Below are positions 1 through 64,000 of a DNA stretch of 64,000 nt, in pieces. The stretch's first letter is position 1. Every line of letters starts with the position of its first letter. Source of the stretch: Branchiostoma floridae. Taxonomy: Eukaryota > Chordata > Leptocardii > Amphioxiformes > Branchiostomatidae. The notes under the pieces are model-generated. The model was given only the letters and a program-made list of their open reading frames with translations, did no database searches and was not told where the DNA came from. The position numbers and the translations under genes are program-made. Where the stretch lies: NCBI RefSeq assembly GCF_000003815.2, contig NC_049981.1:20116581-20180580 (forward strand), read 5' to 3'.

Positions 1-3000
1 CCCTGTAAGGCCAGAAATCCCCTTTGACCTTTTGTCTCATAATGGCCAAGGTTGAACCTGCCAAAATGGATCGAACTAACTCCTCATTATCCCATCTTCC
101 TGGCTTCGGGATGAAAGCCGCTGACGCTGCGATGTAATCCGTAAATGACAACTTGTCATGACAACACGACAAAACACAGGCATTCCCAGGTATATATTTT
201 TGGGGTAAAGCAACGCTTCTTAGTTCCTGTAGCCGTTTAAGGTTGTACAATGTGTAGAATAGCTAACATGCATATTTTGACCTATAACAATAACTGGGAT
301 TGGGTACTGAGCTGAAATTCTGAGCGTCACACACAGGAGAAAAATAAATCGGCAAAGAGTCTACTAGCTCAAAGTGACATTTTTGGCAGTATTTTGGCAC
401 ACAATGTTGAGATTGGTCGATGTGCGCAGATACCCAAGCACTGTCCCATGTGATAAGGTAGCTTTTTAGGTGAAATACATGCTCCAGTATGTGTAGAGAT
501 TTTTTTACCTTAGCAACCTTCTGGTAATCAACACATATGGTTACAGTTTGTCAACTGTGGGACAAGGACTTTTATTTTAAGAAAATATTGCAACATCCTT
601 GTTATACTGAATGTTAGGGACACCAAATACCAGCACAGGAGCTCCATTCCTAAACTATGATTACATCAAACAGTGTGCATGGCGTCACCCTTCACACATG
701 AATGAATATTACATAAGGAACAGGAATGCAGAGATAAGCAGTTTATCTCTGGCTTTAGAATGTTGCACTTGTGCCTGGACCAAGCATAAACAACCTGGCT
801 GAAATTCCAGCCCAGGTGACAACCCTACCATCATGGCTGGCTAGCTTCCCAAAGAAACACAACTTATAGAACCATGACTTATTCATTTCCATCACGTTTC
901 TATCCACGTGAAATCCCTACGGCTTTTTGATACTGTAATTGTCTGCGCGGAGGCACAAAGACATCCCATTGTAACCGGCACGCGTAAATGATTCATACGT
1001 TGCCAAAGCATGAACTTGTTCCGATGGTTGACAATTGTATCCATCCAGATGCAAGTGACGGCATGGATACAGCCTAACATAGGCATATCTAAACATAGAT
1101 ATGGGCTCTGATGGCATTTCACAGAATGAAAACCTGGCTTTCAAATCATATAAATCGAAAGTACTTGAAAAATGTTTCAATTATTTTCTTTCTGGACTTC
1201 ATATAATTCCTTTATGAATGAATACTTTTAAATCAAGAAGTAGCGACGATAACATATTGGGAAAGATCAGATGATGCGTAACTATTGTGTTGGCTTGGTA
1301 GGGGTTTGTATTTTCAGTGCTCTGTCTGGTTTTCAATGTTGACTCAGAGTGTTTCTTCTTTGGGAGGGCTAAGTTACACCTCAGTGCACAGCTGCTTCTC
1401 TATACATGTCATCACACACCTGAAGTGGCTCCCAGAGACTTATACTCACCCTCAACAGAACTGAAGCCTGTCTGTCCATAGATACTCGCCTGTTATACAC
1501 ACATCCTAATCCAAACCGCCAAGGGTATAGCACAGACACTTTTCAATTTTTAATGAATACCTTTTGTTGCAAAGGGTAGACAGATGCCAACACATTCAAA
1601 ACCTTTCAATGTCATGTTGAATGCCTTGTGTGGAGTGCCTTTAACGTACAGCCGTCAAGTTAAGTCTCCCTGCTTAATTCCACAAACCCACCAAACCTGT
1701 TCTACAGGAATACAGCGTGAGAACTTCTGCTAACTAAAATAGACACACTGTTGTAACAGGTCATCTAATGTATACATTAGATGGCTATAGATATATGAAA
1801 AACAGTCAGATCTTCCTTACATGAGACAAAGGTATAGATAAAAAGAATGGAAATGTCGGAATTTTGCTGTGAGTAAAAAACTCCCAGTCATATCTTTCCA
1901 CAGCTCAGTGTTGCAGGTGTTGCGTGACAAATGTCTGCTAGCCACACATTTCAGTAGAACTCCCTGGTATATATATAGGATACATAAGATATGTAATATT
2001 CTTCCAGTTGCTTAAAGTTCAGCTGCGTGGGTGTCTTTCTTAAACTGACAAACAGCAATGCTGCTCCAGGCAACAGGGTATCTCTGTCAGACAGTTAACA
2101 CAGCTGCTGTAAGCCTGAGGACTTGTACCCCATAGTCACTGGAGTGTGGTGGGTCATCCCCTTCATGTTGTCTCTTCCATTTGTCATGCTAGTCAGGGAT
2201 AGCCAGGCATGGCACAACAAAGATGGCAGCAAGCCAAGTCATTAGTAACACACATGTCTATAGCAGCACACATGTACTAGACATTGTTTGATAAATCGTA
2301 GAGATCTTTAGCTATGGCCTACATCTTCAAAGGGCCTATTGAAGTTGATGTATGTATCATGAACAGATCCTTAACTATAAATAGTCTTCTCCTGTCAGTT
2401 GCATAAGACTTTGATCTTTTGTCTCCTTTTACAAATGGAAGCAGAGAAGATCTAAGGGGCAAAACATATAGCTAGGGGCCCCCAGTTTATATAACTATAC
2501 AGTGACATTAACATTCCCAAACATACAGTATGTATCAGGAAAAGCTTGGTAGCAAGATATATTTCCATATATTCGATGCATTGCATCAATTAGAGGAGTT
2601 GGTACATAGATCTTGATTATAAAAAAAAAAAAATCATCCTATATATGCAAATATTACATGTATGATCGCTGGTTTTCCACACTATTTTGCACAATTTGTA
2701 TCAAATGTATGGAAGGACATACCCTTGTTAAGATAGGGTTTTCTAATTTGCCTGCTAATTTACTATTTTATTTTATGTTCTGGGAATATTAGCCACAGAT
2801 ATGCTCAACATAAGCCTGGCTCTTAAAAATACATGCCGTAAACCAGTACCAGTAGAAACATACCACAAAACAACATAACGACAGTCGACCCAACAAACAG
2901 GAAATGAGTTCTATTTCTCTATATTGACCATCCTCATCTTACCAAGACATATTTTTCAAACTCAAATTCTGTTTATCCAAGCCATACAAAATGAACATGT

Positions 3001-4914
3001 CACCAATATAGCTTAGGATGCACTTACACAGATAATTTCAATGCATTTTGTCAAGATCAGCAAAAATTTCCTATACTTAAATAATTTCAGTATTGTTACG
3101 TATACAGCAAAATGAAATCGAGATAAATATTCCCATTTGATATTCTTGTTCATTATATTTGTTTAACGATCAAACTGACCCTTTAGATTGTTAACTCACC
3201 TTAAATGATACCATATGTCCTAGACATGCAACTAGTATTTGTGCAGAATGTACAAATGCCACAAGATGACCCTGGATGAATTTTGTCATTTTATCATGGC
3301 TATCCGGCTTAATTGGGTTGGCACAAGGAACCACATCATTAGTGGATACACGTAAATCAATCTCGGGGGTCTGCCAGGAAAATCTAATGTAATACCATCA
3401 GCAAACAGGTCAGAGCCAGTAATTCTGGGGATCTGAAAGCTTCGTTACATTTCACGTCATAGTCACACTTGTTCTGTTTTCAGTAAAAATTATTTCGCCC
3501 ATGGAAAATCCAACATCTCTATTTGAAGAAGCAGATCACCTCTATACTGAAACTACCACAAGTGAATGGACAAACATAGGACTGAAAATAGATCTATTGC
3601 GGGAAATTTTCATAAATTCCTAGAACAATTATTATAGTGCATTGACTCCGAAAAGGTTACTATATACTATAATATAGATAAGTCGCAGATCCTGATGTTT
3701 ATTTTCCTGAAAATGTCCAAATAATTCTAGCCAATAATATAGCTATATACTACATAACATCAGTGATGTGTTTAGCACTGTATTCCAGGCTCTTTGAAGA
3801 ACCATATTTATTCCACATTTTCAGTTGATGGTGATCTCAAGCTATGTGCATGCTGAATATATAACCTTGCTACAACACAAATTGTCATTGCCAAGGTCAG
3901 ACAATATCCAACAAAGGCACAATGTGGGAGAATAAAAATTCCCTGCCCAAAGATACATACTGTAACACCTGCACAAAGGTTCTCCTTACCCTTCTACGAT
4001 GAGAAAAACCCCTGAATGGGTGGAAGTGCCAGAGCTGCAGCGCATTTTCCATCCCGAGCACACCATGGGCCAGTCTATCTGTTACCAGTCGGGATAACCA
4101 GCACCATGTGGTGTGTGGCACGCTGCCCTGGATTAAATGTAGCCTCTCCTCTCAATCCTGCCTGGCACACAGTTCCACCTCACTGTCTCAGACAGAAGCA
4201 AGCCTACTGATCACTGCCCACACGATGAGGATGACATCAGTAAGGGAATGGGCTCAGTCCATCCACACCCTCCCGCCATCTCCACATGACTGCACAGGAA
4301 GCTGACACTGACAGCTGACAGGTAAACAAATCCCAGCAGGCATTGCAATCCAGATGGGGAGGCTTAACAACTCAGGCTGATTTTCTCTCCCAAAACCAGT
4401 AAACTGCCCATTTCTGCAACTTACCCGCTAGTCCCTGGGTGATTATCATAATTCCCACTGAGGTATAATCACATGGCCAGAAATGATATACGATCGGAAA
4501 GGAAGAGCACGTAAATGGCACGTATTCCACGCATTACCATGATCATGATTCAATTTATGTATATGTGTTAACAAAAAAACCTGTAATCAGATCATGGATT
4601 CTTTATTTCTTTGGCTTATCCATTTATGTTCAGGAGAACTGGCGAGGTTTTGCTTGGATAGATGACATTAAGTATCCCTAACAGAGGACTGTTCAGAGAA
4701 GTAATCCCCGGTTTGTTGAGCACATTCCATGGGCAGTGAACATCCCCAGTGCAAATTCTTTATCAAGAGTCTGGCCCAATTATCCAGCTGGATGTTGTGT
4801 TTTCGGCTCAGAGGCATCCACAGGCCTCAAAAGACCCCTTTTCTCTGACCTACCATCCTGCAGGCAGCCAGACAGTCTGTCTGTAATAGACTGACCCCAT
4901 AGCCCAGCCCACCT

Positions 4915-4982
4915 TTGTGTATAAATACAAAACAAAAACATAAAAATTTTGTGTATAAATACAAAACAAAAACATAAAAATT
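4915..4982. repeat. Two-copy 34-bp tandem repeat
   Basis: A 34-bp A-rich unit (TTGTGTATAAATAC followed by AAACAAAAACATAAAAATT) occurs twice in immediate succession with no visible difference between copies. It is a simple local duplication with no coding content. Confidence 0.85.
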
Positions 4983-5602
4983 TAAATATCTAACAGACAT
5001 TCAAGCACTCTGTGAATTTTATTGTGATAAACAAGATTGGGCTATTTGGTGAAGTTAAATCAGGAATCGTCTAAGATTATAAATATAAATCTGATTTATA
5101 GAGGCAGTGTCTTATTAGTCTGTGTAACGCAAATTCCAATTAAATCAGGCAAATGCCTTATATATTGTTCTCAAAATTATTTTGTACCTTTAGTACCTAC
5201 AAAATGAAATTTGATTGAATTGATCTTTCTTATATTTAAGTTTTAAATTATGAAATCTTTTCCTTCAGTTTCAGTTTATACAATTGTATCAAGTTCAGGT
5301 AACAGGTGGGCATTTGGAGCCCTGAATCCACTTGAGAGAAAACAGCACCAGTTCTATTCTGGTTATAGAATGTGATGTGCCAAGCTATTTCCACTCCCCA
5401 TGGATAACAACTATTCTGTTTGGGAGGAAATTTAGTGTAAACAAACTCTTATATGTCTAGTAGAATTCTTGACCCTTAACCACATGCCTCTTCTATAATC
5501 ACAAACAAGTCTTAAGTTTCTGGAAGCTCTTGAATACCAGCTGTAACACTAGTTCACCTTTATCCACCAGGTAACCCTTATCTACCAGTTTTTAAAAACA
5601 GT

Positions 5603-5702
5603 GTATTTAGGGATATCAAGTCGATGGACAGTGATTTAAAACTACAATATTGAAATACTGCAATTTCAAACCATTATCCATCGACTTGATATCCCTAAAT
5701 AC
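5603..5702. mobile_element. Short inverted-repeat element (MITE-like)
   Basis: Two perfect 26-bp inverted arms (5603-5628 and 5677-5702, starting GTATTTAGGGATATC) enclose about 48 bp of AT-rich DNA. Both sides are flanked by a similar TTTTTAAAAACA tract, which could be a target duplication. There is no coding capacity. A short nonautonomous DNA transposon is the simplest reading; the superfamily is not determined. Confidence 0.7.
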
Positions 5703-6290
5703 CTTTTTTAAAAACAACGTATCCATATGTAAACTAGCAAATTACAATCCGATGTTTGCCTTCTTCGTTTCCAAGCAGCAGAGTATCAACTTGTAGACGT
5801 GTTCCATCATGTTGAATACCAATGGGAGTTTAAGTAAGTGATCAATCAGACAAAGCTTCCACAAGACCTAACAGAGGGGGTTGTGTAAATAGTGCAGAGC
5901 AATGTTTTCTTCTTCTTGATAGTTTGAGCAAACATCTGTATCTTTCTGATTTCATGCCAAATACGTAACGTGAACTGAAAGAGTATCTTAAACCCTTGTC
6001 ACATTATATCATGGGGTGAAAAAGAGAAAGCTGAGAAAAGGCATGACATCACAAGAACAGAAATCTAACCATAATGATAGTAATTATCACATAGATGATA
6101 ATAGTTCTAACCCATGTCAACACCAACAATAATCACAATGAATAACAAGAAATAGCCCTAATTTCTAGGCTGATTTTCCTCTAAAGATGACGGTAGAAGC
6201 AAGAGATGATTATTTGCTACAAGCTGAAAAGAAAAAGGAAAGAAACCAAAGAAGAGTCTTTCAAATTAATGGAGGGTAATGTTCCTATGA

Positions 6291-6420
6291 AGGACGTCCC
6301 TGTATCTCAATTGGTAGCAGCCTCACAGTTAAGCTCTTAGCCTGGAATTCAAGGGGGTGCCTTATTATGTGTAGTGAAGCCCCCCACCCCCAAAAATATA
6401 CTGCTCCTCAAACAGCAAGG
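6291..6420 (+). repeat. tRNA-derived SINE-like repeat
   Basis: The segment contains a tRNA-like A box (TATCTCAATTGGTAGCAGCC, compare TAGCTCAGTTGGTAGAGC of tRNAs). About 40 bp later comes a weaker B-box-like GGAATTCAAGG, followed by a C-rich tail. The tRNA fold is not intact, so this is a SINE or a decayed tRNA pseudogene rather than a functional tRNA. Confidence 0.5.
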
Positions 6421-7111
6421 AAACTTGCTATCTTATGCTGGCAAAAACAAACAAATGAAGATTCTAAATGATTTCCATTTGTGGTTCATTCATCTTTGAT
6501 GCTTTGGGTTACCGCCCAATATTTCACCACAGACCATCATAATGATCCAATTATACCCAATTAGTGCTTAATAAATAATTCATGCACAAGATGTACATTT
6601 TTGGGCTAGGAATTAGAAAGCCTCAAAGGCTAAGACTTTGTCCTTGATCATTCAGGTCAGGAAAGAGCTGTACATTTTTTTCCAGATATATTCATATTGC
6701 CCTTAAATTTAAAAAATAAAACTGCAAATATATATAATATTCCTTGGTAGGTCACTTCAATGTCGAAAATCTGAATTCTAATTTAGCGTCAATTTCAACA
6801 TTTAGAATAAATCATGTTGAAATTGACTTTCATGTCTTTAAATAGATGCAAAATTAAAGCTGAAAAGGCACAAGTCAATCAAAAAGCATGGATCTTTCTA
6901 GAACACAATGTCTTGATTCTGTGATAAATGCTGAAGTTATTGACATATTTGAAGTTAATGAAACTTCCTAAATTTCCAGTGTCTATCCGAAACTTGTGTC
7001 ATTTCTGAATGTATAAGTTTTGGGTTAATAAGGATCACATGGTAAACCTAAGGATAGTCTGAGACACATGTTTATGTATCATTGTCACAGTCATAACTGA
7101 CTGGATGGCTG

Positions 7112-7132
7112 TTCAGCACCACGGTAAGGGCG
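7112..7132 (+). promoter_or_regulatory. Candidate RE1/NRSE (REST-type) site
   Basis: The 21-bp stretch begins TTCAGCACCACGG, identical to the first 13 positions of the canonical RE1/NRSE, and continues TAAGGGCG where the consensus has ACAGCGCC. By eye 17 of 21 positions match. It sits in a GC-richer island (7080-7480) of otherwise AT-rich DNA, which suggests a regulatory block. Whether this organism has a REST-like factor is not known from the sequence. Confidence 0.4.
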
Positions 7133-8021
7133 GCGGCATGCTTCTTTCTCCTTGCTCACAAAATCAGGCATTACTCAGGAATGTTGCAACATTTTGAACC
7201 CATGTTGTTGCACAAATGCACTGGATCAGCAGAGTAGAGAGGGGACCCCATCTCCGCAGGGAACGGCCATTATTCCATCAAATCCCCCAGGTTGTATCCA
7301 AGAAACAAACGTTAAAAACATCATATTTTATTCATACAATTAACTACTACGGAGGCGGGTGTGCCCGGTTTGCTGCACGCTCCCCTTTTCTTCTGCACAA
7401 TTACAGAATTAGGCGGCAAAACAGGAGGCAAGGCCGTGGCACATCTGTGTGGATCACAATGGCATTGCGTGAGGTGTTCTAAGAGAAAATAGTACTAATA
7501 CCAACAATATACGTTTATAACCTTGTCCATTCAAGTGAGTCACCATTCCAATGGTATGTTATCATTCTGTAAAAAAAATAACCAAACTCTTAAACTACCT
7601 CAACTGCATCTTACATTGATGTATTGTATAAGGTGTACATACATTATCAAAACATGAAGTCCATTGTTGGTTGTGTAGAATTTCATTTCAGGCCTACATC
7701 TATTTTGGCATCAACAACAACAGTTATATTCAGACAAAAAAATTAATGGGACAATCAATTTTGCACCACAATCCATTATGCTTTAAACATCTTTGAACAG
7801 AAAGAAACTTTTCCAAACATCAACCTTAGAGCCTCGCCTATTCATTTATGAATGTGAGAAGTTCATGCATATTTACATTATCAACAATACCATTGTATGA
7901 ACCAAAATGTCAGTGTTCTAATTTTACATATGGCATTATCAATCATCTCATCTTTATATGATATAATCAATCATTGCCTGGCAAACATATCTTGCACATA
8001 TACATATACACTGTTTCTCTC

Positions 8022-8087
8022 AAACACACACAGACACACACACACAGACACACACACAGACACACACACAAACACACACACACACAC
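8022..8087. repeat. CA microsatellite with CAGACA interruptions
   Basis: A run of (CA)n interrupted regularly by G (ACACACAGAC units). Low-complexity DNA; the open frame across it is meaningless. Confidence 0.95.
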
Positions 8088-11000
8088 GAGAATGCTCAAG
8101 TCTTCGTCTCTCTTTAATAGTATCTTATATACTTTAGAAGGCTGAGGGTGATACAGAGCCTCCTAGCAGATTTACTTTGAAGTGCATTTAAACATGTAGG
8201 CGAAAGAATCAGTAACTGAAGGTAATGCAAAGAGCAGAACAATGGTACGAAATGCCAACATGATGTTTCTAATATTTACTTAGGTAGCTTACATAGTAGC
8301 TTATCTAATCCAGCAGTTCAATTTGCCCCTTTGCTGGACTGAGTAACCTTGAAACCCTTTGTCTGAGGCAGTCATTGAATCTTGCTAAAAATAAACCCTT
8401 CCCACAAAGAACAAAAGCAACTTCTGTGACATGGTAAACCTACATGTAGTCCATACACATTCATGTGTTTGTCCACACAACAAATTGGCTGTGGATGCTA
8501 GTTTATTTTGGATATCATTACTTTTAATTTTTTTTCTAAAGATAGCATCTGATTATTAGAACAGTAGGGAGTAAAATGGTAGTTTTACAAATGGCCCAGG
8601 TAACTCAAAGTGTGCCTTCTTTAATTTAATGATGGCTTTTCAAAGATTTGAAAGTTTTGAACTATGTACTGGTTACCTTCAATTTGGAAACTGGAAAATG
8701 TATTGCATATAAGCCTTGAACTGCAACTTGATGCTCAAAAGTAGAAATTCACACATTTAGATTTACACATTTTAAAAAAAACACAACAAAACTCTTTCTT
8801 TCAAGGTATTTCTGCCATGAATTCCGTAACTATGGAGATATATGACTTTAATCAAAGTTGATCAGATTTTCCGAAGTGCCATTGTCGTGGATTCGTGTTT
8901 TGTAAAATGCACCAGTACATGTATTACAAAACACACACATGTGCATGTATATGTCCAAAGACGATTGGTTATCGTGACTGAACCTTGAAGCCAGCTTAAC
9001 TGGAAACAATGTGTTTAGGTGGATGTGGCTGAACTTGTAAGGACTTAACGGAACATTTGCGTGTGACGCCTGACAAACCAGGATGTGTTCAGCAGGCAGA
9101 CGCAACGTTGGCGACACTAAATACTGCAGCCTAGCAACACGAGTGGCACCAAACACATGGCAGCCAGGCACTGCAACCGTTTTTCAGCACTGGGAGGGTT
9201 GCTTTCAAAAGGTGTTGTCTTTTGTTAAGTACTGAACTAAATACACATGATTATGCTGCCAGGTAATATCAGTCGGATACAAGACACTTGGTGTCCAACA
9301 TCTTCAAATGCTTGTCTTTTGACAAGTTGGTTTAACTTGGACAGATAAAAATCTGACAGAATAAATGTACAACTGCTGCTAATCCTTGAGTATTAGATAC
9401 GGAACTGTCTTGTTCACTTGTAAAAGATCAACACCAGTTAATGGAAATATATGTGCCCATTTTATGGTACAGGCTCTCAACAAAGTTGAGACGATGATAT
9501 GGCAGTTGAACACTGAGAGGGTATTTGGGTAGGAGTCACCAACCACCGGAGCCTAGGCTTCACACTTATAGTCACCTGTGAGTAAGGAACAAAGGCAGCG
9601 GACATCCAATATGATCTACAATATACTGCCATTATTGTTGCCGTTACTCGATACCCTCACGAAATCGCTGTGTTGTACCCAAAACACGGTCACCTAAAAA
9701 GTCAATGAGGTGTCAAAGCAAAGCCCTCTTCACAAAAACATGGTGTGATTAGCTCGAACACGGACACGTTGAAGATGCCTTCCATCTGTGTTCCTTAGTT
9801 TATGATATAAATGACAAATCTTGCAAACCAAAGGAGCAAATTTGGACAACAAACTTTTAATAAGAGCATGGCAGCTTCCTTTTTAACTCGACACTCAGTC
9901 TCACTTATCCAAGAATGAGTAATGATCGTTAAATGGAAAACCTACTTAATGGGAACTTGTAGCGTACAACGACATTGTTCGTAGGAAATTGACCTATCCA
10001 TGGGAGGCTGCATTCGCTACTTCGGTGTCCTCTGCGGTTCATTCATGTCAATGGTGGTGGTTATGTAGCAGGATATGGACACAACATACACACCAAAATG
10101 GCTATTTCGTGTTGTCACAAATAACAAAACAGGTGAAACCAATAGCTTTGCTTGGGATGAAGGTACCAATCTGTATTTTATTTCAGACACCCTTCTATGA
10201 CATTGCAACAATGCAAAACACCTTCTAACCAGTATGATGCTAAGATCTCATCATATCTATGTTTTTTTTTAAAATCAGGAAAACATGGAATATCTACCTT
10301 TCATTTTTCAACTTCTTGATGAATGTAATGTAACATGTAAGCTGGAAGGGAAGGGAATGAATGGTTTGTATATGTCGTTTCTTTTACAGTGAGTGTATAT
10401 AAAAATGATATTTTTTGACTTTCCAATATCTTTCCAACTGGTTTGAACAGTTAGTTCTCAAGAAAACCAGTCTTTTCTTAACAATCATTTACATGGCAGG
10501 AAGGAATTAGGAAACAATTTATTCATACAGGTTATCTAAATCCCTAATACCAATTTTTGACCTTTTGAAGTCAGCACTCTTCCGGCCAATATAGCTTTAC
10601 AATATAGCGAACTGGGGTAACCACGATCAACAGACCAAAACAGATACCATGGTGGTATAGCAGGGGGTAATATAATATAATGTAATGAGTGATTGGACGC
10701 GAACAGTTTTTACAATATCCACTTACAGTAAGTTATACAAATTACCCCGGTGCTAACAAATATGGGGTGAGTCTTGGGTCAGCAAAGTTATGATGCTTTC
10801 TCTGTCATTCTTAAGACAAAGACACAAGGATAAATGATCGACATAACTATTGAATACAAAAAGACCTGTAGGTTTTCTCTTAAGGACAAACTAAGTGATT
10901 ATGATAATCAAAAAATTGACAGCATAAATGCCATCTAATGAAAGTAAATAATAATGTATCGTATATGGATGTTTATCCCAATTTTAACAAAAATAGTTTC

Positions 11001-11744
11001 AAGTTTAATACTTTGGTAGCAGTAGGAGACAAACTTCATAATGCTATGACAGCTTAATTTATTTTTATCTCCCCATCTAAATGTTTTGTACAGTACTGTT
11101 TAAGTCTGACCTTTACATGAAAAAGTGAACTAGATGATTATAGAGAGTGGCTTGTTCACTGTAAATATTCACAAGACATGACAGGTGCCAAAAATATTAA
11201 TGTACTTTACATACAATTTAACATGTAACCAGGTCAGTCTCCAGGAGTAGGCAAGCTGTAGCTGTGTTGTTGGTGTCATTACCGTTTTGTGACTTGTTAC
11301 GAACAAGAGATTGGAGACCTCATATCATATTCTAATTCATATTTATGCGAATGACTTTCACATCTGCATGATCTATGCTTGGTTTTGTAAACCTTAACTA
11401 ACTTACTCAGGTCAAAATGTTGACAATCCAATCATGAAAAAAATTATGGCACTTTTGCATTAATTATGCACATCAGGAACTTCTATAGATTCTATAGATA
11501 CTAAGTTAGCATAGGCTAGCATAAACACTAGATATTAGCAAAGATTCAGATACTCCATGATACCAAACTAACAACAAAATGTGTCTTTGTATGTTGGAAG
11601 TATAATGCATAACAGTGACAACCACTCATCACACAGGTTCCTAAATAACTTTCCTGCATTTTAATGGCATTTTGTCTGTAACCATCATGCCAGGGTTGCT
11701 CAGTATATACGATGGTAACAAATTGGAAGGCACTTTGGTATTGA

Positions 11745-14700
11745 GTGTATCAATGGTTTATTCAAACATACATATACATACATACATGGATATACTAAAA
11801 CAACGTTGCAGCCTTTCATACAATGCTGTAAAACTGGCTGAATTAAGTTAGTTTTAGTCTTAAAAGCATCTTAATATATACAATATAACATATTTAACAA
11901 TAATTGCTGCACACAAAGGCTTACATGAGCAGTAATCAAGATTCCATGTAGTAGTCATGTGACTATAAACATGCTATAAATCAGTATTTAAGAGTGTGGA
12001 CAAGTATGGAATAGCACTGTTTCTGTACCTATCATGTCTGGCAAAAGGTATGCTAAGCTCGAGCCCTCGTTTTAAGTCTCTGTTGTGAACTTCATTACGG
12101 GTAGCTGGCAACCAGCTTCGAAAAATGGGTGAATTAAACATGGATTTCGCGAACTTAAGACATAGAAATTCTCTTCTTGCTTTTAAAGTGTTCATATTTA
12201 GCCTACATAGAGCTTCGGTATAACAAGTATATTCGCTGCCCAGAATGATTCTTAGCGCACGCTTTTGTATGCGTTCTAATGCATCCGATTGTTGACATGT
12301 TAAACCTGGATGCCATACTGGGGCCGCATATTCCATGATAGGTCGGACATATAATAGGTAAATCTCACAGAGATCTTCAGTGCAGACACCAAAGCGTTTT
12401 AGTTTTTTAAGCAAAAAAAGGCGACAGCTTCCTTTTTTTATAATGACGTTAGTATGTTTTCCCCATTTCAAGTCCGCAGACATCCAGATACCTAGTATAC
12501 AGGCATCTTCAGTGTACTCCAAGGCTTTGCCATTCAGTAATAACACAGGGGGTAGAGGGGGATCCTTCATGAAGGAAATACACATTAATTTGCACTTATC
12601 ATCGTTCAATGTCATACGGTTTTCGGATGACCATGTATCTAGTTGGTTAATTGTTGTCTGCATTGAGCTCTCTTCACTGAATAATCTACTCTCTTTTAAC
12701 GACAGATCATCAACATACTTCCATCTATCCAGAAAAAATTGCATTGCATCATTCACATATACTAGAAACAGGATCGGCCCTAGTTTTGTCCCCTGTGGGA
12801 CACCAGAGGCAATTTTTTCCCAACTGGAAATAACGCCTCGGTACCGGACACATTGTGTACGCTCAGTCAGAAAATCACAAAGCCATGGTAAAATACAAGT
12901 ACGCACACCACATGTTAACAATTTACGGATTAAGATAGTATGATCAATTCTATCAAACGCTTTGCTAAAATCAGTCAGCAAAACAGTGTGGATGCTTTTA
13001 GGAGTCTCAGCACCGCGAAGAATTGAATCAATCATACTAATCAAGTAGTGGACAGATGAGCGCCCTTTTCTACTGCCATATTGATTTGGATCCAGAATTT
13101 TGTCAATGTCTTGGAAAATCCATTTTGAAATGAACGATTCAAACGTTTTCATAAAAACAGAAGTAAGTGATATTGGTCTTAGATGCTCTACTGACGCCGG
13201 GACTTTCTTTGGAATTGGGGCAATAATGGCTTCTTTCCATTGTTTGGGAACACGTCCCTCTTCCAATGAGCAGTTGAAAATATGGGCAAGAATTTCACTA
13301 AATTCGACAGCAAATGTTTTGACAATTTTCGGGGAAATGTTATCAGGGCCGCAACTTTTCCTGGCATCAAGGCGCTTCAAGATTTCATGAACCTCATATG
13401 AATGTATATGCGGAGGTTTGGAAGGAGAAGGCAGGTAAGATGGCAATGACTCAAGATCAAGGCATGGAAGTTCGTTAACAATGTCAGAAAAGTGATGATT
13501 GATTACATTAGCAATATCATTGTCAGTCAGAGGAGTGCTGCTGGGCACAGACACTGATACGCTCCGCTTGGAATTTAGTATGTTGCGTAGACACACGTGC
13601 CACCTGGCCGGATTCTCCTTCTTTAACACATGGATCTTACAAACATAATATCTTTTCCTTGCCTCAATACACAGTCGATTTACACTGTTTCTTAGCTTTC
13701 TATACAATGCCATATTGCCAGAGTGAAAAGCTTGCTGTCTCTTCTTAATAAGTGATTTGATATGGGGAGTAATCCATTCCTTATCAGTATTGTGTTTAAC
13801 GACAGATTTCATAGGGAAATGATGGTCTATTCTACTTTGGAGAGTTTTATAGAAAATATTAGCTTTAGTTTGGATGTCGTGGGCATCAAAAACTTCAATC
13901 CACGGGTGGGAGGAAATCCACCGTCCAAAAGAGCGGACCTCGGAGTCCTTAAAAGGGCGAATTTTTGACCTCGTTTTCGTATTGATAGCTTTGTAGTCAC
14001 TGGGAAACCATAACACAGTATTGTGGTCGCTCATTCCTAAGGGCTCCTCAATCCTAGGAATTTGGTAAAATGGCTTCAAATTGGTAATAATTAAATCAAG
14101 AATGGCTTCTCCCCTAGTAGGCTGTCTGACCAGCTGTTTTAGCTGGGCTCCATTAAGAATATTGCTAATATCACATCTATTAAAATCTCCTAAAACACAA
14201 ATTCCTGCAAGTGGGTACCTAGTATTAATCTTATCAATGCTATCAATAATATGTCTACGTAACAATTCTTGGCTGGGTGACGCCGGAGGATTATAAACAG
14301 CACAAATGGCAATATTTGCAATGGAACGTGGTAGCCAAAAGGGCTTAGCCCATACCCACAGACATTCAAGTTCTGTAGGTATTTCTATGAAGTCTATGAT
14401 CTCAGCATGTATGGAATCCTTAACATATATAGCAACACCCCCACCACGGCTTTCCTTACGACATATAGAGAAAAGGTTAAAGCCATCAATATGTGTACAT
14501 TCCGGAGGGTGTTCATGAGTAAACCAAGTTTCAGAAATTACGGCTATATCAATCCCATAACTATTCAAAGAATCAGACAAATCATCCATCTTATTCAACA
14601 ATGATCGAGCATTACTAAGCAAAAAAGATGGAGCAGTACAGCAGAGATGGAGCATTACAGCAGGCCCCGAGTGTCTATACTTGATGATATCTATTTCTGT

Positions 14701-14760
14701 CATTGCATTTTTAGTTTTAAAGTGATATTTGATTCATAAGTTAAAGATATTTCCAGAACT
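11745..14760 (-). mobile_element. CR1/L2-type non-LTR retrotransposon (LINE)
   Basis: The element is defined by the intact ORF2 on the minus strand (11,974-14,703). About 220 bp of 3' sequence follow it, with TGTATG-type short repeats and an AATAAA near 11,757-11,765. The 5' end is not defined: no target-site duplication was found, and non-LTR copies are often 5'-truncated. There is no ORF1 upstream in clear form. Family placement (CR1/L2/Jockey group) is inferred from the apurinic-type endonuclease plus reverse transcriptase without a recognisable RNase H domain. Confidence 0.75.
11974..14703 (-). CDS. LINE ORF2: endonuclease-reverse transcriptase, 909 aa, intact
   Basis: This single uninterrupted frame encodes the retrotransposition enzyme of a non-LTR element: target nicking followed by target-primed reverse transcription. 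The N-terminal apurinic-like endonuclease shows NARSLLNK (31-38), SETW (57-60), LGDFN (171-175) and MSDHN (224-228). The reverse transcriptase shows LLTDFSKAFD (575-584), SGVPQGTKLGP (633-643) and the catalytic YVDD (663-666, in place of the more usual FADD). The C-terminal part has the conserved MEYAAPVWHPG and LERIQKRALRII motifs of CR1/Jockey-type elements. There is no frameshift or stop, so the copy looks young or still under constraint. The first ATG falls just before the endonuclease, so little N-terminal sequence is missing. Class assignment is firm; exact clade is inference. Confidence 0.9.
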   Translation of the reverse strand: MTEIDIIKYRHSGPAVMLHLCCTAPSFLLSNARSLLNKMDDLSDSLNSYGIDIAVISETWFTHEHPPECTHIDGFNLFSICRKESRGGGVAIYVKDSIHAEIIDFIEIPTELECLWVWAKPFWLPRSIANIAICAVYNPPASPSQELLRRHIIDSIDKINTRYPLAGICVLGDFNRCDISNILNGAQLKQLVRQPTRGEAILDLIITNLKPFYQIPRIEEPLGMSDHNTVLWFPSDYKAINTKTRSKIRPFKDSEVRSFGRWISSHPWIEVFDAHDIQTKANIFYKTLQSRIDHHFPMKSVVKHNTDKEWITPHIKSLIKKRQQAFHSGNMALYRKLRNSVNRLCIEARKRYYVCKIHVLKKENPARWHVCLRNILNSKRSVSVSVPSSTPLTDNDIANVINHHFSDIVNELPCLDLESLPSYLPSPSKPPHIHSYEVHEILKRLDARKSCGPDNISPKIVKTFAVEFSEILAHIFNCSLEEGRVPKQWKEAIIAPIPKKVPASVEHLRPISLTSVFMKTFESFISKWIFQDIDKILDPNQYGSRKGRSSVHYLISMIDSILRGAETPKSIHTVLLTDFSKAFDRIDHTILIRKLLTCGVRTCILPWLCDFLTERTQCVRYRGVISSWEKIASGVPQGTKLGPILFLVYVNDAMQFFLDRWKYVDDLSLKESRLFSEESSMQTTINQLDTWSSENRMTLNDDKCKLMCISFMKDPPLPPVLLLNGKALEYTEDACILGIWMSADLKWGKHTNVIIKKGSCRLFLLKKLKRFGVCTEDLCEIYLLYVRPIMEYAAPVWHPGLTCQQSDALERIQKRALRIILGSEYTCYTEALCRLNMNTLKARREFLCLKFAKSMFNSPIFRSWLPATRNEVHNRDLKRGLELSIPFARHDRYRNSAIPYLSTLLNTDL

Positions 14761-17504
14761 CCCTTTGCCTTTCTAATTCACAATCATCAGCATCACAGCC
14801 ACTGCCATGGTCAACAACCTGGAGCACTGATTGTTGTTGATTTGCATATTATTGGTGGGTTACCAGGCAGAACTCTACTGACGTCAATATCCAAGACAAA
14901 TTAGCCACATGAATCATTTGAACAGTTTGCTTTCCACTTGAAGCTGTCACATCCAAAAATCCAATTTATTTCTACAGGACAAACATACATTTTACCATTA
15001 CTTTCAGCTTTTTGGCCATAAGAATTGTACACATGTATTTCTTGGTCCTTTTGTTTAAAAACTGGAAAAGCAATTTGAAAACAGTGTCTGATTGAGAGGA
15101 ATTACTAAATCTATATCTTTTAGTTTTACAGGAATTCCAAAAGTTGGTGCCTAATGGTCGTTCTTCAATTTGGGATTAAAGCTAGAGGTCCTGTCCAGCC
15201 TGGATGCCAGACTGTTACCAGAGCCTATAGCCCAACTCCTCGGCTCAGGGGCCAACATGCCCAGAGAATGTTCTACAGCAGGCCCCGAGTTAGACCCTGA
15301 TATTACTTAGTGAGATTGTCCCGGAGTCTGGGTGGTGCTCAAGTATATCAATGAACCCATCACACTTGTCGATAAGAATAGGGGTTTTCTCTGGTGTAAT
15401 TTGAACTCCATCATACTACCAGCTTCAGTAGACTCTGGAAGGAGGTTGTTTTACCTTTTCCAGCAGGAAATACATGGAAGAGAGTGGCTTACCTAGGCTC
15501 CTCAGAACTGATGTTAGTGAGAAATCTTTGGATCAGGAAAGACTTAGAATCATGTCCTTTGAAAATCTTCATGTTGAGAAAAATCACACCAACTGGCGCA
15601 AGTAGGAGAGGTAATCAACAGTCGGAGCAAAGTCATGAAAACTGCCGACTTTTCATCCAGAGGAAAGGAGAGTAGCCCCTTCTCTCTTAGGTCTCACTCC
15701 AAATGCGTTCTCTGACCGGATGTGTCCAGAGGTGGGAAATGTCTGTACCCTTGACAATTCTACCTTAACCTTTCGCTACAAATGAATGCATAATGAGCTA
15801 CAACAATACATCTCTGTCATCTGCTATGAACTGCCTGACAGTGTAAACAAAACTTGAGATTAATTGATTTGAACCATTAAATTTATCTGTTTATTTTCCG
15901 TGACTACCATAGGTGCATGGCGTGCAACTGTAATCCCAGGTTTTGTTTCATGACCAAGAATGGACGGCGAAGGATACCCGCTTACGTAACAAGTAACACA
16001 CAGTCAGCTTTAATGACTATTTATCATTGATGACTGCATTAAATCTTTGTTGACAATACTGCATGCGTGTAACTGCCATATACGTTTACTACTGCTAAGT
16101 TCTGTCAACAGAACTAAAATTAACAAAACAGTCTTAGCTAACTTTTGTATTATAAGACACTGAAAAAAAGTGGAATAATTTTTTCCATGGACTTTTATTG
16201 GAAGTATGATTGATTTTAGAATAATTGACATGCCAAGAACTACATGTCATCTATTGTTCTGTTTTTTCAAAAGTATTCTTTCCACCCAAGTGTGCTTCAC
16301 TAGGTCAGTGGGAAAAAGTCTGACTTCTTTGTATGGCTAAGAACACAGTGTTCAAAGAGGCATATTCTTTTCTTTTATCAAGTGATTCAGTTACTAAGGC
16401 AGTTGCAGGAATTTCATAACACCATTGTAAAGGTTTATACATAGGTGCGCAGTGTTTAATTGATGTTTGTACAAACTTGTAACCAAATTTCAATGTAATC
16501 ATAAGGCAAGATTGATTTTCAAGTTCAATAAACTGTCAAATAGTTTGACTGTGAATAAATTACAGCATGGAATGTATACTTTATGACATACATGTTGTAA
16601 AAATGTTTAAGACTACTAAAAACAATAGGAAATCCATAAACATCTTTTGAAAGGGATCCTTGGAAACCGAACAATGAAGTTAGAATTTATCAAACACACA
16701 GGTACGTGAAAGGTCAAAGATTTTTCTATTATCTGCAGTGAATACCATGGTGGGTGAGGTATACCCAGCCTGAATGGTACTTAATGGGCTTGTTTATGGG
16801 TTCCTGTATTGTTATATACTCCACATTGCCACATGAACTCCACTATTATTTATAGACATTTATCAGACATTACTCATTTTATGATCATAGTAATAACTGA
16901 GACTGCTTTGAACAGTAAATAGCCAGAGTTGTGTAAAAAAAATGCAAAGTTCCACAAAATAAACTACTATTTGTGAAAAAAAAAAAACAGCAAAAAAAGT
17001 ACAATATACTCAAACTTAAAGTCAAACTTTCAGAACATTCAAAGTCAAAGACTATGAGTATAAGTATGACTGTGTCACGTAATCTGTTAAAACACCCTAG
17101 TGACAATGCCTGTACAGCAAAGTGCCACTAGAATATTGCACACTAATTAGTAAATTACTGGATAATGTGCAATGTACACATGAGGCATCATTTTTCATCA
17201 ACTTCCTGACAGCAACTTTGACCAGTCGGGTCAGTTTGGAAGAATATATCAACCCAAGATGACAATAACTGACAAGCTAAGAATAATACAGTGGGGAGAA
17301 ATATGCACACTGAAATAACAGTGATACCAGCCCAACAAAAAAGGGAAAATTTTGGAATGACATTAGTTATGTCTCCAAACCACTTGTTGAAATAGGGGCT
17401 GATTTCAGATTACATGTCTTGTTTGCGACTGTTAACACACCATTGGGCACAACAAACCAGTTTTGTACACTTATATATGTACAAGCTGCAGAAGAAAAAC
17501 TGAT

Positions 17505-17770
17505 GGATTTGATCCATTTCACACACAGGGATGGACCTCTAGTCTTTTCAATAAGCTCCAGGTGTGATTCTCCTCAAATTTGGGACCTCTGACTTAATGT
17601 CCTACAGTTCCTACCCTATAGGACGTCCTTAACCAAAGCCAAGTATGCATTTTCCCAAGTGAGGAAATAGGTGTTAAGTGCATTTCCCAAGAACACAGCA
17701 CTGGGGCCCGCTAGGGATTCAAACCCAGAACATTTAGATTCCAAGTCACCAACCCTATCACAAAACACCT
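17505..17770 (-). repeat. tRNA-related SINE copy
   Basis: One of at least four dispersed copies in the window (others near 53.1, 54.7 and 58.8 kb). They share the phrases TAATGTCCTA, CCAAGTGAGGAAA, AAGTGCATTTCCCAAG and GGATTCAAACCCAGAA. Read on the minus strand, the last phrase is a B-box-like GGGTTTGAATCC preceded by a GGGTTGGTGACTTGGAAT tRNA-like segment, so the family is probably tRNA-derived and this copy points to the minus strand. Confidence 0.6.
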
Positions 17771-18466
17771 TGGCACATTCCTGCTGTTAGTCTGTGCCAC
17801 ACCCATTAACAAATCAAAACCAAGACACCCTTGTCTAATGTAATCCTCTCTTGAATTGATGGGGATTAAAATGAGTGCTTGGGCAACTTTTCCACAAAGC
17901 TGCCAAAACAAACATATTTCTGTAGAACAATAGGAAGTTAGCAACAGGACATTATCCGCATGGTCTCTTATCTAGGACAACAGCTGTGTGGTTTTGTATC
18001 ACTCAAGACACAGTTGCAGCTGTGGAGTATATACAAAACAGTTCAATCAACACATTGGATGCATACAGACAAAGAATAGTTAAGTTTGACAATGAAATAG
18101 TTCTAATAGATGGGTGAACTTTTAGACCCTATGTGCAATTTTAGTATACTTCCAACAAATGTCTCTGGGTCAATGTTTCTGTGCCAATACATGAATAGTA
18201 CCACCAAACTTTCGTCATTAATCATGACCCCTTCTGACAGTTCTTTTCTTTCTTTGATGCTCTAATTCTAAAGCAAGGAATGTTGTGTTTTTCTGGCCGA
18301 GTAAGACTATTATAATGTTTGGAATACTGGGAGGTAATGTATCTATTTCATAAAAAATCTTAAAAGAAGAAGTTGTGTTATGCTTATTTGAATGAGCCAT
18401 AATTGTTATAGGCAAAATTTGTTGTATTGAAACAACTTTGAGTAATCCACAATTTTTTCCATACCT

Positions 18467-18735
18467 CCTTCAGGACTATCAAAACACCTTTTCTACTCAG
18501 CAGTAAAGTGACCAGGAAGCTTGTTATGTTATACATGTAGCACCAGCATGTTGATAGATGTTGTGATTTTATAGGCTCCTTCAGGACTATCAAAACTTGT
18601 CAAACAAACAAACAATACAAGTGACCAGGAAGCTTGTTATGTTATACATGTAGCACCAGCATGTTGATAGATGTTGGGATTTTATAGGTCTTGGTGTAGA
18701 TATGGGTGGCCTTGTCAAACAAACAAACAATACGA
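18467..18735. repeat. Degenerate tandem duplication, unit about 110-115 bp
   Basis: CTCCTTCAGGACTATCAAAAC occurs at 18,467 and 18,576. GTGACCAGGAAGCTTGTTAT occurs at 18,508 and 18,621. CTTGTCAAACAAACAAACAA occurs at 18,596 and 18,711. The shifting spacing (109, 113, 115) shows two overlapping imperfect copies. Noncoding. Confidence 0.8.
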
Positions 18736-21700
18736 GTTGCACCTGCAAAGTTGAAATGATACACATGGCCTAGATTCCAGCTGAGAACCATCAAAGGCTG
18801 GCCTACTTCACACCTGTGCTCAATGGAAGTACCACAGGCTTATGCCAACCTCCACCATACTGTTGTACTGTTGCACAGGTAATAACACAACAAGGTGCAC
18901 AGCTAAGCTTATAAGCCTGCCTTGACCTAGTTCACACTGGCTTATGTTGAAATGCTTGATTCTGAGTATTATAACATAGATGCCAGTCTTTGCATCTTTT
19001 CCTCCTAAGACAACAAAACGTCGCTGGCCTAGATTCAAGGGTCAAATGTTCTTTTCTTGCACCTAAAGAACATAAACATGCATCCATTATGCCCCAAATT
19101 AAAAGAGGCCTGTAACACTATTTCTTTACTTTCTTTAGATCTGCAAAGAATGTATGGCTAGGTACAGAATGGTCACATTTCATGAAGTTGATTAAGAAGC
19201 TTCTGTTAGAAACACCTGTGGTGACTATGAAAGACCAATGTTATGGTTCTAAGAACGATACTACCCCATAACTTTGCAATGTTATTTTTGGCCGAAAGGG
19301 CTGTACAGTTGAATACATGTTAACTTAATCCGTATCAGAAAGGATTTCTTAAGGTGCTATTAAGTTCTTTCTAGAAGCTTTGTGATACCACCTCTGAACC
19401 TCGCAAAAAGAGGAAACTACCTGTTAGAGCGATGACCTAAAAAGTGTTCCAAAATCGTCAAATTCTTTTCCTTCGTCTTCATGGATTCAATTCTACAAAC
19501 ATAAAAACTTTTATGGTAAGATGTAATTTTGAATGTCTAATTGACTTCTTTTACCAAATGTTTCTACTTTCCCCCTTGCTAAATCTAAGTCATAAAAGCT
19601 GACAGAGAGAATTTAATTGACCTGGTAGGATATCACAAAGAGCAAAGTATCACATTGGCATACCATGATAAGATTAAACTACTTGTATAGACACAAGTCA
19701 ATGAGTCTTAATAAGTCAACTCCTCTGGCGACATACAAACGACATAACCATAGAGACAGCTACAAAACAGTATCATTGCAGCCCATCAATTAACAGGTGT
19801 AGGACACCTTACAGGTGTATCAAATCACCTGAACTGAAAGTTCCTGCTCCAGTTTGCGTGAATACAAACCACCGCAGTAGCTAAAGTTTATCTACACTGA
19901 GGGCTCAAAAATCTTAATTTTTTCAAAGCTACTCACAATAACACTTCATAACAATACTAACTGATTCTCAGCTAATGAAAAGTGACCGTGCCTATCTCCC
20001 AATCTCTCTGGAATGTACATAGCCCACAGACAGACAGGTTTACAATGCTTGTCTATCACAACTTTCCTACATGGTAAGATGTGAAAGTAACTGATCGATC
20101 TGTACTAAGATTCAGTAGCACAGGTATGAGTTATGCTAGGACATGTACATTAAACCCCTGTAGAGCAGTAGGGTTAAAATGCTGTTGGCCCAGTAAACTT
20201 AGACATTGCTGTCTTCAAACTTCAATTTAAGAACTTTAATCAAGTTTTCTTTGGCTATCTTCAAGTAAATCAGGGTACAGGTAAGATTTGTGAACAGATA
20301 GAAAACTTGTATCAGCTTGCTGAGATAACATTGTTCATTCTTGATTAAGTTGCTGCAGGTGGTTAAGCCTTATCTACAAATTCTAACTATGTTGATATTT
20401 ATCTTGTATGTAAGTAACATACTGGGAATCTTTTGACATCTAATATTAATAACACAAGATGATGGTTATGTGCAGCAACAACATGTCAGGATTTTGGTGA
20501 GTTGGTACTGGGCAATCCCAAAAATGCTAAAATGTCTTACTGAAAGCAAGTGGTGACTTGGTTAGTAGCTTTTTGAGCAGAATGGGCAGATTTAAAACAA
20601 TCCTTCAATCACTCTAGATTCTATCTATTCTGTTTGTGATCTTTTCTTAAAACACAATAGGCGGCAATGAAAAAGCTGTTTCAGAGAAACCAACAACCTG
20701 TTCATGGAACGTAACGCATCCCTGTTAGTCAACAGAACCATGTTTGAAGAGTGACAACATGTATAACTGATATCTGGTTGGGGGAAGGCAGATCACACAA
20801 CACCTAGGCATGCTACCTCTCTACTGGCAACACTTGCACAAACATTGGGTAACCATACACTATGGGAAAAAGAAACGGCCACGGTCACAAAGAAAGGAGG
20901 GCAAGAAGTGGGGAGGCTGAGAAGTTGGAAACCGTCTACACCACTTCTCCCGCCTTTTTTGTAGTGAAGGGGCTGTGTTTGTACAAACATGGCTGGAGGA
21001 TCTGGAGGACACGTGAGAAGGTTTTGTGAAAAGGGTTGCCGCAGGAATCAGGTAGGGAACCAAACAACTCATGTTGTAACCAACACAGAAAAATTCGGCG
21101 GCGAAAAGCTTGAAAATTGTACATACTTTTTTAAACTTACGATCAAACCAAAACAAATCTGCACCAACATTACAGATATGTGCCAGAGATGCATCAAGGT
21201 TTAAAAGAAATAGATTTTGATGGCTTCCGTCATGGATATGGTCACAACAAGGTATGGCATTGTTAATCCCCACTGGAACTTGGAAGGCATTCACAGTTTG
21301 TGATATACAATACAATGCACTACATTCATATGGTGACAAAACCATATATCTTAGAAAGGTATATGAGATGTCACAGAATTGATGTTACTACATTGTATAT
21401 TACAATACATCACCTAAAAAGGCTTAAGTAACTCCTTTTGATCCATACAGGTCATAGTAAAAGAAAAACTGTCAACTGTGGCCATAAAGAGTTCTTTGTC
21501 CATGGAATCGATGTGACAGACCAGTTCGTAAAAGTTTGCAATGTGTACATACACTGTAATGTTTGGCAAAAGAAAACACGTACTTGTTGTCAGATGTCAA
21601 GGGATATGCATTCCAATGTAAAACTACATTTGTTCAAAAGACAACCACAAAGCCTTCCTTTTCAGGCTTAGTTTACTTTCTACCTACTGAGGTAGACCTC

Positions 21701-23618
21701 TGATGCCAGATTTGTATTGATTATGAAGATAGATAGCACAATACTTGTACAAATTGTACAATCATGACTTTTAGAACACCTATGGTGCAAATGTATACTA
21801 GCATTTCAATATACTGTAGTCTGCCCTATGAACAAACATGCTAAACAGATGTAATGTGACTCCAGCAATTTTACAAGTGTGACTCTTTTCAAGGTTTCTG
21901 AAACCACCCGTTATGGTAAATGTTTCACCATATTGAATGCTAGTCGGTTAAACAACAGAATTGTTTGTTCCATAATTCTGAAACGTGCTTCCAAAGGGGG
22001 GACTTCTTACTCCTCTTTAATCATCATCATCAGTCGGCTGTGGAGCAGTCTATTACTCCTCTTTACTTAATAACTTACTTTACAAGTTCTAACAGAGATG
22101 AGATTGGTAGTTCTGTTGCAAGCAGCTGTAAACATCTTACTGCTGTCTAACCTTGACACAGATTTGGTATAAAAGTTCTAGCAATTCTGCCTTCTTGTTG
22201 TTCTCACTGAAGAAAAACATTCTATTCCTAGGTTTCTGGATCAATTTGCTTCTACAAAAGTATCTTTTGCTTGTGAACGTGAGACATGACTTCAAAGGGA
22301 AGGGAATGGGAAAGAAGACCCCAGTCACAGATGGCTGTGTCAGCTTTGGGCTCCTGCCAACCTCAGTACTGTGTGGAAGGCCCCAAGAACACCCAGGCAA
22401 CTTTCATCTGGGTATCAGGAATGTTCCTGCCTTGTTTGCCATCAGGTCCCCTCACACAGTCCATGGACTGTATAATGTCCTGCCTCCTGGCACATTTACA
22501 ATTTGCCATCCTCTATAGGAATTTATGTTGCATGTAATATTTCACATTCTATCAGCATGCATTGAAATGATTGATCCATGGTAAAACTATCTTCTTAATA
22601 AGTTAATCTGCATAAGTTTAGGGACTGTTAATAGGACTGTTAAATGGTTCATATGAATTATGATATATATCATTACTATATGTACACACGGAGCCCTGAA
22701 GCCTGTTTACTAAAATAAAAGAGATCTAAATGTAATCTAGATTTAAAAGGCATTCCTGAATTTTACAGCATCCATATGTAAAACAAGTAAAGAAATGCCA
22801 CATTGTCTACCTTACTTTACGAGTGTGAGAAACAATTTGCCCCTTACCTCTCAAGTCAGGTAAGCTGGGTACTTGAAACAAGAGGCTCCGAGTAGGAACA
22901 CTCCAGATTCTGAGTTCTAACTTGTTGTGCTTAACTTTATGACCAGATGAGTTGACATAGGAGTGCCTCATGTCATATCAAAGACATTTTCACAATAGTT
23001 ATATGATAGTAACAAACTTGGTTTTCCTCACAGTAAGTTTCTTATGCTGATTAGGGAAAGTATGAGAAGTTTTCAACTTCAAGTTTGTGATTCCTAGTTA
23101 AGTTACACCAAATCATGATCAGCATAACTTCAGGCTAAAATTGACAGCTGTAATTTTAACGTCAAATCTAAATGCTGACTATTATTTTAATGTTTCCAGT
23201 GTGTGAGATACTCCTGAAATAAACAGGATCAGAAACATGTATCACTGACTTCAAACGTGTTTGTTGTAGAACGTGTTGTTGTGGACTTCGCCAGGTGTGA
23301 AAACTCAAGCAAACAAACCCTGTATAATTTTTCGTAACAGATGGTAGCAGAAACCAAACAGGAGGGGTCCGATGCCGGGGAACTCTGTTGTGGTTGTAAG
23401 ATTGCACTTGACGTCAGTTAAATCAGACAGTTCGGCCCTCAGATTACATTATGTCGTGACCGACCAGGAGGTGAAAGTGTTGTATTTGGAAACACGAGCT
23501 CCAAGTAGTCCTACTGTGCTACACTTATAGACCAGCTACGAACGCAGACCGAGAGGGGCTCTATATCAAAACCACTGGTAAATGCTGGGTTGTTGCACTG
23601 TTAGAAAACGGTACTTAC

Positions 23619-23671
23619 ATCTCCAGCTTATCGAGGATGTTCCTGTTCCTACTGATGGTCCTGGCTGCCAT
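23619..23671 (-). CDS. Candidate first coding exon of an unidentified gene
   Basis: On the minus strand an ATG opens MAARTISRNRNILDKLE and after 53 nt meets a perfect donor (CTGGAGAT|GTAAGT). Upstream (23,672-23,780) is CpG-rich, typical of an animal promoter. I do not recognise the peptide. No second exon was found in the 23 kb to the left, which would have to be a large intron or continue outside the window. The divergent side (about 23,950) carries a GGCGAAAAC start-like ATG and a ZNF143-like motif, so this may be one half of a bidirectional promoter. The start is chosen as the first ATG before the donor. Confidence 0.35.
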
Positions 23672-23968
23672 GATTAGAGGCTAGATCGGCGCCGGTTGTC
23701 GCCGGGGTCGGCCTCCGGACAGGTCTCTCCCCGTCTCATCTCAAGCAACCCGCGCTCTGCCTGCTCGGAAAACTGGAGTCCACAACTGCATCAAAACGCC
23801 ATTATATCGACACAGCAACCTCTATAACGCTTTGTAAAAATGTCTACTGTGTGTAGAATCTACTGAGGGTCACGTTTGAAACCGGAAAAACCTTGTTTTC
23901 CAGAGTTTTGGAGAGCTTGCCAAGAATTCGTTCTTACTAAACAAACAAAATGGCGAAAACTAGAAGTT

Positions 23969-23986
23969 ACCAGCATGCTTTGCGGG
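23969..23986 (+). promoter_or_regulatory. ZNF143/STAF-like promoter motif
   Basis: ACCAGCATGCTTTGCGGG matches the core of the ZNF143/THAP11 motif (CCCAGCATGCNTTGCGG). It lies about 300 bp upstream of the minus-strand candidate exon, in a CpG-rich block, with an AAAATGGCG YY1-like site just before it. This is known as a housekeeping bidirectional-promoter motif in animals; activity here is inferred. Confidence 0.4.
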
Positions 23987-25250
23987 ACGAGCAGAAGGAA
24001 ACCAAGACCTCACATTTCCCTATATCTACTTCCCTAATGATTATATTGGCACAATTGAGGAGATACTAGTGCCTTTGTCTGTCAGCAAATGCCATGTGAA
24101 CCAAAATTATTTACAAATTCTATTACCTTTGTATCTTTCTAGAGCAACAGTTTTATCACAATGACTATATTTGAGTTATAAAACGGTCCAGGTGAACCTG
24201 ACTTGGGAGTCACTTATAGAGTGAGGGGTCCTTAGCAACGGCATACACCTTCTGCATGGCAACCAGGTGATCAGCTGTCAGGTGGTATTTGTCAGGTAAT
24301 TCGACACGGCTGTTTGAAGTGCGTTTCTCAAAGTTCAACCAAGCTGGGCTTAACATGGGAAGAAGGCATTTGCCTAATTTTAGAAAAGCACTGATTACGT
24401 TAATAAAAAAATCTGTCTTTTGCTTCACCATCAGAATGAAAATAACATTACCAAAGGTTGAAATGCCTTTTTTTAGTGTTTGCTAAGATTTATGTTAATC
24501 ACCATTCTATGACAAATGAGAGTTGTCCCACTCAATCAAAATCCTACATACGTTTGCAGGGGTCAAGGAAAGGGTAACAACATTAACATTTATGATTTTG
24601 TAGGAATGGCACATAACTGTTAAATGTTCTCATGATTATGAGGGTTTTGCATTGATCACGGCCAGTCTTGGGATACACTCTATTATACAAATGTAGTTGA
24701 ATATACTACAGTATAAAATGGTAACTTCCTTGCACCTATGATGTGTCTTGAGTGATTGGTCATTTACGATCCAAAGAAGGGCTGTGAAAAATTTGGTGCA
24801 CATATCTTATGTGTTAAAACAAAGTTCAGGTCTTAACCATTGTCAACAGACAGACTTTCATAGTAATGTAAAGGACGCGTTTTTATACTATTGATTAAGA
24901 AAAAGCAAGCGATTACTGAATATTGCAGATGCATAGCTCTGCCGGATCTTGGTCTGTTGCTAGGCTGTTCTCTTATTTGTTTCCTTATTAGCTGAGTGTC
25001 AGAGTAGCGACTATGGATCTTCTGTTGTGTTCCCCAGCTGCCAGCAAGGTAAACACTTCCCTACAGAGCTGCCCTAACAGCCTCCATTCCCTCACCTTTA
25101 CTGTCAATAATGTTACACAAAGGGCTATGGGCACGTCTCAAAACCTTCTGTTGGAGCGTAAACGGTCATTTGTCACCTGTCACAACTACAGTTTGGCTGC
25201 AATACACCATGGTGGAAAAACTGTAGATAAATTTCAGGGCATTGGATGAC

Positions 25251-25252
<2 letters not shown>

Positions 25253-25286
<34 letters not shown>
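25253..25286. repeat. CA dinucleotide microsatellite
   Basis: Uninterrupted (CA)17. Confidence 0.95.
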
Positions 25287-25290
<4 letters not shown>

Positions 25291-25505
25291 AAACGCGCAG
25301 ACAGTGGGCATTTGTCCAAGGTGATTCTATCAAGTTACTCCTGGGTCTCTGTCCATCGACTAAAAACTTACATTAGGTAATTTGGTCGATTCCCTTGGTT
25401 AACCATAATTGGCATCTTTCTTTTGATTCTGTTTGCGCCTGGACAAACTTTACTTGAATTTAAGCTGATAAAACAATTAATTTATCAGATTCTGACATCT
25501 AATTA

Positions 25506-25825
25506 TTTGTTGAAATTACCCATATTTCACAGATTGGCCTGCCTGAATAAAACTGAACTCATTTACAGAAAAAGTACAGTACTACATCATCACAGATGCA
25601 AGCATTTACACAAACCCATACACACAGAAACACATCTGTCTTCTGATAGGGATTTTATCAGATAACTGAATCTGTTTTTGTGTTTGTTGAAATTATCCCA
25701 TGTTTCACAGATTGGCCTGCCTGAATAAAACTGAACTCATTTACAGAAAAAAACACAGTACTACATCATCACAGCATTTACACAAACCCAAACACACAGA
25801 AACACATTTCTCTTCTGATAGGGAT
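25506..25825. repeat. Two-copy tandem duplication, period about 177 bp
   Basis: Copy 1 (25,506-25,653) and copy 2 (25,683-25,825) share TTTGTTGAAATTA, CACAGATTGGCCTGCCTGAA, TACATCATCACAG and TCTTCTGATAGGGAT with a few substitutions and small indels. A recent local duplication with no coding content. Confidence 0.85.
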
Positions 25826-27472
25826 GGATAAATCTCATCCATGTAATGTCAAATCAATCAACACTTCACTACCCATATGACGAGTGTGAGTACAATGTTG
25901 TGGTCTGTAATGATTATTGGTTATTGAGCGGATTTCTGATACGTCCTGTTCTGAAAGGTAGCTTGATCCCCTTCAGCTTTCCTGGTTGCTAAGAAACGTC
26001 ATCAACTTTTCCTGAAAGCTCATTACTGGCCTGATCCAATCATAATAGGATTTCAAAGTACCACCAATCGTTGGTTACCCCCCAAGGTCACGCAGCAAAA
26101 TCAAATTAGTACCAATTTTACCTGGCCACCTGTGTTGCTGGGTAGCCACAAAGTATTTTCCTATTTAAATGTATCACAGCTGCATTTGCAGAGGAACGCT
26201 CATGTCAACAGGCAGTTGGTGTTCCTCATTTTTCAGTTCACAGTTGTTTTACCTCACAGTGGTTAGTTATCTGTAATGAGCTTAGTGGGAACTGGAGTAA
26301 GATTGCTTTGGGGTAAATCCTTTTACGCTCTTTGTTCCCATTCTTTGAGTCAAGTAGATTATTTCTGCAAACTTCAAGGGGGGAACTTGGTTCAGCCAAC
26401 TTTCTTCATGTTCTACTAATGTATTTCATTATGATAAACATAGTGACGAACAACTCATGGATTCTAATTTCATCATACATAGGAGTAAAGTCTGCCATCT
26501 CTGATAGCCTTTTCCCCCTTTCAATATGACACTACTAATATTTAGATGTTAAATTTGTATGATTCATAATTGTAAAAAAATAGAAAAAGTTATGACAGCG
26601 CCCTGTGTTGGACAATTCTAATTTCGGTCGCACCAACTGCATGGGAGTCCATATTTTTAATTTTCATTGATAATCCATCACTTGAAGTCTTACAATAATA
26701 CTTTTTTTTCACAAATTTTGTGTCATGACTTTCAGATTTTTTTTGACAGAAAGGGTGAAATTTTTGTTAGTCTCAACAGGCAAATTTCCGTCCCGGGATG
26801 GAGGGATTGGTCCCTAAGACAGCCCTGGTCCCTGGTCTGACAGCACCTGTCTGCATGGTTGCTTCCCCATGACAAACATGACTGTGGACACCCGGTCACA
26901 TCAAAACAGATAAGTTTTACTGTGATGAGGGGTGAGGTTACCAGTCGTACCCCTCCACAACAGATAAATGTGTCAGATTAGACAGCTATACACACTGGTT
27001 AAGCTCGTGTCTTAGATGAACGGTTTTACATGACAACACTGTTTCACACAAGTCTAAACTTCTTGGGCAACAAGAAAAAAGCTTTGCCAAAAGCCAATTC
27101 AAAACTTTGCCGCCTTTTCCACTATGTGAATTTCAACAATTCAAAGTTTATTACAGAGGACAGCTATTTCTTGAAAGGTTAACAGAGGAATAAATAACAC
27201 AAGTATTCAGTAAGACAATAAACACAATTTTGTCGCGTATAAAATCTGCCCTTTTATTCAATACAAATCTATTTTGATTTAAATACTCAAAGTCTACTCC
27301 ACGATTGGCTGGATCTTTTTTTCTATCTTTTTTGACATGTTGTAGATTATTGACACTGAAGTATGGGTAATATTGTGCTCATTAATGTGGATGATTGTGG
27401 ACAGTTAACCATCTATTGATGCCTTCCAACCACCTGTTGTTTCCTCAGCATGGCAGTCTCTGTGGCTCCCCC

Positions 27473-30400
27473 TCAGCCAGACAGGTAACCTCTGTAAACA
27501 CAAACAACACTGTTAGCCCTGCCATTAGCCTTAAGGGTTTTCTTAACACAACTATGTTCAGTGTTAAGATGATAAAAGACATATCTTGGTACTAATGACT
27601 GCACCATCCATTTAATCGGATGGCATCCATTTGTTGAATACTAAGTTCAAGTACATTGCCAGAGCTGGTAGGAACAAAATGTGCATCCTAAATAAGAACA
27701 GTAAACTGTACATTTCGTATATCAGTAGGCAAAAACTGTTCATTAGTTTAATCTCCTTGACTTGACTTATATAAGAGTTATAGAAGATTATACCTATTGT
27801 GAAGATGAACCCCTACATGTGCAGGCAAATCTATTGTTTTTGTTCGGCCACAAGGGATAATAATTGACTCAGCTGCTGAGCATGCACAATTGGGTTCCAA
27901 ACGACACCTGTTTCACTTCTTGCACTATTCATTGAAACAGTAAATCTACGATGATAGTATTGTTGAAATTAGTTTTAGCAGGAACGTACTAACCTATGTA
28001 AAGAAGACAAACACAAACAAAAACACATTTTATTGTAAGGGTTAGTGGAAGAGAAGATAGCTTCTTCCTCTTCATTACTTTCATTTCATTGTCCTCTTTT
28101 TAGATACTATATGTCATCTTTTCCCTGAGGGGTCTTCCCGCACAAAAGCTCTATTTCACACGAAGTGGAAAGTGACAATGTCTAATTGCTTGAAAACAGA
28201 TCACCTATCAGAGAAACACCAAAGGTCAGGGATACTATCAAACAGGTGTCTCTCTCCATGTTTATCTTCCCCATATATAACATCCTTGTCATCATAGCTG
28301 TCAAACAACTTTCTTTGAAGATATATGCAAGATAACAGTTATTCAAGCAACTGCAAAGATTTTGGGGTCAGATTTTCACAATGCTGTATTTGTGGTTACG
28401 TTTGTCCTGTGACATTACAGTCATGTGGGTCAGAGCCCAGTTATCATTTCAAATCAGTATTCATTCAGGGAGTTCTCTAGGTAGTGCAAAATGAAGAATT
28501 GAACTGGAGGTTCCAATCCTGGCTTTTAACTTGTTACCTTTTTTCTCTTTTCAAACACCCATCAGGGTTCTCCCCAGAATTTTTTAGTATAGTGGCTGGC
28601 AAAAATAACCCTAACCACTGGTTGTGCTTTCATGAAAATGGATTTATTTTGCAATGACAGAGGGTGTCAAATACTACAAGTATAATATATTATTGTGATT
28701 CCTTTGTTGTAAAGTGGCAAAAACGACTGAACAATCATTGCCCATTCACAAGTTTTTGCAGACAATGCCGACTGGAAAAGTAATGCCACTTGGCACAAAA
28801 ATCTGTGAATTTTCATTCATTTTAGCAAAAGTAACCAAGAAAATAGGGAAGAAACACACTAAATTTCAAAAGTAGTATAGTGGAGCTGGGCTGGGAGTAT
28901 AGTGGAGGGCCTCGTTATTCCATCCTCTGGGGACGACTCTGCCCATTTAAAATGCAAGATAACAGTTACTCAAGTAACTCGGTAGATTTTGATCAAATTT
29001 TCCCAAATCTGTTTATTGCTTGAGTCATTGTTCTTTTGCATATCTTATTACCTGTATGTCTAATCTTCATCCATGTACTTTGCAGGTATGATTTAGATAA
29101 GACTACATGAGTAAGAATACTCATGTTGACTTGGGTGGTGATATCTGAAAACACTTAGAACAACAAACTACAAAAAAGCTCAATAAATGTATATGCAGAC
29201 TGCAACAAAGTATTATCTAATATACATCTGAGTAATTCAAACCACTCCAACTGTGAACTGATCATAAGACCTAAAATCCCAGTGGCGTCTACCCCAGAGA
29301 TAGCCATGAGTTGTTTTGTCTGTAACTGCAGGATCATTGTAAGTTTGCACTGACCATCACAAATGAGATAATCCATATGTCTAAATACTGTGCCAGTGGT
29401 GCAATTAGTGCTGGAACTGACCACTGGTTGGACCCAGAGTAACCCCTGCTGCTCAGCAACCATGCAAAACAAGTTTGTTTTGACAAGTGGACTACTTCTT
29501 TATAATATAGATTACTCCTCTTTTGACTAATGCTACTAATGAGACATTTACAGTGTTGGAACATAATCCATTCTGACAACTAACAAATGATTCCTCTTGG
29601 TTGGCATCAAACAAATAAAATTATAGTCAGTCCAGGTAAAACTTTTTAAAGGGTGATGCACAAGAATGCAGAGTGAAACACATGCTCCCTCTGTTGTCTC
29701 TTGTCTGTACTGCAGCTACATGACAGTTATCAGGTGATGGCTAGGTACAGGAACACGTCTGTCTGTCTGTCTGTCAAAGGAACATGTTCAAATTTTTGGC
29801 CGAAAGGTAATGCTGGAGGCCTCTGTCTGATTGTCTGATTCTTCATCTGTTATCTATTTGTGAGTTCGTAAAAGCAGTTACTGAGTTAGAATTTTTTATC
29901 ATTGTTATTATTTTATTTAGAAACATCTTTATTCATAAAAAAACATGTTAGAAGATACAGATATTACTGAAATGGATAAGCTTCCTTGTTGACAGTTGTA
30001 AAAGAATGACTTACGGAAGTTTCATCCTCATGAAGACCCTGGCCATGAAGAAGCTGATGAGAACACAGACAAAGCCGATGAACATGAGCAGGAAGCGGTT
30101 GAGTTTGGGGAGGTTGGGAGCGTTGGACTTGTCCAGCACCACGAACCCCAGGCCACCCAGAGTGAAGAGGAAACTGGACACCAGACCCTCGATGATGTAC
30201 TGTCCATTTACTCTGTGGAACACATGACAATAGTTATACAGTCAAAGGAAGTTACATGACACCTGATGAGCTATCTGAAGGTCTCAGGGCTGTAAATGTT
30301 TGAAATACATATACATGTAATTGACACACTCCTGTATAGGTGCTACTTCTTGTCATATTTGAAGTCTCTTGAATTTTTGTCTACAGATCATATGATGAAA

Positions 30401-31527
30401 TGTTGCATCCAAAGTTCCAAACAGACCACATGTTTCCCAATATTACAATAGGGCAGAGCAACTTCTGAATCTGGCTAAGATTCACATTTACCTGTAGGCC
30501 AAGAAGGCTACTGGTTTTGCATGTCCATTTTCATCAGTGGTCGAACCAACACTTGGAGGCTCCACAATCACGTCATAGATGATACCTGGGGAAGAGAAAG
30601 TCATATTCAAATTCTAAAACAGTCTGGCCTTTGGAGGTCGTAGAAATGAGATCATTAAAAAAATAGAAATTACGGAGCTTTGTGTCACTAAGTAGAAACA
30701 TCTCAATCTCAATAAGGTACTGGACAAAGCCCTCAATTAGAGCATCACATGCAGGTGAGGTGCAGGTCCGTGCGGCCGGTGGAACATGTGGATGAGTTAA
30801 TTCTTAAAATATCCTGGATGGCAACACCACGAAAACCTCGCCCTCCTTTTTTCAGCATCAGTTCCACTTCCAGTGCTAAGGGCCTGAGGCGCTCTCAGCA
30901 CTGGAAATGCTACAGTTAGCACTGGAAAAAGAGCGCTGAAAAAGGAACACTGGTGTGGAGGTGAGGTTTTCGTAGACTTGCCCCTAGAGGCAAACATGTG
31001 TACTTGACACATAACGTTTGTAACATACGTGTCGAATGAAATAAGGATGAAATTTATAAATTATATGAATCTGACCGTGATGCAGTGGGCAGTACGACGA
31101 AATTGCGCCGTCTAGTGAGTTTTGTAAGAGGTGCAGCTATGGCCAACTGCGTCTAGTTTTGATCTTGCCCTTGTTAATTATGCAAAAAAGGTTTGGAAAT
31201 CGCGCAACAACTATGTATCAAACACCACGCCATAAATACAACTGAAGCATTCAATTCACAACATACACAAAGAACCCTGGTTGAACACAAAAGTTACACG
31301 TTGTTGAGTTTACACAGCAAACCAGGACACTGCTTGACAAGTTTCACGGCTTGTTTTTCCACGGAAGAAAACGATTCTAGGAACTCACCTCCTGTCACGA
31401 GGAAGTATGAAACAAGCACGAATCCGTACACCACCATGGCAGACGGAGCCCTCACCCAAGATGGTTTCTTGAGCTTTAAATTGGGGCATTCCAACACTGA
31501 GAACGGGATAGAGTAAAGTGCCTCCAT
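27473..31527 (-). CDS. OSTC: Oligosaccharyltransferase complex subunit OSTC (DC2), 149 aa
   Basis: OSTC is the small membrane subunit that couples STT3A-type oligosaccharyltransferase to the Sec61 translocon for co-translational N-glycosylation in the ER. Coding exons on the minus strand are 31527-31389, 30585-30492, 30212-30015 and 27491-27473. All introns are GT-AG, and 139+94+198+19 nt give exactly 149 codons plus stop, the human length. The protein opens [20 protein letters not shown], has membrane segments at about 31-53, 84-105 and 117-138, the loop [14 protein letters not shown] after the first, and ends [15 protein letters not shown]. The last exon holds only six codons; it was placed by its acceptor (TTTACAG|A) and reading frame. 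An AATAAA follows at about 27.25 kb. VAMP7 starts divergently 1.3 kb upstream. Identification is secure; the tiny last exon is slightly less so. Confidence 0.93.
28563..28941. mobile_element. Short CAGGG-ended element in OSTC intron 3
   Basis: The left end CAGGGTTCTCCCCAGA and the inverted right end CAGAGTCGTCCCCAGA match at 13 of 16 positions. CCCAT lies immediately outside both ends (28,558-28,562 and 28,942-28,946), a likely 5-bp target duplication. TAGTATAGTGG is repeated inside. No coding capacity. Ends are hAT-like. A relative lies at 55,558-55,888. Confidence 0.65.
29757..29775. repeat. GTCT tetranucleotide microsatellite
   Basis: About five GTCT units inside OSTC intron 3. Confidence 0.9.
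30829..30973. mobile_element. Inverted-repeat element in OSTC intron 1
   Basis: ACGAAAACCTCGCC at the left end is mirrored by GGTGAGGTTTTCGT at the right end. Further in, CTTTTTTCAGC is mirrored by GCTGAAAAAGG, and AGCACTGGAAA-type segments repeat in the centre. A short nonautonomous DNA element about 145 bp long; no target duplication was recognised. Confidence 0.6.
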
Positions 31528-32825
31528 CTTGGATCAGCTGCGAAAGAAAGACTACTTATGGCACTCCTAGATAGCCTGTTGAGGCACAATGATCTCAAAA
31601 ATAAAAGACTTAAAATGTAATAAGATCAAACCCTTGTTAAAACGGTGTATATGTAGATTATTACAAATGATCAAGACGCTTCATATATGTTACACGGTTT
31701 TACGCAGAATGGAAAATATGTTAGTGTTTTTATGGATTTTTATACCTTTGTGGTCTTGCGTACTGAAATTCCCGGATGTTGCTTCGTGTCACTCTCGCAA
31801 AGTCTCGCGAGATTAGAACAGCTGATCACTCCACCCCCAAAACTTCCCTCACGTGACTGCAGAAGAAACTTCTTGAGTAGGAAGAAACTTGGCAAAGATG
31901 ATTTCTTAGCGATTTGAGAGTTTCGTTTCATGTTAACGAGTCAGGGGTGTTCCAAGGACCTTTCAATTTCATACTTGATTGCTGGTTAAGTGTGACAATC
32001 ACAGCAACAGGTGGTTTTTGCGGGACGTTTCAGGTGAGTCATGTCTGGGGCCTAAGGTGGACTTTTAGTTTTTGTTTACAAAGGGGTGGTCCCGACTTTG
32101 TATGAATGTTAGACGTCGCAGTACAGTTTAAAGTTCACTGGTACATAATGAAGTGCTTAAAACGTCGGTATAATGGCTTATTCGTACCACAAACGTTACG
32201 AATGGCCAAATATAGTTAGGCCAATCATAGTTAGTTTCCCCAGGTGTTCAGAAGTGGTGACTTACCGGAAATGATTCAAAGTATTACGCACGGTGCACTG
32301 GTGAAAGTCATGAGGGCTCCATGTTTGAAATACTTTGTTACAGTACAGTACGTTATGTAACGGTCTAGAGATTGAGGGTCGGAACTCACGTTGTTCTGAA
32401 AGCGGATAAGTTTATTGGTAAGACAAGACAAAGAGTACAAGTAAAAGTAAACGTGACCTATCTTTACGATCGGCGTTCTCTAACTGACTAACTAACTTTC
32501 AAAATTTAAAACCGACTCGATTCAAGAACATTATTCGATATTCTACTTTCACCAGCGACACGTGATCGGCCACGCGTGGATCACGTGCTCTCACCACGTA
32601 ATCCCACGCGCGGCCGCCCCACGATGTCGCTGGCTACTTTCTAAGTATATTCTTTATATATATACACTGTTACAGTTATACCAATTCCTTTTTTCAACCT
32701 CCTTGGTTATACCGGTAGCTTTATTTGCCAGTGTCATTACAATGAATTGTGGATGAATATGAAAAGTTATACTATTGTACTAATTTACACCCACAGGTAC
32801 ATAAGATTCTCTCACAGAACACAAG
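31528..32825. promoter_or_regulatory. Divergent OSTC-VAMP7 promoter region
   Basis: Two conserved genes start on opposite strands 1.3 kb apart. The centre has the palindrome TCTCGCGAGA (31,803-31,812), a known core element of TATA-less housekeeping promoters bound by BANP. It also has TCACGTGAC (31,849-31,857), an E-box of the TFE/USF (CLEAR) type. A donor at about 32,033 (TTTCAG|GTGAGT) and an acceptor before 32,792 (CACCCACAG|GT) imply a noncoding VAMP7 first exon spliced onto the coding exon. Most of 32.04-32.79 kb would then be its first intron, which holds an 83-bp mobile insert. Confidence 0.65.
32551..32633. mobile_element. 83-bp element with 8-bp target duplication
   Basis: The insert is bounded by the exact direct repeat CTACTTTC (32,543-32,550 and 32,634-32,641). 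Its ends are inverted (CCAGCGACA and TGTCGCTGG), and its left half is a near-palindrome, CACGTGATC...GATCACGTG around CCACGCGTGG. It is GC-rich against AT-rich surroundings. Eight-base duplications are typical of hAT (and P) elements. It adds two CACGTG E-boxes near the VAMP7 5' region. Confidence 0.75.
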
Positions 32826-34913
32826 ATGGCGATCCTGTATAGCTGCATAGCCCGTGGGACCACAGTGTTAGCGGACAGTACATCCGCGAGTGGTAACTTT
32901 CGTGAAATCATGAGCGGCATACTGCCTAACATCCCTACAAGAAACGACACCAAGACAACATATGCAGCACAAAAGTATGCTCTTGTTATTCTACAGGCTC
33001 AGATGTAAAATGTTGAATAATTGTGCAAAAATTTGCTTACTTTATTCCAGATGTGTATGTCTTTTTTAGATTTAAGTGGGATAATGTCTGACTTTATGTT
33101 CTCTTTAAATTCTTTCCACATGTCAAACTTAAGATCAAAGCATTTGTTCCTTTTATTTCATTTCAGCTATAAGGTCCATGTTGTTGTGGAAAATGGCATC
33201 ATCTATATCTGTGCTGCAGATGCTTCTTTTGACTCAAAAAGACCTTTTGCATTTCTGCAAGATGTAAGTTATGGTTGTGAGACATTGTAGAGAATGGTTA
33301 ACACGAAATGGTAAAATACTGTATCAATCATTCTTTAAAGCAGCAATGATTCTTGTGTCATATACTAGTATTTGATGACTGATGATAAAAACAATTAAAT
33401 GTTGGCTAATCTGGTGGAAAAGTGTGACTGATAAGAAAAATTAAGTAACATGTAAGAAGGAGATTGATCAATGATGAGCTGGCTGTCTATCTCAAGTATG
33501 TATACGTTTGTTTTCTGCCTGTCATTTACATGTACTTTGGTGGTTATTTCAGATCAAACAGAGGTTCACGTCTGGCAGTCTGGCCTCCAGAGCCATCACC
33601 GCTTCATCATTTGAGTTGAACAGAGATTTCCAACCCATCCTCGCCGAGAAAATGGTCAGATTCGGATACAACTTACCTTTGTCAGCAATTCTGTAGAAAC
33701 AACATTGGACAGATTTACTTACCAAGTTGGAGGATCTAGTATAGCAAATGCTGCCCCCATGCCAACTTGTACTTTTAATGTTTAATGCATTAATTCTATA
33801 TTTCAGTGACTCAAACTCTTTGTTTCCTTGGCAGGTTATATGGATCTGTCTTCTCATATTCAACCATGATGCAAAGTACCAATATGATGATTTAACACCA
33901 ATATGCAATACACGTTAGTAGAATGCCAAGGGTATTGGGTGCTTCAGCACTTCACCAACTCGGCCCATAAGTTAATCAGAACAACTTGGCACAGCACCCT
34001 GGTCAAATCAACCCAACAGTCTTACCCTAACCCTAATGCTAACCCCAATCCTAACCCTGGCCTACCCAAGTTGACCGGGGTGTTGGGCTAAGTTGACTTA
34101 GCTGAGTTGGTAAAGGGCCAAATTGTCCTGATCCAGAATACCAATATGGCTGCAGGCGTCACAGAAACACGCTCTACACTGTTTCCCCACAGGAGCAGTT
34201 TTCTAAGCCAGGTGCAGGAGGTGACCAGCTGTCCATGCTTCAGTCGCAGGTGGATGAAGTGAAGGGAGTGATGTCACAGAACATAGAGAAGGTCCTGGCC
34301 AGGGGCGACCGCCTTGACAACCTGATGGAGAAAACTGATGAGCTGGAAGCTAGTGTGAGCATCTTGTTTGGATGAGTTCTTTTGAAAAGTCTTTCCATTT
34401 TTCAAACTTTATTGACAATTGTCTATCCATGTCAGACTGTATCTTGCTCAGTGCAAGGGCAATGTTGACTGATGGAGTCCATATATATATAGGAAGATAT
34501 TTCAATGTTTTCAAAAAAGAAAACAAAATGCAATACACTATGATATATCTATCGGAGACAACGGTGTAACAATAAAAATCCATATTTGTATGGTGTTGTG
34601 ACTTGTTATCAGTGGAAATAAGTGGTATGTAACTGTAAGTCCTTTCTGCTTCATTAGTGAATTTACCATTCTTATATTTTTACAGGCTGACACCTTCAAG
34701 AAAACTGCCAGAAGGGTGAAGAAGAAGTACTTCTGGAAGAATGCCAAGATGATGATCATCCTGTCTGTGGTTGTCCTTGTCGTCCTTATCATTTTGACCT
34801 TGATCATCTTGTTCTCTACAGGTGTAATTAAGACAGGTGGGGGAGGAGGGGACTCCTCCACAACTGTCTCGCCTCCCGTAACCCCACAATCGGCCAAGTT
34901 TCGTTTTCTTTAG
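32826..34913 (+). CDS. VAMP7: VAMP7-like longin R-SNARE, 245 aa
   Basis: VAMP7 is the longin-type vesicle SNARE of late endosome, lysosome and secretory fusion. Coding exons are 32826-32974, 33167-33263, 33553-33654, 34193-34354 and 34686-34913, all in frame. Residues 1 to about 116 form a longin domain (MAILYSCIARGTTVLA start). Residues 127-180 form the SNARE coiled coil with the zero-layer arginine R153 in IEKVLARGDRLDNL. A basic KKKYFWK precedes a membrane anchor at about 192-214 (MMIILSVVVLVVLIILTLII). The luminal tail (about 215-245: GGGGGDSSTTVSPP then FRFL) is longer than in human VAMP7 (220 aa in total). Exon 3 uses a weak but GT donor (ATG|GTCAGA). AATAAA signals lie at 35,857 and 36,449. 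The gene is divergent from OSTC and convergent with SIRT1. Confidence 0.92.
34024..34058 (+). repeat. Degenerate telomere-like CCCTAA tract
   Basis: About six CCCTAA-type units with single-base variants (ACCCTAACCCTAATGCTAAC and similar) in VAMP7 intron 3. Interstitial telomere-like microsatellite; too short and degenerate to imply a chromosome fusion. Confidence 0.7.
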
Positions 34914-35274
34914 CTGCCTATGGAGGCTTGGGTAGGAAAGTAGAATCATGCTTAAATTTGGGCACATTTTCTGTCCTTGAATTTTGTAAAAAAATAAGGC
35001 CTTTGAATTTTGTAAAAATTTATTTAAGTTGGAAAAGTAATCTATTGATTTCACTGCCACGTAAAGTAGATAGGAAAGTGTTTTGGGTAGAAAATGATGA
35101 TGAAAAGGGGAATCAGGTTGGTAGGTCATTGAGGAGTACATGTAGTTGTTCTTGTCACACAACCTCAGTATTGACTGAGCTGCATGCCAACATTTTGGCA
35201 ACTGAGCAAGCAGCTATGAAAAGTTTTTATTGTGATTTTTTTTTGTGTGGTCAAGAATTCAGGAATTGTACCAT

Positions 35275-35346
35275 CAGTCAAGCCAGTATACAGCAACCAC
35301 TCAAGGGGCTGAGCAAAATGGCTGTTGAGGACAGGTGGTTGCTCAG
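35275..35346 (+). mobile_element. Fragment related to the TA-flanked element at 42.65 kb
   Basis: CAGTCAAG, CAACCACTCAAGGGGCTGAG, CAAAATGGCTGTTGAGGAC and AGGTGGTTGCTC align in order with CAGTCAAACC, GACCACTCAAGGGACCCAG, CAAAAGTGGTCTTC and AGGTGGTCTTTA of the left end of the 42,650-43,484 element. Only this end is visible here, so it is a fragment or solo end within the VAMP7 3' UTR. Confidence 0.55.
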
Positions 35347-36154
35347 GAGAGGATGGGGTTAGCTATGGAAAAACGGATGGGACCATTTTAGAGTGGCATG
35401 GGACTGGAGTTGGTTGCGCAACCATGTATATCGTTCGTACCAATACTGAGTAGCCCTCATTCATTTGGAGGAGTTATACATGATATAAATTCTGAAGTTG
35501 TAAGTTATACAACGTATCACAGATTTGATGCTAGTTCCAATACAGTTATGTTAAGAATTCAACACTACTTTCTGTACAATTTGCAAAAAAGTTTTGATTT
35601 TAATTTATTGAAATTGCAGACAATGTAATACATGTACATGGCAAACCCAGCTGATATTGGGTGCCAACACATACATACAATTACACTTCTCATAGAATAC
35701 ACATAATTAACTCAAATGGTTAGCGTATACTTCAAATGAAACAACAAAAGGTTTTTGATATTGTTCAACCTAAACCAATATTTAAGCCAAAGAAATGGTA
35801 TCATGAATCTTATGATATATATGTCAAGATGAAAGTACATCTTGTAGTATAATGTAAATAAAGAGAGATGATTACAGTTGCCTCTTGACACAAAATATGG
35901 GTATCTAATTTCTGCTGCTTGGAATATGTTAACTTATAGGCAAATCTTTGATAAATCAGAATTTAAGGTATCGATTTCATTAAATGGTGACTTTGCACCA
36001 TTGGATTTTTTGTTGTTACGTTTCTTTTTAAATTTGATTTGGGCTATGCCAGCCATCCCCTTATGTAATGATACTTATAAGTTTTTAACCTTCCCCTGCT
36101 GCCTAAATCTCTAACCATTGTACTGTATTACACTATTTGCAGCTAGCCTGAGCT

Positions 36155-36241
36155 GAGTACCATTCTCTGTAGTGACGGCTGGCTCAGTCCTTTCGCTTGC
36201 TAACATGGTTACTATGGTGGTCACTACGGAGCTTGGTACTC
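36155..36241. mobile_element. 87-bp inverted-repeat element
   Basis: GAGTACCATTCTCTGTAGTGAC at the left is mirrored at the right by GTCACTACGGAGCTTGGTAC (inverted copies with few mismatches). About 40 bp lie between the arms. A MITE-like hairpin with no coding content. Confidence 0.65.
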
Positions 36242-36897
36242 ATTTGCAGCTACCTCAGCAGGAAAAGGGTTAATGGCCAGTCACACATATTACATGTATT
36301 CTGTTGGATTTATGGTTTATCAGTGTTTGGATGACAGCACAACATACATTTTAGTTAATATCTGTCAATAGATTCAGTGAAGATGTATGTGTACACAATG
36401 GTGATTTGCTGTCAAAGTGTTGATTCTGTAACAATATATATATTTGTCAATAAATAGATTTTATATAACCACAAAGTATGGACAGTATTCAGATGCCTCC
36501 AACTTTTTGTACTTGGTACTCTGGCTATTCCAAAGCAGGTCAATCGGTACCCGTAGAATCATGACACAAATGGGAATATAATGTCTTTGGAATTTCAATA
36601 CACCATGGCATGTCTGATGAATTGAACTTTTGAGCTCCACTTTGAACCAATCAACCAGCTTCATTTTTAAGCATGCGCAGCATGACCTTATGTGCAGTGT
36701 TACAAGTTTAATGTTTGGACACTCAGCAATATGTAGCTTATTCACCCATCTCTTTAGCAGTTACCCTCTACCAAGACACAGACCCTCACTTTGTAATCAA
36801 AGCCCATCCAAACACTAATAATTACTTTCACTGGGAGCATTTTTGTAGATGTTCAAAGAATTGCAGACCACACTGTAAGTAATAAGAATGTTCCACT

Positions 36898-39470
36898 TTT
36901 ATTTTTCCTACAAATCTGTAGCAAACACACTAAGGACAGATACATCTACAATAGCTACCTGGACCATAAGACAAACGGTCACCACTGATCAATGATGATA
37001 TGTATAGATCTGAATGTAGAATATTTACACATGATGACCAGTATGGGACATACAAAACAACACTGTAGACTGGCTGGTATAAAAGCTATGGGACAAGATA
37101 CAGAAATTGAAACAACACTGATAATAAAGTAAAAATGATCAACTAGAACGTAGAAGTTGTTAGCTTGTTGTACAGAACAGATGGCATAAGAGGAATATCC
37201 TGTCCTGCAAAGCTACACTTGTACATTATATATTCCAATGTACCCCAAACTTCTTTATTTACAAGATCTATTCAATGCAAACTTTGATTTTAACATAATA
37301 AGTCAAGGATAATCCTGTATCAAAAGTACTGACTCAAAACATGTAACAGATTTGTAATCACCTGAAGTTATGTATCGTCTGACAACAAGCACCTGAAATT
37401 CTTTTTTCTTTTTTCACACTAAAGAATCATACTTCACATACAACTAGGTATTCATCTATGCCTTTACCACATATCTAACTTTAATCACAGTCATCAATAA
37501 ATAATCAAGCACCAGAACAAGAGTCTGAAGAAGCAACAGTACATTCATACATGTAATATCATCATTGTGGAAGTTTAAACCAAAGTAAAATGTTCAATAA
37601 GTGGAAGAAAAGGTTTCCCATTTGCTCTACAGAAGTCAGGGAAAAGACATTGCAGCCTTTTCGTTTTTAGACCCCTGTACAGTAAATCTGCTTGATGTTG
37701 GAAGAGCATCTACTCCAAGCGGATGAAAGGCTTCAGCTGGTTTCTGCACATATTCTGCAGTATTCTATGCATGTACATATTTCAGCCAGTCAACAGCTTG
37801 GAGATTACTAAGTACAACACACCTGTATTTAAAATCCTACAGGTAGGAGGAAGACAATAGAATTTCCTGACTAAGTCAGTTGTCAGGTAAACCAAACTGC
37901 ATAACAGTAAAAAAGAAAAGAGATACAAGATGTTATCACAGGATAATTCTCACTACATTTTAACAGTTCGATCTATGTACCACTTCTTAACTTTGGCAGT
38001 GATCCCGGTGGCCTATATATTTCAAACAGTTAAGTTCTTCAGGCACTGCTATATACAAGCACAATCTACACACATGGTAAGTAAGATACATTGAAGTCAG
38101 GTATGGATACTGTACATGATACTATACTCCTGCTTCAGTTTTCTCCATGTTGACTAAAACTCTCAAACTCAGCTTAGGAAACTCTGTCCTTACAAAAATA
38201 CATTCCTGGTCCCATTCCTTCTGGACAAGTTAAACTGAAATCCTACATCAGCCTTTTATGCAAATTGTGTTCATGAAATCCAGTAACTAAGGAGTCACAT
38301 TTCAGCACCACATAACAAAATGCAGCTGTTAGGTGCTGATCAAGTAATAGCTATGTTTAAGTACTAAAGGAAAAATGCTGAACATTATAGTACAAGATCA
38401 ATTTGGGTTATGTAACAAACTACTGACTCAACATGATTTGGTTACAATAGTCTAACCTTCCGTCTTTGTATACAGTCACAATTAAGCATCAATATATACT
38501 TGTACATGATTCACATACCTGAATTGTCGAGGACTCTCACACACACTTAAATGAGCATAGAGCTACATTGTACCTGAATGCTACCACCAATACAGACATA
38601 TCTTATACAAAAACAAAAACTTAAATTTCACACTTATAAATAAACTACACTATTATTCTACAACGAATGGGTGATATTGTTCCATGTAGTACAAGCTAAA
38701 TGCAAACTTTGGCAGCTAGGCAATCAAGGAGACAAAGGCTTTTGCTTCCGAACACAGTACAAAAATCTAAAAAATATTCACTTAATGGCAGATCATACTG
38801 TGATAACTCAAACTCAGCCCTAAAGTATAAAAGTTTCAACCTCTCCTTCAGTTCACTGTTCACTTTTCCACAGAGTACTTCCTCTTACTCTACATGAATG
38901 TAATTACATAAACATGTGTATACATTTACACACATCTCCCATGACAAATGTCCCCAATAAATATAACATGTAGAATTTGTGGCTCTTTACACATGAGCAC
39001 ATAAGTTAGCACATGAGAATATGTGGAAGCTTTTGATAATCTTTTTTTTGGTCAATAAATAGTGATTATTTTACAACTTGATACAACCACAGATAAACAT
39101 GTGAACATATTGACATTGCATGTTCAGTATAGGTTTGTCTTCTATGGATATCTGTACATGTTTTTCTCATATGTTTTTCTCTTTCTTGTAACATTACAAA
39201 TGTAGTTACAGATGGCATCAAAAGTTCCACAAAACAAAATAGAACCTTTAAGTCTTCCAGCACCTGAACAGTACTTACAATCCTTTGGTATGTGTAGTCA
39301 AACTTACGTACAATGCCTTCTCTTTTTGTCATCTGTCTGATCCAAATATCCCTTTAAAACCAATCTGGCTTTCAAGGAAAGTTACACTGATTTTTTTTCC
39401 ATATAGGAAAACTGTTAATACTTGGACTGAGACCAAAGGTTAAGAATTTTGCTCTAGTTTCATCTTTTTT
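36898..39470 (-). other. SIRT1: Probable SIRT1 3' UTR
   Basis: No coding region was found. On the minus strand the first well-placed polyadenylation signals downstream of the SIRT1 stop are weak AT-rich candidates. An AATAAA (TTTATT at 36,898-36,903) gives a UTR of about 2.6 kb and leaves a gap of about 450 bp to the VAMP7 end. A long AT-rich UTR is also usual for vertebrate SIRT1. Confidence 0.45.
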
Positions 39471-42400
39471 TCACGACTTTGAGACTTTGTCTCCTCCACC
39501 TTTATCTGTCACGTTTTCTGTTGTGTTCTTATGGCTACCTTGCAGCCCAGTGGTCACATTTCCATCCCCACTACCCTGTTCCTGACTGTCCTCACTCCCA
39601 TCAAACCATGAAGTGTTGCTGATGAAGGTTTGCTGTGTGTCTTCATCAGAACCACCATTACATTGGGTACCTGCAGTCCCACTCTCTCCTCTCTCATCCT
39701 CGCAATCTGACAGAGAGTCAGAATCATCATCTGACTCCGAATCCGAGAAAACCTCCGCTCCTTGAAAGACGTAGCGATTGGGAGGGACAAACTGGTAGGA
39801 ATGGGCTGTATGGTAAGAAAAAATTGAGTCTTAGAGACAACTTCAACATCTTCTATATTGTTGACTTAAGTGTACACATAAGATAAATCAGTGGTCTGAC
39901 AAAATCTGGTCTTATCATGTGGACAGGTGGCTACTATAAACAGTACTCTTAATGATTGTATCATTGTGAAAAAATAGCTAAGGGGCCAACAAAATGAGGT
40001 CACATTCACCAGGTAGTTCTTATGTACAGGTTCGACTGTAGTGCTAACGTATTACATAATTACACTGTGGAATTGGAATAATACCTACCTGGTAGTCTCT
40101 TTGCTATGCTTTCTTTGGGCTGACGCTTACTCTGCCAGCATCGCCGTAGAGCCTCCATGTCATGCTCTGACTCAGGGTCTCTGTCAAACTCATCTCCCTT
40201 GGAGCCTGGACTTGACGCCTGGTCTCCTGTTCTACTCAACTCTGGGGAAGTCTGTTCCTGACTGGTAGATGATACCTCTGCATCCTGATTGGCTGGGGAA
40301 GACTTTGGTTGCTCCTGGTTGGTTGACAAACAATCTATTCTTTGGTTGACATGTGCTTCTGTTCCCTCATTGGTTGTGGTTGAATTTGGACTGTGTATGT
40401 TGGACAAGGGACCCTGTGTACAGTCTGTGGTGCAGCTGGTTTCTGGAGCTACTTTCTTTGGGGGAATTTCGGAAACCTGCTGCAAAGGAGGGCCTGAATC
40501 GGACTCAGTGGTCCAGCCTTCTCCCAGGAGTCGACAGATTTCTTCCACGATGACGTCACTGTCTCCGAGAAGCTCAACGTCAAATGTCATGTGATTGAGA
40601 GGTTCCCTATTGATCAAAACCTGCGGCACCTCTGCTGGTATGGAACCTGGGGTAAAATGGACAGACATGTTTCTGTAAGTGTGTATAATGCATAAAAAAG
40701 GACAAAGGACATCTATTCAGTTGAAACTGATCGTGTTTAAGAACATGTTTATGTTTTATGATTTAGCTACCAAATCAGACAGGCTATCATCATAGCATAC
40801 TCACTTCTTTCTTATATCAAATATTGTTTCTAGTTATGTAATGGACTTAACAAGCCCCAAAATGTAACTTACTTGGTATGAGTGCCACAGGCCTGACTTT
40901 GAGTCGGGACCCAATCACAATCAGCAGGTCCACTTTGTCCTTGTCCACTGTGATGGTTTGGTGAAACTTGTCGGACAAACCCTCACCAAAGAACACAATG
41001 TCAGGCTTCATGACAGCCATGGGACCATCTGGTGGACACTGCGGACATCTTGGCACCACCTGGACATAGAGACAGCAAGGTCAGGATGAAAAGTGGATAG
41101 GTTTCTAATCACAACATTGAATGTGTTTTGACACTTGATAATTTGCATCCAAACTAATCCATGTAACTGGCACTGACCTGGTTAAAGATGTCCTGTCTGA
41201 TTTCTTCACAGTCCACTTTTCTCTTACAGTTTGTACAGGATGCAGTAGCAAAGGAGCCTGGGGAAAAAGAGGAGGAACAAGTTTTAAAGATGTTTGCACC
41301 TGTAGGATATCTTTCTATCATCATCATCATTATATAGCTACCATGACACTACAAAATGGTATATCACTGCATTACATGCTACAATGCACTTATTTGAATG
41401 GTAGAATTTAAGATGTAAAAAAAAAGCTCAATTTCTTCCATAAATTCTTATGTTGGTGGCAACTGTAAGATATTTAGTTTTTCTCATCATCATTATAAAC
41501 CTACCATGACACTGTATGATCCTGTGTATGCCAGCCTCCTGCTCCAGGGTGTCAATGTTTTGAGTGTAGTTCCTCAGCAGCTTGCCCTGCTCCTCCAACT
41601 GCCTGATGAACCTGTGGCACCGAGATGGCGTATACTGTCCGGGGTAGATGGCCTTGGGAGATGAGCAAAGAAAATTTGTTACTTAAATCTTAGGGGGGCT
41701 TTTACTAGACTGTCCAACATTTACTTCATCATAATCAAAATAATGTACAGATTATTCTGAATAGAAAGCCCTGTTTGGCATACCTTGGCAAACTTGAAGA
41801 AGGGCAAAGGGTTTTTTCTGAAGTAATCAATGTCAAACATGGCTTGAGGATCTGGCAAGTCGGGGAAATCCACTGCAAGCTTGGCGTAGATTCCATCCCG
41901 TGATCGGAAATCTGGAATGCCACAGGAGACAGAAACCTGCAGAAATGATGATAGATTTTCAATTTATTTCATTTAAATTCTTTTTTCAATCTTAACAGAA
42001 ACATTATGCACAACAACAGAAGTCACATTGATTATATCAAGAAGATAAGGTTCAAGCATCAACTTCTGCAAGTAAAAGAACTCAACACACTTATCAAGAA
42101 GAGTATTCTAAGTAGGTGTGCCATAGTGAAGCTGCACTGCACTACCACTAGCTACATGCGTCATGCTTCACCTAAGTTAAACTTTTTGATTTGCCTTTTA
42201 TATTCCAGACTGCCCCAAAATAAGATGCAATCATCACCATACTAAACCATGTACAGATTAGGTATGTTCATAACACTCATACTTACCCCTGCACCAGTCA
42301 GTACAACAATATTCTTGCTCCCCTGAATCAATCTAACAACGTCCTGTAAAGTGTTGACATTGGGAAGCTTCTCCCTCTTTGGTGGCTCTGTCAGGATGTT

Positions 42401-45400
42401 GACCACTAGTTTCCACAGGGTGAGGGAGTCCAGGTTGGGAGGGAGGACCATGTTGGTTGGTAGTAGCTCCTGGAGGATGGTCCTCGGGTTAATCCCCATC
42501 GTCATCTGGTGCTGTACCCACTGCATAGGACCTAGGGAATGTTCCACAAACTCTCAGCATTGGATATTAACCACCTCTTCTCTTCACTGCTTACAAAATA
42601 CTGCCACATTTTTAACCTAGGAAGTATGCATCAGATCCAATAGTTACTACAGTCAAACCTGTATATGAAGACCACTCAAGGGACCCAGCAAAAGTGGTCT
42701 TCATACATAGGTGGTCTTTATATAGAAAACAACGTGGCGGCAGTAAAGAAACTGACAAGTCAGAACATCGATAATTTATGCATGAAACGCATTTGTCTTT
42801 ATTATTTACAAGATAACACGATGTTATACAATGCTAAAATTACGTATACTTATGTTATTCTTCGTATTAAAAAGTATTATATTTGTAATGATATTTATAA
42901 TAGATATGTTATAAGAATGATTTGAAAAAGAAAAACGGTGGTAATTCGTCCGGCATTTTGCAGTGTGCCGTGCCGTGCCGGTGCTGGCATAATTTTTTCT
43001 CATACCGCGGCCCTAATGTGACAACAAATATTCTGTAACTGAGGTATCACGCGGCTGCACGCCGGCACATCGTGCACATCGACGAACATTTTTACCCAAA
43101 ACGTAATCGCTATGATCAGAAAATGTTGCAGGCTTCTTCTTTGCGGGAGTTTTGTTTTTGTGTGACGTGAAAAATGCGACATTATTTTCGGGGTATATTT
43201 TGGAAACCCACGCTAACTCTCAGCACACTTTACGGCTGCATCGAAACCCAAAATTACGCTAGAGACACCATAAATTCACATATTAACACATGTTTCCACG
43301 GAAAGTTCTTTGGATTATGCATTTTTAACTAGGATGGTGCTACGTAATCGTGGAAAATAGCGTTCTTTTGCGTTTTAAAACGTAAGTCTTTGAAACAAGA
43401 TGGCGTCGAGCTGGCAGCAAAGTTCCCATGATGCACCGCTCCAACCAATCAGAGCGCGAGATTGTCGGGGACCAGGTTTGACTGTACCTACATACCAGTA
43501 CTAGTTTGAAACTGCTGGTATTCAGATCATTTGGAATTTGCCTAATGACAACAGTATTGTACACTGTGATAAGTCTGTGCTGATGAAATCTAATTTCATT
43601 GCATTTACATGTATACTAGAAGTTGATGTATTTAATATTGTATGTTTGTTTATGTAATGATACAGGCCTCTTCGCCTGAAATAAAACCAAAATAAATATA
43701 ATATCTGGCCAGACTTTGTGTGAATGAAATTGTGCGAATGATTTTGTCTATTTTTTCATCACACCTGTCATACTCGGAGTCCCTCAGATAGGACATTAAA
43801 TGGAGGTCCCGTGTCTGGGGGACTTAAAACCCTGTAAGTCAATCCACTAACTAACTAACCTGTCATACTTTATCAGTTTTTCAAAGTATTTGAATGGCAT
43901 AGTCTTTACCTGATATAGTGGTGGCCTGCCAGTCCCCTGTACTGGCACTGGAGACACTGCTGGCTGTTTCTGCATCACTGTCCACCTGATGTTCTGTACT
44001 CTGTCCCTCACCGCTGGGGTCGCCCAGCAGACAGTTCAGACTGGGGTCACCTGAGAGGTCAGCGAGCTCGTGGTGCTCCTCCAGGTTGTGTTGGCTCAGG
44101 TCAGGGTCAGGGTCGAGGTGGTCACTATCGCTGTGCATCCACCCGTTGGTGTAATCAAACTCATTTACATGCTCACCAAAGCCATTGGTGTGGTGGAAGC
44201 CTTGTAAAAAAATACATTGATTCAAATTTGAGAATAGATTTTGTTTATCGATTGTGAAAACTTGATACAGGCCTAGATATACCCACTGGCAACATATAAG
44301 TTACAGGAAAAAAAGAAAAAGTAGAAATGTATAATAATATAATATCAATATCAATGTCATGGTCACAAAAGCCATGGGTTTGGTGGAAGCCTTTGTAAAA
44401 ATACATTGCTTTAATTTTGAGAATAGATTTTATGTATCAACTGTGCAAAAACTTGATGTGGGTCTATAAATATTCCCTGAAAACATATGATTTACACAAT
44501 TACTGGAAAAAATAACTACGGCTGCAGTTACATATGTACAAAAATGTCAAAACTGATTCTGCAGGCCAAGATTCTGCACCCCCCTTACTGTGTGATATCC
44601 TTTCCAAGTTATTCAAAGGTACATGTATTTACTCTAGGAAGAAGCATTACAATACTAGTATGATAACCTACCATTGAGCAGACCATGGTCACCTGTAGAC
44701 CCAGGTGTGCAATCATAATTACTCCAGGAATCATCATAGGGTGGGGTCGGGGTCCCTACATCTGCAACAGACAATGTCAATGATAAGTCTTGTTGCCACA
44801 AATTAATGATTTCTGAACTTTCAATTCCCCAGAAGGGTAAAGCAGTTGTCGATTGAGACCAAGCACAGTGGTTTCTCTAATGTAACTTGTTGACTTTAAG
44901 GGGTCACCCTAAACCTGAAAAATTGGGCAACTCTTTCATTAACATGCCAATTGGAGCTAGGGATTCAAACTCCTGGCCTCAGGGTCTGCCTTAATTAGAC
45001 GACTACACCATTTGCCATGGATGTGGAAAGCAAGAAAACAGGGTAAACTAAAACTTCCTGAAATTGCTAACAAAGCATACAGTAAGTGACACACAATGAT
45101 ATACATGATTAGTCGTGTTAAAAGTCGTTAAAAGTCTTGTATGTTGGTGCAGATCTGGGAAAACACATGATGAGGAAAACACGAAGGTCCCTTTAAATTT
45201 CCCGCCACCCACACAAGGCACCCTGGGATATGGGACGCCAACCAAGGCAGATTTGCATATGTTATATCACCGAAAGTGGGTAACTACGGCGTCAAATAAA
45301 CTCAAATCGTCACAAAAACACAGAAAACAGACCAATTTTCACTTTATAAGGGAACTACAAGGTTTCAGTCGAGTCCGTGGCAACCGCATTCCGGGACATA

Positions 45401-45646
45401 CGTCATCAAATAGGGCGTCGTCATGCGTACGCGATCTTCTGTCAGTTGAAAAATTCCATGAATCCGTCGTGGAAAAATCGAGAAAATTGAGGCCTATTGC
45501 TCACCTATCGCCCCTGTTCCATTCCAGATTGTAGGTGGAATCTTTTGGAAGCCACCCACTTCCCCTTCGGGGATCAAGCCTTCGTCTGAAGAGAGCCGGG
45601 CCCTTTTTTGGGGAGAGGTTGGTGAAAATTCGCTATCCTCCGCCAT
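39471..45646 (-). CDS. SIRT1: NAD-dependent protein deacetylase sirtuin-1, 742 aa
   Basis: SIRT1 removes acetyl groups from histones and transcription factors using NAD. Ten coding exons on the minus strand: 45646-45505, 44761-44672, 44200-43910, 42531-42287, 41936-41784, 41652-41505, 41257-41178, 41059-40873, 40646-40089 and 39805-39471. The phases agree throughout and sum to 742 codons plus stop (human 747). Visible motifs are a KRAR basic patch at 14-17, the NAD loop [18 protein letters not shown] (254-271), TQNIDTLEQ, the catalytic H356 in IIQCHG, zinc cysteines C364, C367, C388 and C391, and IGSRLKVRP. The C-terminal ESA segment runs from [18 protein letters not shown] to [18 protein letters not shown] (about 613-656) and is followed by an acidic Ser-rich tail. 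Intron 3 carries a TA-flanked transposon and intron 2 a duplicated exon-3 start. The gene is divergent from DNAJC12. Confidence 0.96.
42650..43484. mobile_element. TA-flanked Tc1/mariner-superfamily (pogo-like) nonautonomous element
   Basis: The 12-bp terminal inverted repeats CAGTCAAACCTG (42,650-42,661) and CAGGTTTGACTG (43,473-43,484) are flanked on both sides by TA, the Tc1/mariner signature. The left end has an inverted GTGGTCTTCAT-type repeat. The right 250 bp are CpG-rich and contain CCAATCAG, AAGATGGCG and TTCCCATGATGCA motifs resembling promoter elements. No transposase frame is present. Length 835 bp. It sits in SIRT1 intron 3. Confidence 0.8.
44178..44505 (-). repeat. Tandem duplication of the SIRT1 exon 3 acceptor region
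   Basis: The real exon 3 start (44,200, GCTTCCACCACACCAATGGC on the minus strand) and its upstream intron recur about 190 bp upstream (44,366-44,505). The second copy has GGCTTCCACCAAACCCATGG, the same TTTTTACAA tract and a shared ATAGATTTT region. Its frame continues CTTTTGTGACCATGACATTG and then decays, so it is a relic pseudoexon inside intron 2. Confidence 0.7.
44945..45018 (-). repeat. tRNA-like SINE fragment
   Basis: On the minus strand, AATGGTGTAGTCGTCTAATT resembles a tRNA A-box region. About 35 bp later, GAGTTTGAATCCCTAGC resembles the T-arm B box. Acceptor-stem pairing is not seen, so it is a SINE head or tRNA pseudogene in SIRT1 intron 1. Confidence 0.5.
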
Positions 45647-46637
45647 AGTGGAAGTTAAATTTCCTCCTGCGCGCGCACTGTACGCTGGGATATTCGGCAG
45701 GTACCACTTCCGGGTTTGGGGGTGTAAACAACTTACAGGTGAATCACGTACACTTCAGGTGATTCACGTGCAGCACGTGGTTTCCGTGCTGCGTCTTGCA
45801 GGTGACTCAGCTACTTACGTCATATGCTATGCTTTTGAGCAAGGATACATACGCCATGACCGTTGATGATGAAGGGCAGGTGTTTTATTATTGCTACGCC
45901 ACAGAACAAATCCTTGCCTGAGCTCTTGATCCTAACCTTGACTCAGATTAGGGGACGCTTTGTGATGCATATTGGAACCTTGACACCGTGTAAGGCTTGA
46001 GGGCAAGGTTCTGACGATCAACAAGTACGTCCTTGTCCACTTAGTTGTGCATGGTGTAGAGTTTCTATATCAAAAAGCAACAGACTACATGGGTTGCTGG
46101 AAAAATAGTAGAAATTGGCCAAGTAGGCTGAATGATATCAATGAGATAAAACCTCATTGAATGATATTCCATGGCATATTGGTATCTATTACAGTGCATC
46201 TTGAACCTGGTGTGTACCAGGATTTATTGGTTTTAGTTTTACTATTTGTTATACCAAAAGCTGTATTCAACATACAGATGAACATCAATGTACAGTTACA
46301 CTGTAATTTAAGTGTAAAGCAAGGAGGTTGTATACTTTTAGATATCTATATCAGTCACTCCATTCCAGTAAAAGTTTCTGCATGTTGGCACTAATCATGT
46401 TTGAATGGACACACCCGCATATTTGTGTGCAAATATGTTTATCATAGATATGACTAGAAAAAATCATTTGAATTAAACCTACTCAAATGAGCCATATTTT
46501 TTCAGTGTTGAGTAGATATCACTAATACATCTCATATGGACCACCCTACTAAGGAGCAGCTGACAACTTCCCTGGTTGGCCACTGTAGGGACTTTTGAGG
46601 TTGACTCTCTTGAGGACTACGCCAAGTGTCAGTATCA
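45647..46637. promoter_or_regulatory. Divergent SIRT1-DNAJC12 promoter region
   Basis: Coding starts of SIRT1 (minus) and DNAJC12 (plus) face away from each other 0.99 kb apart. The SIRT1-proximal part is CpG-rich with two CACGTG E-boxes (45,765-45,770 and 45,774-45,779) and a CACGTA. There is no TATA box at an obvious place. The DNAJC12-proximal half is AT-rich and probably includes its 5' UTR or a first intron. Confidence 0.6.
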
Positions 46638-49600
46638 ATGGATTCTATCTTCAGCTACCAGAGGGATGAGGATGAGGACTTCTACAAGATTCTGGGATGT
46701 GATGAGCAGTCAACGGTGAAGAATTCTGTGATCATACTCATAGAGAAGAACATTAGCCTGGGTACTATCCTGGTAGTTGTTCACTCCTATGTTCGCTCCT
46801 GCTACCTGTCTGGGGACCTACACATTCAAACCGTTTGGTGATAATGTCAGTTATGAGTTCTAGAGGGATTGTTTGATGACAACAGACCCTCCCACAAGTT
46901 GACAGAGGGCTTTTCGGGTGTTGGAACGCCTGTTCTTTTTGTTCAAACGAGCGCTTGAACCCATTCCATAATTGTCTCTTGTGTAGGGACCTATCAGCAC
47001 CCCAGATAATTTCAGAGATTTAAGTGGTCAAGGATCCCAGACGGAACAGCAGCGAAGCGACTGTATATAATTAAGGGTTAATGACCCGCCCCAAGGTGTA
47101 TATGGTGTCATAACACCTGGTCCTTTGCTATAACCACCGAATAAAACCACCAAGTGAGCGAAGCGAACGAGGTGGTTTTATGAGGCGGTTATAGCAAAGG
47201 ACCAGGCGTTATGACACCATGTAGACCAAGGAACAGGCGGGTCATTAACGTTATTATCATATAGCCTACCCAAACTTGCAAACCCCTTGGTACTATACGT
47301 GTGAATTCCTTTGTCAAATTTTTGAAAGTTCACATTTGTTCCTTGGTACATACATTTGTTTACAGATTGCAGTTTGAAACCAAAATATTCAAAACATTGC
47401 AGTCTTTCGCTTTTTAGAACAACAAAACTCATTATCAATGTTAACAGAAGGAGCTATTTCCTCCTTGCAGTCTGCACTTATTCCCTCTGCTCTGGCATAT
47501 GTTTCGCTCCTTTTGATTGGCAAAACCATGCATATCTTGTGTGTATCGCTCAGTCTGGTTGGTCAGAATGAGTCGACACCGGCANNNNNNNNNNNNNNNN
47601 NNNNNNNNNNNNNNNNNNNNNNNNNNNNNNNNNNNNNNNNNNNNNNNNNNNNNNNNNNNNNNNNNNNNNNNNNNNNNNNNNNNNCGTGTCGATGCAAATC
47701 GACAACGGTGCCGGTGTCGATTCATTCTGACCAATCAGAAGGAGGATACACACCGGCCTGGCCGGAATCTAAGTGTTACAGCGTCATAACCAACGTGGAA
47801 TGGGGCCTTCTGATTGGTCCGCGGCGCCTGGCTATATGATAATGTATAATAAAAGTCGCAGCGAGAAGTGACTGTATATAGTGTATAATAAATGCCGGAG
47901 CGAGCTACCTTCCAGCAAGGACGTTACATCAACGTCCTTGCTTCCAGATGGTACCCAGACTAGAAGAACATACCATTGCAATTTCTGTCAAAATTTTATG
48001 TTGACGCCATGTTGTCACAATGTCTGTGGAAGTCATCTCTTGAGAAGTATCAATCCTTGATCCTCAGAAATAATCATTGAGTTGGTTCAAATGAAGAGTG
48101 AGTGCACACAAATAGTTATTTGTTGGAATGCATTCAGCATGAGTAAATATTGAATGCACAAATCACTGTTTAAAAAATGTACAAACTTTATGGAATTTGC
48201 ACAAATCACTATGTAAAGCACATGAATCTTATGGAATACGCAAAATTGGCAGACCACTATGTTGGGTGAAAATATGCTTCTGAGTGTTTCTACCCATAAT
48301 TATATTTTTTCTTTAAAGCATTGATTGAATAAGATTCGTACGTTTTGAATAGTGATTCATGTCTTTTGCATAAAATTTGTTCAAATTTCTTAAAATGTGT
48401 GCAAATTCTTAGGCAACCCCAATGAAGGAACTGTGAAGCTTATGAGTTGTGCTAAAGGGCAGTTATACCAGCCATATTGATACAGATAGCATGGAGAATA
48501 GATCAGATAGTCTAAGACTTGAGGCTGCTTTTTTCAGACAGAGCAGATTAATCAGGAGTTCAAGCTGAAGGCTCTGGACTGTCATCCTGACAAGAAGCCA
48601 GATGATCCGGAAGCAGGTGAGATACTTCTCATATTTGTAAAGACATTGGCAACTTGGAAGGTATCATAGGTTTACATTGAAGTAATCAAGACTATATCAT
48701 CAAAATTTATGGCAGGAATAAAGATAATACAATGTAGCAGGGAATATACTCCTTAATTGACATGAGCAACTTCTTCAGCAACAAGATGAAGAAGGTGAAA
48801 AAATTAATTTGATTTTTCAAATTGCCAGACTTGGTGTCTTCCCAAATTTTATGACTGGTTTGTAGACATATGTCCTGAATCGCAATGTCTACTGTGACAC
48901 ATATTTAGGTAAATTGTCTTACAGGAAATTAGATTTCATGTGACAATTCAAATTACAAATTACTCTCGAGGTCAAAGGTATGGTGTGAAATATGACCATC
49001 ATAATGTAAATGTTTAAGAATTTAGATCAATGTCTATTCATTTTACTGTTTGAAATTCCAATAGATCAAATCAAATCAGAATGTACCAGAACCTGCTGCA
49101 CAACTGTAAAAGAATTATCCTAATTCCTATGTAACAAAAAAGCTGTCCAACTGTTTGGAGAGTCAATATTTAACATTTTAACGTTTAGTCCCAGATGGAC
49201 AGGGCCATCTATTCAGTTTTCATTTGTGACTTTTTCCAAACAATTAAGTGCATTTTTTAAAGGCTAAATATGTGATGTCCATGATATGATAGCTGAAAGA
49301 TATCAGAGACTTCAGCAAGCGAGGGACGTTCTTGTCAATGAAGAGAGCCGGTCCAAGTATGACCACTGGCGCCGGAGTGGTATTGCCATGCCGTACAAAC
49401 AGTGGGTGTCTATGGGCAAGTCTGTGCACACTGTGAGTTGCAGTCTGTATTTCCTCTTACTTAAAGCACAGGATCCTCCTGTACTAGGTGTAACATCTTC
49501 CACTCTGACAAGGTTGTACTGTAAATGTCTTCGAGTTTGTGTGACATGATATTGCGGACAGGAGTTAAAAGATGGTTTGCTGGCATTTTTAGTTTGTGGT

Positions 49601-51212
49601 TGAAGTAACATTTACAGTATATATATGGTCTGAACTCTGAACACGTGTTTGTTTTTATGTATGTATGCAAGTGTGCAGGTACACAATTTTCAAGAGTTTG
49701 TAGTATGTAGAACAAGTTTAATAACTCTGAAGATTCATTGGCTTTTGCTCCATGTATCCAATGTAGTCCATGCACTGGGCCATGAGGACTAAAAAGGATC
49801 CCATGCTGGATAACAAGCCTCACTCTGACCAATCAGAAGGTGGAGAGGACGGTGGAATCAACAACTCAAAACCTCTTAGTCAGTCAAAAGGTAAAACACT
49901 AGGTATGGTTTTCAAACCTACATGAATGTCTTGACTTACCTCTACTTTACTGTAAATTTGTTTTGTCAAAATGCAAACATGTACATTGCATTTATTTCTT
50001 TGCATTTATTATAAGTCCATATAGGAACGAGAAATATCTATGGCCCAGCTCAAGCACATTCTATTTCTATTCCATTAACGTAGAGTCTGAAAGAGCTGCT
50101 GCTGACTCACCAGAGCATCCCTCTCCAAGCAAGAGACTACGAGTATTTGCAGAGTCCTCACATTCAGGACAATCTTCAACCATAGGTACGACAGGTGCTG
50201 TATTTTGCATGAGTCACAAAAGTGGTAAAATGCTAATGGCGTTAGCCTCCTTTACGGACTACCACAAGCGCTGGCAGTTACTGCTTTGGGGGAGTACTGA
50301 TTCCGTTTTTTTAATAAATTTTTGACAAATGAGCCAGGTTTTCATAACGAGAAGGTTGTGTCTGCACCTGCTAGAAGCCAGCAGGCATCGAGGGCCACGA
50401 AAGAGCCTATCATGGCATAACATATGAGATTATTCTGCACTACATTTTTGTATTTACAAATGGTACAATCAGCATGAGGTTTTATACCAGTTCTCTTCAT
50501 CTTTAAGTGTTCCAAATACCCATCTGCAATTTGCAGAAGGATTTTGAAGATTGCGGACTTGAGGGAAATTATCTGAAAAAAAATCAGGCTTGGGATTAGA
50601 TGGTTCTTAATATGTTAGCAAACTTGTGGCTTGTATTATGATGTCTTGATTTTGTCTTACTTTTGTTTCCCATTGGAAAATTTGTCTTCATCTCCTTTGC
50701 ATATCAAATCATAGTTAGGGTATGAAACCTGGTACATGTATCAGGGAATGCTATAACTTCCATGCAGAGAATGATCATCTTTGAAGACTGAAATTAAAAA
50801 CTGATTTTAATGCAAGACATTATTACGTTGGGAAGGATTGTATGGATGCTTGTGTGTTTACAGAAAATATCTCCAAATTGCAGAACAAAATTTTGAAATT
50901 CTGCAATATTGCAGAACATCAGAGAAAAGTATTTCGACCACTGTAGACTTGCCAGTATTCAGCAAGCTGGAAGAAAAAAATTGTCAAAATTTGATAAGCC
51001 CCAAACATTGTTGTCCTAGTAATTCCCAAACATCAGTGCTTCTGGAATAGCCTTTGTTTTGTACTCTCTCTCTAAGTTTAAGAACAGGTTCATAGGAAAT
51101 CTTTGGCTTATTTTTGTAATTTCTCATTTTTCCAGCCTGGTCCAGAGGGGGAAGCTGGTCCACCCAGTCACCAAATGAGACACTCCGGAAATTCAGAAAC
51201 TATGAGATATAG
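46638..51212 (+). CDS. DNAJC12: DnaJ homolog subfamily C member 12, 199 aa
   Basis: DNAJC12 is a J-domain co-chaperone that brings HSP70 to aromatic amino-acid hydroxylases in vertebrates. Coding exons are 46638-46715, 48538-48616, 49293-49432, 49767-49890, 50084-50185 and 51136-51212, total 600 nt (human 198 aa). The J domain (about 15-80) starts EDFYKILGC, has the HPD motif at 42-44 and ends SRSKYDHWRRSGIAMP. The family-specific C-terminus LRKFRNYEI is present, preceded by a low-complexity acidic and Ser-rich middle. An ATG at 46,638 is used because upstream there is only a GTG in frame. AATAAA lies at 51,345-51,350. Intron 1 carries two nested mobile elements and an assembly gap. Its neighbour SIRT1 is also its human neighbour in the same divergent arrangement. 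Confidence 0.94.
47078..47248. mobile_element. TTAA-flanked foldback MITE (piggyBac/Kolobok-type ends)
   Basis: TTAA-TGACCCGCC at the left and GGCGGGTCA-TTAA at the right form an inverted terminus with TTAA duplications. Nearly the whole 171 bp folds: GGTGTCATAACACCTGGTCC and ATAACCACC are mirrored by GGACCAGGCGTTATGACACC and GGCGGTTAT. TTAA targets are used by piggyBac and Kolobok elements. No coding content. Confidence 0.7.
47253..47843. mobile_element. Inverted-repeat element containing an assembly gap
   Basis: The 14-bp ends ATTATCATATAGCC (47,253-47,266) and GGCTATATGATAAT (47,830-47,843) are perfect inverted repeats. Inside, GTTGGTCAGAATGAGTCGAC before the gap is mirrored by GTCGATTCATTCTGACCAAT after it, and CGACACCGG-type motifs abut the gap on both sides. 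This suggests an unresolved palindrome or tandem array. It lies directly beside the TTAA element in DNAJC12 intron 1. Confidence 0.6.
47585..47684. other. Assembly gap (100 N)
   Basis: Exactly 100 N, probably a placeholder of unknown size. It is flanked by inverted CGACACCGG-rich sequence, which explains the assembly failure. Translated frames spanning it are artefacts. Confidence 0.98.
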
Positions 51213-52502
51213 CTGCAATACTGTCATGAGCAGTATGGGGGAGTTCTTTTCATTTGGCAGATCCACTTGAGAAAGCAATGTGTAGGGACTAGGCTATGCA
51301 TGTGTGTATGTCTCCATTCCATTCAGGTATCTTATTTATTGCTCAATAAAAGTATGATAGGTAGTCTTTGTTTGTTTCATGTGGTCTTACAGTTATATTT
51401 GTACATACTATAGTTTTATCAAACTCATTTCTTATGTTGTATTTGTGTACAGACTACAGTACTATTACATAAACGTACAATTGAATTATATTGTGTCATG
51501 TTTAAACTGGGATGATATGAGGTATACAGACATGTTATATGACCTCCTTGGATTAATCTGTAGTATCATTGCTGCATTTACATTATGTAACAGTGGGTAA
51601 TGTCCTTAAGACTACTGAAAGACAAGATACCTAAACATACTAGTGCTGAAGGTTTTTCCTGTAACATGCCAGCTAGCCAGCACTAGTGTGCCGGTGCCAT
51701 TTGGGNNNNNNNNNNNNNNNNNNNNNNNNNNNNNNNNNNNNNNNNNNNNNNNNNNNNNNNNNNNNNNNNNNNNNNNNNNNNNNNNNNNNNNNNNNNNNNN
51801 NNNNNAGTAATATTTGTCTTGACATCCCTTGACAGCCATCAGTACTGTCAGAGTGTTTGGCCAAGTTATGCTGCTAATAAAATACTAGTAGTGTTCATGT
51901 TTGTATTCTATTGTGCACTGTCCTGCCTTTCATATAATTTTTCTTTCACTGAGCTCATACTAAGTCTGCTCACTTGGTTGCTTCTGTATGTATACAAAAG
52001 CAACCAAGAAAATGGAACAAAGCTAATAAAGGCTTGCACCCGGCGGTTTTGTGCTGCCCGAACCACAAACATAAAACCACCACAAACAAGTCTGCATTTA
52101 CAGTACTCTACATGATAGCTAGTTCTTCTGAGATGAAGGTAGTGTTTGATATTTCCTAGATTATAGCAAACATAGATACATTCAGAATGTACTGAGGTTG
52201 TCTGTAGGGTTGAGATTTTCACTGCTGAAAGAATGACTACTGTCCAACTTGAAAATCCACACAACTCTTGTGATGTGTGCATGGCCTGATAGCTTTTATT
52301 TCTCCACTGTTCTTCATCACCAGATCATAGGACAAAATCATTGTTTGTGTATTTGTACACACAGGTAACAAAACAAGTACCTGTACCCATAATCCGTTAA
52401 TTTGGGAATTAGCATTCCCTCAGAGCTGTGAAGTACAATAATGTTATCAGCTGTATATGCCCCTTCTAGCTGGTCAACTACATATGATTTAAATTCCAGT
52501 TG
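51213..52502. other. Convergent space between DNAJC12 and MRPL1
   Basis: Contains the DNAJC12 3' UTR (signal at 51,345-51,350), a 100-N gap, and AT-rich DNA with no recognised gene. MRPL1 ends from the right at 52,503; no strong polyadenylation signal for it stands out. Confidence 0.6.
51706..51805. other. Assembly gap (100 N)
   Basis: Exactly 100 N. The left flank has GCCAGCTAGCCAGCACTAG and GTGCCGGTGCC repeats, so a repeat is the probable cause. Frames spanning it are artefacts. Confidence 0.98.
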
Positions 52503-55500
52503 CTACTCAAACTCATTATCATCTTTTGGCTCTGCAGGAAGGAAAGGTTCCACCTGGAACTTGTATGCTGGGGTCCCTTTTGCATGTACCAAAGCTCTGG
52601 TCACAAATGAGCCTGTAGAGAAAGAAGATTATGAGTAAACAGCAGCTTTGGCCATTTGCATATCATGAAATACCGAAGATGACTATTATCTAGAACAACT
52701 GATGGGTTAAAAAACCATCAAATACATGGACATCCAAGCTAAATGAAAGTATCTTTCTATAAAAATGATGCTTTTGATCTAACCTTGAATCACTCATCAG
52801 AGACACAATAAATTTTGTCAAAAATTTTCAACAGGAAGGAGGAAAAGATTGCATTACAGTAACACAATGGCATCAACTGAATACAGACTTTAGGGAACAT
52901 ACCAAAGTGGAGGGGTTTGTGTGTGCAGACAGCCTTGATCATACAGTCAATGTTCTCAGTCAGTTGCTGATCTGTCATATCCAGCTGTAAAAAAAAACAA
53001 GACAAAAGAAGACAATCAGAAATGGCTGACTTCACTCCCTTTTCTGTAAAATGTGTAAAGGTAGTCCCATAGTTTTTTTTTCATGCCATAGGGTCAGTGG
53101 TTTGTTAACCACACATACCTAGGGCACGGTATTGGAAGCAGAGCCCTTCCCTCTCGTTCCACTATCCTAGGACGTCCTTGCACTATCTTTCACCTCCCCA
53201 ACTGAAGACAGGTACCCATCTTACACCTGGGTGGAGTGAGGAAAGTCCTGTAAAGTGGCTTTCCCAAGGACACAAGTTCTAGCCAGGAAACGAACCTGTG
53301 ACCTCTCCATCTTGTGTCCACTAAACTGGCCACTAGGCCATTTGACGCCACAACAACTTTCTGTTGTGCAAACTTTTTTTAGACTTATTGACATAAATAG
53401 CAGCATTACGGATGTATGATTATGGAAAGAAAAACATGACTGCTGAGAGCACCCTACTCACCCTCCCGATGATGACATTGACATGACCCTTCCCCTCCTG
53501 TGTAGGTTTGTTAGGGTAGGTCAGGGCAGAGTATTTCTGACCTCTGCTCCACAAGTCCACCATGAAGGGGATGTCATGTCCAACTGTGTCTGCAACACAC
53601 AGACACACACGACTTACACAGGAACTTCACACTGCATAAAGCTACCTCTCTACTCAGTCAATGTTTAGAGATTATTATTAATACTACTTTAATAATTTCA
53701 GCTGCTCATGAATAAACAAAGATTCAAACAGAGAAACAAACAAATACATTAATGAGAAGAACAAATATGATACTGATCCCAGTAACTTATTCTGATGCTG
53801 CAATGTTTCTAGCATGACATACCTCTCTTTTTCTTAGGAAATTTCTTCTGAAGCTTCTTCTTAAGGACTTGTAGGTCAGGGATGAGAGAGGGGACTGACA
53901 CACAGTAGTCAAAGTCAACTTTGTCTTGAAGGATCTGTAAAGAGAATACAGATGCATTTGTTGAATACCTTAATATTTCTTGAACCTGGTGTATAATGAT
54001 ACTGTATTTTTGTCTTTTAACATACTGCAATATATTTTTCTTGGTAGAAATAAATCAAGAAATTGCAATCAAATTTTGGTAAGCGAATTGTACATCTGAC
54101 AAAGGTCGACGTGCTTGACTGAAACTTATGGTGCATTTCTTCTTCAAAGTTTAAACTTTACAAGTATAAATTTTAGTAAGCTTCAAATTTTCAATTGTTT
54201 GACTGAAATGTACTTAATGATACTGTTTCTAAATATGTAAGGGCAAATTCAAAAACTCAAACAAAAGTACCAGATTTTTTCAAGCTGAAAACTGTTTTTC
54301 TTTATGTTTTGGATTAGCCGTTACCTTTACCCCAACCATTTTACAATTTTTATTTTTATTTCGCCCTCTCGCTCCATATTTTTTATGAAAAAATCCGTGA
54401 ACCAAGAAATTAAATTGGTGTGGCCTTAAGCCGATGTTGTATCTTTAAAGACAACAACAAGCCATAACATTGCAATATGTAATGGAAACACGTATGTTTT
54501 TAATGAAAGAGACTATTTCAGACTCTAATTTTGCAAAATTCATGGCTGTACATTGAAGCTTCTGCTGTATTCATGATTTGTTTTGCATGATAAACCTTAA
54601 AAGGTGAAACACCAGTTTTGTAAATTATGTACAAGCTGCATGAGACTGGACTGTACGGTTTGATCCACTCACACCATTTTTGATAAGTGTTGTGGAATCT
54701 GTAACTTGTGGCTTCCGGCTTTACATCCTATCTAATGACAGGACATCCCTAATTGAACCTAGGTGTTCATTTTCACCTGAGTTGAGTAGAGAAATAGGTG
54801 TTCAGTGCCTTTCCCAATTGCACAACACTAGAGTCTGCTAGGGATTTGAGTCAACAACCCAAACCACAAGGCCACTTAAACTTAACAGAACAAGTCCATT
54901 AAACAAACTTCAAGTTGAAACACCAGTACTCACTGTTGCAAACACTAGTATCTTCTTTGGTTCAGTAATGGTGTGGGGAAGGTGGACACTACCCACAAAT
55001 GGCTCCACCTTTTTCTGTAAAGAGAACAGGTAAAAACTTTTCAGTCCTATGAAATATACCTGTAGATCAGCTTGGATTTCGTCCATTTCCCCTTAGACAT
55101 TTCTGCTTCTTCCTCTTTTTTATAAAAATGTGTACAGCATATCCATGTGACATTGCAACTACATGTATCTTGTTTGTATATTTGCCAACATGTGAACTGT
55201 ACTTCAAGCAGGCAAAATGTCCTTCAGATACTTACAGACATGTAAATATCTTCAGACAATCTCTGAAGTAACTCCCAGTATGAACATTAGACTCAAAGAA
55301 CAGAGGAACATTTAAAGACAAGAAGAAAAACAGACTGGATGACTAAGGTAAGAAAATGGTATTTCCATTTCTCCCTAGAGGGGATAGAAATAAGATTATT
55401 CTCACCTTTTTCTCCAGCTTCATGTCCAGCTGTAGACTGATCTGTACCCAGATGTCAGGTTTCCTGAACTCCAGCTCTGCAGCTCTCCTCATCTGTTGAA

Positions 55501-57418
55501 AACATTCCTCCAATGGGATGGGGTTCCAGGGATAATACCTGCAAAAGAAATCATACAAGGGTTCTAGCCAGGATTTTATTTTAGCGTAGTGGGAATGGCA
55601 TGGTAGCGAAGCGACCAATCAGGAGATTGGTGTAGAAGGGGGATCTTGGTCCTTCCATGGTGAGATTTGAAGACGTAGAGTTAAAAGTTAGGATTTTGGG
55701 GTCAGTATTTAGTGGCATATCATCATTTTTCATTGTTCAGACATTGATTAGTCATTGTTGAACAAGCAAATGACTGCAAAGCACCACTACACTAGTTAAA
55801 AATTAGCGTAGTGGCCCTTATTTTAGCGTAGGGGTCACAAATTTTAGCGTAGTGGCCCACTACGCTAAAATGCACTAGCTAGAACCCTGCATACCATTCA
55901 TATCATATGCAAAAGTGATGCACTATAGTGTTCAAAACTTTACGTCTGTCATCTCTTATCTATCCCTTAGTTTCAATAAACAGAAGCTCTGGCAACAATT
56001 TTCCCCCTCTTCTCGTTTTTTATTCTTCTTTTGTTTCACTCAGTATCCTGCCAGTCCATTCTTTCTTCTTTCTTTGATGGTTTCTTGAACGGCAGTTTTG
56101 GCTAGTTCCATTGACTGTGAAACTTTGTCGGACAACTTCAGTTTACTTTTCTTTACAGTGGTTATGTCTTCATAGCATTCAAGTCACTTTTCCTATTTTT
56201 GCAAAGATCTCCTGCCTAAAAGAACGAGGTGACATTTTGGAAAGGAGCAAGTTTCCTGTGTTTCAAGCTTCAGCCTTCCTGGGAATTAGCACTAATCCAT
56301 GACTCGGATTTTAGGATCCTGTATTGAAAGTTATGACTTACAATTTTACTTTTCATACAAATAGTTATTTGTTATCTCTGAGCTACTTATTATATTGCTG
56401 CATCAATTTGTCTTTTTAAAAATTATTCCTACTTGCTATGCAGTAGTAAACCATCTTGAAAATTATAGATCACTATAGTCAGTAACATTTAACAAAGAAA
56501 ACAACAATGCAATCAGACCTGCTCTTGTTGTATCTTTATGTAGTCATGTGATTACATGCTGTACATCATTTATAACTGTATAATTACAACACAGATATTG
56601 CCCCAAACACAATGATCCTTCCATCAGTGGATTCCTGAAATCAGATTCTGCAGATTTGTGATGGTAAGCTGGTTAAAAGCATGCTAAACCTTGTATAATC
56701 CATGCTTTTTCCCTGCAGGATGCTGCCAGAGATGTCATCACTGATCTCATGATGGATTTCGGTACCTCACTAACAACTAAAACTCCCACAGACCTGAGAC
56801 ACACACATCTGTGTGGCAGGGGGCCAAAGTCTCCTTTCTATATGGCACTATCTAAATCCAAAGCCTTGTATCTGACATTATGCCAAGACTCTAAACACTG
56901 GCCTACAAGTTGAAGATAAAAACTGAAATTGTAGCTGAGAGACCAGAATTTTTCTTGATGATAAAATACAAGGTTGGTCTTATAAGACGCATACTTATTG
57001 AAATCCTGAAGAGTGTGTGCTGACATCGCAGCTCAACTTGCATCTAAATATGACGATGTGAGCGCTTGACAACTTATATATTGTTTCATTGATATTCTGA
57101 GGTGAAACCAACAGTGGGGCTGTGAGTACTCATTGCTATTTTCAATTAAGCTGACTAAAGAAAAAGATAGTCTGCACCAGATAACTCTCATTTCAAAATA
57201 AAGATTGATAGTACAAAATGTACACGGAGCTACTTTTATCTTTCATAATACACCTTCAGACTGTAAACAAGACATCCTTCATGACAAACTAGACTAGTGA
57301 AATGCCCCCTTGGAGAGATGAAGAAGAGTGCACACATACCTTATATGGTAAACATCATCTGTGGGATACCAAGCGACCTTATTTGGAGGCTTCAGAGGTC
57401 TTTGTTCCTCTTCTGCAT
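52503..57418 (-). CDS. MRPL1: Mitochondrial ribosomal protein L1 (uL1m), 5' end incomplete
   Basis: uL1m is the L1-stalk protein of the mitochondrial large ribosomal subunit. Seven exons on the minus strand join in phase: 57418-57340, 55538-55406, 55014-54934, 53934-53823, 53589-53462, 52984-52903 and 52612-52503. Segments match the family in order: VAWYPTDDVYHIRYYPW, CFQQMRRAAELEF, LDMKLEKK, KKVEPFVGSVHLPH, DFDYCVSVPSLIPDLQVLKK, VGHDIPFMVDLW, GKGHVNVIIGR, LDMTDQQLTENIDCMIKAV and HKPLHFGSFVTRALVH, ending DDNEFE. About 25 residues usual after KKILVFA (the GGT/GGEELI region) are absent between 54,934 and 53,934, where no exon was found. The mitochondrial targeting exons are not settled: a 32-nt exon candidate at 58,057-58,088 does not fit the phase, and a candidate exon 1 lies at 62,340-62,379. 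Introns carry SINEs and a MITE. Confidence 0.87.
53105..53350 (-). repeat. tRNA-related SINE copy in MRPL1
   Basis: Same family as 17.5 and 58.8 kb: GGACGTCCTTGCACTA, ACCTGGGTGGAGTGAGGAAA and TTTCCCAAGGACACAAG. On the minus strand, TGGCCTAGTGGCCAGTTTAG and GGTTCGTTTCC are the A and B boxes of a tRNA-derived head. Confidence 0.65.
54660..54885 (-). repeat. tRNA-related SINE copy in MRPL1
   Basis: Shares TGATCCACTCACACCATTTT, AATGACAGGACATCCCTAATT, TTCACCTGAGTTGAG, GTGCCTTTCCCAATTGCACA and GGGATTTGAGTC with the other copies; diverged. It lies exactly in the intron where an MRPL1 segment is missing. Confidence 0.6.
55558..55888. mobile_element. CAGGG/AAGGG-ended element in MRPL1 intron
   Basis: The left end AGGGTTCTAGCCAG and inverted right end AGGGTTCTAGCTAG match at 13 of 14 positions. 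CATAC lies next to both ends (one base outside), a likely 5-bp target duplication. TTTTAGCGTAGTGG occurs several times inside, once as an inverted pair GGCCCACTACGCTAAAA. It resembles the 28,563-28,941 element, whose internal motif is TTTAGTATAGTGG. It begins 20 bp from an MRPL1 exon acceptor. Confidence 0.7.
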
Positions 57419-58261
57419 CTGTTACTTGTTGGATGGATGGTGTGCTGGCATGTGACGAAAATATCTTTCATTAGCATCATTATAAAATACATCAAAACAA
57501 CTGGACCGAAAACAGATGCTAGAAATTACCATATCTGTATGCAAATATACTTTTTTTTCTGTTGTATTTTGTATTTATTCATCATCTTCATCAGTATCAT
57601 TTTATTACTTATTGTGTTGATTCAATCTGTAACAAATAACATTTACCTGAGCTGAGTGTCTTACATTCATCATCATTGTCATCATCATAATTGCTATATA
57701 ACATTCATCAGGTTTTAACTATATACTGCTTTATCAAACTGACAAAATTATAATCAACAGACATACAGAAGCTTGCTACTAGTATATCCATGTGTATCTA
57801 GGGCCAATGGAAATATAACAATACATCACATGCAAAGCCATTTAAATAGTAAGGCCATGTTAATTTGATTGTATGGATGTTATCTTTATGTGCATCAATT
57901 TTTGGCTGCTTTTTTCAACCATACTGTAAATTGTACAAAGCAGCAAAATAAGCAAATATATAATAACATAAAATAAAGTTGAAGACACCCTGGCATGAAA
58001 GAGAAAGGGCACTACCATGCGAATACATGTAGTCCATGCCATGCTGACTTACCTATATTTCCTGTAAGGTGTCATCGTTCTTTGCTGTAATAAAAAAGCA
58101 CATGGCTGTCTTGCTGCTTCCCAGTGGCTTCTGATGTGACATGATGAACATCTAAGTATACCTGTCAGTGAGGAAGGGAACAATTGGTTCTTGTATTGCA
58201 TCACATAATGTGTTAAAGCGTAGGTAGGTGATGAATTCCACCAGCAGCCAGCTTGCTTTTG

Positions 58262-58603
58262 CAGGGCTCGACATTCATTTTAGGGATTAGGTGCACTGGT
58301 GCACCCAGTTTAAAAAATTGGGTGCACCAAACAATTTTTTGGTACACCACTTAAATTTAAGTAATAACCTAATAGTAAAACTTACTTACAAGCTATCAAA
58401 TTCTTAAACAAGTACAATGACAGACATTTTTATTATCTTTCTAACACTTAGATGTCAAGAATATGATGTATACTAGTATACTTTGATATCTTTACATACA
58501 TAAACCTAAGAAAATATTTGGGTGCACCCTGTGCACCCACAGAAAATAATTGGGTGCACAGCTCCAATTTTGGGTGCACCTGCACCCAGTATTTCGAGCC
58601 CTG
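58262..58603. mobile_element. hAT-like CAGGGCTCGA element with GTGCACC repeats
   Basis: The 10-bp perfect terminal inverted repeats CAGGGCTCGA and TCGAGCCCTG bound 342 bp. Flanks TTTTG (left) and TTTAG (right) differ at one base and could be an eroded 5-bp duplication. TGGGTGCACC or its complement recurs about eight times near both ends, like clustered transposase-binding sites. No coding capacity. Confidence 0.7.
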
Positions 58604-58769
58604 TTTAGAGTTTTATTTTTTATTTTTTCATTTGGTGGACCATCACAGCCAGGGGCTGAATTGTGAGGAGATAACAATAGACTGGGCTACATCGAAAGGG
58701 TCTGAAGCGACTGCCATTCGGCGCTAATTTAGGTGACCTCAATACGACAAAAATTGCCCCATGTGTGGC

Positions 58770-59040
58770 AAAAGGAGTAAATTTTGAACCACTCACACCG
58801 GGAAGGCCCCTATTCTTTTCAATAAGTGCGGTGGGTTCTTTGACGTGCTTGAGGTGTGGCTTTCCATGAGTACAGGACCTCCATTTAATGTCCTATCTGA
58901 ACGGCTGCCTAACTGAAGCTATGTACAATGTACTTATTTTCACCTGAGTGACGCGAGGAAAGTTGTTAAGTGCCTTTCCCAAGGGCACAAGATCAGTGAC
59001 ACATCAACGGATTCAAACCCAGAATCTCTGGGTTATGAAT
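58770..59040 (-). repeat. tRNA-related SINE copy
   Basis: The best-preserved copy of the family in the window: AACCACTCACACCGGGAAGG, TTTAATGTCCTATCTGAACG, TTTTCACCTGAGTGACG, AAGTGCCTTTCCCAAGGGCA and GGATTCAAACCCAGAATCTC. The B box faces the minus strand. Confidence 0.65.
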
Positions 59041-59133
59041 ATGAATCTAACATCCTACATATCAGATATTGATATAAAAGCTCTTTGCTCAATAAAAGCT
59101 CCTTGCTACTACTAACGCAAGGCTACGCGGGTC

Positions 59134-59462
59134 ACGGGTTCCTCACTGGGCTTCCAGTGGCGAAAATATATTCAAAATGGCGTCATCACTGGACGCCCAG
59201 TGACGAAGAAAGTTCGTCACTGGTTTCCTAGTGATGAATTACTTTGTTCCAGTGATGACTCGGGACCCAGTGATGAACTCCGCTCGTCACTCGGGGCCCA
59301 GCGATGAACGTCATTCGTCACTGGGCACCGAGTGCGGAACCATCAAGGTCACCGGTTCCTCACTGGGTTTTCCAGCGATCAGTGACTCTTCGGCACTAGA
59401 CACCGAGTGATGAAATTATTTCGGCACTGGGCTCCCAGTGACCACGTTCTAATAGCACTAGA
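59134..59462. repeat. Array of CACTGGG-CCCAGTG hairpin units
   Basis: At least eight short palindromic units of the form TCACTGG(G)N4-6CCAGTGA(TGAA) are strung at about 30-50 bp intervals near the left terminus of the foldback element. Two more are at its right terminus (near 61,950-62,000). Units differ by point changes (CACTCGGGGCCCAGCG, CACTGGGCACCGAGTG). Confidence 0.8.
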
Positions 59463-61046
59463 ATGTTCCAGTGCTGAGTTCGATGTGCAACAAAAACACC
59501 CTAATTCACATGTCGCCATAGCCGTGTTACTGTTAGATTTGGTCCGGGAGTGTGAGGACTTGCAGAGGCGACGTTAGTATAACTTTAAGTGCTAACTTTG
59601 AAATCCCCTCAACTGAAACGATGATTCCTTTTTCTTCAGTAAACTGAATATTTGTCGTCACTGGTTTACCAGCTGAAGTTTCCTCATCACTGGAAAACCG
59701 GTCAGCCTTTTTACCGGAAAACAGAGGAAAACACAGTTAAACACCGGAAAACACATGAAGGAGTGTATAATCTACTGAAATACAGTATGTTTTGATGAGT
59801 AAACATGACAGGTCGCTATGTTTTGCCACAGAATAATCTACATATGGCCCTGGAATGAAGAAATCGTCAGAAAATGCTTGATACTACGGGCCGGACCGCC
59901 GCCACCACCCGGCGGACTGGACGTGCTGATTGTGCAAAATTATGTAACGTTGACCGTAGAAGAAGCAAGCTTTATTAAGAAATACAGAAAACAGATTCTA
60001 TCACAATCCGAGTAGATTCATATATATTATACTTATGCCAATATATAACAGATTTTTGCACTGAAGTTCGGTAGGTATCAGCTGTCTTGTTGTGAAAGTA
60101 TCAGACCCCGCTCACCCCCACCTAACTCCTTCTGCTTTTCCCCCTACCCGTTCACCTTTTCCCCCGTCATTCCTCTTTACCCCCGGAGTAATTCCGCTTT
60201 TCCCCCGCCCTTTTCCTTTTCCCCCAATGGCCGCCGTCAACCCGAATTGCACGTAGTCGACACGAAAATCGTTCGGAAAGTAACAATAACGGTTGCGCCA
60301 CGGAACATGAACTAGCCTATGCTCTAGTACACATACTGGGCCACCTTTCTGCCAAGTGGCGTTTCACAACTCCTTCCAGTCTGATCTGAAAAGCCATGTG
60401 CCGTCAGCAGCGCGTAGTTTGTGGCGCTCCACTACTACTTCCTGGAGGCTGCGTGGTGGATCGCCTGAGGCCGGCGCGCTGTGTGTGCTATGACGATCGG
60501 GCGACTCGCTAAGTTCGGCATTGATAAGGTTACCCCGGGAGTCTACAGGTCGTTCTGTTAAAAGAGGGACACACCGACCCAGGTTGGAAACAACGCAGGT
60601 AAAAGTCCCCGTGTCGATCCGAGGAGCAGGATCGCACCCGTGAATAGGCGTCTCAGCCCGACCAGCATAGTAGGACCCAACTATTTTTTATCTCACTGTG
60701 ACTTGAATGCTAAGTAACGACAGAGTGCATTTCATAATATACCTTTTATTTTTTTTTCACAAACTCGCCATGTGTCCATTTACAGTACTTCATACATTTC
60801 TTGCTACTCGCATGTATTGTACGCCCTGCTGCATTTCGACTGTGTTCGTACACGTTCTGCATGCCATATATCAAAGATCCAACCACCCTTCCTTGAGTTA
60901 CACTGTTCACAAACACAAATACAAACACACAGTACTGAAACCAAAGCATACGTGACGTGACGTATTAAAGACGCCACAGCCCACATTTTATGAAGATTTA
61001 CATCAAGTGAAAACTTGAAATGCTATATATATAGCTACATGTATGC

Positions 61047-61134
61047 ACAGGCAGAGAATGCGTACAATAAGCGTCGGAATCGTTCTATGCGCATGGAACG
61101 ATTCCGACGCTTAGTGTACGCATTCTCTGCCTGT
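61047..61134. repeat. 88-bp near-perfect palindrome
   Basis: The 39-bp arms (ACAGGCAGAGAATGCGTAC at the left end, GTACGCATTCTCTGCCTGT at the right) pair almost perfectly around a 10-bp centre TATGCGCATG that is itself nearly palindromic. It lies in the spacer of the foldback element and is the strongest hairpin in the window. Confidence 0.9.
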
Positions 61135-62039
61135 CTTTTGAATTGATTCTGTACTCGCTTTGTACCTCATTCCCATACTATATTGATACCATCACTTCAC
61201 CATTGCATTTATAAGAATTATAAGATTCTGATCTTGTAGCCAAGCCTAATGATTTTCTGAAACGCTGCAAAACCCAGCCACCACTAGTTGCATTTATTTA
61301 CGTGGAGCACCACAAACTACGCGCTGCTGATGGGACATGCTTTTTCAGTTTAGACTGGGAAGGAGTTGTGAAACGCCACTTGGCAGAAAGGTGGCCCAGA
61401 ATGTGTACTAGAGCATAGGCTATTTCATGTTCCGAGGCGCAACCGTTGTTGTTACTTTCCGAACGATTTTCGTGTCGACTACGTGCAATTTGGGTTGACG
61501 GCGGACATTGGGGGAAAAGGAAAAGGGCGGGGGAAAAGCGGAATTACTCCGGGGGTAAAGAGGAATGACGGGGGCACAGATGAAGTACAGCGGGGGTTAA
61601 GAGGAAGTCCGGGGAAAAGGTGAACGGGTAGGGGGAAAAGCAGAAGGAGTTAGGTGGGGGTGCCGCTAAACAAACATGTATTCTGCAATGAAAACAAACA
61701 TGGCCGCCGGGTGGCGGCGGCGGTCCGACCCGTCGTCTCATGCATTTTCTGACGATTTCTTCATTCCAGGGCCATATGTTGATTATTCTGTGGCAAAACA
61801 TAGCGACCTGTCATGTTTACTCATCAAAACATACTGTATTTCAGTAGGTTATACACTCCTTCATGTGTTTTCCGGTGTTTAACTGTGTTTTCCTCTGTTT
61901 TCCGGTAAAAAGGCTGACCCCTGGAAAACTAGTGACGATAAATATTCCCCACTGGTAAGCCAGTGACGACGCGACTTCATCACTGGATACCGAGTGATGA
62001 GAAATTTACCCGTGACCTCGGTAGTTTTGTACTACTAAC

Positions 62040-64000
62040 ATAATTTTGGGCAAGGAGCTTTTAAGAGTTGAAGCGATCCTCAAAAATTTTAGGCACAGTT
62101 CTATAGGTTGCTAGTGAAACAACAGCCGTTCAACAGCAAATTCTTCCTAAAAAAAAAAAAAATTATTGGTTATCTGTTTAACGTTATCCCATGATGATCG
62201 CATGGTTTCTTTGTCTGTGTAACAATTCTGGCATGAACAAGTCTGGTAGCTACATCTACAATCTCTATGAAATAAGTCTGCAATCTAAGAATATCCAACA
62301 GTCAAATTTATCAGGTGAAATTTGTATATTTTCACTCACAGGTCACTAAGGCGCGAGCATTTCGACAGGGCGCAGCCATCTTGGATCCGGAAATTCCCGA
62401 ATGATAATTAAGGGTTTCCGACTATTTCCGAAGTCTACCTCGTGCAGCAAGAGATGATTTTGTCCTACTGTGTCTTTAAAATGTCCCCAAAGTTAGAGTA
62501 TCATCATGTAACAGGCAGCTGTACTGATTTGGCAGATATCGGTGTGCCTCGGAGCCGAGATATCACCAAAGCACAAAAAATACTGTGTTTCTTTGTGAGA
62601 TTTTTTTCGCTGTTGTCATCACACAAAAATTGCCAGAATATCATACGTCACATCATAGGGGGAGATGGACATTTTGTTAGACATTTGACATAAATGAATA
62701 CTAGTTATGTTACATTGAAGCCACAGTTAAAACTTACAGATACTTGAAAATCATTTTACTTGTTTACACTTTTTACATATGCATCTTTACGTTGTTTGAT
62801 AGAGACAGTAATTTTGTTTGTCACCCCTCCAGAATAGTTGCGTCCAGAATTGGCCAATCACACATCGAGCTTATAATGAATTTCGGAGCTTCGCATCTCA
62901 GTGGCAGCCATGTTGGTTCACAGGTTTTGTCGCGGATTTGTGCACTGGCTTCAGCGCTGATTTTCTCTATATTTTTGTGCCCGTGAGATGACAAGATATA
63001 CACACAGGTAAAGTACAGGAAACGTAGATTCGATAGATCATTGTATTTGTGTACAATCGTTCGGTTTTAGAGCGTCCAGGTGAAATCCTTGTGGGTACGT
63101 CAAGCAGATCCTCTCGCCAACACAGCTTGACCCAAGGGTTTTGTGTGGGGGATCTCTGACATTTTCCCCTTCCTCATGCACAATTCGCCCCGTTTTCTCA
63201 ATTCTCTTGATATATTCCACAGTTTCTTTGTATACGTGGGCCACATTTTGTCCGTCTGTGTTATTCTGGTGGCCGATCTGGTGGTCTAGAGCTGAAGCTG
63301 CCGTATTTTCTATTGTCTCAGGGGTCTTTTCTGAGCAAATTTTCCCTCCCAGTGTTTTGTCTGTTGTAGCTAGCCCGCCTTTGTTAAACCAAACGGCATT
63401 TGAATTTCACACTCGTGTGCATTCGGATAAAATTTCACAGCTTACAAAATATATAGAGAGGCTTTCTTTCCTTTTTCTTCCTCGGACAAAGGTGAGTTGG
63501 AGGCTTATCCCCTCGTAGGTCATGTTTAGGTGACAGTACTTGAATGTGGGGACCAATTTTGTTCATAAATTTTAGTGGTGACCCCTTTCATAGTTCATCT
63601 TGTGTATAATTTAGGGCCAAATTATACTGTAGAATGACAGATAGCACAGTGGTATAGAGACAGATGCACAGATTTTAGAAATGTATGGAAAAAACATAAG
63701 CAAATGCAGGAAGTTAATGTTATATTATGTAGAATTGAGGACACGCTTCAACACTCACGAACATCTGATTTGAAACTGCTGTATGTATTACAAGGCAAAC
63801 ATTATTGCTAATATGTACATGTTTTGTTTGAATCTGTGTACAGATGTTAATACCAACATTATCAAAGAGTCTATTTTCCATATGTTTTACCATTAAACTT
63901 TAAAGATCGTACTGGCACTATTCTACCAAGGCAAAGAAGGGAATTGCCAGATTTGAACTTTAATTCAAGCCATATCTTGCATGCACAAGCCTTATTGCAC
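62040..64000. other. Window end: CpG-richer stretch with unresolved open frames
   Basis: Between 62,340 and 63,500 the DNA is less AT-rich, with CCATCTTGG and GCCATGTTGG (YY1-like, minus-strand starts) and a CCAAT box at about 62,855. That looks like a promoter region. A minus-strand frame open from 63,406 to 63,038 and an overlapping plus-strand frame (63,141-63,518) are both unassigned. The last 450 bp are AT-rich and show nothing. Confidence 0.4.
62340..62379 (-). CDS. Candidate MRPL1 first exon (mitochondrial targeting start)
   Basis: On the minus strand the 40-nt segment after CCAAG opens MAAPCRNARALVT and meets a good donor (GACCT|GTGAGT). The composition (Ala/Arg-rich, no acidic residue) fits a mitochondrial targeting start and resembles the MAAAVRCMGRALI start of human MRPL1. 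The exon end phase (1) matches the phase needed by the first firm MRPL1 exon (57,418), so direct splicing is possible. It would leave the targeting region very short and requires a 4.9-kb intron holding the foldback element. It could equally belong to another gene. Confidence 0.35.

Follow-up and report, generated by a model that had tools for sequence, protein, structure and literature searches.

The stretch of Branchiostoma floridae DNA analysed here, which we call the window, comprises 64,000 nucleotides of contig NC_049981.1 (positions 20,116,581 to 20,180,580), and within it a 2.9-kb span at 59108-62039 carries three transposable elements lodged one inside another. An outer element, E1, is interrupted by a second, E2, which is in turn interrupted by E3, an inner foldback that contains a full-length match to the 7SL (SRP) RNA. 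Searches of the host genome (513,431,437 bases in 431 contigs) recovered copies of each element, and the boundaries, target-site duplications (TSDs) and uninterrupted sites of all three can be read directly from the window and these copies. We put the probability at roughly 85% that the locus is a nest of DNA transposons of non-autonomous appearance, E3 within E2 within E1, the innermost having taken up a 7SL gene together with its 3′ flank. A nest as such is ordinary; the content of the innermost element is what we consider new.

Elsewhere in the window, the minus strand holds a LINE-type element at 11974-14733, an open frame of 919 codons encoding endonuclease and reverse transcriptase domains, and at 40060-44300 open frames that we take to resemble exons of SIRT1; a Pfam scan of two open frames in that interval returned no sirtuin domain. 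Runs of N at 47585-47684 and 51706-51805, about 100 bases each, are apparent assembly gaps, and further palindromes lie at 5588-5715 (~130 bp) and 47061-47264 (~200 bp).

The outer element is bounded by two copies of the 9-bp duplication ACTACTAAC, at 59108-59116 and 62031-62039, which a pattern count found to be the only occurrences of that sequence on the plus strand of the window, and E1 itself, 683 bp on the plus strand, is split into a left part of 582 bp (59117-59698) and a right part of 101 bp (61930-62030). The left part opens with the terminal repeat GCAAGGCTACGCGGGTCACGGG, continues as short palindromic repeats to about 59450, in part with a period of ~31 bp, and ends in a unique stretch. 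This internal run of palindromic repeats is the hairpin array of the element, and its length differs among copies. The two ends of E1 align without gaps as an imperfect inverted repeat, 77% over 22 nt.

Searched with its outer left 593 bases, the genome yielded 54 matches to E1, with 40 of 132 candidates scored; grouped, these represent at least 40 loci including the window, and of the other 39 the 20 that scored best were fetched. This choice of the best-scoring copies, which holds for E2 and E3 as well, biases the sample towards intact ends. Each of the 20 has the left part (element positions 1-582) joined directly to the right part (2805-2913), the two overlapping by some 9 bases, and reads CACTGGAAAACTAGTG without interruption at the point where an additional 2.2 kb, between two copies of CTGGAAAAC, is found in the window. 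The fetched copies are 679-799 bp long and lie 1.3-4.0% away from the E1 majority sequence, compared with 2.2% for the window. An exact 9-bp duplication flanks 15 of the 20, or 16 if L034, whose left end has lost 1 nt, is counted; eight of nine bases agree at L033 and L048, and the remaining two, L035 and L045, have no TSD.

Several features of E1 target sites may be recorded here. In the window, the insertion site sits between the arms of a perfect 14-bp inverted repeat, TAAAAGCTCCTTGC, at 59093-59106 and 62050-62063, with a near copy of the motif at 59076-59088. A general liking of E1 for hairpin targets was considered and rejected, the inverted repeats at the 20 other sites being at most 7 bp long. 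Across the duplications of the window and 17 copies, A or T occupies position 4 in 16 of 18 and position 6 in 17 of 18, and G or C occupies position 5 in 14 of 18, a bias that hints faintly at a symmetric target preference. Separately, a stretch of 60 nt at L051 (396-455), situated some 1 kb away from one of the true 7SL genes, is 82% E1-like (E 1.9e-7).

The 2.2 kb inserted into E1 starts and stops with 217-bp inverted repeats at 97% identity, and these are the terminal inverted repeats (TIRs) of E2. The TSD of this second element, CTGGAAAAC, lies at 59690-59698 and 61921-61929, the left copy being part of E1, as comparison with E1 copies establishes. E2, also on the plus strand, is 667 bp long and consists of a left part of 414 bp (59699-60112, with its TIR at 59699-59915) and a right part of 253 bp (61668-61920, with its TIR at 61704-61920); the TIRs align over 216 nt at 97%. 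A genome search with the left part gave 76 matches, with 40 of 120 candidates scored, and all 76 rows were examined. Thirty-three of them, the window and 32 others, extend to the side on which E3 lies. In 30 of these 32, an inverted TIR follows within 120 nt, hence without E3, and for the other two the inverted partner is not among the matches listed; the corresponding gap in the window is 1,597 nt. All four fetched E2 copies have a single CCGCT where the window carries E3, and each is flanked by a 9-bp TSD (CAAGAACAG, ATTCTTTTG, CTGTAGCAT and GAAAGTCAT), that of ATTCTTTTG becoming 10 bp if the preceding C is counted, so that L070 allows a 9- or a 10-bp reading.

E3 is a foldback of 1,550 bp (60113-61662, plus strand) with CACCCCCACC ends, and it is flanked by the 5-bp duplication CCGCT at 60108-60112, itself part of E2, and at 61663-61667, assignments supported by copies of both elements. 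Its arms, 320 bp (60113-60432) and 361 bp (61302-61662), contain repeated units of the CTTTTCCCCC type and make up much of the element, as befits a foldback. Between them lie the 7SL-like sequence (60400-60686), whose initial 33 nt fall within the left arm, and a spacer (60687-61301), the latter including at the centre of E3 a near-perfect 88-nt palindrome with 44-nt arms at 95% (61047-61134). Six of the 19 other divergent 7SL loci described below were fetched as E3 copies and proved to be five whole elements and a lone end. Their similarity to the window is confined to 60113-61662, and they terminate in CACCCCCACCTAACTCC, from which L055 differs by one base, at position 13 of one end. The five whole copies, 1,544-1,872 bp long, all stop at these positions, and an exact 5-bp TSD flanks each (TCCAG, CGTGT, ATAGG, CCTAT and ATATT).

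A genome search with the right arm of E3 gave 40 matches, with 40 of 170 candidates scored. Among the matches listed are 11 inverted arm pairs spanning 1,544-1,714 bp and three long ones, of 5,323 bp (C3:1197044-1202366), 8,253 bp (C19:13959853-13968105) and 9,739 bp (C16:13099936-13109674), which could represent autonomous forms or have received additional insertions. Between two E3 subfamilies, in the four of nine pairs computed, the arm differs by 2-3% and the interior by about 6-12%, which suggests constraint on the arms or exchange between them.

The first reading of this DNA, made from the sequence alone, had proposed a single intact-looking 2.9-kb foldback element of Mutator-like type. 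Much of what it had seen holds good: the same 9 bp lie outside both ends, the terminal sequences align without gaps, and inverted arms of several hundred bases are present, the inverted pairs within the span being 216 nt at 97%, 227 nt at 96%, 52 nt at 100% and 57 nt at 88%. It is these features, the exact outer duplication, the inverted ends and the long inverted arms, that speak for one asymmetric element. Against it, the inner 2.2 kb is absent from all 20 fetched E1 copies and has a 9-bp duplication of its own, and E2 and E3 are each found alone elsewhere with their own duplications. The uninterrupted E1 sites and the independent copies of E2 and E3 thus already refute a single 2.9-kb foldback, and we regard it as scarcely credible. 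The left arm is not, as had been thought, an arm extended by the hairpin array: the long arms are those of E2 and E3 and the array is that of E1, so the asymmetry arises from the nesting. The Mutator-like assignment survives for the outer element, whose 9-bp duplications fit it, and not for a foldback with asymmetric arms. The sequence-only reading had further proposed to ask whether copies elsewhere share the boundaries and carry 9-bp duplications; the ends at 59108/62039 are indeed common to the copies, most of them with TSDs, and the element between those ends is there about 0.7 kb long, not 2.9 kb.

The three elements account for the span exactly, since 683 + 9 + 667 + 5 + 1550 gives 2914, the length of 59117-62030. 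A nest of only two elements was dropped, as the 7SL-bearing copies place the end of E3 inside E2. We suggest that E1 would have arrived first, that E2 then inserted into E1 and E3 into E2, and that each moved by cut-and-paste with a transposase supplied from elsewhere. Three of the 32 open frames listed for the span (at 60364, 59809 and 61544) were scanned, with no Pfam match.

What the sequence-only reading had taken for an unrelated spacer is far from featureless. An Rfam scan of the window found there, at 60400-60686 on the plus strand, a match to Metazoa_SRP covering the whole model (1-299 of 299) at 78.9 bits, compared with a gathering score of 70, with a run of T at the 3′ end. The genome-wide 7SL search produced 5,658 first-look candidates, of which 26 were scored. 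They fall into two groups: six reach 278-287 bits and are regarded here as the true genes, and 20, including the one in the window, lie between 60 and 108 bits. An E3 arm adjoins 17 of the 20 divergent matches (the window included) and none of the six true genes; the other three divergent matches have no E3 arm nearby among the matches listed, 40 of 170 arm candidates having been scored. By local alignment, the 7SL part of E3 is ~72-81% identical to the true genes.

It might be supposed that this sequence is a working RNA gene maintained by selection and used by the element or by its host, and in its favour the core of helix 8 is almost intact relative to the true genes and a T run follows the 3′ end. 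The remainder of the sequence argues otherwise. The 5′ domain is degraded, 23 nt of it missing altogether in L056; the folding z-score is -0.83, no better than shuffles; and between E3 subfamilies the S domain (6-12%) diverges as quickly as the 3′ flank (8-9%) in the four of nine pairs computed. On the strength of the folding score and of the comparison between S domain and flank we reject a working gene as very unlikely. The 7SL sequence of E3 is full-length but decayed and probably no longer working; E3 would have spread after the capture, with its 7SL portion degenerating as a passenger. One pair of copies stands apart: between L056 and L059 the S domain diverges by 8%, but none of 333 flank positions differs.

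How a 7SL gene came to lie in E3 may be judged from the DNA that follows it. Part of the E3 spacer shares homology with the DNA that lies 3′ of a single true 7SL gene, L050 on C9, with a local alignment score of 66, as against a mean of 19.7 and a maximum of 29 in 300 dinucleotide shuffles, and the other five true loci score 18-22. The likeness is old: it amounts to ~62-68% identity in a gapped alignment, L050 matching in two tandem pieces. No similarity (score 12) was found between the DNA upstream of L050 and the E3 arm. One loose alignment runs ~80 nt beyond the end of the 7SL at L054, a locus that is at background in the shuffle-scored comparison. The resemblance of the sequence past the 7SL 3′ end to the L050 flank indicates a capture of chromosomal DNA.

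A retrotransposed copy, whether a SINE or a processed pseudogene, that landed in E3 would offer another account. The match spans the whole RNA, from model position 1 to 299, and retroposons, Alu and B1 among them, are well known to have arisen from 7SL. Against this, E3 runs on past the 3′ end of the 7SL into L050-like chromosomal flank (score 66, shuffle maximum 29), and in the alignment no A-rich tail follows the 7SL. The hallmarks of a 7SL-derived SINE would be an A-rich tail, the lack of TIRs and the lack of source-gene flank; E3 departs from them in having TIRs, TSDs fixed at 5 bp and a source-like 3′ flank. Although E3 repeats, like Alu and B1, contain 7SL gene sequence, these same characters, absent from Alu and B1, lead us to conclude that E3 spread as a DNA transposon, and we hold retrotransposition to be improbable. 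Capture was probably at the DNA level, from the chromosome and not from an RNA copy, to judge by the sequence comparisons. We suggest that E3 took up a chromosomal 7SL gene and its 3′ flank, most likely through repair-gap filling from a copied template or through a template switch, as has been proposed for Pack-TIRs, the choice between gap filling and fork switching being in E3 a matter of inference. The locus L057 carries at 1660-1929 a second, partial 7SL and flank in inverted orientation, 274 nt at 95%, making a foldback larger than the other E3 copies. This inverted duplication, and arms that reach 33 nt into the 7SL, make it probable that inverted duplication extended the arms once the gene had been captured.

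With regard to the enzymes involved, E1 and E2 look Mutator-type. Duplications of about 9 bp accompany E1 in the proportions given above (16 of 20 exact, two at 8/9 and two none) and E2 in the window and in all four copies, and E2 has in addition long TIRs of the order of 200 bp, so that a Mutator-type transposase is the most likely one for both. A TIR of 217 bp compares well with the 215 bp of maize Mu (PMC2774946). The genome contains 27 MULE-domain matches, and the comparison of 20 of these loci with E1-E3, extended by 1.5-kb flanks past which the elements may reach, gave short matches at chance level only (best E 0.025); the best end match in the 20 was 16 of 22 bases, compared with 14 in one shuffled locus.

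E3 would have been moved by an enzyme other than that of E1 and E2, its 5-bp TSDs and CAC ends hinting, if faintly, at one of the Transib/RAG type; enzymes of the hAT or CACTA type are possible. The TIRs of RAG and Transib elements start with heptamers such as CACAGTG or CACTATG, and the duplication length of 5 bp typical of these elements is found in the window and in all five whole copies of E3. E3 starts with CACCCCC and agrees with the heptamers in CAC alone, and because of this mismatch we do not file it under Transib/RAG. Eight RAG1-family matches occur in the genome (L061-L068), seven of them with internal stop codons; none lies inside the three long E3 arm pairs, and the E3 arm matches the eight RAG1-domain loci at best with E 0.94. 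That E3 is a foldback of the RAG/Transib superfamily, that it spread a complete 7SL gene and flank by DNA transposition, and that at least one of the long arm pairs is autonomous, is a combination we offer tentatively and think rather unlikely. In its structure E3 resembles a Pack-TIR foldback, being an element with TIRs and TSDs that encloses host DNA of non-transposon origin.

Several described systems invite comparison. Tm1 of root-knot nematodes is a Mutator/Foldback family with 9-bp TSDs, composite TIRs containing repeated short motifs and many MITE-like copies, and some of its members are thought to carry host sequence, a histone hairpin motif (PMC3169594). The present elements share with it the 9-bp TSDs (E1 and E2), the short-motif repeats, the MITE-like copies and the uptake of host sequence. 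They differ in that Tm1 has a transposase-bearing member, whereas E1-E3 are tied to none among the loci compared, and in that the present duplications measure 9 bp for E1 and E2 and 5 bp for E3, the captured 7SL sitting in the 5-bp element. Tetris and DAIBAM of Drosophila virilis are non-autonomous foldbacks with repeats in long TIRs and TSDs of 8-10 bp, for which no autonomous partner was found and whose placement in the Mutator superfamily relies partly on TSD length (PMC4079207). Both are single elements, with no captured RNA gene in the text examined, whereas the present locus is a nest with 7SL.

For the Pack-TIRs of animals, gap filling is the origin proposed for single-copy elements, and multi-copy ones would result from a switch of the replication fork and subsequent transposition (PMC8277862). 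E3 is like them a TIR transposon with a copy of host DNA, and differs in what it has captured, a Pol III RNA gene plus flanking DNA, at 17 loci; the main text of that paper makes no mention of amphioxus or Branchiostoma. RAG-like and Transib transposons are described as having 5-bp TSDs and TIRs starting with CAC (PMC7204232), both of which E3 shares. Its CACCCCC nevertheless mismatches the TIR consensus printed there as well as the RAG heptamer given above, and no RAG1-like coding sequence is tied to E3 among the eight RAG1-family matches compared. In the literature listings searched, which included few subscription journals, we found no report of 7SL in foldback or TIR transposons, and a search under a name for amphioxus MITEs led to no paper. 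E1-E3 may already be named in Repbase; unless they are, E1 and E2 look new within a kind that has been described before. What is new in E3 is a multicopy foldback of the Pack-TIR type with a Pol III RNA gene.

This nest shows how stacked insertions can mimic the long asymmetric arms of a single element, a situation that copies elsewhere in the genome alone reveal. In this genome, E3 explains 17 of the 20 low-scoring 7SL matches scored, and an annotation pipeline could mistake such sequences for 7SL genes or pseudogenes. A multicopy TIR element bearing a Pol III gene and its flank would show that 7SL-related repeats can arise by DNA capture and not by reverse transcription alone. If E3 should indeed prove to be a RAG/Transib element spreading 7SL, it would add DNA transposition to Alu-type retroposition as a second way for 7SL genes to turn into repeats.
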